A stretch of DNA of 64,000 bases from the NCBI RefSeq assembly GCF_000190315.1, contig NC_015151.1, forward strand, positions 930,001-994,000, in the 5' to 3' direction. How positions within the stretch are numbered: position 1 is the stretch's first letter; every line of letters starts with the position of its first letter. Shown in pieces: positions 1-64,000 of this stretch. Position numbers and translations under genes: made by a program. The notes under the pieces are model-generated. The model was not told where the DNA came from and made no database searches. It saw only the letters and a program-made list of their open reading frames with translations. Source of the DNA: Vulcanisaeta moutnovskia 768-28 (GTDB lineage: Archaea; Thermoproteota; Thermoprotei; Thermoproteales; Thermocladiaceae).

Positions 1-1265
1 ATTATGCCACCCAATAATTGAAGCCATATTGCGTAGGTTGCTGGAACGATGAAAACAAAGCCCAGGGCTAGGAACTTGAAGATCACGGATGCCCATTTAG
101 CAGCCCTTGTTTCTCCCGGTGGCGTTATTCTTGGATGTAACGGCTTAATTATGTTCCTAACCAATAGGTTCGCCTGAGCCATTGCCATTATTGCGGCGGG
201 TACGAGACCACCAACGAAAACACCAAGTAGGGCTAAAGCCGCAAGCCACTCAGGCAATGCAGTTACTGCCAGTGTCGGTATTACCAAGCTACCCCTGGCT
301 GATGCTGGGAATAGACTTAGTATTTTCATGGCCTCTGGACTACCGTATACTAATATACCGTACATTGCAAGTAATGCCAGTGCGATACCATATATAGGCA
401 GTAGGGCGGTGCTCATGGCAAGCTTTTTATCGCTCTCGGCACTTAAGGCACCATTGACAGAGTGTGGGTATAGGTATAGGGCAAGGCTACTACCCATCCA
501 AAGTGTTGTGTATGTTATGAAGAATGGGCTCTTCAATGTGGATACTCCAGTTGGTAATGCCTTAAGTGTTGCGGCCTTAAAAGCTGCTGCAAAGCCGCCG
601 GGAATTACGAAGGGGACAGCCACGAGTATTGCTATGACACCTAGGAACACGAGTACGTCCTTAAAAACGGCTGTTAGGGTAGCGCCTCTAAGTCCGCTGG
701 TGTATACGAAGGCTGCTAATATTATGAAGGAAATTGTTAATGCTATATCGCTTACCATCTTAACGTTCTTAACAATGCCAAGGAGCATTATCGTTAGGAC
801 TGCCTGCATACCAACTATTTGTAGGGCTATGTATGGGAATTCAGCAACAACTCCAGTGGCGGCAATAAAACCAGCCAGTAACTTGCTCTTGAACCTATCC
901 TGAACAAAGTCAGCGGCCGTAACATAATTTCTTAGCCTACTCCACCTCCAGAGTGCTGGCATTGTAACCGCGGCCAGTGCAAATACCGTAGCTACGTATG
1001 GAACGGCATAGAAATAAAGAGCACCACTGGCAAATACGCCGGATGGTACTGCAACGAATGTATAGGCCGTATAGAGGTCAGCACCGACAAGGAACCAGAC
1101 AAGGAATGTACCTAACCTACGACCGGCCAAAGCCCATTCATGTAGTTGGTTAAGATCACCCCTACGCCATCTAGCGCCATAGAAACCGAGGAATATGAAC
1201 ACTATAAAGAATCCAAGAAATATACCCCAGCCCAGAGGACCAACTAATGGGCTTGCCATACTCAT
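1..1265 (-). CDS. Sodium:solute symporter (SSS family), 3' part outside window
   Basis: Reading the minus strand from the ATG at 1265 gives about 421 codons of a polytopic membrane protein open to the window edge, so the C-terminus is missing. The N-terminus starts MSMASPLVGPLGWGIF and continues through an amphipathic stretch with WALAGRRLG, then a second hydrophobic helix with a Tyr-Thr-Ala-Tyr-Thr segment, typical of SSS transporters of the monocarboxylate permease (MctP-like) branch. It would import a small organic acid or similar solute with Na+ or H+. The start overlaps the stop of the upstream DUF3311 gene (TGATG), the standard pairing for this branch. Substrate cannot be read from sequence. 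Confidence 0.85.
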   Translation of the reverse strand, partial: MSMASPLVGPLGWGIFLGFFIVFIFLGFYGARWRRGDLNQLHEWALAGRRLGTFLVWFLVGADLYTAYTFVAVPSGVFASGALYFYAVPYVATVFALAAVTMPALWRWSRLRNYVTAADFVQDRFKSKLLAGFIAATGVVAEFPYIALQIVGMQAVLTIMLLGIVKNVKMVSDIALTISFIILAAFVYTSGLRGATLTAVFKDVLVFLGVIAILVAVPFVIPGGFAAAFKAATLKALPTGVSTLKSPFFITYTTLWMGSSLALYLYPHSVNGALSAESDKKLAMSTALLPIYGIALALLAMYGILVYGSPEAMKILSLFPASARGSLVIPTLAVTALPEWLAALALLGVFVGGLVPAAIMAMAQANLLVRNIIKPLHPRITPPGETRAAKWASVIFKFLALGFVFIVPATYAIWLQLLGGI

Positions 1266-1489
1266 CACCTTTTACCAGGGTAAAGGAGTAATACTCCAAT
1301 TACAAAGAGTATTGCCGATATTAATAACCATAATGTCTGAAACCAATAGAAGAACGGAACGCCACCAAGCTCAGGCTGTATGGTGTTATATATTGGTAGT
1401 AACGTGTAGAGTACCCATGGTATTACAAACAATATACCAGCAACAAACTTACGTCAAGTAGGTATATTTTTACTTGTTTCCGTTGTCAT
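1265..1489 (-). pseudogene. DUF3311 small membrane protein with an in-frame TGA
   Basis: The reading frame from the ATG at 1489 gives MTTETSKNIPT, then a TGA at 1454-1456, then in the same frame the conserved DUF3311 body: RKFVAGILF, a Pro-Trp-containing first helix, the LPIYN turn, PELGGVPFFYW and a second helix ending LLYPGKR. DUF3311 proteins are two-helix partners of SSS symporters and are normally encoded just before them, as here. The stop falls between a dispensable N-terminal tail and the conserved part, so a downstream start (for example a TTG codon in the first helix) might rescue it. Otherwise it is a recent nonsense mutation or a sequencing error. Confidence 0.65.
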
Positions 1490-1571
1490 AATGATTACTA
1501 TATAATAATGATTTTTAAGTAATACCTTTGCAGACAAATTTATTTAGGATTAGGTAATTTTAATAATATTA
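1490..1571. promoter_or_regulatory. Divergent promoter region
   Basis: This A+T-rich 82-base spacer separates the DUF3311/symporter pair (minus) from the metallophosphoesterase (plus). A TATA-like stretch (tttatttagg, about 1539-1548) lies about 25 bases before the ATG at 1572, which fits a leaderless transcript. A second A+T-rich stretch could serve the minus strand. Confidence 0.45.
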
Positions 1572-2144
1572 ATGGGCATTAAAATATTGCATATATCCGA
1601 TATTCATGGTGATATGCATTATATAGACTCAATAGGCAATATCGCAGAGAATGCCGATGCAATAGTCATTAGTGGTGATTTTGAGGATTCGGAGATACTC
1701 AATTTATTGAGTAATTACGGCAAGCCCGTATATGTGGTTACGGGGAATATGGACCCAATAAATATTAGGACAAGAATTCAGAGGTACTTAATAGAGGGGC
1801 GCGTAATACTCACTGGGTCAATATACCTGGCTGGTTATCCAATAGGCACCGAGACAATTAAAGATCTAGGGTCTAGATTAATACTTGTATCGCATTATCC
1901 GCCTTATGGAACTAATGTTGATATGGCATGGAATGGGGCGCATATTGGTAGTAAATCAGTACGGAAATTGATTGAGGAGGTTAAGCCATTAGCCGTATTG
2001 TGCGGTCATGTGCATGAATCCCGTGGTGTTGATAGGATAGGTAGTACGGTCATTGTTAATCCAGGCCCATTATTCAACGGTTATTATGCCATTATAAATG
2101 TAGATGATAATGGTAATATCAATGCTGAGCTTAGTAAATTATGA
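1572..2144 (+). CDS. Calcineurin-like metallophosphoesterase
   Basis: This is a 190-residue cytosolic protein with the full set of metallophosphoesterase signatures in order: D10-x-H12 in SDIHGD, G35-D36 in SGDFED, G58-N59 followed by Met-Asp, the VSHYPP histidine, and GHVH followed by ESRG near residue 140. These bind a di-metal centre that hydrolyses phosphomonoesters or diesters. The compact size and the closing NPGP turn match the YfcE/MJ0936-type phosphodiesterase branch. It stands alone with its own TATA box; the ATG lies about 25 bases downstream of it. The physiological substrate is unknown. Confidence 0.85.
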   Translation: MGIKILHISDIHGDMHYIDSIGNIAENADAIVISGDFEDSEILNLLSNYGKPVYVVTGNMDPINIRTRIQRYLIEGRVILTGSIYLAGYPIGTETIKDLGSRLILVSHYPPYGTNVDMAWNGAHIGSKSVRKLIEEVKPLAVLCGHVHESRGVDRIGSTVIVNPGPLFNGYYAIINVDDNGNINAELSKL

Positions 2145-2244
2145 CCCGCCCAGGCCATTACCTGGGCGGGTTTACGGTGTGGATGCATGCAAGGGGCATT
2201 ATTTGATTATTTCGCGATTAATTTATTAGTATTGGTTAAGATCT

Positions 2245-2505
2245 CTATTTTGTTACCGTGAAGTGCAGTAAATCCTCATCTATTGATATCATTCCTTTCT
2301 TTCTTAATGACCATAGTATGTCAACTACGTATGGCCTTATCATGGCCTCTAAATCATCGTTTAGGGCAATACCCCTTTTCTTAAGTTCCTCAATTACTGA
2401 GTCAACAAAGTTTATTGTTTCGATCCTACCCTTAATGCCACTTAATTTATTCATTGTTATTTCTTCAACAGTCCTTCTCAAGTCTTCAGGTATGCCTATG
2501 CTCAT
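2245..2505 (-). CDS. Hypothetical small protein coupled to the upstream Fe-S protein
   Basis: The 86-residue product from the ATG at 2505 (MSIGIPEDLRRTVEEI...) is charged and mostly helical, with no motif that I recognise. I prefer this start over a TTG 30 bases upstream because it forms an ATGA overlap with the stop of the preceding gene, implying translational coupling. The middle part (VDSVIEELKKRGIAL) and the end (IDEDLLHFTV) look like a small alpha/beta domain. Function unknown; it probably works with the 334-residue protein encoded just upstream. Confidence 0.55.
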   Translation of the reverse strand: MSIGIPEDLRRTVEEITMNKLSGIKGRIETINFVDSVIEELKKRGIALNDDLEAMIRPYVVDILWSLRKKGMISIDEDLLHFTVTK

Positions 2506-3506
2506 TTTATGTTCACCCAGGTAAACTTCATACAAACCTTATTTAAGGGGCATTCGTTGCACTTAAGTCGTGAGCAATAGTCATGACCTATCCTAAATGC
2601 ACCTCTTTCATAGGTTATTGGATCATTACTCAATCTACCAGTTGCCCTGACTAATCCCTTAACCTCATCAATCTTTATCGTAATCCCATTATTTCTATTG
2701 GCAATTATTCTACTTAATATTTTCATAGTATGCTCATTGTTTAGGACTAGGAATGCACCACTCCTTATTGTTACCATGGTACTATACACGTCAGCTATCA
2801 TTGTGTAGCGCCTATGGCTGCCCCTGGATATAATGCCAAGGGCAACCGGTAAGTTTGTTTCATGGGAGACCCACCTAATGAATGTTCTAATGGCCCTCTT
2901 TCTCCTTTCATTAGCCCTAGGTGGGTAAAACATGGGTAGTGCCTTCTCGAAGTCATTAATGTCTCGAAACTTGGGTATCCACCTTAATAGAGTTGTTCCA
3001 TAGGCCCTCGTTAACTTTCTTAATCCATAAATGAAGCTATGAATGGCATTACTAACCTCCTGAACATCCTCACCCTTAATGCCCTCGTTCTCATAATCAC
3101 TTAAAATCTTCATGCTGGTATCATTAATTAATGAATAGCTGGGATTTGATATGATGCGACTTATCTCGCTATAATTCCTGAGCATTATTTTATATATTAA
3201 TTCGTTCCTCAGATTTCGGAATCCCATGAACAATACTGTGGCGAGTAATAAATACCTAAGGAGTTCCTCCACCCTAGGTATATTTGCGTATAACTGAATG
3301 AATGAGTTAATATCAACCCTTCCCTTACTCCTCGTTGTTTCCTGAATGTATACCTCGCGTATTCTTTGATATGTAACAATCAATTCATCAGGTAAGTTCT
3401 CAAATATTGTCTCCTTCACTGATGATCCATATTCATTAATTAACCTTATTATATCCTCATACTTACTCCTATTTTGTAAATCAATTTCGAGAGAACTCAT
3501 TGGCAT
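2502..3506 (-). CDS. HhH/DUF2400-like protein with a four-cysteine cluster
   Basis: This is a 334-residue protein. The N-terminal 190 residues are helical and unrecognised. The C-terminal half contains an arginine-rich IRTFIRWVSHE helix, then a segment reading NDPITYERGAFRIG followed by a cysteine cluster C-x4-C-x2-C-x5-C at about residues 312-327. That order (FxRW helix, DPxxYexxafriG, then clustered cysteines) resembles DUF2400 and the Fe-S loop of endonuclease III-type HhH-GPD proteins, although the canonical cluster spacing is C-x6-C. A DNA- or RNA-related Fe-S protein is my inference. It is translationally coupled to the small gene downstream. Confidence 0.5.
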   Translation of the reverse strand: MPMSSLEIDLQNRSKYEDIIRLINEYGSSVKETIFENLPDELIVTYQRIREVYIQETTRSKGRVDINSFIQLYANIPRVEELLRYLLLATVLFMGFRNLRNELIYKIMLRNYSEISRIISNPSYSLINDTSMKILSDYENEGIKGEDVQEVSNAIHSFIYGLRKLTRAYGTTLLRWIPKFRDINDFEKALPMFYPPRANERRKRAIRTFIRWVSHETNLPVALGIISRGSHRRYTMIADVYSTMVTIRSGAFLVLNNEHTMKILSRIIANRNNGITIKIDEVKGLVRATGRLSNDPITYERGAFRIGHDYCSRLKCNECPLNKVCMKFTWVNIK

Positions 3507-3605
3507 TAATACGTGAATCCACAGAAATATAAACCTTAGGCATTACATGATTTACTAACGATACTAGGATCATATTAAAAAGGGGGGTAATTATTGAGTG
3601 CTCAT

Positions 3606-4397
3606 ATGGATTTAGGCCTAAGGAATAAGGTTGCTCTAATAACTGCGTCAAGCCGCGGTATTGGACTTGGAATAGCCAGGGTGCTTGCCCAGGAGGGTGC
3701 TAGGGTCATTATTAGTGCTAGACGTGAGGATGAGCTTGCTAGGGCTAGGGATGCCATAATTAAGGAGAGTGGTACTGAGGTGTTGGCGGTCAGGGCTGAT
3801 TTAACCGTTAAGGATGATGTGGATAGGCTTGTTAGGGAGGCTATGAATGCTTTCGGTAATATTGACATCCTGGTTTTTAACGCGGGACCACCCAAGCCAG
3901 GTACATTCTCCCAATTGAGTGATGATGATTGGGATTACGCAACCAAGCTATTACTCCTCAGCGCCGTATGGCTTACCAAGCGTGTTATTAATAGCATGGT
4001 CAATAGGAATTGGGGGAGGCTAATCTACGTAACGTCACTAACCCTTAGGCAGCCAATACCAAACCTTGTTCTTTCAAACACAGTCAGACTTAGCCTAGCG
4101 GGTCTTGTTAAGTCGCTGGCTATTGAGTATGGGTCTCATGGTATAACGACTAATGGCATAATGCAGGGCTACATAATGACAGAGAGAATAGATCAATTGG
4201 CTCAGGAGGAGGCAAGGGCAAGGAGCATTAGTGTTGATGATGTTATTAAGTCATGGAGCAAGGAAATACCGGTGGGTAGGTATGGAAAGCCCGAGGAAAT
4301 AGGCTATTTAGTGGCTTTCCTAGCCAGTGATAAGGCTGCTTATATAAATGGTTCGATGATACTAATTGATGGTGGTTACGTAAGGTGTGTATTTTAA
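3606..4397 (+). CDS. Atypical short-chain dehydrogenase/reductase lacking the YxxxK pair
   Basis: The protein has a classical SDR Rossmann fold: nucleotide loop TASSRGIG near the N-terminus, RREDE after beta-2, NAGPP after beta-4, VTSL in beta-5 and the C-terminal VAFLASDKAAYINGSMILIDGG. The catalytic YxxxK is replaced by SNTVR (Ser and Arg). A whole SDR subfamily annotated as 3-oxoacyl-ACP-reductase-like carries SNxxR, so this is probably not decay, but the usual Tyr-Lys hydride-transfer chemistry cannot apply. I chose the ATG at 3606 (MDLGLRNK) because a TATA-like box sits about 26 bases upstream; a TTG at 3594 is possible. Substrate unknown. Confidence 0.8.
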   Translation: MDLGLRNKVALITASSRGIGLGIARVLAQEGARVIISARREDELARARDAIIKESGTEVLAVRADLTVKDDVDRLVREAMNAFGNIDILVFNAGPPKPGTFSQLSDDDWDYATKLLLLSAVWLTKRVINSMVNRNWGRLIYVTSLTLRQPIPNLVLSNTVRLSLAGLVKSLAIEYGSHGITTNGIMQGYIMTERIDQLAQEEARARSISVDDVIKSWSKEIPVGRYGKPEEIGYLVAFLASDKAAYINGSMILIDGGYVRCVF

Positions 4398-4430
4398 TAC
4401 CAAGGACTTATTAAGTTTAATATGAAAGTC

Positions 4431-5246
4431 CTAATAAAACACTGGTAATTCCTCCTTCGGCGGCTTCATATATTCCTCCAGGTTTTTGTCTATTAGGAAT
4501 GCGTACTTATCAGCATGCTCGGCCAATTTATCGGTGGGTATCTCAAAACCAATGATCTTACTCAGGGCTTTTATTAATTTGAGAGCTGCGGTTACATCGG
4601 GTCCATACGTACCAATTGTTTGATTGAGTATTGACAATACATCCTTATGACTCGATAACTTACCACTCTCAATCAACCTATTGATTGCGGTTAATACCTT
4701 TGATTCAGCGAGTAATAAGACACCGTTTATGTTCCTGGATAGTACAGAGTCTAGGAACACAGCCTCAATACCCGTTATTGTCGCTTCACGAAGTGGTATC
4801 AAGCCTAACTGCCTATATTCGTCTACATGTCCCTCCTCACTTACAAAGTAAATATTATCAGTCTCCTGTTCACTAAGGAGTGATGTTGATGTTAGGCACA
4901 CAACCCTACCTACGGCATTATCCTCGGCCCAATCCAGGATCTTATCAATAAACTGCCTATAGAGCGTTGGTGGGATTGGCACATGCTGCCTAATTACCAC
5001 AATTGCGTGCTCTCTATCAAAAAAGAGCCTATAGGGTAGCTTCGCCGCGCCGTCAATTACTGTGACAATGGGTACGTGGACCCTCGGCTTTATTGAACCA
5101 ATCTCCTCCATCTTAAGTGTCTCCACGAGATACTCAATGGCCACTATGGAAGCCAGCGATGGCTCAGGACATGCCATTATGAGTGTGTTACGTGGATCTC
5201 GTGGAATTGACTTAATCTTGATATCGAATACCGTGGTTGAGGACAT
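4431..5246 (-). CDS. PAC2 family protein (proteasome-assembly-chaperone-like)
   Basis: This 271-residue protein has the PAC2/COG1938 layout: an opening TLIMACPEPSLASIVAIEYLVE segment, a central beta strand ending VVCLTSTSLL, then GIEAVFLDSVLS, GVLLLAES and a helical C-terminal domain ending in a Pro-rich tail. PAC2 proteins in archaea are related to the eukaryotic proteasome-assembly chaperone Pac2; their partner in crenarchaea is not well defined. It is a single-gene unit on the minus strand with the ATG at 5246. Confidence 0.7.
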   Translation of the reverse strand: MSSTTVFDIKIKSIPRDPRNTLIMACPEPSLASIVAIEYLVETLKMEEIGSIKPRVHVPIVTVIDGAAKLPYRLFFDREHAIVVIRQHVPIPPTLYRQFIDKILDWAEDNAVGRVVCLTSTSLLSEQETDNIYFVSEEGHVDEYRQLGLIPLREATITGIEAVFLDSVLSRNINGVLLLAESKVLTAINRLIESGKLSSHKDVLSILNQTIGTYGPDVTAALKLIKALSKIIGFEIPTDKLAEHADKYAFLIDKNLEEYMKPPKEELPVFY

Positions 5247-5279
5247 ACCATGACTTAATCAATGCTTGATTTAAATACT

Positions 5280-5387
5280 TTATGTAAGTAATGCTGGATC
5301 AATGGGCACCCTGTCAATCTTGACCTTACTGCCCCTCCTCCTTAGTATGTCCTCCACGGCGTTGGTCACCGCAGCCGCGGCCACACC
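5280..5387 (-). pseudogene. C-terminal fragment of the split molybdenum hydroxylase large subunit
   Basis: The minus strand reads GVAAAAVTNAVEDILRRRG, then VPIDPALLT and stop. This is the typical last helix and tail (xxAVxNAVEDA...xxxPxTPxxL) of CoxL/xanthine-dehydrogenase molybdopterin subunits. It is in the same frame as the truncated gene at 7557-9548 and exactly supplies its missing end. The two pieces are separated by the PaREP2b insertion. The hexamer CACACC occurs at 5382-5387 and again at 7551-7556. Confidence 0.75.
5382..5387. repeat. Putative target-site duplication CACACC (left copy)
   Basis: CACACC at 5382-5387 lies between the coxL tail fragment and the tRNA-Lys 3' fragment. The same hexamer at 7551-7556 lies beside the end of the main coxL fragment. 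Fusing the fragments through one copy approximately restores the family motif around the catalytic glutamate, apart from two one-base indels. Confidence 0.45.
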
Positions 5388-5388
5388 T

Positions 5389-5438
5389 ACGGGCTTTTAA
5401 CCCGTAGGACCCGGGTTCAAGTCCCGGCGGGCCCACCA
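5389..5438 (+). tRNA. 3' half of tRNA-Lys(TTT), from anticodon stem to CCA
   Basis: Starting at ACGGG, the sequence has a 7-base loop CTTTTAA (anticodon TTT), the matching CCCGT strand, a 5-base variable region, a T-arm with a perfect CCGGG/CCCGG stem around TTCAAGT, the acceptor 3' strand CGGGCCC, the A discriminator and an encoded CCA. No acceptor 5' strand or D-arm lies upstream, where coxL coding sequence begins. It is therefore a half gene: an attachment-site-like fragment carried by the inserted element, or less likely the 3' half of a split, trans-spliced tRNA of the kind known in Caldivirga. Confidence 0.75.
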
Positions 5439-5497
5439 TCCTTCGTGTTTTTCTTTGTAATTTAAGTAAGGAAAGAGAAAAAGGGAGGAGGTTTTGT

Positions 5498-5519
5498 TGG
5501 CCCGTGGGTTTGGGTGGGG
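5498..5519 (-). repeat. Conserved PaREP2b 3' flank, copy 1
   Basis: On the minus strand just after the PaREP2b stop the sequence reads CCCCACCCAAACCCACGGGC. Nearly the same string follows or overlaps the ends of the PaREP2b copies at 28909-28930 and 25198-25231. It marks a shared 3' boundary of the repeat family. Confidence 0.55.
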
Positions 5520-6989
5520 CTAGGCGTTGTCGAAGCACTTTAGTTTTTGTACGGCCTTGGCTATCTTTTTCTTCCTCCTTTCGTTACTTGTCTCATTGAG
5601 CCACTCACCCAGTTTTCGGCAAACCGGCTCCCTGAGTTCTGGCTTATCACGAATTTTCGAATGCAATATCGCAACCTCGTAGTACCTTCTAGCTACACGC
5701 AATGATGTTTCATAACCAGCTTTTTTCAATTCCTCAACCAACCTCAAAGTCTCGATTTCATCCTTCCTCCTTGCCCTAAGCTCGACCTTGCAATCACCCC
5801 TTACAATAATAGTCATGCTTATGTTCGTTCCAGGAATCATGATTGATTTATTACCCGACTCCTTAACCTCCATGTTCGCCAACTCAATTATTCGCCTCAG
5901 CTTCTCTCCGCCAAGGCTTGCGCCAAGCTCGATGAGCTCCCTGATGTCGGGTATTGCCAACCAATCCCTAACCAGCTTGACGGCCTTGCTCCAATTAACC
6001 TTAACCTCGACCTTGTAATCCCTCACTTTTATCGTGAAGCCCAACTCATTAACCAATCTCTCGATTATGCCAAGCCACAGCTCATATTTGGCAAGGCCCA
6101 CCACGAGCTTTAAATACCTCTCACCAACATTAATATAGCCATCACCCCAAACAGCAGGTGCCAAGAACATACTAAGTCTCTCGGTACTGAGCTTCCTGAC
6201 CTCCTCAGCCACCTCCTCCTTCGGCTTTGTCTCATGGTCATTGGCGATTAAACGCCACGTGATTGAAGCGGCATCCCCATTTATATTTATACCGCTTATG
6301 TACATGTGGATTCTGCCTGGGTAACACAGCGGCCACAGGACGGCTTGCCATGGCTGGCTCGTGACCATACTCGGATGTCCATGTTCGACCGATCCATCCG
6401 TCATCTCCCAGCCGTGTTGGATAGCCTTGAGAGCTTCCTCATCACTGAATGTGTTGGCTACCATGACGTCATCCCCCTCGAGCTCAGACAGCGTTAGATT
6501 TATCGTGATGCCCCTGCCCTTAGCGACCTTATTCACCTCAATAGCCACGCCCTTGTTGTACAAGTGTATCATGAGTGATTTATTGCCGTTATTCTCGCCG
6601 GTCACGATTATGTCTATTGCGCTTTTCTCGAGCAAATCCATGAGCTCCATAAACTGCCTCCAATAAATTTCGACCCACTTCTTTCTGAGTTCCTTGAGCA
6701 ACCCAATCATCTTCCTAACGACCTTCCTCGCCTCCCTCACCTTCCTACCCCTATCGCCCTTATGCTCCCCAAGCCACCTCTCCAACAAATCAATAAGCTC
6801 ATCAATGAATGCGACATTCTCGAGCTTGCTCTTGTGCCTCTCAACCCTTTCCTTCAACTCACTGATTAGCTCCTTAACCTCCTTGATCACAGTCTCATCA
6901 GTCACTGGCTCACCACAGACAAGTCTCCTGCCACGCCTAACACCCCAACAAATCCTTAACTTCTCGACATTAACCTGAGCAGAGGACAT
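5520..6989 (-). CDS. PaREP2b family protein, copy 1 (two LAGLIDADG-like motifs)
   Basis: This 489-residue protein opens with LRICWGVRRGRRLVCGE, the signature start shared with the copies at 18.7 and 28.9 kb. A helical region (about 30-120) and an IIVTGENN strand follow. Two motifs resemble LAGLIDADG helices: HGWEMTDGSV near residue 192 and APAVWGDGYI near residue 276, the second followed by a beta strand and YELWLGIIERL as in homing endonucleases. The ancestral function is inferred to be DNA cleavage; both motifs are less canonical here than in the 28.9-kb copy. The gene sits inside the coxL-like gene with its 3' end facing the tRNA-Lys fragment. Confidence 0.75.
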   Translation of the reverse strand: MSSAQVNVEKLRICWGVRRGRRLVCGEPVTDETVIKEVKELISELKERVERHKSKLENVAFIDELIDLLERWLGEHKGDRGRKVREARKVVRKMIGLLKELRKKWVEIYWRQFMELMDLLEKSAIDIIVTGENNGNKSLMIHLYNKGVAIEVNKVAKGRGITINLTLSELEGDDVMVANTFSDEEALKAIQHGWEMTDGSVEHGHPSMVTSQPWQAVLWPLCYPGRIHMYISGININGDAASITWRLIANDHETKPKEEVAEEVRKLSTERLSMFLAPAVWGDGYINVGERYLKLVVGLAKYELWLGIIERLVNELGFTIKVRDYKVEVKVNWSKAVKLVRDWLAIPDIRELIELGASLGGEKLRRIIELANMEVKESGNKSIMIPGTNISMTIIVRGDCKVELRARRKDEIETLRLVEELKKAGYETSLRVARRYYEVAILHSKIRDKPELREPVCRKLGEWLNETSNERRKKKIAKAVQKLKCFDNA

Positions 6990-7550
6990 TAAACAACCAA
7001 ATGCATGAACTCTTTAAAAACCTTCCCATTTTACCAGAAAAAGTTAAATATAGTTCAGCGAAAGTTTTGGTTCGCTCACCGGTTTTGATTGAACCACGTC
7101 GGAATCATGGGCAGTGGCGTGAGGGTGATCATGCACGTCTTGACAAGTCATTGTTCCATGGAAATTATCGATGTAATGCTCAGTTTGTGGCAGTCGTTGG
7201 TTATGGCAAATTAACTAACCAACGCTTTATACACTACGTACTGCAGACGTCGAGACCTGCAGAAGGTGGATCCTAGGGCTCGTCAATAATTACGGCAAAC
7301 AAATATGCGGCAACGCTGAACCAATCGAAGCATAGCACTAAAGCACACCACCAGCAGTGAGCACAATCAAGAATTGCCCGAACAACTCCAACAAAACCAT
7401 AGGCACCACCCAAACAACCCACACATCAAACCTAAATATTCACCAGCAAGCACATACAGAAACTGCGCGAACAAAGTTCTACAAAACCTAGGCAATGCAT
7501 AATCACCCCCAAGGTAGAGTATTAGGTGCACCACACCCCATGATAATACA
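6990..7550. other. Gene-free end of the PaREP2b insertion
   Basis: There is no convincing gene in these 560 bases. The first part (7001-7080) is A+T rich and may hold the PaREP2b promoter. The rest has short open frames on both strands, none with recognisable homology. No terminal inverted repeat matching the left end was seen. Confidence 0.4.
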
Positions 7551-7556
7551 CACACC
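7551..7556. repeat. Putative target-site duplication CACACC (right copy)
   Basis: This matches 5382-5387 and lies directly against the premature TGA of the main coxL-like fragment. Confidence 0.45.
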
Positions 7557-9548
7557 TCACCAATAATCCTTAACGCCCATTGGCGTCATTGGTGATGGTG
7601 ATGGAACTATGTGAACCTCTATTTCCGGTATGTCCATGACTGTTGGTAATCCATAATCACCAAGGCTTAATGTTAATAGATTACCATCTTCATCATATCT
7701 ATACGCCTCATAGAGCGCCAGTGAAATACCTATGGCAGTACCACCTATTATCTGTTCTTTAACGAGCTCCTCATCAATAACATTACCCGGATCTAGGTAA
7801 ACCACGTGCTTAATTGGCTTAAACCTACCATCCTCATACCTAACGACAGCAATATCACAGGCAAATGGATAGGCAATGAACCTACCAATCTTCGCCTCTG
7901 CTGTATATGTGAATGTAACCTCCTCATTACCGAGCTCAAGGATGCTGATTCTCTTGCCATCGCTTGAACGGAAGTAACCCTTTTCATACGTAATGTTACC
8001 ACCAAGTACATTAGCAGCCTTATTGTATAGTCTAGTTTTCAACTCCTCAACCGCACCAAGCACAGCGCCTGCTGTGAAGACCGCCATACGACTACCACCT
8101 GGTCCAAAGGCTTCTGGACTTTCATCACTTGGCAAGTACTCGTAGGTAACCCAATCCATTGGTACATCAAGGAGTTGAGATACGAGTTTAACCGCGGTAT
8201 GTTCATTACCCTGTCCTTCACCACCAAATCCAAGTCCCACTATTATCTTCCCATTCTTAATACTTAACTTGATACCCTCGGTGCCTTGTGGTGTTGAGGG
8301 ATCTGTCGATACTGCGATACCAACGCCGGTACTCTCATCCATTAGTGAGAATATGTCGTTACGGGATAGAGCAAGTTCAAGGAGTCCCCTTGGATTTCCT
8401 GAGTCGTAGTATGCGTAGGGTGCTTCGTATGGGAATGAATCAATTAAGTTCCTCCTTCTTACCTCTGCCTTATCAATTCCAAGTTCATCTGCTATGGCAT
8501 CCATAACCCTCTCCAGAGCCCAGGTATGTGGCGGCGTACCAGCGCCTCTGAATGCGCCTGCTGGATTCTTGTTCGTTGCAACAACCGTGGCGTTATATCT
8601 TAGGTTCCTAATCTTGTAAGGTCCAGCCAATATACCAAGCGGCTTAAAGGCTTGCCCACTCCCTCTACTGGCTCCAGCATCTTCCCAAATACTTATGTCC
8701 AACCCCTTAACCACACCATCCCCATCGAAGTAAGCCTTAATCCTGAACCTCCTCTCAGGACCACTTGAATTAGATGCCATTAAGTGCTCCGTCCTAGTCT
8801 CAATCCACTTAATCGGTGTCTTGAACTTATAGGCTGCGTATGCCAGGATTATTAAGTATCTAATGAGGGAGAACTTAGATCCAAAGCTACCTCCGTGCCT
8901 AACTGGTATGTGCTTAATCGGTATTCCAAGTGACCTCTCTATCTCAGTAACTATTGCCCTACCGCCTTGTATGTTAGATATTATCGTGACACCACTACCC
9001 TCCGGATATGTTATGGCTGCGAAGGTCTCTATGGGGTTTCCCGAACTCCTTGACCAATAGAGACTAAGCTCTATCTCCCTTGGTCCGTTGGGCATTTGCC
9101 CGTATTCAATTACCTGTGATTGAACAATATTAGTACCCAATTCCTCAAAGACCAATGAATCATTCTTGAGCGCATCGTCTATATTACGTACAGACTTCAA
9201 TGGTTCATACTGTATGTCGACGAGTTCGGCGAGGTCCATGGCCCTATACACATCATCAGCAATAACCAGCGCCACCGGCTCTCCCTGATAACGGGCTTTA
9301 TCTACGGCCAGTGGTAATGTCTCAAGACCTGCACCCTCTCTCTCCGTTAGGCCTATGGTTCTAGCCATGAAATCCCTGCCTGTAAGTACCAGCGCCCCCT
9401 CATTGATTGCTTTAGATGCATCTATACTTAATATTCTAGCGTGTGGATATGGACTTCTAACGAACACTCCATACTTGCCTCTGTGTGGATGATCATCCAG
9501 GAATCCACCTTTCCCAAGCAAGGCGTTGAGTACGTCAATCCTCGGCAT
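7557..9548 (-). pseudogene. Molybdenum hydroxylase large subunit (CoxL/aldehyde oxidoreductase type), interrupted
   Basis: These 663 residues match most of the molybdopterin-binding subunit of the xanthine dehydrogenase/CO dehydrogenase family: PYPHARI near the N-terminus, the GGSFGSK cofactor loop, GAFRGAG, GFGGEGQG and GPGGSRM. The frame ends MTPMGVKDYW, just where the family has GVKGxGEGG with the catalytic glutamate. Shifting frame by one base after the Lys gives an Ile-Gly-Glu segment, so the active-site codon survives in the DNA but out of frame. The rest of the C-terminus is at 5280-5387, beyond the PaREP2b insertion. No small Fe-S or FAD subunit gene is adjacent. The product is probably inactive. 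Confidence 0.8.
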
Positions 9549-9647
9549 GTTGAATAGGGAAATCGATGACTTTTAAGTGTTTAAGAGACATTACTTTATG
9601 TGATACATACCTTAATGCTTTAAATAATGCCTTCTAATACCTAGGTA

Positions 9648-10169
9648 ATGCCTGTCGTGAAGGTTGGGGATAAGGTGCCAAGGATTGGTAAAAACGTCTT
9701 CATAGCTAGTACAGCATACGTGATTGGTGATGTGATTATTGGGGATAACGTGGGTATTTGGCCCCATGCAGTTATCAGGGGTGACGAGGATAGCATAGTT
9801 ATTGGCGATAACTCGAATGTCCAGGATGGTGCGGTAATACACACAGATGTTGGTTTTCCAGCTAGGATTGGTCGTGGTGTAACGATTGGGCATAGAGCAA
9901 TAGTCCATGGCGCTACTGTTGAGGATGAGGTCATAATTGGCATGGGCGCAATAGTGCTTAATGGTGCGGTAATCGGTAGTGGGAGTATTGTTGGTGCTGG
10001 CGCGGTGGTTACGCAGGGCACTAAGGTACCGCCTAACAGCATTGTGGTTGGTGTGCCTGCTAAGGTTGTTAGGCAAGCCACGGATGCCGATAGAGAGTAC
10101 ATAAGGAATAACTACCAGGCCTACCTCAGGCTTGCGAGGATGTACATGGATAATGGGGTTAACTTATAA
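9648..10169 (+). CDS. Gamma-class carbonic anhydrase-like hexapeptide protein
   Basis: This is a 173-residue left-handed beta-helix protein built from hexapeptide repeats (residues 15-145) with a short C-terminal helix. It carries the gamma-carbonic anhydrase landmarks: RGD at 44-46, Q59 in NVQDGAVIH, and the three zinc-ligand histidines H65, H82 and H87 (the last two in GHRAIVHG). It would hydrate CO2 reversibly in the cytosol, or act as a related acyltransferase-like protein; family members vary in activity. The ATG lies about 25 bases after a TATA-like ctttaaata, so leaderless. It ends two bases before the glycosyltransferase gene. Confidence 0.85.
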   Translation: MPVVKVGDKVPRIGKNVFIASTAYVIGDVIIGDNVGIWPHAVIRGDEDSIVIGDNSNVQDGAVIHTDVGFPARIGRGVTIGHRAIVHGATVEDEVIIGMGAIVLNGAVIGSGSIVGAGAVVTQGTKVPPNSIVVGVPAKVVRQATDADREYIRNNYQAYLRLARMYMDNGVNL

Positions 10170-10171
10170 TT

Positions 10172-11251
10172 ATGCCATGCATATCATTGGTGACTGATGG
10201 TATTGATGGCATCACGGGACCCATAAGAGTCGCCTATTTACTTGGTAAATCGCTCATTAGTACAGGCTTCACTGTTAATGTGATTGCGCCCTACGTGAAT
10301 GAGGAGTTGAGTAGGTATCTTGAATACGTAGGTATTAAAGTAAGGGATTTAGGCGTTAGGTTAGTGTTTTCTGGTCAATCTGGGCATCTTTTGATATGGT
10401 TGGTTAATGGCATAAGGGGGTTGATTAATTACGATAATGATTGTGCATTGATTAACTTATCCTTTGAGTTACCCATTCCATCAACAATATTTTATGCACA
10501 GGGTTATGTAAGTGACTTACTCAGGGACTTAAGTAAGGGTTTTCCCACACATTATAAATTGGGTTACTACCTTGCGCTACCCCTGATCCGTATTGCTGAT
10601 TCCACCTATCACAAGGCCCTCTCACTTTCTAAGTATGTAATTGCTAATTCTAAGTACTCCATGGATTCCGTAGTTTCAAGGGGAGTGAGGGTTTGGGGTG
10701 TGATAAATCCTCCAGTGGATACGGACCTCTTCAAGCCAGTGCCCAGCCCTACTCAGGACTATGTATTGACCTATGTGGGTAAGGAGACTCAATTCGATGT
10801 ACTTAAGGCAATGGCAAATGCAGGGATTAAAATGGTGGCCTTTGGTTCCAAGATACCTTGGTTACCGCGGTGGTTCGTTAAGCATCAAAACATTGATTAT
10901 AGGGGTAGGGTTAGTGATGAGGAGTTGGCTAAGCTATACGCCAATGCCAAGTTCACAGTATTCCCATTCATGCATGAGCCCTTTGGGTATGTTCCCATCG
11001 AGTCCATGGCTTGTGGAACACCAGTCCTCACCTATAATAGACAGGGACCTGGAGAAACCGTAATTAATAATGAGACTGGATGGTTGGTAAGTAATCCCAG
11101 TGATTTTGTTAATATGGCGGTTAGGCTGTGGATGCATGGTTATAATAATCATATGAGGATTAGGGCTAGGGAGAGGGCAATGGTCTTTAGCATGCCTAGG
11201 ATAATTAATAAATGGATGAATGTAATTGGCGCAGTTACTCACGGCGATTAA
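10172..11251 (+). CDS. GT4-family glycosyltransferase
   Basis: This 359-residue GT-B fold enzyme has an N-terminal acceptor domain, then TYVGKE at the start of the donor domain, GRVSDEELAKLYANAKFTVFPFMHEPFGYVPIESMACGTPVL near residues 250-290, and the closing GPGETVINNETGWLV. The EPFGYVPIE stretch is the E-x7-E nucleotide-sugar contact of family GT4. It probably transfers a sugar in surface glycan or glycoprotein synthesis. It follows the carbonic anhydrase gene by two bases and precedes a phosphohexomutase that could feed sugar-nucleotide synthesis. Confidence 0.85.
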   Translation: MPCISLVTDGIDGITGPIRVAYLLGKSLISTGFTVNVIAPYVNEELSRYLEYVGIKVRDLGVRLVFSGQSGHLLIWLVNGIRGLINYDNDCALINLSFELPIPSTIFYAQGYVSDLLRDLSKGFPTHYKLGYYLALPLIRIADSTYHKALSLSKYVIANSKYSMDSVVSRGVRVWGVINPPVDTDLFKPVPSPTQDYVLTYVGKETQFDVLKAMANAGIKMVAFGSKIPWLPRWFVKHQNIDYRGRVSDEELAKLYANAKFTVFPFMHEPFGYVPIESMACGTPVLTYNRQGPGETVINNETGWLVSNPSDFVNMAVRLWMHGYNNHMRIRARERAMVFSMPRIINKWMNVIGAVTHGD

Positions 11252-11292
11252 GAGGATAAAATAATAAAAGGTCGATTTAGTAGGGTAAGACA

Positions 11293-12714
11293 ATGGGTAA
11301 TAAACTTACATTTCACTTCGGTACGGATGGCGTTAGAGGCGTGATTGATGAGGAGTTCACGGAGTTCCTGGTTGCAGTGCTTGCGGAATCAACATTTCGC
11401 TATTGGTCACGTAAATATGGATTACATAGAGTCCTTGTTAGTTTCGACGCGAGGAGGAAGTCAAGGGACTTCGCGCATGTTGCGGCCAGCGTGGCCGTGA
11501 ATCATGGCTTGGACGTCGTGATTGTTAATAAACCTACACCAACCCCAACAGCTGCCTGGTTTGGTTCTCGCTTTGGTTTTGATCTCATTATTCAGATCAC
11601 GGCTAGCCACAACCCACCAATATATAATGGCTTTAAGGTAATAACAAGCAAAGGATCACCAGTACAGGAAGAAGATACAAACCAAATAGAGAAATTGTAT
11701 AGTGATGAGTATAGTGATATTACGAGATCCGTTAAAACTCTCGAGTTGAGGCCCATACCCACAATAGACCCAGCCCCTGAGTACATTAATTACGTCTATG
11801 AAAGTGTAACTAAGATGTTTAAGCCAAGGAATAGATTCAAGGTCATTATAGACCCCATCTATGCAACCTCAATTGGTTACACAAGTGAGGTCCTGAGAAG
11901 GCTCGGTATGGATGTTATGGAAATACACAATAACTATGACTCAAACTTTGGAGGTAGGGATCCAAACCCAGAGCCTCAAAATATTCCTGAGCTTGTTCAG
12001 GAGGTCACTGCAGGCAAGTATGATGTTGGTATATCACATGATGGTGATTCTGACAGAATAGCCCTTGTTGACAGGGTTCATGGTTACCTAAGTGCCAACG
12101 ACATTCTGCCAATAGTCGTTGAGAGACTGGCCTCTGCATCAATGATTAAGAGAGGCATTGTTAGGACTGTATCTACGACGCACATACTCGATAATATAGC
12201 CGCCAAGTACGGTTTTAAGGTCGTTGAGGTACCAGTGGGTGTTAAGTACGTGGCCAGGGCAATACTGAGTGGTGAGGCTGACATGGGTGGTGAGGAGAGT
12301 GGTGGACTTGTTTACTCATGGCACATACCTGATAAGGACGGTATATACACGGCATCCCTAATAGTAGTCATGGCCTCGGAATACGGTAGCTTAACAAGCC
12401 TAGTGAGCAATGTTAGGAGTAAGTATGGCAGGGCATACTTCAAGAGGGTTGACCTTGACATGAGGAATTCAAAGAAGTTCGTAAATGATAACAAGGAAGA
12501 ATTACTTAAGTTATTGAGTTCATTGGGGCCGAACCCAAGGCCCATAACTATTGATGGTGTTAAGGTCGTGTTTAGCGATGGTTCCTGGATCCTAATCAGG
12601 GGTAGTGGCACCGAGCCTAAGTTGAGGATTTATAGCGAGGCCTTAAGCATGGATAGGGTTGAGGAATTGATAAATAATACAACAAATATTGTTAACCAAT
12701 TATTAAAGCAATGA
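11293..12714 (+). CDS. Phosphoglucomutase/phosphomannomutase (alpha-D-phosphohexomutase)
   Basis: This 473-residue four-domain enzyme has FGTDGVRG at the start, the phosphoserine loop TASHNP (Ser105), the metal loop HDGDSDRIALVD near residue 243, the sugar-binding GEESGG, and the phosphate-binding RGSGTEPKLRIYSE near the C-terminus. It interconverts hexose 1- and 6-phosphates (Glc, Man or GlcN; the exact sugar cannot be told). All catalytic motifs are intact. It lies downstream of the glycosyltransferase in the same direction with its own A+T-rich leader. Confidence 0.9.
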   Translation: MGNKLTFHFGTDGVRGVIDEEFTEFLVAVLAESTFRYWSRKYGLHRVLVSFDARRKSRDFAHVAASVAVNHGLDVVIVNKPTPTPTAAWFGSRFGFDLIIQITASHNPPIYNGFKVITSKGSPVQEEDTNQIEKLYSDEYSDITRSVKTLELRPIPTIDPAPEYINYVYESVTKMFKPRNRFKVIIDPIYATSIGYTSEVLRRLGMDVMEIHNNYDSNFGGRDPNPEPQNIPELVQEVTAGKYDVGISHDGDSDRIALVDRVHGYLSANDILPIVVERLASASMIKRGIVRTVSTTHILDNIAAKYGFKVVEVPVGVKYVARAILSGEADMGGEESGGLVYSWHIPDKDGIYTASLIVVMASEYGSLTSLVSNVRSKYGRAYFKRVDLDMRNSKKFVNDNKEELLKLLSSLGPNPRPITIDGVKVVFSDGSWILIRGSGTEPKLRIYSEALSMDRVEELINNTTNIVNQLLKQ

Positions 12715-12721
12715 ATCTAAT

Positions 12722-13831
12722 TTACTTCGATGCAACCTTAATAGTCTTCTCCCTAAGTTTTTGAGCAAGCTTCTCGTCAACTCTCGATAATGCTTCACTG
12801 AGTAGTTTAGCCGCATTAATTGCATCATCAATACTTAATAACTCCACAGGACTATGAACATACCTGGTGGGTATTGATATCGTAGTTGCCGGTATACCAT
12901 CCCTCCTAAAGGCAATTCCCAATGCATCAGTCGTACCACCAATCAACACCTCTAATTGGTATGGTATCTTCAGCTCCTCAGCAACCGATATTAGGAAATT
13001 CGTTAGTGTTGGGTGAGCAATGAAGACGCTGCCTCTACCGCCATCCATAACCTTAACGGCCGGTCCCTTGCCAATCCTAGTCACGAACTCACGCTCAGTG
13101 ACGCCAGGCACATCAGCCGCAATCGTGGTATCCAGAGCAATCGCGAAATCTGGATATACCCTATCAGCCGCAATTTGGGCGCCCCTGAGACCAACTTCCT
13201 CCTGCACCGTAGCCACGAAGTAGATAGTAGCCTCACTATCCCTCAGCTGTCTAGCGGCCCAAAGCATTACGGCCACGCCAACCCTATCGTCAAACGCCTT
13301 ACCAGTGACCACATTCTCATTAAGAACCTCAAAGTCCCTATCAAGGATAGCCACCGAACCAACCTTAATACCCAACTTCCTAACCTCCTCATCACTTGAT
13401 GCCCCAATATCTATGAATAAGTCCTTAAGCTCAGGGGCCTCTCTCTCCTTACCAGGTGGTGTAACGTGAGGTGGCCTACTACCAATTACACCCTTAATCT
13501 TCCTACCATCAACGGTCTTAATAACAACCCTCTGACTAACTAAGGTCACCTCATTCCAACCACCAATGGCCCTAAATCTCAGGAAACCATTCTTATCGAT
13601 ATTATCAATCAATAGGCCAATTTCATCAATGTGGGCGGCAACCATGGCCTTTAGGTCCCTTCTCCTGCCGTATCGAACACCAATTACATTACCCCACTTA
13701 TCAACTATTAAATCATCGACATAAGGCCCCAACTCCTTAATGACCAGATCCCTAACCTCATCCTCAAAGCCTGATGGCCCGAATGCCTCACTCAACCTTT
13801 TGAGTAAGTCTATGAATTCCTGTGACCCCAT
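12722..13831 (-). CDS. M42 family metallo-aminopeptidase (TET-like)
   Basis: The protein has the M42 dinuclear zinc site: AHIDEIG (His, Asp), FDDRVG, QEEVGLRG with the catalytic and metal glutamates, the ALDT aspartate, and a closing TRYVHSPVE histidine. Archaeal M42 enzymes form tetrahedral dodecamers that trim peptides left by the proteasome. I take the ATG at 13831 (MGSQEF) because a TATA-like element at about 13856-13864 places the transcript start there; an ATG 21 bases upstream is less likely. It converges with the phosphohexomutase, stop codons eight bases apart. Confidence 0.9.
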   Translation of the reverse strand: MGSQEFIDLLKRLSEAFGPSGFEDEVRDLVIKELGPYVDDLIVDKWGNVIGVRYGRRRDLKAMVAAHIDEIGLLIDNIDKNGFLRFRAIGGWNEVTLVSQRVVIKTVDGRKIKGVIGSRPPHVTPPGKEREAPELKDLFIDIGASSDEEVRKLGIKVGSVAILDRDFEVLNENVVTGKAFDDRVGVAVMLWAARQLRDSEATIYFVATVQEEVGLRGAQIAADRVYPDFAIALDTTIAADVPGVTEREFVTRIGKGPAVKVMDGGRGSVFIAHPTLTNFLISVAEELKIPYQLEVLIGGTTDALGIAFRRDGIPATTISIPTRYVHSPVELLSIDDAINAAKLLSEALSRVDEKLAQKLREKTIKVASK

Positions 13832-13921
13832 CAATGAACATAGACCTAACATATTTATTTAAAGGATATCCCCTACTATTGCTTGGCTTCATTTGAGTTA
13901 CGACACATGATCACTATGACA

Positions 13922-15367
13922 TCATGCATGAAGTGCGGGAATCATAGCCGTGAAATATAGGATGAACACTAACGTTATTATTAACGTTGTTATTGAGATT
14001 TCACGGAACCTACCAGTGATGAGTTTCGTGAGCGTGTACGTTATAAAGGCAAGTCCAATACCAGTGGCTATACTGTAAGTGAGCGGTATGCTTATCATGG
14101 CCACAAAGGCAGGTATTGACTCGGTCAAATCGCTGAAGTTGAGCTTGGGTATTAATGATACAAACATTAAACCTACTAAGATCAGTACAGGTGCCGTTGC
14201 GCAGTCGGGCACCATAACCACTATTGGCCCTAGGGGTAGGAATGCCAGGAATAACAGACCGGTCACCAGCGATGTGAGTCCGGTCCTTCCACCGCTCTCA
14301 ATCCCAGCGGCAGACTCAACGTAGATAACCGTGGTCGTGGTTCCGGCCAACGCACCAACAATTGTGCCCGTGGCGTCCGTGTACAATGCCCTCTCTATAT
14401 TGATCGGTCTACCGCTCTTATCCACAAGGCCTGCCCTATTTGATAAACCCACAATAGTACCTATGCCATCGAAGAACTCGATCATCCATAACGAAAAAGC
14501 GACCGGGAATGCCAAGCTTACTAATCTGAACCACCACATGATGTTATCGGGGAAGTTCGGTATTAATGATGTGGAGAACAAGGGTAATTGTACCAAGGTT
14601 GTCGGCGGCTTAACTAGGCCTAGCCCGAGGCTTATCAACGTTATTGTGATGATCGTTATCAAGAACGCACCTGGCACATTCTTTATGTATAGGAATATCG
14701 CGAGTATAAGCCCTATAAATGCAAGTATTGAGGATGGAGTCACAAAGGCCTTCGTATTAAAGGTAACAGGCGTACCACTGCCGGGTAGCACAAAGCCTCC
14801 GAGTGAAAGCCCTATAAACGTTATGAACAAGCCAATCCCAACACTGATGCCTATGGCTAGGTTGGACGAGATTGATTTAAGGATTCTTTCCCTAATCCCT
14901 GACCATGCCGTGAATAGGAATATTAGGCCATCAATGAATACCGCCGTTATTGCTGTCATGAGGGCTATCTTAGCGGCCTCGGGACCGGCAATACCCATGT
15001 TAATTAGCACCGTCGTGAAGGCAGGAATTACTGAGAAAGCTATGAAGGAATTCTCACCCATACCTGGCGCCATCGCAAATGGTAACCTGGCAAAGAACGC
15101 CATGAACAACGTGCCAAAGGCAGCCGCAATAGCCGTTCCAGCAGCAATACCTAACTTAATCGTATAGACCAACGCCTGGTACTGAGCACTCAAAGTATTC
15201 GTACCCAACGCATGCATTAAGGCGAGCTCAAAGCCACCACCAACTATTGTGGGGTTTACGAATAATATGTATGCCATTGTTAAGAATGTGGTTACACCGG
15301 CCAATACCTCCCTCCTAGGGTTAACCATAGTGACGGTCGGCGGCGTTAATCGATTAATTAATGGCAT
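13922..15367 (-). CDS. AzgA-type purine permease (NCS2 superfamily)
   Basis: This is a polytopic membrane protein with about 12-14 helices. The opening REVLAGVTTFLTMAYILFVNP is the hallmark of the AzgA guanine/hypoxanthine permease branch, and AMAPGMGENSF and TGTIVGALAGTTTTVIYVESAAGIESGGRTGL are the family's substrate-site helices. It should import adenine, guanine or hypoxanthine by proton symport. I prefer the ATG at 15367 because a TATA-like TTTAAAAG lies only about ten bases before the ATG at 15388, too close for that start. Confidence 0.88.
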   Translation of the reverse strand: MPLINRLTPPTVTMVNPRREVLAGVTTFLTMAYILFVNPTIVGGGFELALMHALGTNTLSAQYQALVYTIKLGIAAGTAIAAAFGTLFMAFFARLPFAMAPGMGENSFIAFSVIPAFTTVLINMGIAGPEAAKIALMTAITAVFIDGLIFLFTAWSGIRERILKSISSNLAIGISVGIGLFITFIGLSLGGFVLPGSGTPVTFNTKAFVTPSSILAFIGLILAIFLYIKNVPGAFLITIITITLISLGLGLVKPPTTLVQLPLFSTSLIPNFPDNIMWWFRLVSLAFPVAFSLWMIEFFDGIGTIVGLSNRAGLVDKSGRPINIERALYTDATGTIVGALAGTTTTVIYVESAAGIESGGRTGLTSLVTGLLFLAFLPLGPIVVMVPDCATAPVLILVGLMFVSLIPKLNFSDLTESIPAFVAMISIPLTYSIATGIGLAFITYTLTKLITGRFREISITTLIITLVFILYFTAMIPALHA

Positions 15368-15521
15368 ACTAAGTATTGTTATTATCATTTTCTTTTAAAC
15401 GTTATCTTTAGTATCTAGCACCGTATTCTGGATAATTATTTAAAGAATTGATTAAACAATTATTAAAACAATAGGGTTAGTATGATTGTATTTTGACTAC
15501 CTAAATTCGCTACCTTACGAT

Positions 15522-17876
15522 TTAAATACTGCGAAATAGGCGCGAGTATACCCTCATAAGCTCAAGACTCGCCCTAACACCCATTTCAATACCCGATATG
15601 TTCAACCCCATTAAGAACCTCTCCACCTCATCCTCCTGACCAATACCTATAAGCGGTACCGAGTACGTAAGTACCCTAGACAATACACCGGGGTCTCCAT
15701 AGGCCTCTATGAAACGCTTGTAATTACTCATTAACCACCTCAGGTTCAAGTCACGTACATACGGATTCCTAGAGCCAACCGTGAAGAATTGGAGATCCTG
15801 TCTCTTAACCTCACCAGATACCAGGAAATCAAGGGATTTCTGATACTCACCCCTATCAGTGATACTTAACATTGCAGCTAAGACCTTGGTCCTATCCTCA
15901 TCTGTTGTTAATGACCTGTAAAGCCCCCTAAGGGTCTCAAACGGCCTTTCACCAACCACGGCATACGCATTAACAACCGCCTGCCTCATGACAGGGGTTA
16001 AGCCCTGGTAATCCTTAATCAAACCCACTATAGACCTTGCGTAATCCTCGTCGATCAATGCACGGCGAGAAAGCACCAACTCCCTAACATCATCCATACC
16101 AGAAACCTTCTCAAGCAAACTACCCTGTACCCTAATATACTCAGTAAATACCTCCTTAACTGCTGATGGCTTTATTGAGTATAACGTACCCAATTGGGAG
16201 ATTATGGTAATCGTCAGTAGGTAATTAACTATATCACTTAATGACCTAACTAAGCCCAAATACTCGTCCAACTTGATCGAGCCCTGAAGCAGGTGGGCAT
16301 ATGCATCATTTATTACACTCCACCTCTCAAAGTGATTAGATGCGTTGCTTAAAGCCCTAGACCAATCACCGTACTTAACCCTATAATAACCGCTACCGTT
16401 GACGTTGAGGAACAGGGATGCCGATGAAGCACTGAGCATTAATGAGTCGCGCTCCATGAGTATTGTATTGACAACGCCATTAAGCCTATAGATAATCGGT
16501 GTTGGCCAGGTATCGGCCGTATTGCCACCAAGCACGAACCTAGACTGCCTAAGCGTTATCTCCTTACCACTATCCTCAATTGTTATGACTGGGTGGCCCG
16601 GCTTATCGACCCAGGCCTTCATGATCCTAGTAACGGGCTTGCCGCTTACCTCCTCAATACTGCTCCATAGGTCATCCTCGGTGGCGTTTGAGTAGGAGTA
16701 CTTCCTAAGGTAGTTACTAAGGCCTCTCCTGAAATCCTCCTCGCCAACGTAATTCTCAAGCATCCTAAGTAGCGATGCACCCTTACCATAGCTAATGTCA
16801 TCAAATATCTCGAAGGCCTCCTCCTCACTACTAATGGGTACATGGACAGGGTGGGTACTCATTAAGGAATCCCTGAGCATAGAGCTCGTGGTCTCATCGG
16901 CAAGGAATCTATACCAGACACCCCAATCAGGGAAGAGCTTGTCCATTGCCTTGTAGCTCATGAATGTGGCGAAGGACTCATTGAGCCACAGGTCATCCCA
17001 CCAACGCATTGTGACCAAGTTGCCAAACCACTGATGCGCAATCTCATGCGCCACAACCTCAGCCACACGCCTCCTAGTCAACTCAGTACTGCCCCTACCC
17101 ACGAGCAGTGCGGTCTCCCTAAACGTTATTGCGCCCCAGTTCTCCATAGCGCCAGCCGCAAATTCCGGGACATGAATCAGATGAAGCTTGGGTAGTGGGT
17201 ATGGTATGCCGAAGTAATTACTGTAGAATTCAAGCACGCCCTTCGCGACATCAAGCGCGAACCTACCATCCTCAACCCTATCCTTAATTGGCGTGGCGAA
17301 GATCACATCAATACTACCGACCCTATCCCTGGACTCAAAGAACCTGCCAATACCCAGGTAAAGCAGGTATGTGGACATCCTAGGGGTCTCCGCAAACTCA
17401 AATACCTTCCAGGGGCCATCCCAGTAAACCCTGACCGGTGGCGTGTTGAATATCACGTCATAATCACCATCAACCGAGACCCTAAACCTAAACCTAGCCT
17501 TGGCGGCCGGGTGATCAACACAGGGTATGAAGTACCTGGCGCCCGTGGGCTCAAACTGCGTAGTTATTATGTAGCCACCCCCATACGGAGCCCTATAAAT
17601 ACCCAACAACCTATCGCTAACCCTACCCTCAAACAAAACCCTAACAACACCACTAACCGGTCCCCGAACCCTCAACACCTTCCCATCATAGGAATAATCA
17701 ACGGACCTACCACCAACCTCAACAGACCTAATCCTAAGATCAACAGCATTAAGCATTAAGTCGCCCACGGAATTAACATGAACATCCACAACACCCTCAT
17801 ACAACAAATCCCCAAACCTAAACCTCAAATCAACCACGTACAACTCGATATCGACGTTAAGCGACACACAACACAT
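15522..17876 (-). CDS. M1 family zinc aminopeptidase
   Basis: This is a full-length aminopeptidase N-type enzyme. Numbered from an upstream GTG, GAMENWG is at 245-251, the zinc motif HEIAHQWFGN has ligands H280, H284 and third ligand E303 in WLNESFA, and E281 is the catalytic base. A beta-sandwich domain precedes the catalytic domain and a helical C-terminal domain follows. It resembles crenarchaeal tricorn-interacting-factor-like aminopeptidases that complete peptide breakdown. The ATG at 17876 fits a TATA box at about 17895-17902; GTG at 17885 is the alternative. Confidence 0.9.
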   Translation of the reverse strand: MCCVSLNVDIELYVVDLRFRFGDLLYEGVVDVHVNSVGDLMLNAVDLRIRSVEVGGRSVDYSYDGKVLRVRGPVSGVVRVLFEGRVSDRLLGIYRAPYGGGYIITTQFEPTGARYFIPCVDHPAAKARFRFRVSVDGDYDVIFNTPPVRVYWDGPWKVFEFAETPRMSTYLLYLGIGRFFESRDRVGSIDVIFATPIKDRVEDGRFALDVAKGVLEFYSNYFGIPYPLPKLHLIHVPEFAAGAMENWGAITFRETALLVGRGSTELTRRRVAEVVAHEIAHQWFGNLVTMRWWDDLWLNESFATFMSYKAMDKLFPDWGVWYRFLADETTSSMLRDSLMSTHPVHVPISSEEEAFEIFDDISYGKGASLLRMLENYVGEEDFRRGLSNYLRKYSYSNATEDDLWSSIEEVSGKPVTRIMKAWVDKPGHPVITIEDSGKEITLRQSRFVLGGNTADTWPTPIIYRLNGVVNTILMERDSLMLSASSASLFLNVNGSGYYRVKYGDWSRALSNASNHFERWSVINDAYAHLLQGSIKLDEYLGLVRSLSDIVNYLLTITIISQLGTLYSIKPSAVKEVFTEYIRVQGSLLEKVSGMDDVRELVLSRRALIDEDYARSIVGLIKDYQGLTPVMRQAVVNAYAVVGERPFETLRGLYRSLTTDEDRTKVLAAMLSITDRGEYQKSLDFLVSGEVKRQDLQFFTVGSRNPYVRDLNLRWLMSNYKRFIEAYGDPGVLSRVLTYSVPLIGIGQEDEVERFLMGLNISGIEMGVRASLELMRVYSRLFRSI

Positions 17877-18159
17877 AAGGTGCACACATTATTAAATATA
17901 ACGCAAGCCAGATCTAAATACGAAGAAAAATCCCCAGGGCCTATTAACCATCGTTAATACCAACGCCTCCGAAAGCGCCTCTGCCTTACTATCTACAAAT
18001 AAATAGTATTGTACTTTTAGTAAATTATTTATCCAACATAGAGGCTCTCACGCAATTCTTAGATTTTCACGTTGGTAAGACACCCATGATAGCATTACAC
18101 GGCATTTAAATATTGAGCCAAGACGAATGCTACAAATTCCCCTCATTGAGTAAGATGTT
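17877..18159. other. Intergenic region without a recognised gene
   Basis: This A+T-rich spacer is upstream of the M1 aminopeptidase. Apart from that gene's promoter (around 17890-17905) I see no gene or repeat until the PaREP1 fragment. Confidence 0.4.
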
Positions 18160-18333
18160 GTGGATTCACAGCAGTTGAAACTGAGTAAACCGTGGTTAAA
18201 TACTGAGGAGTATAGGAGAGAGCGCATTTTAGAGACCAGGTACGATACTAAGCTCGCATTGAAATTCCTTGAAGCAGGCCTGTACAGAAATGCCAAAGAG
18301 AAAAAAGAATCTGGTGCCGGGGCCGGGATTTGA
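18160..18333 (+). pseudogene. Truncated PaREP1-family gene running into tRNA-Ser
   Basis: From a GTG at 18160 the plus strand encodes about 50 residues: VDSQQLKLSKPWLNTEEY, then an arginine-rich stretch and ALKFLEAGLYRNAKEKK. This matches the start of PaREP1/PaREP8 proteins (PWxxxEEY...ALxFLexGLyRNAA). The match stops at about 18308, exactly where the tRNA-Ser 3' end begins; the frame then reads through tRNA sequence to a TGA at 18331. The rest of the PaREP1 domain is missing. Confidence 0.6.
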
Positions 18334-18399
18334 ACCCGGGCCCCCTTGCGGGGACGGACTTAGCAGGCCCGCGCCTTCACCGTGCTCGGCCACCCCGGC
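18312..18399 (-). tRNA. tRNA-Ser(GCT)
   Basis: The minus strand folds as a class II tRNA: acceptor GCCGGGG/CCCCGGC, D-arm GGCCGAGC...AAGGC, anticodon stem CGGGC/GTCCG around loop CTGCTAA (anticodon GCT), a long variable arm with CCCC/GGGG, T-arm with GTTCAAATC, A discriminator and encoded CCA (18312-18314). No intron is evident. A PaREP1 fragment abuts its 3' end. Confidence 0.92.
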
Positions 18400-18694
18400 G
18401 TTTTGTTTACCATGTTTTTGATTTAAAAGTCTTTTCCTGCGAGTTACGGTGCCAATTAGTAAGAGCGAAGGACTTGCATTATTTATTAATTTCAACTTTA
18501 AAGTGAGGATACTGCAACTCATTTATGGACAATATTCTCATTCTAAGTATAAGAATAAGGAAGGGAAAAGAAGATTTTAATTTTTCATGTGCTTATACGG
18601 TACTATTCTTTTAATTGTTTACTTACATTTTGATTTATAATTATTCTCGTAAGTGACTTATTAGTCCTGTTGAGGTTAGTTCTATGGATGTTTC
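18400..18694. other. Intergenic region upstream of PaREP2b copy 2
   Basis: This A+T-rich spacer has several poly-T and TTTAAA-like stretches that could hold the tRNA-Ser promoter (minus) and the PaREP2b promoter (plus). No gene recognised. Confidence 0.4.
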
Positions 18695-20230
18695 ATGGCT
18701 CTTAATGGTTTGAGGATTTGCTGGGGTGTGAAGGTTAGGGGTAAGAAGCGATTAGAATGTGGTGAGACCGTCAATAACCCAGAGATAGTTAGTGAGGTGA
18801 TGAAACTAATCAATGAGTTCTTAAACCGAATCGAGAAGCATAAAAACGTATTACTAAGCAGTGAGACTACGCCATTTGATTTTGCTATCAATGCCGTAAG
18901 TAATTGGTCGTCTAAGGCAATCGTGATTGCTAAGAGTGATGAAATAATTATGGAACTTGAGCTGACAGAGCATAATGTCGGTAGGACAATGATCGAGTTA
19001 CTGAGTCAAGCTAGGGAGAGGTGGCTGGAAATACATAGGCTGGAACTGGAGGAGTTAATTAGGAAGTTGAGAGGTAATGAGATTTCAATAATCATAACTG
19101 GAGAGCCATTTAATAGCAATAAGTCGTTTATAGTGCATTTATATACGATACATTTAGCAATTGAGATAGAGAGGGTGGCTGGGGCTAAGGGGGCAACGAT
19201 ACGCATGTCGCTAACGGGATTTAAGGGTACTCATATTATAACGCCGAAGCTTCTTGATGATGAAAAGCTAAGGGCTATGCAATACGGCTTATTACTAACA
19301 GATGGGTCTATCCATGAGGGTGGTTATCCGATAATGAGCACAAGTCAACTTTGGCAAGCTGTCACCTTCACACTTGTGTTTCCAGGTAAGGTCTATGCAG
19401 GCATAATAGGTTTAAGTCTCAATGAGGATGACGTGGGAATTATTTGGCGTCTAAGGGCTGTTGATTATAGGGGTATGTTTAAGAGGAAGGCTGAGGTTGC
19501 TGAGCGAGTCCTAGAGCTTGGTGATGAGGATTTCATGGGCTTCCTGCTCCTCGCGGTATTGTGTGATGGTGATGTAGATGTTGGGAAGAGGATGATTAGG
19601 CTTACCATGGGTGGGTCGAAGCGTGGGTTGTGGGGTGAGGTCATTGAGAGGTTGGTGGGTTATGGATTTAGGGAGGGTGATGGTGGGCGTAGGAAGGCGT
19701 ATAGGGTTTGGGAGTCGAAGGCTATTGCCGTTGCTCGTAAAATGCTGGGTGACTCGGTGATTAGGTCTATAATAGAGAACCTAAGTGAGTTGCCTGATGC
19801 TGAGAAGCTTAGGCGGTTGATTGGGTTGGCTGATATGGAGGTTAGGTCTTTGGGTCGTTCAATGGTTGAGGTGGTTGATGGTGTTTGGATGAGTATTAAT
19901 GTGTACAGTAGTGGTACTATCCAGCTTAGGGTTGTGCGTAGAGACTACGAGGGTGCGAGGAAAATTTGGGAGAGGTTACGAGGGGTAGGTTATGACGCCA
20001 GGTTGAGGAGGTATGGTGAGGTCTTTGTGGTTCGCATAAACATGGGCGAGGTCAAGAGGCATCCAGAGCTTGCTGCCAAGGTATGCGGATTACTGAGGGG
20101 AATGCACGAGGAAGTATTGGGTGAGGGAAATACAAGGAGAGTTCAGAGTATAGCTAAGGTGATGGAGAAACTAAGCTGTCAAATAATGTCCCGGTCAGAA
20201 TTCGAACACATAAGATGGGGTTCCTGTTGA
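18695..20230 (+). CDS. PaREP2b family protein, copy 2
   Basis: This 511-residue protein starts MALNGLRICWGVKVRGKKRLECGE, matching the other copies. It keeps the first LAGLIDADG-like motif (AMQYGLLLTDGSI), while the second is altered (LLAVLCDGDVDV). A C-terminal helical segment (LSELPDAEKLRRLI) and an alpha/beta tail follow. After LSC the C-terminus diverges from the other copies because the gene runs into a tRNA-like relic at 20188-20272. DNA endonuclease ancestry is my inference. It lies between tRNA-Ser and ATPase subunit K. Confidence 0.75.
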   Translation: MALNGLRICWGVKVRGKKRLECGETVNNPEIVSEVMKLINEFLNRIEKHKNVLLSSETTPFDFAINAVSNWSSKAIVIAKSDEIIMELELTEHNVGRTMIELLSQARERWLEIHRLELEELIRKLRGNEISIIITGEPFNSNKSFIVHLYTIHLAIEIERVAGAKGATIRMSLTGFKGTHIITPKLLDDEKLRAMQYGLLLTDGSIHEGGYPIMSTSQLWQAVTFTLVFPGKVYAGIIGLSLNEDDVGIIWRLRAVDYRGMFKRKAEVAERVLELGDEDFMGFLLLAVLCDGDVDVGKRMIRLTMGGSKRGLWGEVIERLVGYGFREGDGGRRKAYRVWESKAIAVARKMLGDSVIRSIIENLSELPDAEKLRRLIGLADMEVRSLGRSMVEVVDGVWMSINVYSSGTIQLRVVRRDYEGARKIWERLRGVGYDARLRRYGEVFVVRINMGEVKRHPELAAKVCGLLRGMHEEVLGEGNTRRVQSIAKVMEKLSCQIMSRSEFEHIRWGSC

Positions 20231-20272
20231 CTCTGTGGTTCAACGCCTTGGGCCTGGTTCGACTGTTCTGGC
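20188..20272 (-). pseudogene. Decayed class II tRNA (tRNA-Leu-like) relic
   Basis: The minus strand contains a D-arm-like GTCGAACCAGGCCCAAGGCG, then a near-palindromic anticodon-arm region TTGAACC...GTCAA containing CAG, a variable-arm-sized stretch, and a T-loop GTTCGAAT. Spacing and length (about 85 bases) match tRNA-Leu. The acceptor and T stems no longer pair, so it is not a functional tRNA. It overlaps the altered C-terminal end of PaREP2b copy 2, tRNA 3' side facing that gene's 3' end. Confidence 0.4.
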
Positions 20273-20375
20273 GTTTTCTTGGTCAGTTTTTGTTTGTTTT
20301 ATGTTTTATGTTGTGGGTTTCGTGATTGTTTTTCTGGAATAAAATTTTAATAATGTCTTATGTCTTGTTTCGTTG

Positions 20376-20678
20376 ATGGTGAGTAGGAGGGTTATCAGGG
20401 TCTTGGTAATTGCAATGATAGCGCTTAGTCTCGTGGCTTTGATCGTTCATGCACAAGCTACTGATCAAGCGCAGGTTGAGGCTGCTAGGGCCTTGGCAGC
20501 TGGTATTGGTTTTGGACTTGCGGCTCTCGGTGCCGGCATCGGCATCGGCATTGCTGGTGCTGCATCAGTAAGTGCCTTGGTTGAGAGGAGGGAGTTGTTC
20601 GCGCTCTACCTAGTATTCGTTGCCCTGGCAGAGGCAATTGCGATTTATGGCCTAGTGGTCCTCTTCATATTGTACTAA
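20376..20678 (+). CDS. atpK: A-type ATP synthase subunit K (proteolipid ring)
   Basis: This is a 100-residue two-to-three-helix proteolipid. An N-terminal hydrophobic segment (residues 8-25, ending VHAQA, probably cleaved) precedes helix 1 (ALAAGIGFGLAALGAGIGIGIAGAASVSA) and helix 2, which carries the ion-binding glutamate in FVALAEAIAIYGLVV. It forms the membrane rotor of the archaeal ATP synthase. It is encoded apart from other ATPase subunits, as is common in crenarchaea. The ATG at 20376 is preferred to a TTG at 20373; a TATA-like TTTTAATA lies about 25 bases upstream. Confidence 0.92.
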   Translation: MVSRRVIRVLVIAMIALSLVALIVHAQATDQAQVEAARALAAGIGFGLAALGAGIGIGIAGAASVSALVERRELFALYLVFVALAEAIAIYGLVVLFILY

Positions 20679-20723
20679 TCCAGGTCCTAAGAATAATTAG
20701 CGTCAAAAATAACCGCTTTTTAA

Positions 20724-22053
20724 TCACGAAGAAATCAATCGCCTAACTAACAATGGGTAGAATCTACTCGTGATCTCCAGGGACTTTATACTCACGTATT
20801 CATTAGGACCATGCTCATTACCACCCACTGGACCGAAGTCTATAGTCTCAATACCAAGTGGTGAGAAATACCTGGCATCGCTCGCACCAGCCATCTCCAT
20901 AACCCTAGCCTCAAGACCAAGCTCACTAAGAACCTCGCTGGCTGTTTTAACGAGTCCTGAGTCACGCGGAGTGTATAGGTAACCCCCACCGCCCTCACTT
21001 TCAACCTTAACCTCGATTCCCTGGAAATCCTCCCTCAACACGTCGATCATAGCCTCCTCAATGGCCTTGGCATCGTTAGTCATAGCCCTAACATTTATGA
21101 TGACCTCATGACAATCACCAACAAGCCTATACACATTAGGAACAGCGGTGACATCGAACACGCTCTGAGCCTTAACCCTAGGCACAAACCTTGTCAACGG
21201 CAGTAGAGCCCTAACGAGTCTAGTGAGCCCATCATCAACCTCCTGCTGTGGGCAATCACTGCAGGGCTTAACCACGTCAGCCTCAACCCAGGTAGGCGTG
21301 ACATTACTCTTAACAAAGCCGCCCCTAAGGCTGACTACGTATGCATTGTTGAGCCATACGTATTGGGAAAGGGCAATGACTGGGTGTATCGACACCGTTT
21401 ATGAAGTAAGCGGCGTGGTACGGAGGCGTGACCTTATAATCGAGTTGAAACCTAATGGGCTCCCTACGCCCGTTAACCACCGCCTTCTCAACCCTAGACC
21501 TGACCCTGGCATTGAATATGGCCCTCCTCCTATTTATGATAACCATCGAGTGTCCATCGGCATTAATCACGTAGTTCGGCCTAAGACCATTACCCAGTAG
21601 GTAATCCCTCACGACCCTAGCCCCATTCTCACCACCAACCTCCTCATCAGTTGTGAATGCGACGATAACCGTGCCCCTGTCTATATTTACCAGGTCCTCT
21701 AATGCCTTAAGCACGGCGGCTACATTACCCTTATCATCAAGGGCCCCACGCCCATAGGCGAGGTCACCCTCAACCGTTAATTTGAGTGGGTCATACTTCC
21801 ACTCACTGCGTATGAATGGTACGACGTCTAGGTGAGCAAGCAATAAAACTCGCGGTTCACCAGAACCAATAACACCAACTATACTCTTGTAACCACGACT
21901 GACCAACACTCTCGTCCTCATATCAAGCCCATTTAACACGCCCTCGACAAAATCAATGACACTAGGGTCGGGATATTTACCGTTGTCAGGGTCATTCACG
22001 GTATCAAAACTTATCAGGGATCGTAATAAATCAATGGCCGAACCTTTACTCAT
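20724..22053 (-). pseudogene. M20 family metallopeptidase with a frameshift
   Basis: The N-terminal part (22053 to about 21385) has the M20 metal motifs: LLLAHLDVVP, ALDDKGNVAAVL and TTDEEVGGENGA. The C-terminal part (to 20724) has the dimerisation and second metal domain, ending GGNEHGPNEYVS. They lie in different frames. The break is near 21380, where FINGVDT and HPVIALSQY should join; one missing base explains it. Intact M20 enzymes (ArgE/DapE/ACY1-like) hydrolyse N-acyl amino acids or peptides. It follows the broken MFS gene with two bases between stop and start. Confidence 0.75.
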
Positions 22054-22055
22054 GC

Positions 22056-23340
22056 TTACGCCCCCAATTCAATACCCTTAGTCTCCTTGTATAGGACAGC
22101 CGTTAGTATTATTGGTATTACTATGAGAGGTAATAGCCAATATATTGGTGCAAGCGGCGTGTGTAATGAGGATATGAGGTACGTCACAATGAATGGTGTA
22201 AAGCCGCCAAGTACTGCGACCCCAAGGTTATATGAAAAGGCGACTCCTGTATACCTTGATACTGTTGGGAATATCTCGGCAAGTATCTGCGCATAGGCAC
22301 CATTATACACAGCATGGAGCGTCTCTTCAATTATGTAGAATGCAAGTACGATTAAAAGATTGGATAACGTACTATGAAGAAGTAGAACGGTATTACCAGA
22401 ATCGCTTCACCAATTAATCCTGCAAATACAATAGGCTTTCTTCCAACTATGTCTGTCAGATAGGCAAATGGTAATGTGAGGATTAGATAAAAGGCGGACG
22501 CTATGAATGTGATGAACGTTGCCTGTGAGTATGGGAAATGCACATATTGTGTTAAGTAAGTTGCTCCATAAACGATGTACGTGTAGGATAGCGGCACACC
22601 TGCCAGGAATAGTGCCATAAGGAGCATTAATATATAATGCCCCTTCGTCACCAGTGGCGCTATAGGAACCTTAAGTGTTCTCTTCTGTCTCCTAACTTCA
22701 TCAAATGCTGGTGTTTCTGTAAGCCTTACCCTTATATAGAAGCCGATCAATGCTATTATAACGCCTAAAATAAATAGTATCCTCCAGCCATATGTTGTAA
22801 ATGCCTGTTTTGTCATCGTGCTGGAAAAGAGTGTTAATAAACCAGTCGTTAATAAACCGCTTTGAGCCATCTGAACAATACCAACGAAAAACCCACGTCT
22901 CTCCCTTGGCGCGAGCTCAGCAACCATTGTTATACCACCACCCCACTCACCACCTAATGAAAAGCCCTGTAATAACCTCAAGGTTACTAATAATGCAGGT
23001 GCTAATACACCAACCTCTTGATACGTGGGTAATAAACCCATAAACAAAGATGCAAGCGCCATAAGTATTATAGGGATCATAAACGTATTTCTCCTACCCC
23101 ACCTATCACCAAGCCAACCAAAGAAAAGTGCACCGATTGATCTCATGATAAATCCAGTACCGAATACCGCAAAATAATAAAGCAATGTTACAGTATACTT
23201 TTACTAGGGAAGAAGAGAGGACCTATTACCGTAGCCAAGTAGCCAAACAATGTGAAGTCATAGAACTCTAGAAAAGTTCCGAAAAATGACGCTATTGACG
23301 CCTCATAAGCCAGCTTAATTTGTTTTGGCCTCTCTATGTT
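22056..23340 (-). pseudogene. MFS transporter of the MHS family, broken by two frameshifts
   Basis: Three consecutive frames together encode one metabolite:H+ symporter. The first (about 23340-23188) reads ASIASFFGTFLEFYDFTLFGYLATVIGPLFFPS. The second (23185-22352) has GWLGDRWGRRNTF, LQGFSLGGEWGGG and DIVGRKP. The third (from about 22375 to 22056) has a Glu-Glu-Thr-Leu helix, NGAYAQILAEIFPT and the last helices. Each junction needs one extra base; one lies in a T run near 22371. No clear start codon is visible for the first segment. A ProP-like organic acid or osmolyte importer before decay. Confidence 0.75.
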
Positions 23341-23460
23341 TTTATCTCTATATCTTATTTATAGGCTTTTCTCTCTATCCAATATAAATTACACGATCCA
23401 CATCAAAAGAAATAAATAATATCCTATAAGTCTAAAATGAATTTTGATAAAGCAGTGTCA

Positions 23461-24210
23461 TCATCCACCTTGTAATTGAACCCCAAGGCTTTCAAGGGTG
23501 TTCTTTAGCATGTTCTTTATTTCGTTAATGTCCACGGGGACTATCGTGCCCTTAGCCGTAGTGAAGTAATACCAATTCATTGAGTGTGAGACACCCTTCA
23601 TCCTCTTAACCCTCATCCTCCTGACCGGTATGCCTAGGTTCGCCATGTTTTCATCGAATTCCATCTCTATAACGCCATCAAAGACATACTCAATACTATT
23701 GAGTAGGTTGTCGATGTCCTCCGTGGTTACATGAGCAACTATGAACGTTACCATGTTGTAGAGTCTTGATGTTGATTTCAACTGCTTAAGCATTGCAATT
23801 AAGCCCCTTGGGTCAATATTAATGAGTAGGTCATTAATTGAGTCAATTATTAAGCCACGGGCGCCCCTTGAATAAACGGCCTGGCTAACCTTACTAATTA
23901 ACTGTCCAGGATCCAACTCAGTAATTGCATCAATGACGTTAGGGGTCTTAATCCTGCGTTGATCACCCAGTGAGAATCCATCAATTACGAAGAGCCTATT
24001 ACTGAAGTCCTTTAGGTCGTTAACCACGGCCTCTGGATTATCATCAAAGGAAACATAAACAAGTGGATAATTACTAAGGACGCTCTTAGCGAGCAACTTA
24101 ACGAGGAGTGTCTTACCCATACCCAGGTCTCCACGGATGAGGACGAGGTAACCAAAGGGAAAACCCGTGGGTAATAAATCCTCTAAAACCTGGCACCTAA
24201 GAAAATCCAT
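23461..24210 (-). CDS. KaiC-like RecA-superfamily ATPase
   Basis: This is a 249-residue single-domain P-loop protein. Walker A is GDLGMGKT (residues 27-34), Walker B is in GARGLIIDSINDLL near residue 125, and a VTFIVAHVTTED strand follows. The C-terminus has the VRRMRVKRMKG strand typical of archaeal KaiC-like proteins. The order and size match short archaeal KaiC-like/GvpD-like ATPases of unknown signalling role. No associated kinase or receptor gene is next to it; downstream are decayed genes. Confidence 0.75.
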   Translation of the reverse strand: MDFLRCQVLEDLLPTGFPFGYLVLIRGDLGMGKTLLVKLLAKSVLSNYPLVYVSFDDNPEAVVNDLKDFSNRLFVIDGFSLGDQRRIKTPNVIDAITELDPGQLISKVSQAVYSRGARGLIIDSINDLLINIDPRGLIAMLKQLKSTSRLYNMVTFIVAHVTTEDIDNLLNSIEYVFDGVIEMEFDENMANLGIPVRRMRVKRMKGVSHSMNWYYFTTAKGTIVPVDINEIKNMLKNTLESLGVQLQGG

Positions 24211-24261
24211 AATTGATCATGGATTAAGCCAGAACAAAATAATTAAGCATTACCTAGACTT

Positions 24262-24357
24262 GACACCGTCAGGTTTTCTTCACATGGTTACAATACAGTT
24301 GAGGAGATTGAGAAATTGATTGAGATCCTGAAGACGTATATTAAGTCTAGGGCTTAA
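24262..24357 (+). pseudogene. C-terminal remnant of a class V aminotransferase / cysteine desulfurase
   Basis: The plus strand encodes DTVRFSSHGYNTVEEIEKLI, then EILKTYIKSRA and stop. This matches the last strand and helix of SufS/NifS-type enzymes (VRxSxHxYNTxEEIdrLvexL). Nothing upstream continues it, so only the tail remains. Confidence 0.55.
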
Positions 24358-24502
24358 TCAATGAATTCTTTCTCAATAACCACTAATTTCTTCACATATG
24401 AGGCATTGCCTAGGTTGCATGCACAAACCCCACTTAGCGTCTAAAATCTAAGTTGGGTGCGCTTGGCTTTACCCATGTTGGGTGTGGGCCTAGTGTTGGT
24501 GC

Positions 24503-25198
24503 TTGGCATGCTCCATCAACCACTCCCCGGAGGCTGTCTCGGCGTTTCCGTATATGGGTATCCCAATGGGCCTAATTGATTCCACCGGCCTTACTTATTA
24601 CGCGGTTTTAGGCGATGGTAACATTGATGCTGAGAGAAGGGTGATTGAGCTCAACATTGGTAGCGAGAAATATGAGCTACGGAGCGAGATTATCAATAGA
24701 ATAATGAGGCATGACCTTAAGGAGCATGATTTAAAGACTGCAAAGGCTGTCGACATAGACAAGAGGCGGCTCGGCGATTCGATAATTAGGGCCTTGATTG
24801 ATTATTTGAATTAACTATCAGATGCTAGGAAATTAAGGCACCTAATAACGCTGATAAACGTAGAGATCAAGCCGAGAGGTGACTCTTCGGTTGATGCCGT
24901 GAATGGCATGAGGATGTGTATTAACGTGAGGCGAAACGGCAATGTGAAACTCATGGTCAGGCGTAAGAACTTCGAGAATGCCAGGAATATTTAGGAGACG
25001 CTTCGAGTCGCAGGCTACAACGCTAATTTAAGTAAGCGAGATAGCCAATTCGTGATCTACATAAGCCAAGATGAAAATACGAGACATCCAGAGCTTATCA
25101 TTAAGGTATGCGAAGTACTTATGAGGTTGCACGAGGAGACAGTGAGTGAGGACAGCATCGAAAGAGCATGGAGAATAGCTAAGGTAATGAAAAACTGA
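24503..25198 (+). pseudogene. PaREP2b remnant, copy 3 (C-terminal half, two nonsense codons)
   Basis: One continuous plus-strand frame encodes the C-terminal half of PaREP2b: AVLGDGNID with ELNIGSEKYEL (second LAGLIDADG-like motif), LSDARKLRHLITL, GNVKLMVRRKNFENA, RHPELIIKVCEVLMRLHEET and AWRIAKVMKN. It is interrupted in frame by TAA at 24812-24814 and a TAG near 24992. The N-terminal half is missing. Its 3' end lies 58 bases from the 3' end of the CAT-anticodon tRNA, in convergent orientation. Confidence 0.8.
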
Positions 25199-25231
25199 AT
25201 TGTAGAGACTCCGCCAAAAGCCCACGGGCTC
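25198..25231 (+). repeat. Conserved PaREP2b 3' flank, copy 2
   Basis: After the remnant stop the sequence reads TTGTAGAGACTCCGCC then AAAAGCCCACGGGC, closely matching the 3' ends of PaREP2b at 28909-28930 and 5498-5519. In frame it encodes an equivalent of the NCRNPT tail of the 28.9-kb copy, showing that the upstream TGA is also a decay mutation. Confidence 0.5.
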
Positions 25232-25256
25232 AAAACAAAGCACAAAAAATCATAAC

Positions 25257-25355
25257 TGGTGGGCCCGCCGGGATTCGAACCCGGGACCTCCCGGTTATGA
25301 GCCATACGCGGGGCAACACGCCCCAGGGCGCTCTACCTGGCTAAGCTACGGGCCC
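25257..25355 (-). tRNA. tRNA with CAT anticodon (Ile2 or elongator Met), intron-containing
   Basis: The minus strand gives acceptor GGGCCCG/CGGGCCC, D-arm GCTTAGCCAGGTAGAGC, loop CTCATAA (anticodon CAT at 25297-25299), 3' anticodon strand CCGGG, T-arm CCGGG-TTCGAAT-CCCGG, A discriminator and encoded CCA. The 5' anticodon strand CCC-GG is interrupted by a 22-base intron (25304-25325), at about position 29/30, a non-canonical site known in Thermoproteales. It lacks initiator features (A1 and the GGG/CCC anticodon pairs). The G1-C72 acceptor and near identity to the Lys-type body suggest tRNA-Ile2, but identity needs isotype scoring. Confidence 0.85.
25304..25325 (-). other. tRNA intron in the anticodon stem
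   Basis: The 22-base insert starts TGGGGCGTG on the minus strand and contains GGGGC and GCCCC, which pair and would present a bulge-helix-bulge to the splicing endonuclease. Removing it restores a five-pair CCCGG/CCGGG stem. Confidence 0.7.
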
Positions 25356-25816
25356 TCCGAGATAAGCTCCTACTTCACAGTTTTTTAGTTTTTCGCCCGG
25401 GATTGGGTTTAGGAAACTACGTATGCTGGTACTTCAACGGTACGTTTGGATTTTATGCCGATCTTTTTATTTGCATAATTCGTCGTTTCATATAGCTTTT
25501 TGAATATTCAATCCCACAAACAATATTAGAAGACTATATATTCCTGCCTTAAAAGGCGGGGTCTTAAGTACGGTTTTATAGTCATTACTACGTGATGCCA
25601 CTCCGTATTGGCGATATTTCTCTGGTTCATTAGCCGCGTTAATCAATGATTAATTATATAGTGCGCAGTGCCTGATGGGGTTTCTTGTTTTTAATTCGAA
25701 GTCTAGGTTGACGAGTACTTCCCACAGCCTATCAAGGGCTTCGTTGCAGGGTATTTTACCCATCCTCGCCCTACCAATTATTACTAGGGCTTCATCTATT
25801 GTCTTTGATGTATTCA
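25356..25816. other. Intergenic region with a strong hairpin
   Basis: Little is recognisable here. CCTGCCTT at 25543-25550 pairs with AAGGCGGG at 25553-25560, separated by two bases, and TCTTAAG follows. Hairpins like this occur at ends of IS200/IS605-type elements, but no TnpA or TnpB gene is nearby. Confidence 0.35.
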
Positions 25817-25817
25817 T
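25650..25817 (-). CDS. Small hypothetical protein
   Basis: From the ATG at 25817 the product is 55 residues: MNTSKTIDEALVIIGRARMG, then a second helix (NEALDRLWEVLVNLDFELKTRN). It looks like two amphipathic helices, a plausible small dimeric protein. No family recognised. An upstream start at 25859 is also open. Low confidence that it is expressed. Confidence 0.3.
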   Translation of the reverse strand: MNTSKTIDEALVIIGRARMGKIPCNEALDRLWEVLVNLDFELKTRNPIRHCALYN

Positions 25818-25996
25818 AATTGAACATGAGGAGTAATTATGGGTTATAGGCTTAATCACACTATTCCTGAAAAGAGATTTTTAATGAATCTGTTATTTTA
25901 AATGAATAGTAGTGTTTTTGAGTCCTTAATGCAGTTAATTCAATAGTGATGATTCATTGCAGTACTGATTAGTGAGGAGACTGACCTGCCCTGATT

Positions 25997-28534
25997 TTAA
26001 TGCCCTAAGTCCCTTATTGAGTTAATAATTCTGAGGAATTCCTTAACTATCCAAGCCTTCACAGTAACATCACCATTATTAACCCTGATAACAACATTAG
26101 CATAATCATCAACCTTAGCCACATCCTCAAGCTTGACAACGGCATTGTTAATCAAAACCCTAGCGTCAACCAGGGAACCATGCCTAACCAATAATTCCCT
26201 CAATGCTTCACTAACTATTAACGTGGTTAAATCCCTATCGATAACCCGGAGTATACCCAACCTAGTGCTGATGGTTCTTAGAGTATCCAGTGGCTTATCC
26301 ATTGATTGCCAGACCTCACTTACGGCATTAATGACACTCTCATCAATACCCTTAGTGACTGACCTAAGTGCTATGTAAAGGGCAATGCTTGGACGTAAAT
26401 AACTCTTTAAAGCCCCATAAACCCTTGACGCAGTACTAGTCTTAATGATCATGTACCTAGTTAATTCATTAATTCCATAACGAAGCATGGGATTCAACAA
26501 TGAGTAGGGTCTAAGGACTAGGTTTGGCGATAAGGCAACACTCACTACAGCTCTTAACGCGTTTCTTAGGGTCTCACGTTCAATCAATAATGCTCTTCTC
26601 ACTAGGTAATCTCTGGCCAGCGATACGCCATAGAGCGTTGGTAATAGGACATGAGGTGCTGCGGATACCTTTGGTAAGTCCCTAACCACCCAATACCCAA
26701 CCCTGAGTAAATGACTCGTATGACTATGCCTAGCGATTTCGTAGACCCACCTTAAGTGTGCGTACCTCCTAGTAATACCTTCATTGTTAACCCTACGGCT
26801 TTTAACCACCATTGATATTAATGGGCTCGTGACTGCGATAATGTCCTCATACTTAATGCCAAGCTTGATCCTAACCACACTCATGATCCTGGACCAATAC
26901 CTAATCCTTGGGATTATGGCTACTAACCCAATAATACCGAGGAGTAGGGCTGAGTAATAGGTAATGCCTATGAATAAATTAATCAATATGCCTAGGTTAA
27001 GCGGGTTTAGGTAGGCATTCCTTATGATCATTAGGGAATCATTGAACCAGGTAATGTAGGAACCACTCCACAATGCATAGTAATTAAATTCATACGGCTT
27101 AACACCAATCACTAGGGCGCTAATGCTGACATTACCGCAAGTGCCATGGCATTTGAGCGAGGCGGTAAGCCTATCGCTCCTTAACTCATTGATTACAACT
27201 GTGTAATTACCTGGGCCATTGCATGATTCATTCACCATACCGAGAATTGCATTAATAACCTGCGGTGGTGCAGTGATTCCCTGATGCACAATTGATGGGT
27301 TGAGTACTTGTTCAAGGTCCTGACAGAAGAGTTCATGGTTCGTAATGACGTTATTAATCCAGAACTGCGAAACCATGTTAATTGGCACACCCTGTATTAT
27401 TGAGTATGTTATTGAGCAATTACTTTCTGTAGAATTAATTAGCCTTAGTGCTACCCCCGAGGCATATGCCATTACTGTTAGGTTTCCATTGCACGGCGTT
27501 GTTACATTAATAACGGCATAACCACTATTTACGCCAATAATAGTATTACCGACACCACTCCACGTGTAGTTGAACAAAGCCACTAACGAGTCATCATTAA
27601 GCACGGCAATCATTGGTAACCTAATAACCACAGTATCATTATTAAGCCCAAGACCTGGAACAACGAAGTAGTTTGTACTGAATTTCATGAATAGGGCTAT
27701 TAGGCAATTAATCCTGTAAGGTATTGGTTGATTCCTCATTATGTACATTGGCAGGGCAACCACACCAGCACCATTAGGCAAACCAACAACCTCACTGTAT
27801 GGGAATCCATAACCATTAATACACAGGGCAGTCGGTACTGACCTACCCAACTCATCAAGCACCTCAATATTGATAAAGCCCAACTCACTTGGCGCGATCT
27901 GTGTTTCACTGATGGTGCTAATTATTGGTAATGAATGCATGGTATTTATGCCGAGGGGTAGCGCAATACCCAGGACTAGGTAGAGGACAGTAGGTATTAT
28001 GACTGCATTCCTAACCCTGGGTATAACAAGGAAGAAGGCCATGTAAGGAATGAACCGCCCAAGCACCTCGCCAATGATCACGGCATACTTCATGAACCAT
28101 AGAACAACCACTAATATGGAAATCACATGAACCACATAATTAATCACTAAGTTAGTCAGGTGCTCAATAACCTCTATAACAAGCATAATCGAACCTAACC
28201 CTGACCCCGTGGCTACGTATATGGCCGCCTCAGCTATGGGTAAACCAATGTTAATTGATAAGGATAAGACGGCATCAGCAATGCCCAATGAGTTTACTAG
28301 ATTATTATACGCATTCAGTAGCTTGTCCACTGTAATTAATGCCGTACCAATTGAGTAAAGATTACTGGGTATTAAATTAAAGAGGTTTGTGACAAGGGCC
28401 AGGGCTATTAGGTACCAAGCCAGGTCTTCAGCATCGATTTTAAACTCCCTGCCCCTAGCAATGGAATTAATTGCCCTAATCATTATTGAACCAGCTATGG
28501 CCATAACAACGAGAGCCAGACCAAGCATGGGCAT
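25997..28534 (-). CDS. Large polytopic membrane protein, related in layout to the 1431-residue element protein
   Basis: About 845 residues. Five or six hydrophobic helices occupy the first 220 residues, a predicted outside domain of about 300 residues rich in Asn-x-Ser/Thr follows, then a transmembrane pair near 530-560 (NLGILINLFIGITYYSALLLG), then a basic helical cytoplasmic domain of about 280 residues. The same order is seen in the 37.3-41.6 kb protein, so I infer a second member of one secretion-related family. The ATG at 28534 overlaps the stop of the preceding gene (TGATG). No enzymatic motif is seen. Confidence 0.6.
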   Translation of the reverse strand: MPMLGLALVVMAIAGSIMIRAINSIARGREFKIDAEDLAWYLIALALVTNLFNLIPSNLYSIGTALITVDKLLNAYNNLVNSLGIADAVLSLSINIGLPIAEAAIYVATGSGLGSIMLVIEVIEHLTNLVINYVVHVISILVVVLWFMKYAVIIGEVLGRFIPYMAFFLVIPRVRNAVIIPTVLYLVLGIALPLGINTMHSLPIISTISETQIAPSELGFINIEVLDELGRSVPTALCINGYGFPYSEVVGLPNGAGVVALPMYIMRNQPIPYRINCLIALFMKFSTNYFVVPGLGLNNDTVVIRLPMIAVLNDDSLVALFNYTWSGVGNTIIGVNSGYAVINVTTPCNGNLTVMAYASGVALRLINSTESNCSITYSIIQGVPINMVSQFWINNVITNHELFCQDLEQVLNPSIVHQGITAPPQVINAILGMVNESCNGPGNYTVVINELRSDRLTASLKCHGTCGNVSISALVIGVKPYEFNYYALWSGSYITWFNDSLMIIRNAYLNPLNLGILINLFIGITYYSALLLGIIGLVAIIPRIRYWSRIMSVVRIKLGIKYEDIIAVTSPLISMVVKSRRVNNEGITRRYAHLRWVYEIARHSHTSHLLRVGYWVVRDLPKVSAAPHVLLPTLYGVSLARDYLVRRALLIERETLRNALRAVVSVALSPNLVLRPYSLLNPMLRYGINELTRYMIIKTSTASRVYGALKSYLRPSIALYIALRSVTKGIDESVINAVSEVWQSMDKPLDTLRTISTRLGILRVIDRDLTTLIVSEALRELLVRHGSLVDARVLINNAVVKLEDVAKVDDYANVVIRVNNGDVTVKAWIVKEFLRIINSIRDLGH

Positions 28535-28779
28535 CACGATAACGCAGACCTAATGGCATAAATAACAGCAAAGAGCAATGCATAGAGTATTATGACTATG
28601 GTATTTGCCTGGGCAACATACACGGCAAGCCTATTGTAGGCACTAAGTACATTACCAAAGCCATTAACGCTAATGCCAACGTTCTGGCACCAAGTCGTCT
28701 CAAAATTACTTGGATTAACTATGAATGATACACCCTTATCACTAACCATGGCGGTATAGAATGGTTGCGAGGATATCAT
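28534..28779 (-). CDS. Small membrane protein, possibly N-terminally truncated
   Basis: The 81-residue product has one C-terminal helix (NTIVIILYALLFAVIYAI). The frame stays open upstream of the ATG at 28779 through a hydrophobic segment (GSLLIAIGLGLYVTIIGGAAM), so the natural protein probably had two helices. That extension has no usual start codon and ends at a stop near 28885, close to the PaREP2b 3' flank (28909). I infer that the original start was lost when PaREP2b entered. With two helices it could be a VirB2-like partner of the large downstream membrane protein. Confidence 0.45.
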   Translation of the reverse strand: MISSQPFYTAMVSDKGVSFIVNPSNFETTWCQNVGISVNGFGNVLSAYNRLAVYVAQANTIVIILYALLFAVIYAIRSALS

Positions 28780-28908
28780 GGCTGCGCCGCCTATTATAGT
28801 GACGTAGAGTCCAAGACCTATGGCGATAAGCAGGGAACCAACACCCCTAAGCCTAGAAACCGATAGACCAAGACCGAGGGATATTTAAATTATTTAAAAA
28901 GAACTTGC

Positions 28909-28930
28909 TGGCCCGTGGGTTTAGGTGGGG
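28909..28930 (-). repeat. Conserved PaREP2b 3' flank, copy 3
   Basis: This matches 5498-5519 at 20 of 22 positions, and overlaps the PaREP2b stop codon at 28921-28923. Confidence 0.55.
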
Positions 28931-30537
28931 TTTCTACAGTTTAATCTCATTATTGCCTTAGCTACTTTCCAAGCCTTCACAGCGTTATTCTCATTTATCG
29001 TCTCCTCATGTATCCTTCTTAACGTCTCACAAACCTTAGCAATTAATTCTGGGTGTTTTTTAATTTCGTCGATATCTATGCATACTTCAAAACTTTTGCC
29101 GTTCTTCCTTAACTTAGCTTTGTAACCCGCGCTATTAAGTCTCTCCTGAATTGCTCTAGCATCCTCATAATTTTTACGAAGTATCCTAATTTCAATATAG
29201 CCCTCATCTCTTACATGAATGCTCATCTTTATATTATCGATCTCAATTGACAAACTGCCCCTTGGCTTAATCTTTATATTAGTCAACGCTATTAAGCGTC
29301 TTAGCTTTTCAGCATCTGGTAAAATGCTTAAGCTCTCGATCATTGCTTTAATCGTTGAGCTACTAAGCATTTTCCTGGTTAACTCTATGGCCTTATAAGT
29401 CCAAATTATGTACGTCTTTTTATTTCTGCTGTCATATTCCTTAAAGCCATAGCTCTTTATTTTCTTGATAATATCAACCCATAGCTCATACTTCGAAACG
29501 CCAATGTCAAGCTTAATCATTTTATTCTTAATATCAAAGTGACCATCACCAAGTAACGCGAAGAGCAAGAATATTAAGAATTCATCATTATTAAGCTTAA
29601 GAACTAACTTCACAACCTCATCCTTATTTTTTATCTTGTCTCTATGGCTTATTGCCCTTAAATGCCACTTTATGCTTATGTTATTATTAATATTTATGCC
29701 ATTTATGTATATGTGAACTATTCCAGACCACACAAGTATCCAAGCGATAACTTGCCATAATTGGTTAGTGTTCATCGCTGGGTAACCTTTAACAATACTT
29801 CCATCCGTTAATAACAAGCCGTATCTCATTGCTTCTAATATATTATCGCTGAATAGCTTTGGCATAACTACGTCAATACCTCCTAAGTCACTCAACGATA
29901 TTTCTATCGTTATGTTGTCTGGTGATTTAGCGATCCTCTCTATCTCAATCGCTAAGTATCTCGTGTATAAGTGCGCTATAAAGGACCTACTCTCGTTAAA
30001 CGGATCTCCCGTTATGATTATTACTGCTTCACCCTTTCTTAGTTTTTCAATCAACTCCTCTAGTTCAGATCTATATATCTTAAACCACTTCTCTCTTGCT
30101 TCTTCGGCAAGCTTTAGCATATTTTTGCCTACCTCGTGCTCAACAGCCTTAAGCTCCATAATGACAGTATCAACCTCAACAACCACGACTTTTAACCAAT
30201 CACTCAAGGCACTGATGGCATAACTAAATGGTGTAATCTCGTCGCTTAACAACACACTTCTATATCTCTCAACTCTCCTAATAAACTCACTTATTAGCTT
30301 CGCTACCTCATTAACTATTCTCGGATCGCTAACTTCCTCACCGCACTTTAACCTTTGCGAGTCCTTTACCTCCATACCCCAGCATATCCTTGGTTTGGCT
30401 GGGCCCCACTCCGCCTGGGCGTAGCCCCCGACACCCCCAGCAGTGCCGGGGGCTGTTGAGGATGGGTTGTTTTTAACCTCACCCACCCCTGGGGAGGCGG
30501 GGTCATCGGAGACTTTACCTCGAGTTTTCCACCCCAT
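28921..30537 (-). CDS. PaREP2b family protein, copy 4 (best preserved motifs)
   Basis: This 538-residue protein contains PRICWGMEV...QRLKCGE at about residues 49-68, as in the other copies. The two LAGLIDADG-like motifs are the clearest of the set: AMRYGLLLTDGSI and LLFALLGDGHFDI, the second followed by KLDIGVSKYELWVDIIKKI. The first 48 residues (Gly/Pro rich) have no counterpart elsewhere and begin inside the left arm of the 27-nt inverted repeat, so a GTG start within this stretch (GVGEVKNN) is possible. It may be an active endonuclease-like protein; it marks the left side of the secretion element. Confidence 0.75.
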   Translation of the reverse strand: MGWKTRGKVSDDPASPGVGEVKNNPSSTAPGTAGGVGGYAQAEWGPAKPRICWGMEVKDSQRLKCGEEVSDPRIVNEVAKLISEFIRRVERYRSVLLSDEITPFSYAISALSDWLKVVVVEVDTVIMELKAVEHEVGKNMLKLAEEAREKWFKIYRSELEELIEKLRKGEAVIIITGDPFNESRSFIAHLYTRYLAIEIERIAKSPDNITIEISLSDLGGIDVVMPKLFSDNILEAMRYGLLLTDGSIVKGYPAMNTNQLWQVIAWILVWSGIVHIYINGININNNISIKWHLRAISHRDKIKNKDEVVKLVLKLNNDEFLIFLLFALLGDGHFDIKNKMIKLDIGVSKYELWVDIIKKIKSYGFKEYDSRNKKTYIIWTYKAIELTRKMLSSSTIKAMIESLSILPDAEKLRRLIALTNIKIKPRGSLSIEIDNIKMSIHVRDEGYIEIRILRKNYEDARAIQERLNSAGYKAKLRKNGKSFEVCIDIDEIKKHPELIAKVCETLRRIHEETINENNAVKAWKVAKAIMRLNCRNPT

Positions 30538-30824
30538 GTCTGGTCACCTACTGAGAGACTTCGTGGAGCTGGGTCCCAGCCAGAGCCCGGTAGCCCCCTA
30601 CTCGATCACAGCCAGGGGTAACCCCCAACTCCCTTTCAGGGACACCCGGGAGTGGCCAGGCCCAACCCCACGAAGGGCCCACGGCGTGGGGATAAACCCA
30701 CACCGGGGCCATACCACCGAGAAACGAAGGAAAAAACAATCGAAAGGGGAAAGGATTGGTTGGCGCCCCGGTGCGGGGAACCCCACACCGCGGGCCCCTC
30801 AGTAGGTGACCAGACATGGGGTGG
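30529..30824. repeat. 296-bp unit with perfect 27-nt terminal inverted repeats
   Basis: The arm at 30529-30555 (starting CCACCCCATGTCTGG) is the exact reverse complement of 30798-30824. The 242 bases between are G+C rich, contain further short inverted repeats and have no convincing gene. The left arm overlaps the 5' end of PaREP2b copy 4. It looks like a non-autonomous mobile element (MITE-like) or the recombination/end structure of a larger element. No flanking target duplication was obvious. Confidence 0.6.
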
Positions 30825-30835
30825 CTATTCCTCAC

Positions 30836-31313
30836 CTCTCCTCACTTGCTTAAATACCTACTGCATCAATTACCCCATGGCACTTGCCAGACATTTGTTC
30901 TGCAAATCCCTAGGGTTTACTGACTTATTTTCACATTACTCGGCTTGTTCATTAATAGCTTGTTCTGGCTTTTCCTAGAACAAGGTTCTCTTTCTTGCCC
31001 ATTCACCGAAGCATATTGGTCTGTTTTTCCTAGGGTTTGCTGGACATCTTGCTATTGCCCCTCCTCCCACCAACCCCTCTCCCGCCGCCTCACCGGTTTC
31101 TTGGCTTGGGATCTATCGTCCACATCGCCGCCGGCGAGGCGGCACCCCTCGGCTATCGGATTCCTGGGGCTCGAGGTCTATCGTCCCCACAGCCCCCCTC
31201 ACGAGCCGGGAGCCCCCCCCCCTACGAGGGGAGCCACCGGCTCTTTGACCGCGAAAGGAGCGGGGGAGGAGAGGGAGGATGGTGGGAGGAGAAGGGCGTA
31301 GGTGTTTGATTGA
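30836..31313. other. Non-coding left border zone of the element
   Basis: No convincing gene. The first half holds TTCCTAG/CCTAGGG-type motifs at about 30910, 30974 and 31016-31036. The second half (31060-31300) is very G+C rich with repeats (CTATCG...TCGTCC twice, stretches of C and G). The 31016-31036 motif recurs in inverted orientation at 63148-63169. Confidence 0.45.
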
Positions 31314-31931
31314 TTAGGTCTTGAATAGCCACCAAGGCGTTTTGCTTGGCTCGGCACTTACGTTGTATTTCTTGGCTAGCCTCTGTAGCTCACTCAGTAC
31401 CTGTCTTAGTTCTGCTTCGTACAACCACAGATCTTGACAATCAAGCTCCTCACCCTCGAGGTTCACCTCGCCATCCCTGCATTTCCTCATCAAGCCCTCA
31501 ACCCTACTGATCTGGGCCATTAAATCCCCAATGCTATTATTAATTAGCCTTGCAACAACAAGGTCGCTATTGGCATTACCTACTGCTCCGTTGGCTTGAC
31601 TAAGAACGGCTTCATAAACGAGCTCAGCAACATCACTTAGTAGGTTCTCCCTAACGTCGATCCTCGTTATATCTAAATCATTAACCACGGACTCCACAGC
31701 CTTAACGCCGTATGCCTTGACCAATGGGTGCAGCACTGACGCAACACTAACCAAGGCCCTAATGTACCAAGACCTGAGGCACCTAATGGCCTTGCCATCA
31801 AATCGCCAACTAACCAAGTCATGGCGATAACAACCACGCGTGAAGAACGCCTTAACACCACGCCCATCAAAGTCACGGAGCCTCCTGAGCAGCAAATTCG
31901 CAAGCCTAACACTCTCACTCCAACTATTCAT
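31314..31931 (-). CDS. Hypothetical element protein downstream of a structured leader
   Basis: About 205 residues, helical, with three cysteines in the MRKCRDGEVNLEGEELDCQDL region and no family that I recognise. The ATG at 31931 (MNSWSES) follows a GGGGGT ribosome-binding-like stretch; a GTG at 31952 is the alternative. Its leader carries the duplicated two-stem RNA element (31957-32031), which suggests co-regulation with the 34.2-kb gene. Confidence 0.55.
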   Translation of the reverse strand: MNSWSESVRLANLLLRRLRDFDGRGVKAFFTRGCYRHDLVSWRFDGKAIRCLRSWYIRALVSVASVLHPLVKAYGVKAVESVVNDLDITRIDVRENLLSDVAELVYEAVLSQANGAVGNANSDLVVARLINNSIGDLMAQISRVEGLMRKCRDGEVNLEGEELDCQDLWLYEAELRQVLSELQRLAKKYNVSAEPSKTPWWLFKT

Positions 31932-31956
31932 CGCCAAACCCCCTATGCCCACCCAC

Positions 31957-32031
31957 GGGCCAGCATTGGATCACCCACCGAGCATCCGCCCCGGCTATAC
32001 CGGGGTGGTTTGCTCAGGGGCTCATTACTCC
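31957..32031 (-). promoter_or_regulatory. Structured 5'-leader RNA element, copy 1
   Basis: On the minus strand, ATGAGCCCCTGAGC opens an outer stem (GAGC/GCTC) enclosing an inner hairpin CCCCGG-TATAG-CCGGGG; GGTGGGTGAT and a CAATG...GGCC tail follow. Copy 2 at 34533-34606 has the same order with compensatory changes (GAGG/CCTT outer stem). A TATA-like element about 25 bases upstream would place the transcript start at the edge of the structure. Confidence 0.55.
32002..32017 (-). repeat. 16-nt repeat within leader copy 1
   Basis: CTGAGCAAACCACCCC (minus strand) recurs exactly at 32220-32235, suggesting a partial third leader copy or a duplicated segment. Confidence 0.45.
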
Positions 32032-32074
32032 TCCACCAATTACTTTAGGCACAGGCTTAATAAGGCAGCCGAAG

Positions 32075-32191
32075 CGTCGAGGCATCGAAGGCGATGCCTT
32101 TATTAACCCCCACCAGCCTTGGCTTATGACTGGGCGGGGGTGGTCCGCCCGGGCTTGGTTTCGAGACGTCGAAGGCGATAGGCTTATTAAG
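32075..32191. repeat. Pair of 31-bp degenerate direct repeats
   Basis: 32075-32106 and 32161-32191 share TCGAG-C-TCGAAGGCGAT then TTATTAA spacing. The first copy contains a perfect hairpin AGGCATCG-AAGG-CGATGCCT and could act as a terminator or protein-binding site. They lie in the 376-base non-coding gap (31953-32328) between the helicase gene end and the 31.3-kb gene. Confidence 0.5.
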
Positions 32192-32328
32192 CACCATTAA
32201 GGGTATTGGGCGGCTGGGTGGGGTGGTTTGCTCAGTGTGTCTAGCGGTCATCAAGGGGCAGCTTGACCCGCGTATCAATCACGGCTTCATCCCACCCCGC
32301 CCAGCCACTGCCCGGCTAGGCGGGGCGG

Positions 32329-33705
32329 TCAGCCGTTGCCGACGCATTGAATGCCATAATTCATTAAAACACCACAGTACCTCCTGAACCTCTTGTCAAA
32401 TAATATTACCTCTATTGCCTCATTACTAGGCAACAACCTACCTACTGCCTGCACAGCCTTTATTGTGATTAAATCAACCGACCTCAAGCCCCTAACCTCC
32501 AAGCGCCTCATGACGTTCGGCGGTAAGAGTGGCAAGGTGAGCAATACGACACGCTTATAGCAGTTCAGCCTAACGCCCTCGGCATATTTGCCAAAAAACC
32601 TCAGTACGATACTTCTTTTGCAGATGTCCTCCCTCCTCAACTCGTCCTCGTAGACCACGTTTTCGATAATCACCTCCTTACTGCTCGTTGTGAAGATTAC
32701 GGTAGGCAAACCATCACTCAATAAGTCGCTTAACCGCTTAGCGACTTCGTTCTTGAGCCTCTCGATGTTCTCGGTTGTCATGACCGCATCGCCAACCCTA
32801 GCCTTGATTACTTGGCTGGGCTCCACCCTAATCACAGGGATTGTGCTCAAAACACTAGGTGGTAATGTGGCCGACATCAGCAGGACCCTCTTGTTTTCGA
32901 GGCTCGGCAAGCCCTCTAGCTTGACTCCAATTAGGGCATCGCTGTCGGGGTCGTAGTAGGTGATTGGCGATTCAATGAATGCCACCAAGTCGTCCAGGCT
33001 CACTAATTCACTGAGCCCACTATCAATGGCTATGGTAAGCAACAACTCACCGAGTAGTGACCTAACGAGCTCTGCATCCTTAACATCAACGCCCTCAACA
33101 CCGAGCTTTTCAAACAAAAGCTCAAAGCCCCTCCTCGGCAGGCTCACTAATTTGGGTACTGCTAAGTTGTGCGCCTCATCAATTATTAAACCATCAAACC
33201 GCTTGGCATGCTTGCTAATCCTACCGTAGTTCATCAAAACGACGACCAAGTCACCATACTCATTAAGTAACTCCCTAACCAAAGTCTCCTGAGTGCTGTA
33301 CGGGCAGAGGCCTCCCTCCTCGGCGAATTCCCTAACCACGCCGTAATCAACAGCGTTGATTAATGCCTTAACCAATGATTGAGGGATAGGCCTATTGAAT
33401 TGGCAGAAGCCGCATGGTTTTCGAATAACGAAGTCGCTGTGCCTATAATTTTTCAGGCAAAGTCTCTCCCTACCAGTGCTCAGGAAGTGCCTAATGCCGA
33501 AATCCCCAAGCGCCTTGCCAGCCTCAACCAAGGCGTTTATTAGGCTTGAGGCCCAGAGCCACCTACCACCCAACTGCTTAATCAAGAATGAAGCCACGAA
33601 GCTCTTGCCCCATCCAGTCGGTGCCTGGAGTCCGGCGACATTCTTCTCCCCAAGCATCGCCAACAACTTATTGGCCACCTCGGCTTGGTCACCCCTCAGA
33701 GCCAT
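32329..33705 (-). CDS. XPD/DinG-like Fe-S helicase
   Basis: This is a compact superfamily 2 helicase of about 458 residues. Walker A is APTGWGKS (residues 29-36), followed by four cysteines C84, C99, C102 and C135 in the position of the XPD Fe-S domain (LCLKN, KPCGFC, GLCPYS), then the DEAHN box near 175 and helicase domain 2 with SATLPPSVL and a closing QAVGRLL motif. It should unwind DNA 5' to 3'. It is shorter than chromosomal XPD (about 550-600 residues) and lies among element genes, so it probably serves element replication or transfer. ATG chosen after a strong GGAGGTG site. Confidence 0.8.
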   Translation of the reverse strand: MALRGDQAEVANKLLAMLGEKNVAGLQAPTGWGKSFVASFLIKQLGGRWLWASSLINALVEAGKALGDFGIRHFLSTGRERLCLKNYRHSDFVIRKPCGFCQFNRPIPQSLVKALINAVDYGVVREFAEEGGLCPYSTQETLVRELLNEYGDLVVVLMNYGRISKHAKRFDGLIIDEAHNLAVPKLVSLPRRGFELLFEKLGVEGVDVKDAELVRSLLGELLLTIAIDSGLSELVSLDDLVAFIESPITYYDPDSDALIGVKLEGLPSLENKRVLLMSATLPPSVLSTIPVIRVEPSQVIKARVGDAVMTTENIERLKNEVAKRLSDLLSDGLPTVIFTTSSKEVIIENVVYEDELRREDICKRSIVLRFFGKYAEGVRLNCYKRVVLLTLPLLPPNVMRRLEVRGLRSVDLITIKAVQAVGRLLPSNEAIEVILFDKRFRRYCGVLMNYGIQCVGNG

Positions 33706-33708
33706 CAC

Positions 33709-34233
33709 TCACCACCTCCTGAGTAGTGCGTAAACGGCGATGATTATGAGCGGTATAAGCCATGGAGCCAACTTAATGGCTACCACCAACCCAATGGCCA
33801 CTACGACTACCGTGCCGAACAAAAACACAATAGCCCTCCTAACACCATTCCTCCTACGCCTAAGCTCAATCTCATTGACCTTATCAACAACGAACCACCT
33901 AAGCCTAGCCTCTACCAGGTTAAGCTCATGCTTAACCCTGTTGACGATATCATTAAGGCCCTGTTTATCGACTAACTGCCTTATCTCCTCAACCTCCCTA
34001 CCCAACTCATCAAGCCTCCTGCCCAGGTCATTGGCACCCCTAACCTCACTGAGCAACTCACTCCTTAACTCCTCGATCTCCCTCACCAAGAACTTGATCA
34101 ACTCCCTCCTCACCTTGTCCATGTCCCTAGACTTCGTTGTGCTCAAGAAATCAAGCAACTCATCCCTAAACTCCTCAAGTCTCCTATCGACATACTCCTT
34201 AACCCTCATGAACTCCTCCTCATCACTCCCCAT
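33709..34233 (-). CDS. Coiled-coil protein with C-terminal membrane anchor
   Basis: About 174 residues: an acidic/basic heptad-rich coiled coil covers residues 10-125, then a basic ELRRRRNGVRR patch and two hydrophobic helices (AIVFLFGTVVVVAIGLVVAI and APWLIPLIIIAVYALL). The topology suggests a cytoplasmic coiled-coil scaffold tethered to the membrane. The ATG overlaps the end of the upstream gene, and the helicase follows directly, so the three are probably co-transcribed. No family recognised. Confidence 0.6.
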   Translation of the reverse strand: MGSDEEEFMRVKEYVDRRLEEFRDELLDFLSTTKSRDMDKVRRELIKFLVREIEELRSELLSEVRGANDLGRRLDELGREVEEIRQLVDKQGLNDIVNRVKHELNLVEARLRWFVVDKVNEIELRRRRNGVRRAIVFLFGTVVVVAIGLVVAIKLAPWLIPLIIIAVYALLRRW

Positions 34234-34486
34234 CACCAACCACCCTCCTCACTATGTAGACCCCCCTATGGCGCCTAACCACCTCAAAACCATGCCTAAC
34301 CAACTCAATGGTTAGGCGGCCTGTGGCCAGGGCTATCACCGCCCCATCAACCTCACTCTCAGGCAAGTACTTAACCAAGTACCTCCTGACCGCATTAACA
34401 GTGAACTTATAGAGACCATTATCGCTCTTAATATTCATCTTAAACTTCGGAAGCTCCTCAACAATGAATCTATGCAGTATGGGCAA
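34223..34486 (-). CDS. Small hypothetical protein (possible winged helix) behind leader copy 2
   Basis: This 87-residue basic protein has a helix (TVNAVRRYLVKYL), a helix (VDGAVIALATGRLTIELVRHGF) and a closing strand pair (EVVRRHRGVYIVRRV), an order compatible with a small winged-helix DNA-binding protein. The start is a TTG at 34486; an ATG at 34438 is possible. The mRNA leader contains the second copy of the structured RNA element, and the TATA box TTTTAAC lies at about 34633. Confidence 0.5.
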   Translation of the reverse strand: MPILHRFIVEELPKFKMNIKSDNGLYKFTVNAVRRYLVKYLPESEVDGAVIALATGRLTIELVRHGFEVVRRHRGVYIVRRVVGDGE

Positions 34487-34532
34487 GGCCTTACCCAGGT
34501 ACTTAGGCGCATAACTACGCCCAGCCTACGGA

Positions 34533-34606
34533 GGGGCCCAGCCAATTGAATCACCCCCAAGGAATTCGCCCCGGCAAGCCCAGGGCGATGTACCTCAGGG
34601 GCTCAT
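34533..34606 (-). promoter_or_regulatory. Structured 5'-leader RNA element, copy 2
   Basis: This is homologous to 31957-32031. Minus strand: ATGAGCCCCTGAGG, inner hairpin CCCTGG-GCTTG-CCGGGG, then CCTTGGGGGTGAT and CAATTGGCTGGGCCC. The outer stem pairs CCCCTGAGG with CCTTGGGG. The predicted transcript start (25 bases after TTTTAAC) falls at about 34608, so the structure is the very 5' end of the mRNA. Confidence 0.55.
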
Positions 34607-34654
34607 CCCTCACTAATAACTATTGGGAATTAAGTTAAAAGGTGGGTTTGACTG

Positions 34655-35155
34655 TTAGGCCAGCCTTACCCTGCATGGTAATGATCCTCTGTGTCTTTTG
34701 GCTAGGTTCTTGTCGGCGTTATAGCCTGACTCCATGAGTATTTTGTGTACTGTGTATGACGTCTTCCTCGAGTTTAGGTGTATGTTATTGCTCAGCACTA
34801 CATGCTTGACACCGTGCAGGTAGGCGATGTTCCTAAGCAAGCCCTCATCATTAAACGCCCTAAATGGGACCTCCCTCGGATCCGCATTAACAACCCTAAG
34901 GCTGAGCCTCGGTATGCCATACCTGCCCAGGAAGTATGTGGCCACGTCCAGGTACTCAGAGGGGTACGCGGTGTGCAGTGCAATGTCCCGCCCAACAGCC
35001 TTAGCCAAATCCTTAATGCTTGCCCTGACCAGCTTTAGGTCCTTGACTGCAACATCGCAGTCGCCAATCTCGACAGTCACCGCGCCAATTATTGCCACTT
35101 CGCCAAATATCAATTCCCTAGGCTCGATATAAAACGTTAGGGCCTCCCAATGCAT
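34655..35155 (-). CDS. Hypothetical element protein paired with the HerA-like ATPase
   Basis: This 166-residue alpha/beta protein begins with beta strands (YIEPRELIFGEVAIIGAVTVEI) and ends basic (AKRHRGSLPCRVRLA). No known motif; I looked for NurA-nuclease acidic motifs because a HerA-like gene precedes it, but did not find them. Its start overlaps the 3' end of that gene by 19 bases, implying coupled expression. Confidence 0.5.
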   Translation of the reverse strand: MHWEALTFYIEPRELIFGEVAIIGAVTVEIGDCDVAVKDLKLVRASIKDLAKAVGRDIALHTAYPSEYLDVATYFLGRYGIPRLSLRVVNADPREVPFRAFNDEGLLRNIAYLHGVKHVVLSNNIHLNSRKTSYTVHKILMESGYNADKNLAKRHRGSLPCRVRLA

Positions 35156-36414
35156 TCCCAGACACCCTCGAGGAGCTGCCTATACTTCGGGCACTCAAAC
35201 CCATAATCAGACACCACCCTCAAGGGCACATTAAATGCCTCTGCACATCTCCTCAGTGTCGTTGTGTTCTGCCTCGGGCTCATTTCCGGATTAACCTCGA
35301 CCCTCAGCTCTAGATGCGGCGTCTTCTCCGGCATTGTTTCCAGCATCTGCCTGCTCGTTATGTGTAGGTGCATCACTGCCGTGAGTGGGCTTCCCCAGTG
35401 TGGTGGCATTATTGAGGTGGGGCTCTTGCCCTGGTCGTAGAACTCGTTCCTACCGAAGTAAGCCCTAAAACCACGCTCCCTAAACACCACATTCTCGGCG
35501 CTGTAGTACATAATGGGGAATTCGATGAATAGTTTGTTCATGCTTATGAACTCCCTCGGTATGTCGAACGGGCTTTGGGTGATAAGCACGAAGTACCTGC
35601 CGAAGTTCCTACCAACCCTCACCGAAGTCGTTAATGTACTTTCACCAAGCCTGAAGTATAGGTGGGCCTCGTCGACGACGAGGATAACGTTCCTGACCTG
35701 CATTGAGTTCAGTACCGCCAGGAATGACAGTACATAGAACCACCTCTGAATCGGCGAGAACCAACTAAGGTCAATGCCAACGGATTTACCCCTCAACTCG
35801 CCATTGATTAATCGATTAATGATTGGGTGCGTTTTACCGAACAACCAGTGGTTGAAGTAGGAGAGCCTCCTAACAAGGCCCCTGGCCGAGTTCACCTCAT
35901 CCTCCCTAGCCAAGGCACCGCTCTTAACCGCCTCCTCAAGGTGCCTTATGATTCCGCTAATCGACGCCTCACCGTCTTGGCCAACTAATTCATTGTATGC
36001 CCTCATGAACATGTACTCCATGGCGGGGGTCATTGCATAAGGCAATCTGGGAAACCTCATTGTTAGGACCTCCTCAATGACATCCAAAGCATCGAGGTCG
36101 CTTAAGTAATCAAGGGGGTTTAGTGGGTATGGTGCGTGGTAGTCTGTGAAGCCCTCGTACGACCCAGCGACGTCGAAGACAATGACAGTGTAGTCGCACG
36201 GTATGCTCATTAGGGCATTCTTGACAAGCGTAGTCTTCCCAGTCCCAATGCTCCCAAAGACGAGGGCGTGGGTTTCGTCTAGGGTCATGAAGTGGAACAA
36301 GTGCCCAGCCGGCTCGTTGATCAAGTCCCTAATCGAGGGCCTACAGGGATCTGCCTGGCTAGCCTGATTCGTTACTTGACCCACCGCCTCTACCCTCCTC
36401 ACCCAGGGCATCAC
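35137..36414 (-). CDS. HerA/VirD4-like P-loop ATPase
   Basis: 425 residues. Walker A is FGSIGTGKTT near residue 53, followed by VIVFDVAGSYEGF, the equivalent of HerA's DxxGEY. Walker B is VILVVDEAHLYF near residue 245, and FVLITQSPFDIPREF is the sensor strand. This is the FtsK/HerA translocase group, which includes conjugative coupling proteins. With another such ATPase at 47.3 kb (VirB4/CedB-like), this one may be the coupling ATPase that brings DNA to the channel. No membrane helix is seen. Confidence 0.72.
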   Translation of the reverse strand: MMPWVRRVEAVGQVTNQASQADPCRPSIRDLINEPAGHLFHFMTLDETHALVFGSIGTGKTTLVKNALMSIPCDYTVIVFDVAGSYEGFTDYHAPYPLNPLDYLSDLDALDVIEEVLTMRFPRLPYAMTPAMEYMFMRAYNELVGQDGEASISGIIRHLEEAVKSGALAREDEVNSARGLVRRLSYFNHWLFGKTHPIINRLINGELRGKSVGIDLSWFSPIQRWFYVLSFLAVLNSMQVRNVILVVDEAHLYFRLGESTLTTSVRVGRNFGRYFVLITQSPFDIPREFISMNKLFIEFPIMYYSAENVVFRERGFRAYFGRNEFYDQGKSPTSIMPPHWGSPLTAVMHLHITSRQMLETMPEKTPHLELRVEVNPEMSPRQNTTTLRRCAEAFNVPLRVVSDYGFECPKYRQLLEGVWECIGRP

Positions 36415-37252
36415 TGCTAACGCCCAAACGCCTTATAAGGCGTAGTGCCTTCACAGTAGCCCTAACAGTCATGTCACTCGGGTTGTAGGTTATGTAGCCC
36501 ATGCCCAGCGCCCTCAGGACAGCCAACTGACCAGCAATGTCACTCAATGCCTTCAGTGTAGCCACACCGCCTAGGTCCCTAACGAGGACCTCAATGGCAT
36601 CAACAACATCATCACTTAACTTCACCTCACTCGGCTCGGCAATGCCGAAGGCCCTAATTGGGACCTCAACAAACCTCCTACTCGAGCCAATGACCTCCAC
36701 CCTGCTGTTGAATTCCGTCGTCTCCCTAAGCTCATCAACCCTCGGGAGCCTGACCAACCTCCTAACGACCTCGTCAAACACGAAGACCCTGTTAATGTCG
36801 AAGACGCTAGTGTGTATTGCGATTTCAACGCCTAAGGACTTCAGCTGGGCCAATGCATCAGTGAGCCTAGGCCATAAATCACTGTAGAACTCGGCGTTTA
36901 CCCTAAGTGATGATGCCAACGCCAAGCCAACAACCGTGCTCACAGGCTCGATTGTTGGTATTGGTGCCGAGTACAAAGCCTTCCTAAGGTCATCGATGCT
37001 GTACCCATTAGTGAACTCCACCGATGCTGGCAATGCGTATTGGCAGTCCTCAAAGACCTCACTAAGCATCGCCAAGTGGGTGGTGTCACAGTTAATACCC
37101 AACTCATGAAACACCCTATTGATCAATGCCCTAGACAGGGCGTTTAACCTGGCATTGGGCACGCCACTTAGTGCCTCAACACCACCAAGCCTAAAGGTTA
37201 TGCCAGTGTTGATCCCCTGGTAGTCGAGCCTACCAATAATAAGCCTAAGCAT
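36359..37252 (-). CDS. Hypothetical element protein
   Basis: About 297 residues, alpha/beta, with no recognisable catalytic motif. The end (LGGVATLKALSDIAGQLAVLRALGMGYITYNPSDMTVRATVKALRLI) resembles a winged-helix-like fold. The ATG at 37252 is preferred to a TTG at 37264. It overlaps the following HerA-like gene by 56 bases, so the two are expressed together. Confidence 0.5.
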   Translation of the reverse strand: MLRLIIGRLDYQGINTGITFRLGGVEALSGVPNARLNALSRALINRVFHELGINCDTTHLAMLSEVFEDCQYALPASVEFTNGYSIDDLRKALYSAPIPTIEPVSTVVGLALASSLRVNAEFYSDLWPRLTDALAQLKSLGVEIAIHTSVFDINRVFVFDEVVRRLVRLPRVDELRETTEFNSRVEVIGSSRRFVEVPIRAFGIAEPSEVKLSDDVVDAIEVLVRDLGGVATLKALSDIAGQLAVLRALGMGYITYNPSDMTVRATVKALRLIRRLGVSSDALGEEGRGGGSSNESG

Positions 37253-37272
37253 TAATAATAACAAATTAATTA

Positions 37273-40200
37273 TTAATTAGGCTGGCTCGGCTTGCCTACG
37301 TAACTCCTCAAGCCCTCGATGATTGAGTCCACAACAGCCAAGGCATCGAGTAGGTTAGAGGCCCTGTACCCATCAACCAAGCCCTCGAAACCACCGCCCA
37401 ACCCATCAAGGGCCTCCCTAATCGACCTCGCCGAGCGCCTCAGTAGTTGTGTCCTTATGTCAATGGGCTCACTGCTCGTTAGGGCACCCAACGCATTATT
37501 AACCGCACTCAACAACCTCTCGTGAAGCATCAACCTCCTCCTCAACCCACCAACCTCCCTACCCAACCCATCGGTCTCACCAACCCTGCCATTGCCAATC
37601 GCATCGCCCAACCTAGCCTCTAACCCCCTAAGCTCATCCCTCAACTCCTCAATGAGGCTTGCCAAGTAGCTCCTCAGGTTGCTCAGTACCGCGCCTACCT
37701 CCTCAACCGTGTAGCCCCTGATTTGGCTCAGTAACTCGATCGTCAACTCCGGAGGCATGTACCTAACCAACAACTCCCTGAGCCTATCATCATCTATTGA
37801 CCTAACGCCTATGAAATCGCCAGGCCTTGCATCCCTCGCCGACCTCAGCACAGCCCTCCACAGGTCCCTATGGAACTCCCTAAACACGTCTACATCGGGC
37901 TTGGCCGACGAGGCCTTCACCAGCAGGTCCCTAGCCCTCCTCTCGACCTCCCCTTCGTTAACCACCCCATCCTCGACCAAAGCCCTCAAAGCCCTAAGCA
38001 AAGCCCTTAGCTCGCTAGGCTTGATGCCTAGCCTACCGTACAACTCACTGTAGGACTGCCAATCAATGGCCTTATTGAGGTCAACACCGAGGCTGTTGAG
38101 GAGCTCGAGTAAGGCAACCATTGGTTGCCTACGGATTGAGTCCGAGTAATCAATTAGGTTAATTAACGAGGACCTAGAGCCACCGCTCAACCTCTCGACA
38201 ACGCCCTCCCTAGCCGTAGTGGCCAGGTGGAGCTTAATTGCCGAATCAACGAGTAGGTCGTCCCTGGCTATCTCGGCTATCCTCGGGAAGACCTCACTAA
38301 ACAACCTACCCTCACCCAACGCCTCAAAGCCACCCCTGAGCAGCCTGCCGTACTCCCTCATGAATGCCCTGTACTCCCTGACGCCCCTCAACCGCTCCCT
38401 AGCCCAATCACCGTATCTTACGGCCCTTAAGAACTCACCAACGGCTGTGGGCAAGGCCTCCTTAGTGGCCAACTCCCTAGCCCTGGCCTCAAGAGCCTCC
38501 CTATACCTCGCCCTAACAAACGGCTCCAACGCCTTGGTCAACTCCCTAACGCTCAACCTATTAATCAGCATCAAATCCTCGTTACTGACCCCTGAGCTGA
38601 TTGCCTTGCCCACCCTCTCGCTGTGTTTAACCCACCAGTTGTTGATTACCTCAACAGCCCTCGCATTATCCATGAAGGCGTTGATTAACGGTCTCAACGC
38701 TTCGTGGCTCAGTACAACGCTGCCCCTCAAGTCATGAAGCACATCGGTGATGTGCTTAATCCCAACCCTAGCGGAATCCCTAACACGCCCATCACCGAGG
38801 TACCTAGGCATCAAAGCATTGACCCTAGCACTCAAGGCGTTGTTGAGTAGCTCCTTGGCTTTTTCATAATCAACACCCATCAACTGACTAAGCTCAACAA
38901 GCCTATGGAGCTCACCCCCAACCAAGGCCTTGATGACTTCTTTAGCCTCACCGAGCCTCCTCATACTAACCAAGGCCCTTCTGTGGAGTTCCCTAACGTA
39001 GGGAGCCATTGATGCGGCAACAATTTTCGCCGAAGCCCTACTCGTCCTCTCAACCCCAAACCTCCCAATCAGTTGTCTAGCCAAGGCCCTAACGCTGTCG
39101 CTGGCGGCAGCACCACTAATTAATGCCAACGGCGTGTTTAGGACAGCTTCAACACCATGAACGGCGTCCTCAACCCCCACCCTCCTAACCAATGACTTAG
39201 TCAACAGGTGGGTCGGCAAGTCAGTCCTGGGGTTACCGCCATAATGCGCGTAAGCCCTCCTATCGAGCTCAACGCCACCCCTAAACCTCAGACCAGCCAC
39301 CTCATGAAGCCTACCCCTCTCGCCCATGCCCCTAACCCTAGGGTACTCCCTAAGGAACCAAGCCGTGTATGCACCGGCCATGGCCATCCTAGCCAAGCCC
39401 CTTCTGCCAGACTCCCTATGAACAGCAGCCCCACTCCTAAAGCGTGCCTCGAGGTCCTCGAGGAGTGATGAGTACGGGTGTGCCGCGTATCGGCTAAGCC
39501 TGGCAATGGCTGGGTTGTTGAGCCTAGACCTAAAGGCCATCCTAACCAGGGCGGACGCCCTTGAGTAGCTGTGGTGCAGGGCCATGAGCGGCTTAGCGAT
39601 TTTGCCGAGCCTCCCATGCCTGTGAATGCCCGACGCAACACCCTCCCTAAATCCCCTAAGTCTAGAGCCCACTGAGGACCTAGCCCTCCTAATGAGCCTA
39701 CCGAGAACCCTCCTAACACCAGCCACCTGCAGGTAGAGAATGAGGCTTAGGTCCATGACCACGTTACCCAGCACAGCCCACGCTGGGCCTAGCATAGTTG
39801 GGAATCCAACAAGCCAAAGCCCGGCGTCAAGCAGGCCGAATATGGCCACGCTCTCTGCAAGCCACCTGGGGACGAAGTAGCCAATGTCCATGAGCAAGCC
39901 GTTGATTTGAGCCCAACCACTGAGCAACCCACCACTACCAACAACAATGGAGTTTATGACCCACGATGTTGATGGAGACAAGCCAATGGGTGCGTAGGCA
40001 AACCACGGATTGTTAATATTGCCGATAATGACTATTGAGCCGCTGACCGGCACAGTCCTGTTCAGCCAATTGGTGCATGTTATTGCTGCTTCCTTCTGAG
40101 CATAGCCCCATGGGTATGGATTCGGCAATGATAGGCTTAGGCTCCTACCAAGGCCAGTGATGCCCCTACCAATGGCAATCTCCTCATTGAGCTTGTCAAT

Positions 40201-41568
40201 TAAGGCTTTAATCGCATTCTCCTCAACCTCGATACTTACTTCCCTGTACAGGCTGCTCGGGCTTACTGCGTACTGGCACCTCGTCGAGTTACCAACATTA
40301 GTTGGCACGTTGATCATGGCATTACCCGCGAAGAACCAGAGCATTGCCTCAGCAGTGCCTGGTTGGCAGACTTTATGCACCATGTGGGTCTTTGGTGACG
40401 TCACATTGATGCAGTGCATTGGTGGTACATCGATCGTGAAGTTTATTGTTACTGTATTGTTGGAGTAGTTAACCGAGTACTGGTTTGGTGTATCGAGCCA
40501 CTCCCAGGCTCCAGTGTAGACTGCTGAGCCGTTGATTGTGGCTGTAACCACGTTGAATGGTGGGCCTCCAAAATCAATGACCTCTGCATAGGTCGAATTA
40601 CTGTTTAGGTAATGCCATGAATCGCATGGTTCGTAGGCGCTCTCATTACCTATGTAGGTGAGTAATAGGCAGTTGTACGTTGGGTCAATGCCCAACCATA
40701 GGAATGTTACGTTGCTAATCCTTGGAACCCCAAGGGCGTTTATCAGCGTTACTGACTGCGTGAATGCCGTGAATTGAGTGACCGGGTACTCAGTGGGCAT
40801 TGTTGACTTACCCACTACCGTGTAGTTCACCCCGTAAAGCAAGCCACTGGCTAGGTATGGGTATGGGCTGCTTAGGACTAAGAAGCCCCTGACAGTGGCG
40901 TTAGGGGCGTTATGGGTCAGCCAGCTCATGAACGCCACAGTCTCATTCATCAATTGGAGCCTTGCTGCCACCATTGCGTCCCTAGCCGCAATCGTTGTTA
41001 TGAAGAGTATTGTGAGAGTAAGCACGAAGAGGGCGACTCCAGAAGCCCTAGTCCTACCCATGACCATTAAGGGCACGGCAACGGCAATGATCATTGGCGC
41101 CACCGCATAGCTGAACCAAGCCAAATAGGCAATCGTGTGCAGTACAGCCGTCATTACCTGGGCAATGTGCATAACGGCGAGGATCAAGTCAGCGATTGGG
41201 TCTATGAACCAACCCACGGACTCAACAACAGTAAGGTACTGAAGCGGCACTGTGACCAGCCCAAAGGTCGAGAGTAGGGCGATGACATTCAAAACAGTCA
41301 TGCCAGAAGCCCAGGCAAGACCGGCATAGGCGACTGAGTAGTAAACGACCGACCAATCACGAACTAAACCCTCGACCTCCCTATAGAGCATTAAGTAGGT
41401 AGGTGAGCCGGGTGGGATAATCCCGAGGATTGACGGTAGGAAGTAGGCGAGGACAAGGGCTGTACCCGCGAGGACAAACCTCCTAACATCCAAACCACCC
41501 CTAACCAACCCATAGATTATTGCTACCAAACCCTCAATAAGCAACGCATAACCCAACAAACCAAGCAT
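37273..41568 (-). CDS. Giant polytopic membrane protein of the transfer apparatus (VirB6-like N-terminal layout)
   Basis: 1431 residues. The first 200 hold about six hydrophobic helices; residues 200-540 form an outside domain with many Asn-x-Ser/Thr sites and paired cysteines; helices near 545-630 (WLAESVAIFGLLDAGLWLVGF) return the chain to the cytoplasm; the last 800 residues are a highly charged, helical Arg/Glu-rich domain. Bacterial VirB6/TrbL relatives also combine a polytopic core with long extensions. No enzyme motif seen. The smaller relative at 26.0-28.5 kb has the same architecture. Role in a membrane channel or scaffold is inferred. Confidence 0.6.
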   Translation of the reverse strand: MLGLLGYALLIEGLVAIIYGLVRGGLDVRRFVLAGTALVLAYFLPSILGIIPPGSPTYLMLYREVEGLVRDWSVVYYSVAYAGLAWASGMTVLNVIALLSTFGLVTVPLQYLTVVESVGWFIDPIADLILAVMHIAQVMTAVLHTIAYLAWFSYAVAPMIIAVAVPLMVMGRTRASGVALFVLTLTILFITTIAARDAMVAARLQLMNETVAFMSWLTHNAPNATVRGFLVLSSPYPYLASGLLYGVNYTVVGKSTMPTEYPVTQFTAFTQSVTLINALGVPRISNVTFLWLGIDPTYNCLLLTYIGNESAYEPCDSWHYLNSNSTYAEVIDFGGPPFNVVTATINGSAVYTGAWEWLDTPNQYSVNYSNNTVTINFTIDVPPMHCINVTSPKTHMVHKVCQPGTAEAMLWFFAGNAMINVPTNVGNSTRCQYAVSPSSLYREVSIEVEENAIKALIDKLNEEIAIGRGITGLGRSLSLSLPNPYPWGYAQKEAAITCTNWLNRTVPVSGSIVIIGNINNPWFAYAPIGLSPSTSWVINSIVVGSGGLLSGWAQINGLLMDIGYFVPRWLAESVAIFGLLDAGLWLVGFPTMLGPAWAVLGNVVMDLSLILYLQVAGVRRVLGRLIRRARSSVGSRLRGFREGVASGIHRHGRLGKIAKPLMALHHSYSRASALVRMAFRSRLNNPAIARLSRYAAHPYSSLLEDLEARFRSGAAVHRESGRRGLARMAMAGAYTAWFLREYPRVRGMGERGRLHEVAGLRFRGGVELDRRAYAHYGGNPRTDLPTHLLTKSLVRRVGVEDAVHGVEAVLNTPLALISGAAASDSVRALARQLIGRFGVERTSRASAKIVAASMAPYVRELHRRALVSMRRLGEAKEVIKALVGGELHRLVELSQLMGVDYEKAKELLNNALSARVNALMPRYLGDGRVRDSARVGIKHITDVLHDLRGSVVLSHEALRPLINAFMDNARAVEVINNWWVKHSERVGKAISSGVSNEDLMLINRLSVRELTKALEPFVRARYREALEARARELATKEALPTAVGEFLRAVRYGDWARERLRGVREYRAFMREYGRLLRGGFEALGEGRLFSEVFPRIAEIARDDLLVDSAIKLHLATTAREGVVERLSGGSRSSLINLIDYSDSIRRQPMVALLELLNSLGVDLNKAIDWQSYSELYGRLGIKPSELRALLRALRALVEDGVVNEGEVERRARDLLVKASSAKPDVDVFREFHRDLWRAVLRSARDARPGDFIGVRSIDDDRLRELLVRYMPPELTIELLSQIRGYTVEEVGAVLSNLRSYLASLIEELRDELRGLEARLGDAIGNGRVGETDGLGREVGGLRRRLMLHERLLSAVNNALGALTSSEPIDIRTQLLRRSARSIREALDGLGGGFEGLVDGYRASNLLDALAVVDSIIEGLRSYVGKPSQPN

Positions 41569-41640
41569 CTAACGGTTTGGCTCCATGGTTAATAAGGGCT
41601 CTCTATACTTACCTGGAAAGTGGGCTTGCAGATGGTCTAT

Positions 41641-42939
41641 TTATTTTTGTGGTGTCTGTTCATAATAGTCGACATATAGGTAAAATAGCTTGGCAATGAC
41701 CAGTTTAATCCCATCATTATTACTCTTCGTAATAGCCTCACGGAGCTTACTAAAAAGGCTCCTGGAGATCGGATCCTCCGTCAATACATACTCACCAGTC
41801 AATGCTATGACTTCAGCAGCTCTCATATCTCCACGTATTAAGGCGTTTAAGGCGAGGACAAAAAGCACATGTCCTTCCTGTGCCAAGAAGGCTTGGACGG
41901 CAGCCTTAGGATTAATAATATCAATGTTCTCTTCAAGGTATTCTATGAGATCCAACTCTCTCCCAAACAATGTTTTGAAACTCTTATCCCTAATCCTATC
42001 TAATTTATTTTTATAATCTTCTTTAATTATGTTGATTAATTTATTAAAAGCGTCCTTATCGCCATCAGCAGCCATACATGCCAGGCGGCACTCCTCAACC
42101 CTAACCTTGATTGATTCACAATCCTTATTGCAATCAACCTGTAGACCCAAGACCTTCTTCAATGCAGGCTCGTATTCTGGATTTAACCACTTGTTTCTTA
42201 GCACGTTAAGTATTTCTTCTCCGGTGTACTTTATGTCATCACCAACCTGCGGCAGTAGGAATTTGAGCATCAACCTAACCACGACATTACTTTCATTTAC
42301 CCGATTAATATACCTCCTAACCCCCTCAACATCATTAATTATGCCAAGCCCTACTAAGTACCTAGGAAGTAATTTGTTCCATAATTCACGTATACGGTCA
42401 AGGTCTTTCTCGTAGCTCCTCACAATACTTTTTAATTCGTCCATATCCTTAACGTTAACTACGATGAAATCTATGACTGGCATCTTCGCATCGCCAGCGT
42501 CAATGCTTTTATTACAAATCTCCTCAACACGGTTTATTACGTCTTTCATGTCTTGTATGTACTCATTAATACACTGGTAAATCGCCGATTTAAATTTAAG
42601 CAACTCAGAGTATGCACGGACCTTAACTAAGTCCTTCAGCACAGTATCATTGAGATTACTATCGATTGCCTGTATTAATTCATGAATTAACTCACAGCTG
42701 ATCCTACTTCTATTCATAATCACCTTAGATAAAACGTCTATCCATGCATCGAGAAATGCTTTAACCATGTCATCATTAAGCTTGAGTAAATCACGCCTAT
42801 CTAGTACGTACTTAATTATTTCATTGATTATATTCACCAGGTTATCACTGCTTAAGTACTTGTACTCTATCACGTATCTAATTGCACGTACAATACTACG
42901 GTATTGCTCAGGGCCTATTTTAATTGTCTCATCAGCCAT
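41641..42939 (-). CDS. Helical hypothetical protein coupled to the two-P-loop ATPase
   Basis: About 432 residues, almost entirely helical and charged. A cluster of cysteines (VDCNKDCESIKVRVEECRLAC) near residue 275 may bind metal or form disulfides. The ATG at 42939 overlaps the TAA of the upstream ATPase gene (TAATG), so translation is coupled. No family recognised. Likely a partner or regulator of that ATPase. Confidence 0.5.
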   Translation of the reverse strand: MADETIKIGPEQYRSIVRAIRYVIEYKYLSSDNLVNIINEIIKYVLDRRDLLKLNDDMVKAFLDAWIDVLSKVIMNRSRISCELIHELIQAIDSNLNDTVLKDLVKVRAYSELLKFKSAIYQCINEYIQDMKDVINRVEEICNKSIDAGDAKMPVIDFIVVNVKDMDELKSIVRSYEKDLDRIRELWNKLLPRYLVGLGIINDVEGVRRYINRVNESNVVVRLMLKFLLPQVGDDIKYTGEEILNVLRNKWLNPEYEPALKKVLGLQVDCNKDCESIKVRVEECRLACMAADGDKDAFNKLINIIKEDYKNKLDRIRDKSFKTLFGRELDLIEYLEENIDIINPKAAVQAFLAQEGHVLFVLALNALIRGDMRAAEVIALTGEYVLTEDPISRSLFSKLREAITKSNNDGIKLVIAKLFYLYVDYYEQTPQK

Positions 42940-45923
42940 TAAAGCCACCCCCTACCTCTCGCGCTCTCCTGAGCATATATAACCAGCATGCCGAGCCCAA
43001 TTACGTAAAGGCCCTCAATGAAGCGTATTACACCCGCAATCTCCTTTATTTCCTCCCAACTAAACATATCCCTATGCCTTACTAACTCATTAAGTTTTCC
43101 CGCTAAATCTACGTCTTCCACACTCATCTTATTTAGTATTTCGGTCGTACTTCCACGCCTATTCTCGAGTAATGCCTCAAGGATTGGGTTATTATGCCGC
43201 ATCAGCAGTAGCTTCTTGCTCATTAGCGGCACCTCAAAACCTATCTCGCCACCGGATTGCACGGACTCACTTATTAGTAGTTTTAAGGCATCGCAGCCTT
43301 CAATGACCTGCCTAGGATTATCAAGGAGGTTTTTCGAAAGCTTCACGTATTGTAATATACGGTTGTAATCCTCAGTACTTAAAGATGATTCTAAAGATAA
43401 GCCAACACTCCTTAACTCATCGATTATGAAATTGATTTGATAATCAATTAATACCGCGCTGAGCGTTAAGACCATGACGTCCCAACAATCTTGATTAATA
43501 CTTAAAAATTCGCTCCTCAGATTATTGCCGTACTTCTCGATAATGTAATCAATGGCGTGCTCCTCATCGCTGTTAATCTTAGTATTAATCTTGCCATAGC
43601 TTCTCCACAGATTTAACGCATTACGCAGATACTCAGTACCCTCGATCTCCTCACCCCTCACTGCCTTCGTAATCCTCGTCAGTATATCCTCAATCAAATC
43701 TTCGTGCCTGAGAGCCAGCCAGTTGGCTAACTCATCGCTCAATCCTACTTCATATGACCAATCGACCAGCCTCTTAATGAGGTAAGGCGTGGCTATGTAC
43801 TGGCCAGGGCTTAATCCAGGCTTAAACGCCTCCCTAATCGCGAGGACCTCCGCAAGCGCCTTAATCCTGTCCGGTATCGGCTCACCCCTCTCATTGAATA
43901 TGCCCAGGTAATGATTGATCCAGTTAACGATGAATGCCAAGGCATCACCGTGGGCCTTATTAACCATTCCCCTAACATCCTCAACCCTACACCCATTCCT
44001 CCTAAGCCACTCACCGATTAGCCTAGCGATGAGCGTGTAGCCCTCATTGAATTTCGAGACCTCGCTCACCAACACACTTAATTCACCCTCATCGATGTTG
44101 CAGTTCGAGTATTCCCTGATTATTGATTTCAAGAACTCCTCATCCCTCAAATCAACGTCAATCCTGAATCTCTCTATGACTGCCTTGGCGTCCTCTCTCA
44201 ATTCCGCACTCAATTCACGGTATAAATCACTCGGTAACACGATGATTAATGATGCATTGAGTTCATTTAGTACGTTTATTAATTTAGCCAACTGCTCCAC
44301 AGTCCTCGTAATGGCACGCCTAATCTCGGTTCTAACCTCAGGGGATGTGTATACCTCTGGCGGTGATGGGTCGTAGAGTATTAACAACCTGCCGAATACA
44401 TTAGCGAAGTCCCTGGAGTACCTCCTCAGGAAGTTCTTGAGGATAAGCCTAGCGTTTGGATCAGTGAGCTCCTCAACCCTAATAACACCGTAGTAGTCAC
44501 CCTCCCTGAGCAAGCCCCAAATAGTGTATATTTCCAGTGTTGATTTACCAACACCCCTAGGCCCAATGAGTACTGCATGCCCCTCCTTTAGCCTACCCAC
44601 CAGCTGCCCTAGGTACCCACCGAACCTCCCGGCCTTGACAATATTAACCTCAGCCCTACCATAGGCCTCGGAGACTATGCCGAGGTCATCACCGACCAAC
44701 CTAACGTTTGGGTTTAGCAAGCCATCAGCCACATCATTTAATCCATAAATCCTAGGTCCCTTGACCTGATCCTTAATTAAATCGACTTCCCTCCCTAACT
44801 CCTCAACCCTCTTCTCTAACTCCTCTAACTTAACCCGTACATCCTCGATTAGTTGTCTCAGTTGTTCCTCCTTGAGCCCGGTTAGTTGGTTTATTGCGTC
44901 CTCGGCCTCCCTCGGCGTCATGCCTACTTGGATCGCCACCTTCGAAGCTATTAACCTCCTCAGTGATGGGTGTAGGGCTTGCCAGATATTCCCCAGCTCG
45001 ATTAGCTCCGACGGGCTCCTCCTCTCGTGCCCCTTCGTCAATTGGTATATGAGGGTTGACGCCACGGCAACAACTACGGAGGACAGCACAATCGATGCGA
45101 GGCCACTAAGCACGGCATTCACCAAGTACTTCAAGCCGTTATCCCCGAATTTATTGATGAAGTTTATGAAGCCGCGGGCCACCAATCCCTCGGGCTCGAA
45201 ATCCCTCTCGCCAACGAGCAACTTAACGGCCTCGTAATAGGCATCGGCCTGCCGCTTAACGTACTCCTCAGCCTCCCCCCGACCTCTCCCTGGGTCTCTT
45301 AGGATGTCAACAACATCCTTAACAAGGCCTGGCGGTATGTAATTAACACCAAGCCACTTGATACCCCTACTGAAGTAATTCTTAATGAGCCCAACGACCT
45401 CCCTAACGTCACCGCTTAGACTATATTTTTCGTCAACGTCCCAGGGAATACTGTAGGGAATTAATAAACCATGGTTTACCTTCAACTTTATTAATTGACG
45501 TATCAATTGTCTAGGAACTCTATTAATACTACTGAAGTATTTACGCAATAGTTCAAGCTCGACATCGCTAAAGCCGTGCTCCTTAAGCTCACTAATAGCG
45601 GCATCAATAGGCTTAGTCTCCATGAACGCCTTAACCCTTGGGAATACATCGACCAGGAAATTAACAAGCCTATCGACAGCACTAGCCTTAATTTCTTTCG
45701 TTACGCCCTCAACAACCTCATACTCCCCGCAGGCGCTGACTGGCTTAAGGTTCTCAAAACCTATTATGGTCTCGAGAGCATTACCAATGTAGCTCTTAAT
45801 CAGGAAGCACTTACCTGAGACTGGTGGGCCAAGTACGGCGTTTACACTTGCTTTAACTCCACTAATCCTACCAATATAATCACTATTAAATGGGTTAAAT
45901 AAGTCATTAGCAGTAAAGCCCAT
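42939..45923 (-). CDS. Membrane-associated AAA/STAND-type ATPase with two P-loops
   Basis: 994 residues. An N-terminal deviant P-loop (LGPPVSGKC, residues 31-39) heads a poorly conserved first domain. A hydrophobic segment (VLSGLASIVLSSVVVAVASTLIY) near 275-300 and a coiled coil (LEELEKRVEELGREVDLIKDQ) follow. The second P-loop, IGPRGVGKSTLEIY near 450, starts an AAA-like domain with LLILYD as Walker B and a long helical sensor region. It resembles archaeal STAND-like ATPases, and could energise or sense the transfer apparatus or act in defence. Partner gene immediately downstream. Confidence 0.6.
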   Translation of the reverse strand: MGFTANDLFNPFNSDYIGRISGVKASVNAVLGPPVSGKCFLIKSYIGNALETIIGFENLKPVSACGEYEVVEGVTKEIKASAVDRLVNFLVDVFPRVKAFMETKPIDAAISELKEHGFSDVELELLRKYFSSINRVPRQLIRQLIKLKVNHGLLIPYSIPWDVDEKYSLSGDVREVVGLIKNYFSRGIKWLGVNYIPPGLVKDVVDILRDPGRGRGEAEEYVKRQADAYYEAVKLLVGERDFEPEGLVARGFINFINKFGDNGLKYLVNAVLSGLASIVLSSVVVAVASTLIYQLTKGHERRSPSELIELGNIWQALHPSLRRLIASKVAIQVGMTPREAEDAINQLTGLKEEQLRQLIEDVRVKLEELEKRVEELGREVDLIKDQVKGPRIYGLNDVADGLLNPNVRLVGDDLGIVSEAYGRAEVNIVKAGRFGGYLGQLVGRLKEGHAVLIGPRGVGKSTLEIYTIWGLLREGDYYGVIRVEELTDPNARLILKNFLRRYSRDFANVFGRLLILYDPSPPEVYTSPEVRTEIRRAITRTVEQLAKLINVLNELNASLIIVLPSDLYRELSAELREDAKAVIERFRIDVDLRDEEFLKSIIREYSNCNIDEGELSVLVSEVSKFNEGYTLIARLIGEWLRRNGCRVEDVRGMVNKAHGDALAFIVNWINHYLGIFNERGEPIPDRIKALAEVLAIREAFKPGLSPGQYIATPYLIKRLVDWSYEVGLSDELANWLALRHEDLIEDILTRITKAVRGEEIEGTEYLRNALNLWRSYGKINTKINSDEEHAIDYIIEKYGNNLRSEFLSINQDCWDVMVLTLSAVLIDYQINFIIDELRSVGLSLESSLSTEDYNRILQYVKLSKNLLDNPRQVIEGCDALKLLISESVQSGGEIGFEVPLMSKKLLLMRHNNPILEALLENRRGSTTEILNKMSVEDVDLAGKLNELVRHRDMFSWEEIKEIAGVIRFIEGLYVIGLGMLVIYAQESARGRGWL

Positions 45924-46014
45924 TTAAACATGACATGATTCTTGCTTTATATAGTTTTCAGCCCGTAGAATACCTAGAAATTGATTAAGGCTTAACCTAA
46001 AACATCTCAACTAC

Positions 46015-47298
46015 TTAGACCAACGCTTTAGCCAATGCTAGGTTGTATTCCGTGCTGTTTATTGTTATGATCACGTAAATATTAAATTCACCACTACACG
46101 GGACCTCATAAACCAAAGCCCTGATGCGATATGCATGGTCTCTTATTTTTTGTTCGTACTTTTCGAATTGTTCGGATACCCTTACATTATTTAAATGTAG
46201 CTTAACCATGTACGCCATAGTAAACTTACCATCACTGACCTTAATAGGTCCATCTGATTTGTTTATAATAGTGTTAATGAAGCACTTAACTATGGTAACA
46301 CCGAGGCAGTCCAGCACAAGGGATTCTGAGAAATTATCGCCTTCATATTCACATTGCTTGGATTTACATGCATTGATTACCTGCTCATGATTAAATCCTA
46401 ATGCATTTAGTAACTTCTTGATTCGCTCACCCTCCATTAATAGAATAGTTCCCAGCCCCAACTTCCTAACTAAATCATGGATTAAGTCAATACATGCCCT
46501 CTTACTCGCACTTTTAATTGAATTCTCATCATACTCAATCACTAATCCTATCATTGGATGGTTCCTTTGCTTCGTTTCACCTGACCTAATTATCATTGGC
46601 GTCAGAAGGATTGCGAATATCATGAGTATGTATACGGCTTTTTTCCTAATCTTCATTCTCTCAGCAATTCCCCTATACATTAAAGACCTATTCAGGATGT
46701 TTGTTAACATTGATTGAGCCACACCACCCGCTATTTCAATCTCCAATCTCTCGCCTTTAGACATCTCATTAATAATCATTATAATACTAAATATTGCCGA
46801 CACTATGAAGACAGCCAGTACAGCAGTTACGTAATTAAACAGTTGTGGATAAGACATACTTATTAATAGTATTGGAAGTGATAAAATCAATATGTATGGT
46901 ATATAAATACTTAATGCAAAAATCATAATATTTATGATCTTTTTCATTAAATTATTACCAAAAAGCTCTTTAACTATCTCATCGATCACGCGTTGTATGA
47001 CTTCCTTCACGTCCACCGTATTCATGTTCAACAGCTCACTAAAGGCCTTACTAATGAGCTCATAATCAACTCGCCCAACCTCAGTAACCAACCTATAATG
47101 CATACATGCTAACGTAATAGCAGCAGCAAATAAAATTATAATAATAATTATATTAAAGTAATAATGATAATAATGATATAGAGAATAAGCTATGAAGTAC
47201 GCTAATGAAAGCTGAAATAATGTGACTAGTATCTCGGTTCTACGTTCACTAACAATCGAGGATAACAACCCGTAAATTATACTCAGGTTCTTAGGCAT
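46015..47298 (-). CDS. Multi-helix membrane protein with C-terminal soluble domain
   Basis: 427 residues. Helices lie at about 22-45, 45-65, 118-145 and 150-178, and one near 225-240 (KAVYILMIFAILLTPMII). The C-terminal 185 residues form a soluble domain with cysteines (RACIDLIHD, NACKSKQCEYEG, LDCLGVTIVKC) that may make disulfides outside the cell. The base composition is unusually A+T rich compared with its neighbours, hinting at separate acquisition. Family unknown. Confidence 0.5.
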   Translation of the reverse strand: MPKNLSIIYGLLSSIVSERRTEILVTLFQLSLAYFIAYSLYHYYHYYFNIIIIIILFAAAITLACMHYRLVTEVGRVDYELISKAFSELLNMNTVDVKEVIQRVIDEIVKELFGNNLMKKIINIMIFALSIYIPYILILSLPILLISMSYPQLFNYVTAVLAVFIVSAIFSIIMIINEMSKGERLEIEIAGGVAQSMLTNILNRSLMYRGIAERMKIRKKAVYILMIFAILLTPMIIRSGETKQRNHPMIGLVIEYDENSIKSASKRACIDLIHDLVRKLGLGTILLMEGERIKKLLNALGFNHEQVINACKSKQCEYEGDNFSESLVLDCLGVTIVKCFINTIINKSDGPIKVSDGKFTMAYMVKLHLNNVRVSEQFEKYEQKIRDHAYRIRALVYEVPCSGEFNIYVIITINSTEYNLALAKALV

Positions 47299-47335
47299 TC
47301 AATGAATTAATGAATTACAACATTAAAAAATTAAG

Positions 47336-49429
47336 CTATATTATAAAAGACTTTATGCTTGGTTCTAGTTCTATTGTTCCTAGTCTCTTTATTGGTCCTG
47401 TTATGACTAGGGCTTTTGTTGTTTGTCCTGCCATGTGTGGTGGTAGTGCCGTGGTTAGCCACTTTATGTCCTCACTCGTTAGTTGCAATGCCTGGCTTAT
47501 CGATGCTACGTATGCGTCGTTGCCGCCCAAGGCAATGATCAGTGGTATGTTCTGGAGCACGTCACTGCTTATCCCAGTGAGTGTCTGTGTTATGAACACC
47601 GTGCCCAGCCCAAACTTCCTAAGCCCACGAATCATCAACTCAGCCAGTGGCGAGTTCAATAAGTAATAAGCCTCGTCAATGACAAGCAACTGCTGGAGCT
47701 GCTCACCAATGCCTTTACTCATCACGTGGCTGTACACGTGGTCAGCAACCGTACCCATCAAGAAAGCCATCACGTCCGGAGAAGCCCTAACGGAGCCGAG
47801 GAGCAGTGCCTTGTTGTTCAATAATTCCTCCACTGGAACTATCTCCGCGTCCTTCAGGTGGCTCATCAACCTATCCAGTGCCAACGCCACCGAGTCGTCA
47901 TCAGTGGCTGTCCTTAGGTATTCCATAGACTTAAAGAAGTCCCTGTAGAGGCCGTTTGAGTAGATAACCTTTAGGTCCGGTAGCAACGCCCTACCGTCTA
48001 TGCCCAGTATTGAGAACTCCGTAATTAATCTATGCATTCTTTCAACATCAGTCAAGCCGTCCAATTCGAATATGTTTATGAACCTCCTGGTCACGTCTAT
48101 CGGCTCAATGCCCGGTATCCTTAGGTACTCGCCGTGTGGATCTAGGATCAAAGCCTTAATCCCGGAGTTCATTAGCCTGTACAGCATTGTGCTTATTGTC
48201 CACGTCTTACCCATGCCCGTAGGCCCAACAATCAGCATGTGGCCGGAGGGCAGGGCATCGAGGTCAATGATTAGTTCATTGCCCTCCCTATCCCTACCAA
48301 GCCTAACCCTAGCCCTTGATCCCTCGCTGATTAGCCTACCACCGTGGAATACTGGGACTATTGCAACGTCGTGGCTAAGCTCATCGATTGTGGGCAAAGA
48401 CCACAGGTGTGTTTGGCTCCTTGATGGCTTCATCACCATGCTTGTGTCAGGTATTGACTTGTCGCTTGCTATCATGACCCTCAAGGGCTCCTCGGCATTC
48501 TGAGTTATCCTATCAAGGACAACACGCCACCTACTCACAGCCGACAATGCCCTACCCCTCTCCTGAACCACAAACCTCTCGTACTCCCTAGCCACCTTTG
48601 CCGATGTGACGGCCCTGAACTCGGGATTTCCTGAGATTATTAGGGCGTAGTTTCTCAAGTAGTTGGCCATCGCCGAAGCAATGGCCCTAATGTCCTCATC
48701 ACTCGGCATTGTGAATATTTTATTCGAGGTGACGAGCCTCTTGTTCAAAATGCCCAGTCGGCCGCCCCTAATTACTGAGTATTTGCCCAGGGCCTTGGCC
48801 ATCAATGCTGCCAGTACCGCAATGACCGTTACTCCGTAGAGCCAGAAGAATATGTATGAGGCTAGGAAGAGTATCGCCACCGCGATGATCAGCCTCGGCT
48901 TTCCTGGCCTCGTTGGGAACCCGACGAGCCTCCTCAACTCATCACCGCCTAAGGGCTTAAGCACGAAGTACTGCCTTAGTAGGCTCTCCCTGGCGGTGAG
49001 CCACGCATTGAATTCACCCAGCTCACCCTCGCCCTTTACAACCCTACTTAGCCTTACGTACCTATCATCGCCGAGCCTAATGAAGGCTACCGCCTCATCA
49101 ACACCCAAACCCAACCTCCTAACCAACTCATCAAACAAACCAACGTACTGGCTACCGGTTAATCGGCTAATATCGAATATGGGCTCGGCTTTATAGAAAA
49201 CATGCATTACGTTATTCTTAGCATCAAACACGTAGTCACCGCCAAGGACAAGCCTAGGGGCTAGGTTTGGGTATACCAGGCTTAGGAGTGACTCTATGAG
49301 CCACTCCCTGAGGTCTTTATAGGCCAGTGCTGGGATTAGGAGTAGGATCAGTGGGTTGTAGGCAATGCCCATTATAACAATCCCAACAAGGACAATGGCG
49401 TAGATCCTCGAATCAATTCTGGGCATCAT
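47336..49429 (-). CDS. VirB4/HerA-type conjugation ATPase (CedB/TedB-like)
   Basis: 697 residues. Two N-terminal membrane segments (about 10-35 and 180-215) precede a HerA/VirB4 motor domain: Walker A IVGPTGMGKTWT, then LILDPHGEYLRI, Walker B LLVIDEAYYLL and the FITQTLTG sensor. N-terminal helices plus a VirB4-like motor are the layout of CedB/TedB, the ATPases of crenarchaeal DNA-exchange systems, homologous to bacterial conjugation VirB4. It should power DNA or pilin transfer at the membrane. It has its own promoter (CGCCTTTTAAGG at about 49444-49455). Confidence 0.78.
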   Translation of the reverse strand: MMPRIDSRIYAIVLVGIVIMGIAYNPLILLLIPALAYKDLREWLIESLLSLVYPNLAPRLVLGGDYVFDAKNNVMHVFYKAEPIFDISRLTGSQYVGLFDELVRRLGLGVDEAVAFIRLGDDRYVRLSRVVKGEGELGEFNAWLTARESLLRQYFVLKPLGGDELRRLVGFPTRPGKPRLIIAVAILFLASYIFFWLYGVTVIAVLAALMAKALGKYSVIRGGRLGILNKRLVTSNKIFTMPSDEDIRAIASAMANYLRNYALIISGNPEFRAVTSAKVAREYERFVVQERGRALSAVSRWRVVLDRITQNAEEPLRVMIASDKSIPDTSMVMKPSRSQTHLWSLPTIDELSHDVAIVPVFHGGRLISEGSRARVRLGRDREGNELIIDLDALPSGHMLIVGPTGMGKTWTISTMLYRLMNSGIKALILDPHGEYLRIPGIEPIDVTRRFINIFELDGLTDVERMHRLITEFSILGIDGRALLPDLKVIYSNGLYRDFFKSMEYLRTATDDDSVALALDRLMSHLKDAEIVPVEELLNNKALLLGSVRASPDVMAFLMGTVADHVYSHVMSKGIGEQLQQLLVIDEAYYLLNSPLAELMIRGLRKFGLGTVFITQTLTGISSDVLQNIPLIIALGGNDAYVASISQALQLTSEDIKWLTTALPPHMAGQTTKALVITGPIKRLGTIELEPSIKSFII

Positions 49430-49447
49430 TTTGATTGAATCAACGCC

Positions 49448-49948
49448 TTAAAAGGCGTGGCGAATAAACCTAGGAAGCCAGGAAAGCCTACTCCTTGCCT
49501 GGTTAACCCTATACTCGCCGTTAATGACCGCCCTAAGCTCCTCCGGGCTTACCTTAATACCCTGCGAATTGAGTATGGTCATTAACTCATTAATGTCCAC
49601 CCTACCAGTCTCTAGGTACTCCCTAACGGAGAGCTCATTGCAGTGGATCAAGTCGCATTGGGAGAGCAGTATCAACGCCACCTCGATACTCAGTCCACGA
49701 GCCAACACCTCGCTGAGCAATTCATTGATTGACTCCGGGGTGAAGTAGTTAACAAGCCTAGCCAACACCCGTTGGCAGTAGGGCCTAAGCGAATCAACGC
49801 ACCTCGAGGACCACGAATTAATGAATTTCATTAATTCCCTACCATTGCTCTTCACCGGCCTCGCCTTGATTTCTCTGAGCCTTAGCCTGCCCAGTTCCTT
49901 CACCTCACGCTCCAAGCCGTTTAAGCCCTTGTTACCGAAAATCCTCAT
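49448..49948 (-). CDS. Hypothetical element protein
   Basis: 166 residues, helical, with cysteines (SRCVDSLRPYCQRVL and LLSQCDLIHCNEL) that could form a small zinc or disulfide unit. No family recognised. The start overlaps the stop of the upstream gene (ATGA), and the VirB4-like gene follows, so it is probably part of the same transcription unit. Confidence 0.5.
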   Translation of the reverse strand: MRIFGNKGLNGLEREVKELGRLRLREIKARPVKSNGRELMKFINSWSSRCVDSLRPYCQRVLARLVNYFTPESINELLSEVLARGLSIEVALILLSQCDLIHCNELSVREYLETGRVDINELMTILNSQGIKVSPEELRAVINGEYRVNQARSRLSWLPRFIRHAF

Positions 49949-50310
49949 CTCAATTCACCACAGCCCCTTAGCCCAAGCCACCTCCTAAACGCCTCGGCAT
50001 AGGCCTTACCAACACGCTCCTCGATCAGCTTAACCCAATCCTCGGGCTTCACGCCCCTCAGAGGTTCATCACTACCTAACAGCCTAACCGCTATTATAGA
50101 CCTCTCAATACTAGACAACCTATCAATCTCAGCCAAAACACCCTCAAGAATCGCCTGGCCAGGCATTGGAAAAGGCAAAGGCTGGCCCTGAGGGCTTTGC
50201 GGAGGCACCGGCAAAGAATCAACAACGGGCTTAGGATCAGCCTGATTAGCTGATTGACCATCCCTATTCAATAAATTCCTAAGGAAGTTACTCACTGGGT
50301 TTTGACTCAT
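49945..50310 (-). CDS. Small hypothetical protein with Pro/Gln-rich linker
   Basis: 121 residues: an N-terminal amphipathic helix (VSNFLRNLLNR), a Pro/Gln-rich disordered linker (about 25-55), and a C-terminal helical domain (LEGVLAEIDRLSSIERSIIAV...AYAEAFRRWLG). It looks like an adaptor. ATG at 50310, with TTTTAAAT about 22 bases upstream. Confidence 0.45.
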   Translation of the reverse strand: MSQNPVSNFLRNLLNRDGQSANQADPKPVVDSLPVPPQSPQGQPLPFPMPGQAILEGVLAEIDRLSSIERSIIAVRLLGSDEPLRGVKPEDWVKLIEERVGKAYAEAFRRWLGLRGCGELR

Positions 50311-50431
50311 CAATGGAGTTTAGTGATTGATTTAAAAGGGGGAATTGTAGTGATTAGAATCGACTATTTCAGGGTCAAGAGTATGACAATGGGCATTTTA
50401 TTTTTAATAGACATGATTTCTTCGTCGTGCG

Positions 50432-52060
50432 TTATGAACCGCACGTGTTTGATGATGTGCCTGATATGTATTGCCCACTACTGCCCGGCACGTTAAAGCT
50501 TGCGTTACTTAAACTTACACTGTTTGTGCTTGTAGCCGTTAGTGTAACGAGCCAGTACGCATCAGCCCATATGCATAGGGGTATTGGTGGCCATGGAGTG
50601 ATTGTCTCGGGCTTGAGCGATACCTCGGCGTAAAACGGTAGGAAGAAGCTTATTTGAGCTGAGGATGAAGGCGTTGAATAACCAGGTATACTCACGAAGG
50701 CCGGATAACCAGGTAAACCGGTAGAAAAGCCGTAAATGTACGTAGCCGGCGTATCTGAACCAACACACCCAGTACCTGGTGTGAAGATCCATGTGAAGTT
50801 ATACGCGTAATTCCCTGGATATGGCGTTGTACCATACGTATTATCAACACCGACGCACACGTTTGGATACGTTATTGAGACGCTCGGCGGCAGGCTTATT
50901 GTGAATGAAGGGGAAGTTGGCGTGGGTTGTATTATGTTTGTTCCTGAGTTAGCGTAAAAGGAGTTGACTGGGTAATCAATGGGTACGTATGGATTAAGGC
51001 CATACGCGAACTCGGTATAGCTTGAGTATAAGTCGTAACCAGCAATCTCCTGATAAACATACGCCCACACGTAACCAGACTGGGATAGAGAGTATGCAAC
51101 CATCCCGTAGGCTATTGACGCTATTCTGGCTGGTGAATATGCAGTGGAGACTTGGTCATAGATTAGTAGGCATGAGTCGTAATAAAACTCATCGCCGAGA
51201 CTATCCGTATAGGCCGGAATACCCCAAGTCGGGTTATTACCAGTCACTAGACTACCGCCCCATATGAATATGAAACCACTTGGTACTCCATACTCATAAT
51301 AAGCCCAGCATGGGTTTGTATTCTCAAGGCTTACGTCATCGCCACTATATGATTGAGGTAAAATGGCTAGGCCACTACCTAATTCATGCCAAGTAACTAC
51401 CGCCATGGTAATATTATCAACATATATGGGCCTGATTATGAGGTATCTACCGTGTCCGGGCTTTACGAATGCCATTATAGCGGTCATATTACTGCTAATG
51501 GGCATGATAAAGGCGGGCACAGGATAATACTTCTCCGAACCAAAGGCAATGGTAATATTAAACTCCCTTGCCCATGAGTAGGTTAGTACGAATTCCATTG
51601 TCACCAACTCGCTCCTGCTTCCGTAGAGGATTATTAAGTCACCATGCTTAAATAATGTACCCAGTAAGCCAATCACAGGGCTTGCTAGGTTAACCTCGGA
51701 CTTACTGCTTGAGCCGTTAATCACAATGCTGGGACCAAGAACAGACCAGTCAATAACGATTATGCTGTTGTTTGGTAGGTTTGGTAGTTGGTTGATTGTT
51801 GCTGGCTTGATTAGTGATTGGTTTATGCCGGCGTTGATGAGTTTCTGAACAAGCGTTGTTGGTCCGACTACGTAGATTGGTATGTTTATGCTTGCTGGTG
51901 CTGGTGTGTTGACTGTTACTGGGCCTTCCTGACCGTTAACATTGGTCACCCTCACCGAGAGCTTATTAACAACGTGAAGAACAAAAACGAGACCTAGAAC
52001 AACAGCAATAATTGAGACAGTCGCAACCAACCACCTACGTGAGGTAGATTGCATGGACAT
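50432..52060 (-). CDS. Large secreted/cell-surface protein anchored by an N-terminal helix
   Basis: 542 residues. A basic start (MSMQSTSRRW) precedes one membrane helix (LVATVSIIAVVLGLVFVLHVV); the remainder is extracellular, rich in Ser, Thr, Pro, Tyr and Asn-x-Ser/Thr, with paired cysteines (YDSCLLIYD, NVCVGVD, GTGCVGSD). The composition is that of an adhesin or pilus-associated surface protein. It lies beside the ParA/TadA/TadC genes, so a pilus tip or attachment protein is plausible but unproven. Confidence 0.6.
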   Translation of the reverse strand: MSMQSTSRRWLVATVSIIAVVLGLVFVLHVVNKLSVRVTNVNGQEGPVTVNTPAPASINIPIYVVGPTTLVQKLINAGINQSLIKPATINQLPNLPNNSIIVIDWSVLGPSIVINGSSSKSEVNLASPVIGLLGTLFKHGDLIILYGSRSELVTMEFVLTYSWAREFNITIAFGSEKYYPVPAFIMPISSNMTAIMAFVKPGHGRYLIIRPIYVDNITMAVVTWHELGSGLAILPQSYSGDDVSLENTNPCWAYYEYGVPSGFIFIWGGSLVTGNNPTWGIPAYTDSLGDEFYYDSCLLIYDQVSTAYSPARIASIAYGMVAYSLSQSGYVWAYVYQEIAGYDLYSSYTEFAYGLNPYVPIDYPVNSFYANSGTNIIQPTPTSPSFTISLPPSVSITYPNVCVGVDNTYGTTPYPGNYAYNFTWIFTPGTGCVGSDTPATYIYGFSTGLPGYPAFVSIPGYSTPSSSAQISFFLPFYAEVSLKPETITPWPPIPLCIWADAYWLVTLTATSTNSVSLSNASFNVPGSSGQYISGTSSNTCGS

Positions 52061-52134
52061 CAAGAGTTATTAATTTACAGGACTTTTTTACTTCACCTAC
52101 TCATAAAAGGTGAATCGAGCAGGGTTGAAGATGC

Positions 52135-52953
52135 CTAGGCTGTGCCTATCGAACCCGTCAACAACGCCTTTACCTGCCTTGTTAGGGTGTTGGTGATTGC
52201 CTCGATTGCCCTCTTGAAGCTTGCCAGTGAGCCTTTTGGTTCGAATAGGATTGCCGGCTTCATTGCTGCTATTAAGTATTGGGCTATTGGGCTCATTGGG
52301 ACTGTGAACACATCCCCATTGTGTGCGAAACCCCTAACCCTAGCCTCAACACCATCCAACCCAGGCAACGCCTTGTTAAGGACAACATTGACGATCTTCC
52401 TATACCTCAACTGCGTTATCATTGGCTGTATGTACGTGTCGTCTATTTCCCTGAGCACGTACTCTGAGTAATTCGCGTGGTCGAGGATGACGTTAATTAT
52501 CTGCGATGTGACCAACGCCGGTATCAGGATTGGTGTTGGGGCGTTGGCTGGTAGGTCGATAATGATGAACTGCGAACCCGTACTCATCACCAATGAGTTG
52601 ATTAGGTAGACCCACCTGTTGAAGGACTCGTTGACGCTAATCGCCAGTTGGTAAGACCTTATGTTACCTGGCGGAACAACGAAGACCGTTGGTAAGTAGG
52701 TAGACCTACTAACCAGTTGGTTAGCGTCGTTTATTGAGCCAATGAGGAAGTCCAGTGCGCCAGCCCTCTCCGGCACAACGCCCAGTGTCCTACTGGCTGT
52801 CTGTGAGGAGTCAATGCCCAAATCAATGAGTAGCACGTTTGATTTTAGGGCTTGGGACATGGTTATGGCCAGGTTAGCCGCCAACGTGCTCTTCCCAGTA
52901 CCACCCTTCGAACCACTGAAGAATGCAGCCGCAACAAACCTAGGCCTAAGCAT
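52135..52953 (-). CDS. ParA/MinD-family ATPase (TadZ/CpaE-like context)
   Basis: 272 residues with the deviant Walker A SKGGTGKST (residues 16-24), switch I aspartate in LLIDLGIDSSQTA, Walker B in FIIIDLPANAP, and an NVVLNKALPG strand. ParA-type ATPases partition DNA or, in Tad pilus clusters, position the machine at the cell pole. Because the next genes upstream are a pilus ATPase and a TadC-like platform, the TadZ-like role fits; element partitioning is the alternative. The ATG overlaps the upstream TGA (TGATG). Confidence 0.75.
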   Translation of the reverse strand: MLRPRFVAAAFFSGSKGGTGKSTLAANLAITMSQALKSNVLLIDLGIDSSQTASRTLGVVPERAGALDFLIGSINDANQLVSRSTYLPTVFVVPPGNIRSYQLAISVNESFNRWVYLINSLVMSTGSQFIIIDLPANAPTPILIPALVTSQIINVILDHANYSEYVLREIDDTYIQPMITQLRYRKIVNVVLNKALPGLDGVEARVRGFAHNGDVFTVPMSPIAQYLIAAMKPAILFEPKGSLASFKRAIEAITNTLTRQVKALLTGSIGTA

Positions 52954-54524
52954 CAACCACCACCAGGGCTTTCCTTAAAAGGCTGTCCAAGCTCCGTGTC
53001 AAGCCTCAGGACCTCCTCAGGCAGTGGGAGTGGCCTAACCTCGTTACCAACAACCTCAGTACTCACCTCCGTAGTGATGTCGATTGCCTTAAGCACAGCC
53101 TCAGGCTGCTTGTAGAATACGTAGAGCAGGTTGGCCAACTGCTCGTGATTCAAATCGGCACTGACAGCCTTGGTTAGGAAGGCTATTCTCGATTCCAACT
53201 GCCTACTCACGTAGTCGGGGCCGTAGTCCCTAACCAGGGCGTTGATGTATGGTTCCGTGTTATGGATCTTCCTAACAAACCTCCTCACAACCACCTCGTA
53301 AACATTAGTCCCCGCGTTATACCTAACCTCCCTCGCCATCCCAACCTCAACAACCACGGAAAGCCTCAGTAGGCCCTCGGCTTCGAGGCCCAGGTTAGCC
53401 AACCTAACCTTCGCAGCCTCAAGGTCCTCAGCGTGGAATGTCGTCAATGCTCCGTGGCCCAGCGTCACGGCCTCTGCCAATGCGGAGAACTCATCCCTAG
53501 ACCTAGCCTCGTTTAGGACTATGACATCAACACCACTCCTAAGCGCCTGCCTAACGAGCTCAGCCTTATCAATACCCCTAACACCACGCGCATAAGCCAC
53601 CCTCTCGAGCATTGGCTTGACGACCTGGTGGTGCGGTAAGAATAATTCTGCAACGTCCATGATCAACGCCATGGACTTAGTAACCAACATATAGGCAATG
53701 GCATTCTGGAGGCTGGTCTTGCCAGACCCCATGGGACCAATTATGAGTATTGGGACCCTGTGGTCAGCAAGCAACCAAAGCCTTGCCGTGTCCTCAACAC
53801 CAATCATACCACGCCTAATCAGGTCAGGCAGTGTCCATGGCCTCCTCGGCAGTACCCTTATCGAGATTGAGCCAGGGCTCACTGGCTCGCTCTCTATTGA
53901 TATCCTAACACCGAACTCCGGATCCACAACACTGGCCACTGGGTTATAACTCGTTATTGCTGTCCTGGTCCTCTGGGCAACCCTACGAATTACGTAGTCG
54001 ACAAAGCCATTGAAGTCGAAGAACACGGTCTTAATCACCCTCTTCCCCCTCCTAACCTCAAACGGCTCCCAACCAATGACAACCTGGACCCTACCGAGTA
54101 TTGAGTGCTCCATGTAGATTCCACCAAGCCCGAACCTAGTGCCTGCCTTGTTTATGTACACGTCAGTCACATCATCCATTAGGAGCACCGGAGTCAGTGC
54201 CCCGTAGTAATTGAACCACCTGTTGAACACCCTAACACCCAAATCAACGTTTTCCTTAGCTGGCTTTACACCAACCTCCCTAAGGCCCTTAGCCACTGCC
54301 CTCTCGAGCCTCATGCCCGAGCTGAACCAATCAACGATCTTCTCAAGCGGCATTGCTACTACCCACTCTGGCAAATCATCAATCACGTAGGCCACGTAGT
54401 CATGGACGCCGTACTGACTAGCCTGTATCAGGTGGACCTCAATGTCAGTCCTTATCCCGCTGAACTCCACCGTGTAGCTCTTCACGAGCCCTTGGCTCAG
54501 TACCTTGGGCCTTGAGACGTGCAT
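52953..54524 (-). CDS. TadA/GspE-family secretion ATPase
   Basis: About 523 residues. The N-terminal part ends in the RISIESEPVSPGSISIRVLPRRPWTLPDLIRRG linker typical of archaeal type IV pilus ATPases. Walker A is IIGPMGSGKTSLQNA, the Asp box is DVAELFLP, Walker B is VDVIVLNEARSRDEF, and a GHGALTTFHAEDLEAAKVRL His-box follows. It forms a hexameric motor that drives pilin assembly from the cytoplasm. The start is the ATG at 54524 (MHVSRPK), just inside the end of the TadC-like gene. Confidence 0.85.
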   Translation of the reverse strand: MHVSRPKVLSQGLVKSYTVEFSGIRTDIEVHLIQASQYGVHDYVAYVIDDLPEWVVAMPLEKIVDWFSSGMRLERAVAKGLREVGVKPAKENVDLGVRVFNRWFNYYGALTPVLLMDDVTDVYINKAGTRFGLGGIYMEHSILGRVQVVIGWEPFEVRRGKRVIKTVFFDFNGFVDYVIRRVAQRTRTAITSYNPVASVVDPEFGVRISIESEPVSPGSISIRVLPRRPWTLPDLIRRGMIGVEDTARLWLLADHRVPILIIGPMGSGKTSLQNAIAYMLVTKSMALIMDVAELFLPHHQVVKPMLERVAYARGVRGIDKAELVRQALRSGVDVIVLNEARSRDEFSALAEAVTLGHGALTTFHAEDLEAAKVRLANLGLEAEGLLRLSVVVEVGMAREVRYNAGTNVYEVVVRRFVRKIHNTEPYINALVRDYGPDYVSRQLESRIAFLTKAVSADLNHEQLANLLYVFYKQPEAVLKAIDITTEVSTEVVGNEVRPLPLPEEVLRLDTELGQPFKESPGGG

Positions 54525-54529
54525 TTTGA

Positions 54530-55597
54530 TCACCAAATCAGTGGTATCAGTGGCATTAGGAGTATTGGCAATAGGCTTATGCCCAAGCCAATACTGTGCA
54601 TTGACTCTCCGACCAGTATCGACGTGGCTACCGCCATTGGTATCAGGGCTTGGGTGATTAACTGAGGGTTCAGTGTTATTGGCACTCCAGTTATGGCCAT
54701 TGCGTGTATGCCGGTCAGTACGTATGCCGTGAACAGCATGAATACGTAGCCCACAGCCGTGAAAGGCCCATAAATGAGGCCAACCCTCACCGAGTCCCTG
54801 ACGAAGTCGATCAGTGAGTTAACAACGATGATGACCCTCTCCACGAATTCTCTGTCGCCAGCACCGTAGGCGTAATCCCAAAGCGGCCTAAGCTCCTTCT
54901 CAATAATGGTTAATGGCTTCGGCGGCTGTGGGTTGCCCAGGGTGAGTAGTTCTCCGAACGAGTTCAAAACCCTCTGGGGCATCCCTAGGTAGTTTTTCAC
55001 GAACCCAATGAACTGCGGTATGTAGGCAATTGCGAAGGCGGTGCATGAGCCCATGATTATTGCGAAGACAAGTCTCGAGCCAACGAGGCCCATTAGGTAG
55101 TGGCCGATGAGGTACGCCGTTGAGCCACCAATCAAGCCGGCAATGGTTGGTTTAACGTAGTCGTACCTAACGAGCTCAACCTGGTAGTAATGAATGAATG
55201 GGACTAATGCAATGCCTATGAGCGAGATCATCGGCGGTGAGCCCAGGATTGTTAGGAATGAGGCCACGCCAATCATTATCGCCACAACAATCACCGTGGT
55301 CAAGGCCTCCCTAGACCAATCAAGCCACCTCCTGAGCAGGGCCTCGTACTTGTTAACCAATGCTAGGAAGGTGATTGATGGGTCACTACCGGCAATGAAG
55401 TAGGAGCTCGCTATGGAAACAAGCTCACGCCTATAGCCCCTGGGCAGTGCCAAGACATTATTGAGCGCCCTGAATACCGTGGCTATTTTCAACCAAGCCC
55501 CACTCAGCCTAGCACTCTCATTGATGGCAGGCTCAACCCCATCCACCGGCGACCTAACTATAAACACTAAGTCGGCGACCAAGTCCCTAACATCCAT
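54530..55597 (-). CDS. TadC/GspF-like pilus platform membrane protein
   Basis: 355 residues with two blocks of helices separated by a cytoplasmic loop: about 95-140, 160-210, and 265-345 ending LGISLLPILLMPLIPLIW. A long basic/acidic N-terminal domain precedes them. It is the membrane platform that pairs with the ATPase encoded immediately downstream. I moved the start from a TTG at 55678 to the ATG at 55597 (MDVRDLVADLVFIV), because a CCTTTTAAG TATA box lies about 25 bases before it. Confidence 0.75.
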   Translation of the reverse strand: MDVRDLVADLVFIVRSPVDGVEPAINESARLSGAWLKIATVFRALNNVLALPRGYRRELVSIASSYFIAGSDPSITFLALVNKYEALLRRWLDWSREALTTVIVVAIMIGVASFLTILGSPPMISLIGIALVPFIHYYQVELVRYDYVKPTIAGLIGGSTAYLIGHYLMGLVGSRLVFAIIMGSCTAFAIAYIPQFIGFVKNYLGMPQRVLNSFGELLTLGNPQPPKPLTIIEKELRPLWDYAYGAGDREFVERVIIVVNSLIDFVRDSVRVGLIYGPFTAVGYVFMLFTAYVLTGIHAMAITGVPITLNPQLITQALIPMAVATSILVGESMHSIGLGISLLPILLMPLIPLIW

Positions 55598-55776
55598 CAG
55601 AGGGAGCCAATCAATGGGCTTAAAAGGGGGCTCACCATGGGAGGGTGTTCGCACGGTGCTGAAGGCCGGTAAAAGCACGTGGGTACCACGATTCTATTCT
55701 TAACAGGAAATCATTAAACAATGGTGAGGGTGTGCGTTGTTTTTGATTTTAAAGAATTAATTGGTTTTAGTGGTTT

Positions 55777-56211
55777 TTACGAAACCGTGGCTGTGTATGT
55801 GCCTGAGCTCGTTATGACAGCCACACCCGTCACCTCATCAACGCCTGGGCTGCAACTGCTGTAGACTATTGTGAGTGTCTGGCCTGGCTTTAGGGTTATT
55901 GGCAACCCACCGCCCAATTGCTCACCGTCCAGGTAGTAGGTGGCTGAGGTGCAGCTTGCCTGGCTAGTCCCCGCGTACAGTATTACGTTCTCAATACTTA
56001 AGCTCCCAACGCCGGCATCCTTGATGTTCACGAACAAGTTACCACTCAATGTGGTGGCTGTTATCATTGGTGCGTTGGCTGTGTTTAGCGACCTATTTAC
56101 GCCGCCGTATACGAGGTACATTATGACCAGGGCCATGACTATCCCAACAAGAGTCACTATCAACCAAAGCACACTGAACTCACCAGCCCTGGCCCTACTC
56201 CCCGAACCCAT
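55777..56211 (-). CDS. Type IV pilin-like protein 1
   Basis: 144 residues. The short basic leader MGSGSRARA is followed by a hydrophobic helix (GEFSVLWLIVTLVGIVMALVIMYLVY), then a beta-rich domain with cysteines (QASCTSATYYLDG, YSSCSPGVDEV) and Gly/Ser/Thr richness. This is the plan of archaeal class III signal pilins cleaved just before the helix. It lies next to the pilus ATPase and platform genes. TATA-like CCTTATAAAC at about 56230. Confidence 0.72.
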   Translation of the reverse strand: MGSGSRARAGEFSVLWLIVTLVGIVMALVIMYLVYGGVNRSLNTANAPMITATTLSGNLFVNIKDAGVGSLSIENVILYAGTSQASCTSATYYLDGEQLGGGLPITLKPGQTLTIVYSSCSPGVDEVTGVAVITSSGTYTATVS

Positions 56212-56250
56212 CAACAGTGCCTATTGGCTGGTTTATAAGGGTGGTTTTCC

Positions 56251-57039
56251 TCACCAGTAGCCCTGTGTGTATGTGCATTTGATGTGTATTGTTAGGTCTG
56301 TGCTTGGCGATGCAATCAGCATGTATGTGAAGGACCAGGTGCCGCTGTATGGACTTGTGTCCTTGGAAATGAGTATTGGCTGGGCGCTCGGGATTACCTC
56401 AAGGCCACAACTCATCTGCGGTACTGAGTAGGAGTATGTGATCTCGATGAGTAGTGGCCCGTATGTGAACACGTCCCTGGCATCACTCATGCCCCAGCCA
56501 CCCACTGCGCAGTAACCACTGTTCGATAGGTCAATGCTTAATGAACCACTCACGCCCTTGTTATTACCGATGCCGACCCAATTGACCGAGCCACTGGCCC
56601 AGCAGTCAACGATAAGCGTGATGTTGACCCACCCGGAGTCAGGCGGGGCATCAACAACCAAAGACCAACCACTCGCCTTAGCTATTATGCATACTGTTGG
56701 CTTTATTGCGGAGCAGACCATCACCACACTGGGTAACTTACTGGCTTGGTAGAACCATGCCTGGTTGTGGTGGAGGGCCTTGGATTCGACGTTTATGTGA
56801 CTACCATCACTGAAGAATATTGCCTTAACAAAGAATGGCTCGTGCCCCGTGTTTATCACAGCCATGTAGTAGCCGCCCTTATAGGGGACGACATCGACGA
56901 CGGGCCAAAGGTAATTAGCCAATACCTGGTTTTGGACGTATAGGTAGTAGCCGTAGAGCAGTCCGCCAATGACGGCAGCGGCGATTGCCATGGCTATTGC
57001 GAAGCCCATTGCCCCAGTGAATAACTCGTCAATGCTCAT
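56251..57039 (-). CDS. Pilin-like or pilus-associated protein 2
   Basis: 262 residues: a short N-terminus (MSIDELFTGA), a Gly/Ala-rich hydrophobic helix (MGFAIAMAIAAAVIGGLLYGYYLYV), then a large beta-rich outside domain with several cysteines (VVMVCSAIKPTVC, LIVDCWASG, GYCAVGG, MSCGLEV). There is no clear prepilin cleavage site, so it may be a minor pilin or an anchored surface protein. TTTTAAGT lies about 20 bases before the ATG. Confidence 0.6.
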   Translation of the reverse strand: MSIDELFTGAMGFAIAMAIAAAVIGGLLYGYYLYVQNQVLANYLWPVVDVVPYKGGYYMAVINTGHEPFFVKAIFFSDGSHINVESKALHHNQAWFYQASKLPSVVMVCSAIKPTVCIIAKASGWSLVVDAPPDSGWVNITLIVDCWASGSVNWVGIGNNKGVSGSLSIDLSNSGYCAVGGWGMSDARDVFTYGPLLIEITYSYSVPQMSCGLEVIPSAQPILISKDTSPYSGTWSFTYMLIASPSTDLTIHIKCTYTQGYW

Positions 57040-57070
57040 CAAGTGATTTGACCCCTAACTTAAAAGGCGT

Positions 57071-57367
57071 TTATTGGCCTGTGGTTGTTGTGTTCATTGT
57101 CGATGGGCATGAGTAGTAGGTCAGGTTGTAATAGCCGTTGCTGGTTGTATAGACTAGGCAGTAACCGTCTAGGGTTGGCTCATTTATGCCCATTGAGGAG
57201 TTTATTGGTGATGGCGGCCTGTAAACACCCACCTCACCGGCCCAGTGGTTTTTGTCGATTATTGACCTGGCCAGCGGCATGCTTATGGCTATGAACGTGA
57301 TTACTGCGATTATTGTTAAAGCCATAACCACGGCTGTAGCCACCGAGGATATGCCCCTGGAATTCAT
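57071..57367 (-). CDS. Type IV pilin-like protein 3 (minor pilin)
   Basis: 98 residues. The leader MNSRG is followed by ISSVATAVVMALTIIAVITFIAISMPL, matching the archaeal prepilin pattern (basic-Gly, cleavage, then a Ser-rich hydrophobic helix starting ISS). A short outside domain with two cysteines (DGYCLVYT, TYYSCPS) follows. Good candidate substrate of a PibD-like prepilin peptidase encoded elsewhere. Confidence 0.72.
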   Translation of the reverse strand: MNSRGISSVATAVVMALTIIAVITFIAISMPLARSIIDKNHWAGEVGVYRPPSPINSSMGINEPTLDGYCLVYTTSNGYYNLTYYSCPSTMNTTTTGQ

Positions 57368-57405
57368 TAACCATTTTGATAGGCTTTGTTTTTAAGGGTG
57401 CCTCA

Positions 57406-57816
57406 TTAAGCGTTTATGTGCATTGCCAATTTGGCGTAGTTGAGTAGGTTCGTGAACATCGCCTCCAGGACCTGCCAGGCGGCTGTTGAGGCGACCTGGG
57501 CTGGGTTCGCTTGGCCGGAGAGCATTGCGGCTATTAGGAAGATTAGGTATATCGAGAGCCAGGTTCCGAAGGCACCGCCGATCAGGCGCTTATGGTGCCC
57601 AAAGACCTCACTCAACGCCCCGCTTCTGCCGAAGCTCGTTGGGTGTATTACGTACTCATAGAGGTTGTAGAGAATTGCGCCTATACCCACAAGGAATGCT
57701 AAGCCGCCAATCGTTAGTAATATGTTGAAGGCTGGGCCAACAACGCTGTTCATAACCTCATTTATGACCTCCGTAGCGTTTACAGAGGCCTGAAGCACTA
57801 TGTGCATGCCCAGCAT
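57406..57816 (-). CDS. Two-helix VirB2/CedA1/TedC-like conjugative pilin candidate
   Basis: 136 residues. After a short N-terminal region come helix 1 (AFNILLTIGGLAFLVGIGAILYNLYEYVI), a basic Gly/His loop (HPTSFGRSG...FGHHKR), helix 2 (GAFGTWLSIYLIFLIAAML) and an amphipathic tail. This helix-basic loop-helix hairpin is the fold of conjugation pilins and of crenarchaeal CedA1/TedC pilins. It precedes a VirB6-like gene, the usual partner. No similarity to class III pilins. Confidence 0.55.
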   Translation of the reverse strand: MLGMHIVLQASVNATEVINEVMNSVVGPAFNILLTIGGLAFLVGIGAILYNLYEYVIHPTSFGRSGALSEVFGHHKRLIGGAFGTWLSIYLIFLIAAMLSGQANPAQVASTAAWQVLEAMFTNLLNYAKLAMHINA

Positions 57817-57837
57817 CAATCCACCGCCTCACTTGCT

Positions 57838-58719
57838 TTATAAGGGTAGTACATCAACAATGGTCTCATCAAACACCCTGTACAGGCCGTAGCTCGCTGC
57901 CAGAGCCATTGCTAGGGCTATGTCCACAGCCACATCGAAGGTCTGCATTTCTAGGGCTTGTTCATAGCCCTGGTTAATGATTAGTTGAAGCACGCCACCT
58001 AGGTACTCAACGCTCGGCTGACCTCTGGGCAATAAAGCCCCTAATTGGCTCAGTGGTTTGGTTAGTGATGCCACCGTGTATGCACTCAATAGCGGGCCCA
58101 CAATACTCACTATGACCAGTAGCGCGGTTATGAATGTGCCTATCGGCCTAGTCTGCCTAACGATTACCAAGCCAACGCCCAGGGGCAGTAGCCAATAGGC
58201 GTTGTGGGCGATCAGGTTCAACGCATATATGAGGCCGAGGTTGATTATTGTGTACGTTACCATGGTCTGCAGGTACCACGTCGACTGCTGGAGGTAGAGC
58301 CCGAAGGGCGATGTCACGGGTATGGCGGACAAGCCGAGGACCGTCCCCCAAAACGCCGAGTAGTACCCGGTCACGTTGTTGAAGTAACTAAGGGCGGTCA
58401 AGTAGCCCCACCTGAGCATGGACTGAGCATTGTTGATCTGCGGTAGGTAGTTTGCCAGGCTGGTGGCATTGCCTATCGGTATCGAGGAGGCTATTGCGTG
58501 GGTTATTGCCGGCACAATACTCGAGGCAATGAGCATCGAGTAAAGTGCGCCAAACATTATGGAGCCAATCACCACGTCAACCACCTCGTCAAGCCCCTCC
58601 CTCCTAACGTCAGGCGTGGGCCCATGCAGGTACTTAACGAAGCCATGAACAAGAACGGCGGTGGCCAGGGCGCTGAAGAGGCCGATACCGAGGAATGGGG
58701 ATGGTAATTGCACACCCAT
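57838..58719 (-). CDS. VirB6/CedA-like polytopic membrane protein
   Basis: 293 residues with about seven hydrophobic helices (roughly 10-30, 50-78, 130-152, 160-175, 178-192, 195-220 and 265-283). The AYWLLPLGVGLVIVRQTRPIGTFITALLVIVSIVGP segment resembles the LPxGxxLRxFRxTRxxGaxLia signature of VirB6/TrbL/CedA proteins. It would form the inner-membrane channel of a type IV secretion-like DNA transfer machine, with the pilin encoded downstream and VirB4-like ATPase at 47.3 kb. Own TATA-like box ACGCCTTAAT near 58740. Confidence 0.6.
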   Translation of the reverse strand: MGVQLPSPFLGIGLFSALATAVLVHGFVKYLHGPTPDVRREGLDEVVDVVIGSIMFGALYSMLIASSIVPAITHAIASSIPIGNATSLANYLPQINNAQSMLRWGYLTALSYFNNVTGYYSAFWGTVLGLSAIPVTSPFGLYLQQSTWYLQTMVTYTIINLGLIYALNLIAHNAYWLLPLGVGLVIVRQTRPIGTFITALLVIVSIVGPLLSAYTVASLTKPLSQLGALLPRGQPSVEYLGGVLQLIINQGYEQALEMQTFDVAVDIALAMALAASYGLYRVFDETIVDVLPL

Positions 58720-58727
58720 CAAACGCC

Positions 58728-60236
58728 TTAATGCCGCCTATTATTAAGGCGGTTTAGGAACTCACTAATGGCATCCGCAGTTGGGTACTGACTGCAGTCG
58801 ATTGTCTTAACACTATCCCTAATCGCATCTCTAACCTCTCTGGGTATTTTGTTGTAGGTATTGATTATGAATTCATTCATAAGCTCGCAAATATCCCTTA
58901 AATCCCTCGAAGCAGTGGCCCTCAGTAGTTCATTGATGAGCTTTATGGTTGACTTATCAACCTCGTAAGCCTTAACAATGCCTAGTAAGGTGTTCATTAA
59001 CTCCACGTCGTTGTGATTCCTCTTCAGGGCATTAAGGAGCTCCTTAATCAACCTGCAGGTATTGTCGTTACAGTCAACCTCAAACTTAAGCTTAAACGAC
59101 CTATCGCTAGCATCAATATTGAGCACCGCACCCTCACCCATCGAATTCCCACTATTATCCATAGCCCTAGCAAACCCCTCAGACTTTATCGTTAATGCCA
59201 CATTAGAATTGGAGGGACTAACCATTGAATCCTTAATCACCAGCCCATTATTGCCCAGCGTGGATTTCGACCCGAGCGCCTCCTCACGCCACTTAACTAA
59301 CTCGAGCATGGCACCGTGGACGTCACCCCCATTAATGAGCTTTCTAAGTCTCATTATGAGTGACGTGGCATCACCAGCTCTACCCCTCCCAACCAACTCC
59401 TTAACGATCCTCTTAAGCTCATAAAGTCCATCGCGACCCAACAACCTCAAGTCTTCAATATCCCCCTTATCAAGGTCCAGGGTCTTTGCGATCTGTATTA
59501 TTGCGAGCTTAATCGATATCCCAACATCCCCAGCCTCACTGAGTGACCTTAGGACGTCAACTGGACCCTTAATGTTTGTGATCAACATCTTAAGCTCGTT
59601 AATGAATTTCTCATCGCTCACAGCATCGACGATGTAGTTGTAAATCATCCTCTCGCTAAGTCTCACGACCTCCGCTACCTCGAGGGCGAGCTTCATCAAG
59701 TCCTCACGCCCCTCAAGTCTCTTGATGAACTCCTCAGCCACAGCCCTACCCTGCCTCGCAACCTCCATCACCCTATACACTAGGTAACTCCTCACAAATG
59801 TGGATTTAATATCTACGTACTTCCTACCCTCATATACAATGCACAGTAATGAGGCTATGGCTTGGGCCAGGTAGAGCCTATCGCCGAAGTCCCCCAGATC
59901 CCACACCTCGACCTGAACCCTCTCGAGCACGTCACCCCTACCCTCACTGAGCATTGTTAGGGCGGTCTCGAAGACGCACGTTGGCGCCAGTATTATTGGG
60001 ATGCTGGAGACCCTACCGACTAGGGCTGGTCTCAGTAACGTGCCTCCACGCCTAGCTAAGTCAATTAAGTGGCGCTCTGTGGTTGCCCTCTCCTCACTCC
60101 CATGCGTACATGGGCAGGGATGGTCCTTAAGCACCACGTACTGCCTAACTAAGTCGGAGAGCTTGATCATGCCCTTACTCACAACCCTCAGCCCCAAGTC
60201 ATTAACAACCTCAGCAGTAGCAACGCCTCTAACCAT
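58728..60236 (-). CDS. Hypothetical element protein
   Basis: 502 residues. The N-terminal part has a CPC motif with histidines (DHPCPCTHG near residue 39) that could bind metal; residues 130-290 are helical; a Ser/Asn-rich linker (about 335-370) is followed by a helical C-terminal domain. No family recognised. The upstream TATA box (CCTTTTAAAC, about 60254-60263) fits a leaderless start at 60236. Confidence 0.5.
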   Translation of the reverse strand: MVRGVATAEVVNDLGLRVVSKGMIKLSDLVRQYVVLKDHPCPCTHGSEERATTERHLIDLARRGGTLLRPALVGRVSSIPIILAPTCVFETALTMLSEGRGDVLERVQVEVWDLGDFGDRLYLAQAIASLLCIVYEGRKYVDIKSTFVRSYLVYRVMEVARQGRAVAEEFIKRLEGREDLMKLALEVAEVVRLSERMIYNYIVDAVSDEKFINELKMLITNIKGPVDVLRSLSEAGDVGISIKLAIIQIAKTLDLDKGDIEDLRLLGRDGLYELKRIVKELVGRGRAGDATSLIMRLRKLINGGDVHGAMLELVKWREEALGSKSTLGNNGLVIKDSMVSPSNSNVALTIKSEGFARAMDNSGNSMGEGAVLNIDASDRSFKLKFEVDCNDNTCRLIKELLNALKRNHNDVELMNTLLGIVKAYEVDKSTIKLINELLRATASRDLRDICELMNEFIINTYNKIPREVRDAIRDSVKTIDCSQYPTADAISEFLNRLNNRRH

Positions 60237-60469
60237 TTAAAAGGAGTGGTCAACTGGGTTTAAAAGGCTACCTTCTCCGCCGTAGGTTTCATGAACATTT
60301 TGCAGTATTTCGCGGTTCACGGCTTCAATAATCTTTGGATTATTTTTCACGGGACTTTACAAATGTCCACGTGGGCACGGTAGCGATCTACGATGAAACG
60401 GAATACTCAGGTTTCATCGTGACTATTCCGTAACTGTTCTAGGATCTCCATGATTAATAAGTAAAATGA
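60237..60469. other. Intergenic region with interleaved inverted repeats
   Basis: Two inverted repeats interleave: ACGATGAAAC (60390-60399) with GTTTCATCGT (60411-60420), and ACGGAATACTCA (60398-60409) with TGACTATTCCGT (60420-60431, one mismatch). They can form either of two hairpins or an H-type pseudoknot. A palindrome CCACGTGG lies at 60368-60375. The region separates two minus-strand genes and includes the promoter of the downstream one. Confidence 0.55.
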
Positions 60470-61243
60470 TTATGGACCCTTACTCATTAATTCCATGAAC
60501 CTGCTCAGTAATTCCTCCCTCCCCTCACTCCTTAGGAATTTCCTTACTGAGTCCTCACTATCACTCATGAGGAGCAGCTTCACTATGGCTAGCTCAATGA
60601 GGGTCTTAGTGTAGTAATTCTTCCTAACCGCCTTAGCCATAAGCCTAACATCCTCATAAGCCCTCATAACCTCATCAATACTTATGACCTCATCCACACC
60701 ATTCAAACCCCATTCCTTGATTACCTGCCCTATGTAATGCCTCACCAACCAGTCGCGCCCAAAGACCTCACTCAACGCCTCAATTATCGGCCTCCTCTCC
60801 TCGAGATACTCATTACTGTTTACGTCCAGGACCCTATCCAATACCTTAACTAAGTCAGTGGGTCTCCCGTCCCAGGCCTTTAGGGCTTTAATCACGAAGT
60901 CCCTCACCTGATCCCTATGAACCTTAATGCCGTGGTTCTCAAGGACCTCCATGACGGTATTGACCAACTCCTCAACCTCCCTAGCCCTCTCCCTAGCCTC
61001 ATCCCTTACCCCACCAACCATACTAAACCTCTTCCTTAACCAAGTGATTTTAGGGTTGGGTGAAACTTTCACACTGCTATGCATACTAGTATTACCCACC
61101 CTCGGGTCCGACCTTACCGGCCACAGCTCAGTGCCCTCGATGGGCGTGGAGTCATTGAGCACAAGACCAGTGGCTATGTCCACTAGGTAGCCCTCGTCAT
61201 TGACAATGATCCTCGGCAAAGCCTCACCGGATCCCTGAACCAT
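60470..61243 (-). CDS. Hypothetical protein with a TFB-like N-terminal pattern
   Basis: 257 residues. Residues 10-55 (GYLVDIATGLVLNDSTPIEG, then TELWPVRSDPRVGNTSMHSS) align by eye with the ribbon and reader of archaeal TFB (CxxCGxVxxDxxIDxGPEW...RVGAPxSxSxH), but the zinc cysteines are absent. The rest is helical (EVEELVNTVMEVLENHGIKV..., HYIGQVIKEWG...) and could be a degenerate cyclin-like domain. A transcription factor derived from TFB is a speculative inference; otherwise unknown. Confidence 0.45.
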   Translation of the reverse strand: MVQGSGEALPRIIVNDEGYLVDIATGLVLNDSTPIEGTELWPVRSDPRVGNTSMHSSVKVSPNPKITWLRKRFSMVGGVRDEARERAREVEELVNTVMEVLENHGIKVHRDQVRDFVIKALKAWDGRPTDLVKVLDRVLDVNSNEYLEERRPIIEALSEVFGRDWLVRHYIGQVIKEWGLNGVDEVISIDEVMRAYEDVRLMAKAVRKNYYTKTLIELAIVKLLLMSDSEDSVRKFLRSEGREELLSRFMELMSKGP

Positions 61244-61322
61244 CTAACTCTTTCTACGCAATACGCTTAATAAGGCATTAACGGGGCTAAATAATCAATA
61301 GTGATTAATAAATAGTCTATAG

Positions 61323-62309
61323 TTAGTGGAGACCGTCGTCGCCTATTACATACTTTACCTCGAAGCCCGGCGGTAGGCCAGGCACGTCAAGTGCCCTCAT
61401 CACCCCCTCACCCTTGCTCTTCGACGCCCTAACCATTAGCCACCTTGCGTTCACTGTGTGGGCCAGTACATTCCCACCAACCGGCATCTTCACCTCTATG
61501 TACCCCGTTGGGCTCGTCATTACTTGATTGGTGTATATGACCAACACGCCAAGCCTTATTGTCAATCGCCTAAGCCAGTCCAGTACGTAGTGTAATCGCT
61601 GCTGCCTCTCGGCGAGCCTCTCCCTACCACGGAACTGTGCTCTGTACAGTGCCGTTATTGAGTCCACAACAATGACCTTGGCGTTGTTGTTTATCACGAG
61701 GTCTGTGAGTTTGAGTTTTATGAAGTCCTCGAGGTCGTCAACCGTTGCTGGGTTGTAGACGTATAGGTGGTCGCTGATCATTTTCTCATAATCAACCCCG
61801 AACCTATTGCACATGCTCCTCAGTAATTGCGAGTCCAGGTAATGGTCGATTGTCTTCTCGGTGTCTATGTACACGACATTGAAGCCGAATTGGCTTATTG
61901 AGGCTATGGCCGTTTGGAGGGCCATTATCGTCTTGCCCGTGCCAAACTCACCGGCGAACTCGTGGCTCGCCCCAAAGCGTAATCCACCAACCGCGTTGTC
62001 GAGGCCATCAACCCCAGTCTTCAAAACCGGCATCCTACTCAACGCCTCAACCCTCTCCCTAGCCGAGACAGCCATTGGCGATTCAGCGAGCAACTCCCTA
62101 GCCGTGTTGATCAACCTCCTAGGCAAATCAGTGTCAGGCGAGCCGAGGAGTTCCTGAAGCTCCTCGGCGTTGAATAGTAGGATGTGCCTGAGGGACTTGA
62201 CGCCGGCACTAACCAGCCTATCAATCGTCTGCCTACTGAAGCCAAAATTAACAAGCCTGCCGAGCTCGTTTTCCCCAACCTCACTAGATTCAGCTTTCCT
62301 CCTTGGCAC
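61323..62309 (-). CDS. RadA/RecA-family recombinase paralogue
   Basis: 328 residues. An N-terminal helix-hairpin-helix domain (FGFSRQTIDRLVSAGVKSLRHILLFNAEEL) precedes a RecA core with SRMPVLKTGVDGLDNAVGGL, Walker A GEFGTGKT near residue 120, Walker B VIVVDSITALYRAQF and the L1/L2 region QQRLHYVLDWLRRL...VIYTNQV. It keeps the RadA domain order, but many residues differ from the usual RadA consensus (for example YTNQV), so it looks like an element-borne copy that aids recombination of transferred DNA. The start is GTG at 62309. Confidence 0.8.
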   Translation of the reverse strand: MPRRKAESSEVGENELGRLVNFGFSRQTIDRLVSAGVKSLRHILLFNAEELQELLGSPDTDLPRRLINTARELLAESPMAVSARERVEALSRMPVLKTGVDGLDNAVGGLRFGASHEFAGEFGTGKTIMALQTAIASISQFGFNVVYIDTEKTIDHYLDSQLLRSMCNRFGVDYEKMISDHLYVYNPATVDDLEDFIKLKLTDLVINNNAKVIVVDSITALYRAQFRGRERLAERQQRLHYVLDWLRRLTIRLGVLVIYTNQVMTSPTGYIEVKMPVGGNVLAHTVNARWLMVRASKSKGEGVMRALDVPGLPPGFEVKYVIGDDGLH

Positions 62310-62332
62310 ACCAGTAATTACTGGTTACCCTT

Positions 62333-62455
62333 TTAAGGTAGGTCAATGCAGACGTCGAATTCCACCTCCCAATCCCCGTAGTCTTTACCGACATTGATGC
62401 ACGTCCTACGGCCATTGGGGTCTTCCAATGGCCTCAACCCATCCTTAATACTCAT
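62333..62455 (-). CDS. 40-residue coupled small protein
   Basis: The ATG at 62455 immediately follows the TGA of the upstream gene. The product, MSIKDGLRPLEDPNGRRTCI then NVGKDYGDWEVEFDVCIDLP, has two cysteines and a beta-rich pattern. It is followed by a TATA-like CCTTAAAAGG before recA-like 62309. No family recognised; tight coupling supports translation. Confidence 0.4.
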   Translation of the reverse strand: MSIKDGLRPLEDPNGRRTCINVGKDYGDWEVEFDVCIDLP

Positions 62456-62998
62456 TCAAACAACCCTAACGCCCAGCTTGCTTAAGGCATTATTTACGTA
62501 CTGACCAGCCAAGCACGGCCTTGGAAACCTCCAGAACGGCTTCCCCCTACCGAGCTCCCTCACCTCAATTATGCCGACTAGCGTTGGCGTTGTTGATATA
62601 GCTGCTTGGATATTGAGTATTGTCTCAGCCCTGATCAGTCCTTGATTAACGAGCCTACGGTAAATCCTGATTATGTTTGGTGGCTTATCCAAACGCTCAA
62701 TGACTAAGGCGTAGCCCGAGTCAACAAGCGTGGTTAGGGCATTCACGTTCTCTGGCGGCCATATGAAGTTACCATCCCAACAAAAATGCCTCCTAACCCT
62801 ACCCCTAATCAAGGTATCATTGAGACTTATTGGTTCCTCCTGGGCGTTGAATGACCTCGGTATTGCCGAGACTATTAGGATCAAGCCCTTGGTAACTAGG
62901 GCTATGGAGCCAAGCCCAACAGTCACCGATGTCGGTGACCTAAAACCGTAGACATAGACCTCCCTCCTCCTAATCAAGCCCTCACTCAACGTGAGCAT
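62456..62998 (-). CDS. Hypothetical element protein
   Basis: 180 residues, alpha/beta. It begins with a beta-rich half (REVYVYGFRSPTSVTVGLGSIALVTKGLILIVSAIPRSF), then a FCWDGNFIWPPENV stretch, a helix-rich middle and a basic end (GRGKPFWRFPRPCLAGQYV). No known catalytic motif. It is the first gene of the minus-strand run; its TATA-like box ACGCCTTATAAG lies at about 63013-63024. Confidence 0.5.
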   Translation of the reverse strand: MLTLSEGLIRRREVYVYGFRSPTSVTVGLGSIALVTKGLILIVSAIPRSFNAQEEPISLNDTLIRGRVRRHFCWDGNFIWPPENVNALTTLVDSGYALVIERLDKPPNIIRIYRRLVNQGLIRAETILNIQAAISTTPTLVGIIEVRELGRGKPFWRFPRPCLAGQYVNNALSKLGVRVV

Positions 62999-63000
62999 CG

Positions 63001-63339
63001 CTAGTTAGCGGTAAACGCCTTATAAGTATGTGAGCAAGAACCAGCAATCCTAAGGGGTTGCAGAGCAATGTCCAGTTAGCTTCCGGTGAGTAAAGAGTGA
63101 ATTTCCTCGTTTCTCGAGGAAAAGCCTCTTAACCATTGCTTGGGGTCACCCTAGGGAAAACAAACCAAGATTCTATTGTTTTGCTGTTTGATGTTTCACG
63201 CCTTAGCCTCGCTGCTTTCGTGTATACGCGTGGCTACATGTTTGTGTTTTCGGCTGTGCCTTTCATAGCCCTCGCGTTACATGGCTCCTGCCCACGTGGC
63301 TACGCGTCCTCCTTTTAAGTCAACACCAGTAATTGCTGG
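63001..63339. promoter_or_regulatory. Divergent regulatory region at the right end of the element
   Basis: This gap separates the minus-strand operon from plus-strand RHH and SWIM genes. It holds the minus-strand TATA CCTTATAAG (about 63016-63024), a perfect 8-bp hairpin TTTCCTCG/CGAGGAAA (63102-63122), the CCTAGGG motif at 63148-63169 that mirrors 31016-31036, and a TTTTAAGT box (about 63312) about 25 bases before the RHH start. Confidence 0.5.
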
Positions 63340-63660
63340 ATGAGGTTTAGGGTTGTACGTGTTAGGGAGGACGTGTATGAATTGCTAAGGGCCCTGGCTG
63401 ACTCTAGGGGTGTCTCTGTGGGTGAGGTTATTCGGCAGTTAATCAATGCATACCTCGCCATGAGTGAGGTCAAGGAAATGCTCAGGCAGTGCCTGAGCCG
63501 AGCAAACACGGAGGTGGTTAAGGACTCAATTAGGGAGAAATCCGTTGAATTAGGTAGTGAGTCCTCAATCAGCCTTGAGGACAACCCGTGGGTGCAGATC
63601 ATAAGGGCCAGGGTGGTTAGGAATGAGGGTGGTGAGGGACGTCGAGGAGTTGGCGGTTGA
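63340..63660 (+). CDS. Ribbon-helix-helix DNA-binding protein
   Basis: 106 residues. MRFRVVRVREDVYELLRALA followed by DSRGVSVGEVIRQLINAYL is a CopG/Arc-like RHH fold: a basic strand, then two helices. The remaining 60 residues are charged and less ordered. RHH proteins bind DNA as dimers and often repress their own operon, so the divergent repeats at 63102-63169 are candidate operators. It is leaderless, and its 3' end overlaps the SWIM gene. Confidence 0.72.
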   Translation: MRFRVVRVREDVYELLRALADSRGVSVGEVIRQLINAYLAMSEVKEMLRQCLSRANTEVVKDSIREKSVELGSESSISLEDNPWVQIIRARVVRNEGGEGRRGVGG

Positions 63661-64000
63661 AAAGCTCAAAGAGAAGTTCCCTGGCAAATCAAGCTCGTGG
63701 ATAAGGAGGGCCTTGAGGCGTTTCGAAAACGGCTCTGTTAGGCAAGTAGCCGAGAATGCGTGGGTCGTGCGTGGTGATCCGAGGCTTGGGGATAGGTACC
63801 CTAACTACGTCGTTAGGCTTAGGGATGGGAGGTACCAATGCTCATGCTTCGAGACGGGCTGGGGCTTGAGGAGGAGAGGCGAGGTCTGCACCCACATAGC
63901 CGCAGTGATACTACACCGAGAGTACTCGAGGCTGATGCAGCCAATATACGCGGCGGTCATAAGCATGGAGTGCGAGGGAGATTATTACATCGAGGTCCTG
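63623..64000 (+). CDS. SWIM zinc-finger protein, 3' part outside window
   Basis: From the ATG at 63623 the frame is open for 126 codons to the window edge: MRVVRDVEELAVEKLKEKFP, a basic SSWIRRALRRFENGSV helix, then WVVRGDPRLGDRYPNYVVRL and CSC...VCTH, the CxC...CxH zinc ligands of a SWIM domain, near residues 74-94. SWIM domains bind DNA or proteins and occur in archaeal element-borne proteins. It overlaps the RHH gene by 38 bases. Confidence 0.7.
   Translation, partial: MRVVRDVEELAVEKLKEKFPGKSSSWIRRALRRFENGSVRQVAENAWVVRGDPRLGDRYPNYVVRLRDGRYQCSCFETGWGLRRRGEVCTHIAAVILHREYSRLMQPIYAAVISMECEGDYYIEVL

Follow-up and report, generated by a model that had tools for sequence, protein, structure and literature searches.

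The locus, from a heat-loving archaeon, raises the question of how a coxL gene, which codes for a molybdenum enzyme, came to lie in two pieces on either side of a tRNA fragment and a PaREP2b-like gene. The window, the whole 64,000-nucleotide stretch that was analyzed, corresponds to C1:930001-994000 of the complete 2,298,983-bp source genome (G000), and was compared at coxL with the congeners G001, G002, G003, G004, G007, G008, G010 and G011, the sister genome G005 and G033 of the same order. Gene content and nearest relatives are both Vulcanisaeta-like. The favored answer, to which a probability of roughly 0.6 is assigned, is that a free-standing and proliferating gene for a putative site-specific endonuclease, with a putative ability to cleave DNA, was inserted into coxL through break repair.

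Interruption of coxL and structure of the junctions

The C-terminal tail of coxL (AAAAVTNAVEDI...) occupies 5280-5394 on the minus strand, with the stop codon at 5280-5282 and 83-90% DNA identity to seven congeners, and the body follows at 7554-9548 on the same strand as a truncated ORF (7557-9548) with the Ald_Xan_dh_C, MoCoBD_1 and MoCoBD_2 domains. The gene is uninterrupted at the insertion point in at least eight congeneric genomes (all those listed above) and, more distantly, in the one genome of the same order, bearing out the initial annotation, in which tail and body were read as one split gene and an empty-site alignment with intact orthologs was proposed. The orthologs read through the empty site (e.g. 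...GGTGTTAAGGGGATTGGTGAGGTGCCCGTGGGTGTGGCCGCGGCTGCGG...) and the target region of an intact congener gene includes GGTGAGGTGCCCGTGGGTGTGGCC; in the window, the coxL sequence on the left ends ...CCACACCTACGGGC and restarts with ACCTCACCAAT at 7554. The whole insert defined by ortholog alignment thus spans 5395-7553 with the right junction at 7553/7554, an insertion in coxL as first described but with corrected limits, the tail reaching 5394 rather than 5387 and the body beginning at 7554 rather than 7557. Zero bases of the target are lost, and at most one base (C) is present on both sides.

The hexamer CACACC is present near both junctions (5382-5387 and 7551-7556), as noted initially, but its interpretation as a short target duplication is ruled out by the coxL orthologs, whose empty sites show none. 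The left CACACC is native coxL sequence (CACACC or CACGCC in the orthologs), whereas that on the right is a chance product of the join, CAC/ACC. A +1 frameshift before the junction is real and is common to G000 and G005 (GATTATTGG vs. GGGATTGG). The right junction is also identical in G005 (86% protein identity), in which the contig stops upstream of the gene, inside sequence that is 90% identical to the insert over 80 bases, the left junction being absent from the assembly. Because the right junction and the frameshift are common to both genomes, the insertion is older than the G000/G005 split and cannot be explained by misassembly of a single genome.

In all seven genomes matched, DNA similarity to the coxL tail stops at base 5394. 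Similarity to the other tRNA-bearing copy of the family (at 140.9k of C1) starts at 5390, so that the five bases CGGGC (5390-5394) are common to coxL and the tRNA. The overlap of the two homologies indicates fusion over the shared CGGGC. The tRNA fragment had been described as starting exactly at the anticodon stem, which does not hold since the apparent 8-bp stem is in part coxL, and the impression of an exact start comes from coxL sequence happening to fit.

Origin of the tRNA 3' part

The tRNA 3' part (5390-5438, plus strand, RF00005) is 49 nt in length, folds well and comprises the anticodon TTT, the T-arm, the acceptor 3' strand and CCA with no 5' half; its Rfam tRNA score of 28.8 bits (E 0.008) is just below the 29-bit cut-off. 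The initial label of tRNA-Lys(TTT) fits the anticodon but not the T-arm, which differs from that of the native tRNA-Lys(TTT), and with only 40/49 identical positions a copy of the native tRNA-Lys is ruled out. The native tRNA-Asn is identical at 42/49 positions, and the best full-tRNA matches are tRNA-Lys(TTT) of Desulfurococcales/Sulfolobales (46/49). No exact source is present in the genomic contig collection or the viral contig collection; searching with a degenerate tRNA pattern returns 52 contigs with tRNA-Lys(TTT)-type genes, mostly from Desulfurococcales and Sulfolobales, none being exact.

Split and multi-intron tRNAs occur in Thermoproteales, and a fragment that folds well could represent the 3' portion of a functional tRNA gene of the split (trans-spliced) type. 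That assignment is extremely improbable here given that an intact tRNA-Lys(TTT) gene is present in G000, that no separate 5' half is found among its 44 tRNA matches (the one other partial match includes a D-arm) and that the sequence upstream of the fragment is coxL.

Alternatively, the insert could be what remains of an integrative element that had a tRNA-Lys 3' half as its attachment site and entered coxL as a secondary target. For attachment, archaeal integrases employ the 3' halves of tRNA genes, beginning at the anticodon loop, and the insert resembles the tRNA-integrated archaeal elements of the SSV/pNOB8 type in having a tRNA 3' half at one end. The non-native T-arm would suit such an origin, as would an orphan tRNA 3' half of a similar sort at the tRNA-Asn locus of G004. 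However, unlike SSV/pNOB8-type elements the insert has no integrase ORF and no core repeat at its other end; strand exchange would leave the core ACGGGC at both ends, and it is missing from the right junction in both G000 and G005, making an integrative remnant unlikely.

A second copy of the family, at approximately C1:140915-142372, has the tRNA 3' part, the trailer and the gene contiguous and in identical order. The T-rich tRNA trailer and spacer of the window copy (5439-5493) is common to this copy. Ahead of the latter stands a degenerate tRNA of full length, most similar to tRNA-Asn/Lys, with the same trailer ATCCTTCGTGTTTTTCTTTGTAATTT, and the copy lies within an insert of ~2.7 kb carrying an extra ORF. 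This larger insert is absent from G007, G010, G002, G003 and G011, five empty sites in which a radical-SAM gene and tRNA-Arg(TCG) are ~20-60 bp apart. The shared order supports hitch-hiking of the tRNA, in agreement with the earlier proposal that the unit can carry a tRNA 3' end. The simplest reading of the two sequences would be a donor gene that faced a tRNA 3' end, with differing lengths of tRNA carried along, although two independent insertions beside two tRNA ends, instead of one donor, may have occurred. Copies within 1 kb of a tRNA number 7/17 in G000, 3/17 in G007 and 1/12 in G010, giving 11 compared with 2.4 expected under uniform placement, a null that ignores gene density; orientation is mixed, and the solo motif described below shows no clear excess downstream of tRNA genes. 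Adjacency to tRNA genes as a general rule is a lead only.

Predicted fold of the inserted protein

The PaREP2b-like gene (5520-6989, minus strand) has an intact reading frame encoding 489 amino acids with a two-motif, LAGLIDADG-type layout. No Pfam or NCBIfam match above cut-off is obtained for the protein; LAGLIDADG Pfam matches fall below cut-off, and the evidence from sequence alone is weak. The AlphaFold model (pLDDT 90.6) has two alpha-beta-beta-alpha-beta-beta-alpha units, and LAGLIDADG proteins account for all of the leading PDB structure matches (TliVMA intein nuclease, 4.8e-5; WhiA, 1.2e-4; E-DreI, 1.6e-4), with I-DmoI and I-Tsp061I also among the matches. In the viral structure library, homing endonucleases and proteins that carry inteins make up most of the matches. 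Because only the central ~200 residues are matched, whole-chain TM-scores are low. When the profile is restricted to the central 178 residues, it retrieves one PDB sequence, that of I-Tsp061I, an archaeal homing endonuclease (PDB code 2dch, from a Thermoproteus relative), with an E value of 0.003; the whole-protein profile gives mostly coiled-coil and helical-bundle matches, which arise from the N-terminal helices.

An alignment of 32 relatives defines the two motifs (Y)G(L/W)xxTDGS and (F)LLxAxLGDG, in which Asp-198 is invariant and Asp-283 nearly invariant, both being invariant in the core set. The predicted structure thus contains the LAGLIDADG fold twice with an acidic residue ending each motif helix (Asp-198 and Asp-283). 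The gene is free-standing, outside any intron or intein, interrupts coxL and has a near-copy of its 3' motif at the target. On the strength of the model and these residues, it probably encodes a free-standing LAGLIDADG-type endonuclease, with putative cleavage activity, belonging to a multi-copy family of the Thermoproteales. Across 151 sampled genomes from the phylum, members of the family occur only in this order and in one genome of the same class.

The initial description of the inserted gene as PaREP2b is retained as distant homology. The gene has no match to Pfam PaRep2b (PF07775) above cut-off and is instead a distant relative, and the PF07775 model matches no sequence in G000, G007 or G010. 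Profile-profile alignment of PF07775 with the inserted-gene family by hhalign gives 96.8% and E 2.3e-10 over residues 269-457 only, the second half of the protein. The Pfam PaRep2b proteins compared come from a Pyrobaculum-like genome, and the model of one of them (pLDDT 68.8) also ranks LAGLIDADG proteins first, which is suggestive only of a LAGLIDADG-like fold. A literature text search, with subscription journals outside its coverage, finds the name PaREP2b in PMC3558965 only, where the elements are called putative transposons, and returns no paper that links it to LAGLIDADG.

A conserved DNA motif at the 3' end of the gene

Directly after the gene lies a conserved motif, CCCCACCCAAACCCACGGGCC (5498-5520, minus strand), with the core CCCACGGGC at 5500-5508. 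The exact core is present at the gene 3' end in 13 of the 21 copies examined, with a longer consensus of CCCCRCCCAARGCCCACGGGC; it is lacking from the 948k copy, from two truncated ORFs and from distant relatives. Its position ranges from 113 nt inside the ORF to 11 nt past the stop, and the reading frames vary, which argues for a signal at the DNA or RNA level and against a motif in the protein. Seven of the 11 CCCACGGGCC sites in G000 are at family gene ends in the same orientation, and G011, which has no copies, has eight unrelated CCCACGGGCC sites.

At the coxL breakpoint, G001 and G004 read GCCCGTGGGTGTGG, which differs by a single mismatch from the motif in reverse complement (GCCCGTGGGTTTGG); this match was recognized only afterwards and is based on a single insertion. 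The target in most congeners has 1-2 mismatches to the 14-mer, and within 129 kb of own sequence three sites with at most two mismatches lie away from PaREP copies, namely the coxL junction and two others. The final left junction is at the tRNA CGGGC and not at the motif itself. We infer that the CCCACGGGC motif may form part of the cleavage site of the protein.

A second encounter of the family with coxL is seen in G007 and G010, where another copy, 34% identical, takes the place of coxL residues 1-389; this junction has no motif-like target, and the insertion was accompanied by a deletion. The truncation of coxL in these genomes, together with microhomology on one side only in the window, would suit a random fragment, composed of a tRNA end and a PaREP2b-like gene, ligated into a spontaneous break in a dying coxL with the gene itself uninvolved. 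That account, somewhat less improbable than an integrative remnant but still doubtful, leaves unexplained that the same family struck coxL twice, that the breakpoint is at a near-copy of the family 3' motif and that zero target bases were lost.

Variable borders of the mobile unit

The span of the window matched by close copies differs from copy to copy, being 5460-7090 for the 1863k copy, 5390-7070 for the 140.9k copy and 5499-6956 for the 1951k copy. The region upstream of the gene that is kept among close copies, the promoter side of the mobile unit, is at 6990-7090, and a further upstream block (7361-7525) is common only to G005 and the sequence beside the 1951k copy. Borders that vary in this way indicate a unit without fixed ends, contrary to the suggestion that PaREP2b units move as discrete elements.

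They also weigh against a PaREP2b transposon, in the sense of a discrete unit bounded by terminal repeats and generating a short target duplication, a reading already contradicted at the coxL site by the missing duplication. The family is multi-copy and scattered with copies often broken, as expected of a transposon and in keeping with the published term, and in four copies an inverted counterpart of the 3' motif lies near the gene start (e.g. GCCCGTGGGCCCTGGGC...GGGCCCACGGGC). The window copy has no such inverted 5' motif, however, and the predicted fold is that of LAGLIDADG proteins and not of a known transposase; transposition is accordingly improbable, on a par with the integrative remnant.

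Discussion

The preferred explanation of insertion by an endonuclease gene through break repair envisages that the protein cuts DNA and that it cut coxL just beside GCCCGTGGGTGTGG, the near-copy of the family 3' motif. The free end ...ACGGGC would then have found its priming site in the CGGGC of the anticodon stem of a tRNA adjoining a donor copy, and repair synthesis would have filled the break with a copy of the tRNA 3' part together with its trailer and the endonuclease gene, inactivating coxL before G000 and G005 separated. Spread of the unit by break and repair would give variable borders and no target duplication.

LAGLIDADG homing endonucleases cleave specific sites and leave 4-nt 3' overhangs. 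The inserted protein is similar to I-Tsp061I and I-DmoI, the LAGLIDADG enzymes of archaeal rRNA introns, in predicted fold, in the single-chain layout with two motifs and in the motif aspartates; in contrast with these, its gene is free-standing, is present in many copies per genome and destroys a host protein gene, and the protein has an extra N-terminal helical domain and C-terminal domain. Free-standing homing endonuclease genes of phages (intronless homing) lie beside an intron rather than inside it and spread via break repair. The likeness lies in the free-standing endonuclease gene and the proposed break-repair spread, whereas intronless homing is known for phages and other nuclease classes and the family described here resides in archaeal chromosomes, has a conserved terminal motif and shows tRNA hitch-hiking. 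The PaREP2b family of Pyrobaculum (PF07775) shares the distant homology of the second half, the GDG motif and, in a low-confidence model, LAGLIDADG proteins as best fold matches, although its Pfam model does not match the inserted gene. It is conceivable, more tentatively, that PaREP2b genes and their relatives, for a long time catalogued as repeats without a known function, are self-spreading LAGLIDADG endonuclease genes with the CCCACGGGC end as a recognition half-site, which spread through Thermoproteales chromosomes by cutting look-alike sites in genes and beside tRNA genes and drag tRNA pieces along.

The analysis offers a function class for a large repeat family to which genome rearrangement in Pyrobaculum is attributed and for which no function is described in the literature searched. 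It also provides a dated insertion with its empty site, and a short DNA motif named as a directly testable candidate cleavage site. If the proposed reading is true, endonuclease genes would be increasing in number within chromosomes independently of introns and inteins, and there would be a route scattering tRNA fragments in the Thermoproteales, whose tRNA genes are unusually broken up.

Additional Copies of the PaREP2b-like Gene and Their Surroundings

A second tRNA-facing copy within the window spans 24602-25355, with its elements arranged in the order of the end of a gene remnant (plus strand), CCCACGGGC at 25221 and the 3' end of a minus-strand tRNA gene at 25257. Two intact relatives with about 40% identity are placed at 18704-20179 (plus strand), which has a tRNA-Ser 304 bp away, and at 28933-30405 (minus strand). 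At 31952-31961, CCCACGGGCC is present with no adjoining gene end.

In the 3' flank of the native tRNA-Asn (locus L002, C1:273264) is GTTTTGTTTTGGCCCGTGG, which resembles the reversed 3' end of the PaREP2b-like unit and is possibly a solo remnant. The tRNA-Asn locus of the related genome G004 contains an orphan tRNA 3' half (L167/L275, C20 about 23.1 kb, minus strand), 472 bases from a contig end, with its first bases being the anticodon stem (GGGCTTTTAACCCG...). It resembles a tRNA half that was displaced and left behind by an integrated element. In the sister genome G005, a small ORF (MDRGVYVLVSDESKAVRIRYACGDEV..., L081 67-333) is divergent from the PaREP2b-like gene and has matches near PaREP2b-like copies in G008; window 7100-7360 may be a decayed version of this ORF.

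The G011 coxL is located in another neighborhood and begins about 90 bp downstream of a tRNA-Lys(CTT) at L083 1335-1411. In both G007 (L146 4586-6941) and G010 (L147 3899-6254), coxL is cut off at residue 390 by a different PaREP2b-like copy, and this truncation is a case of coxL being struck independently of the window insertion.
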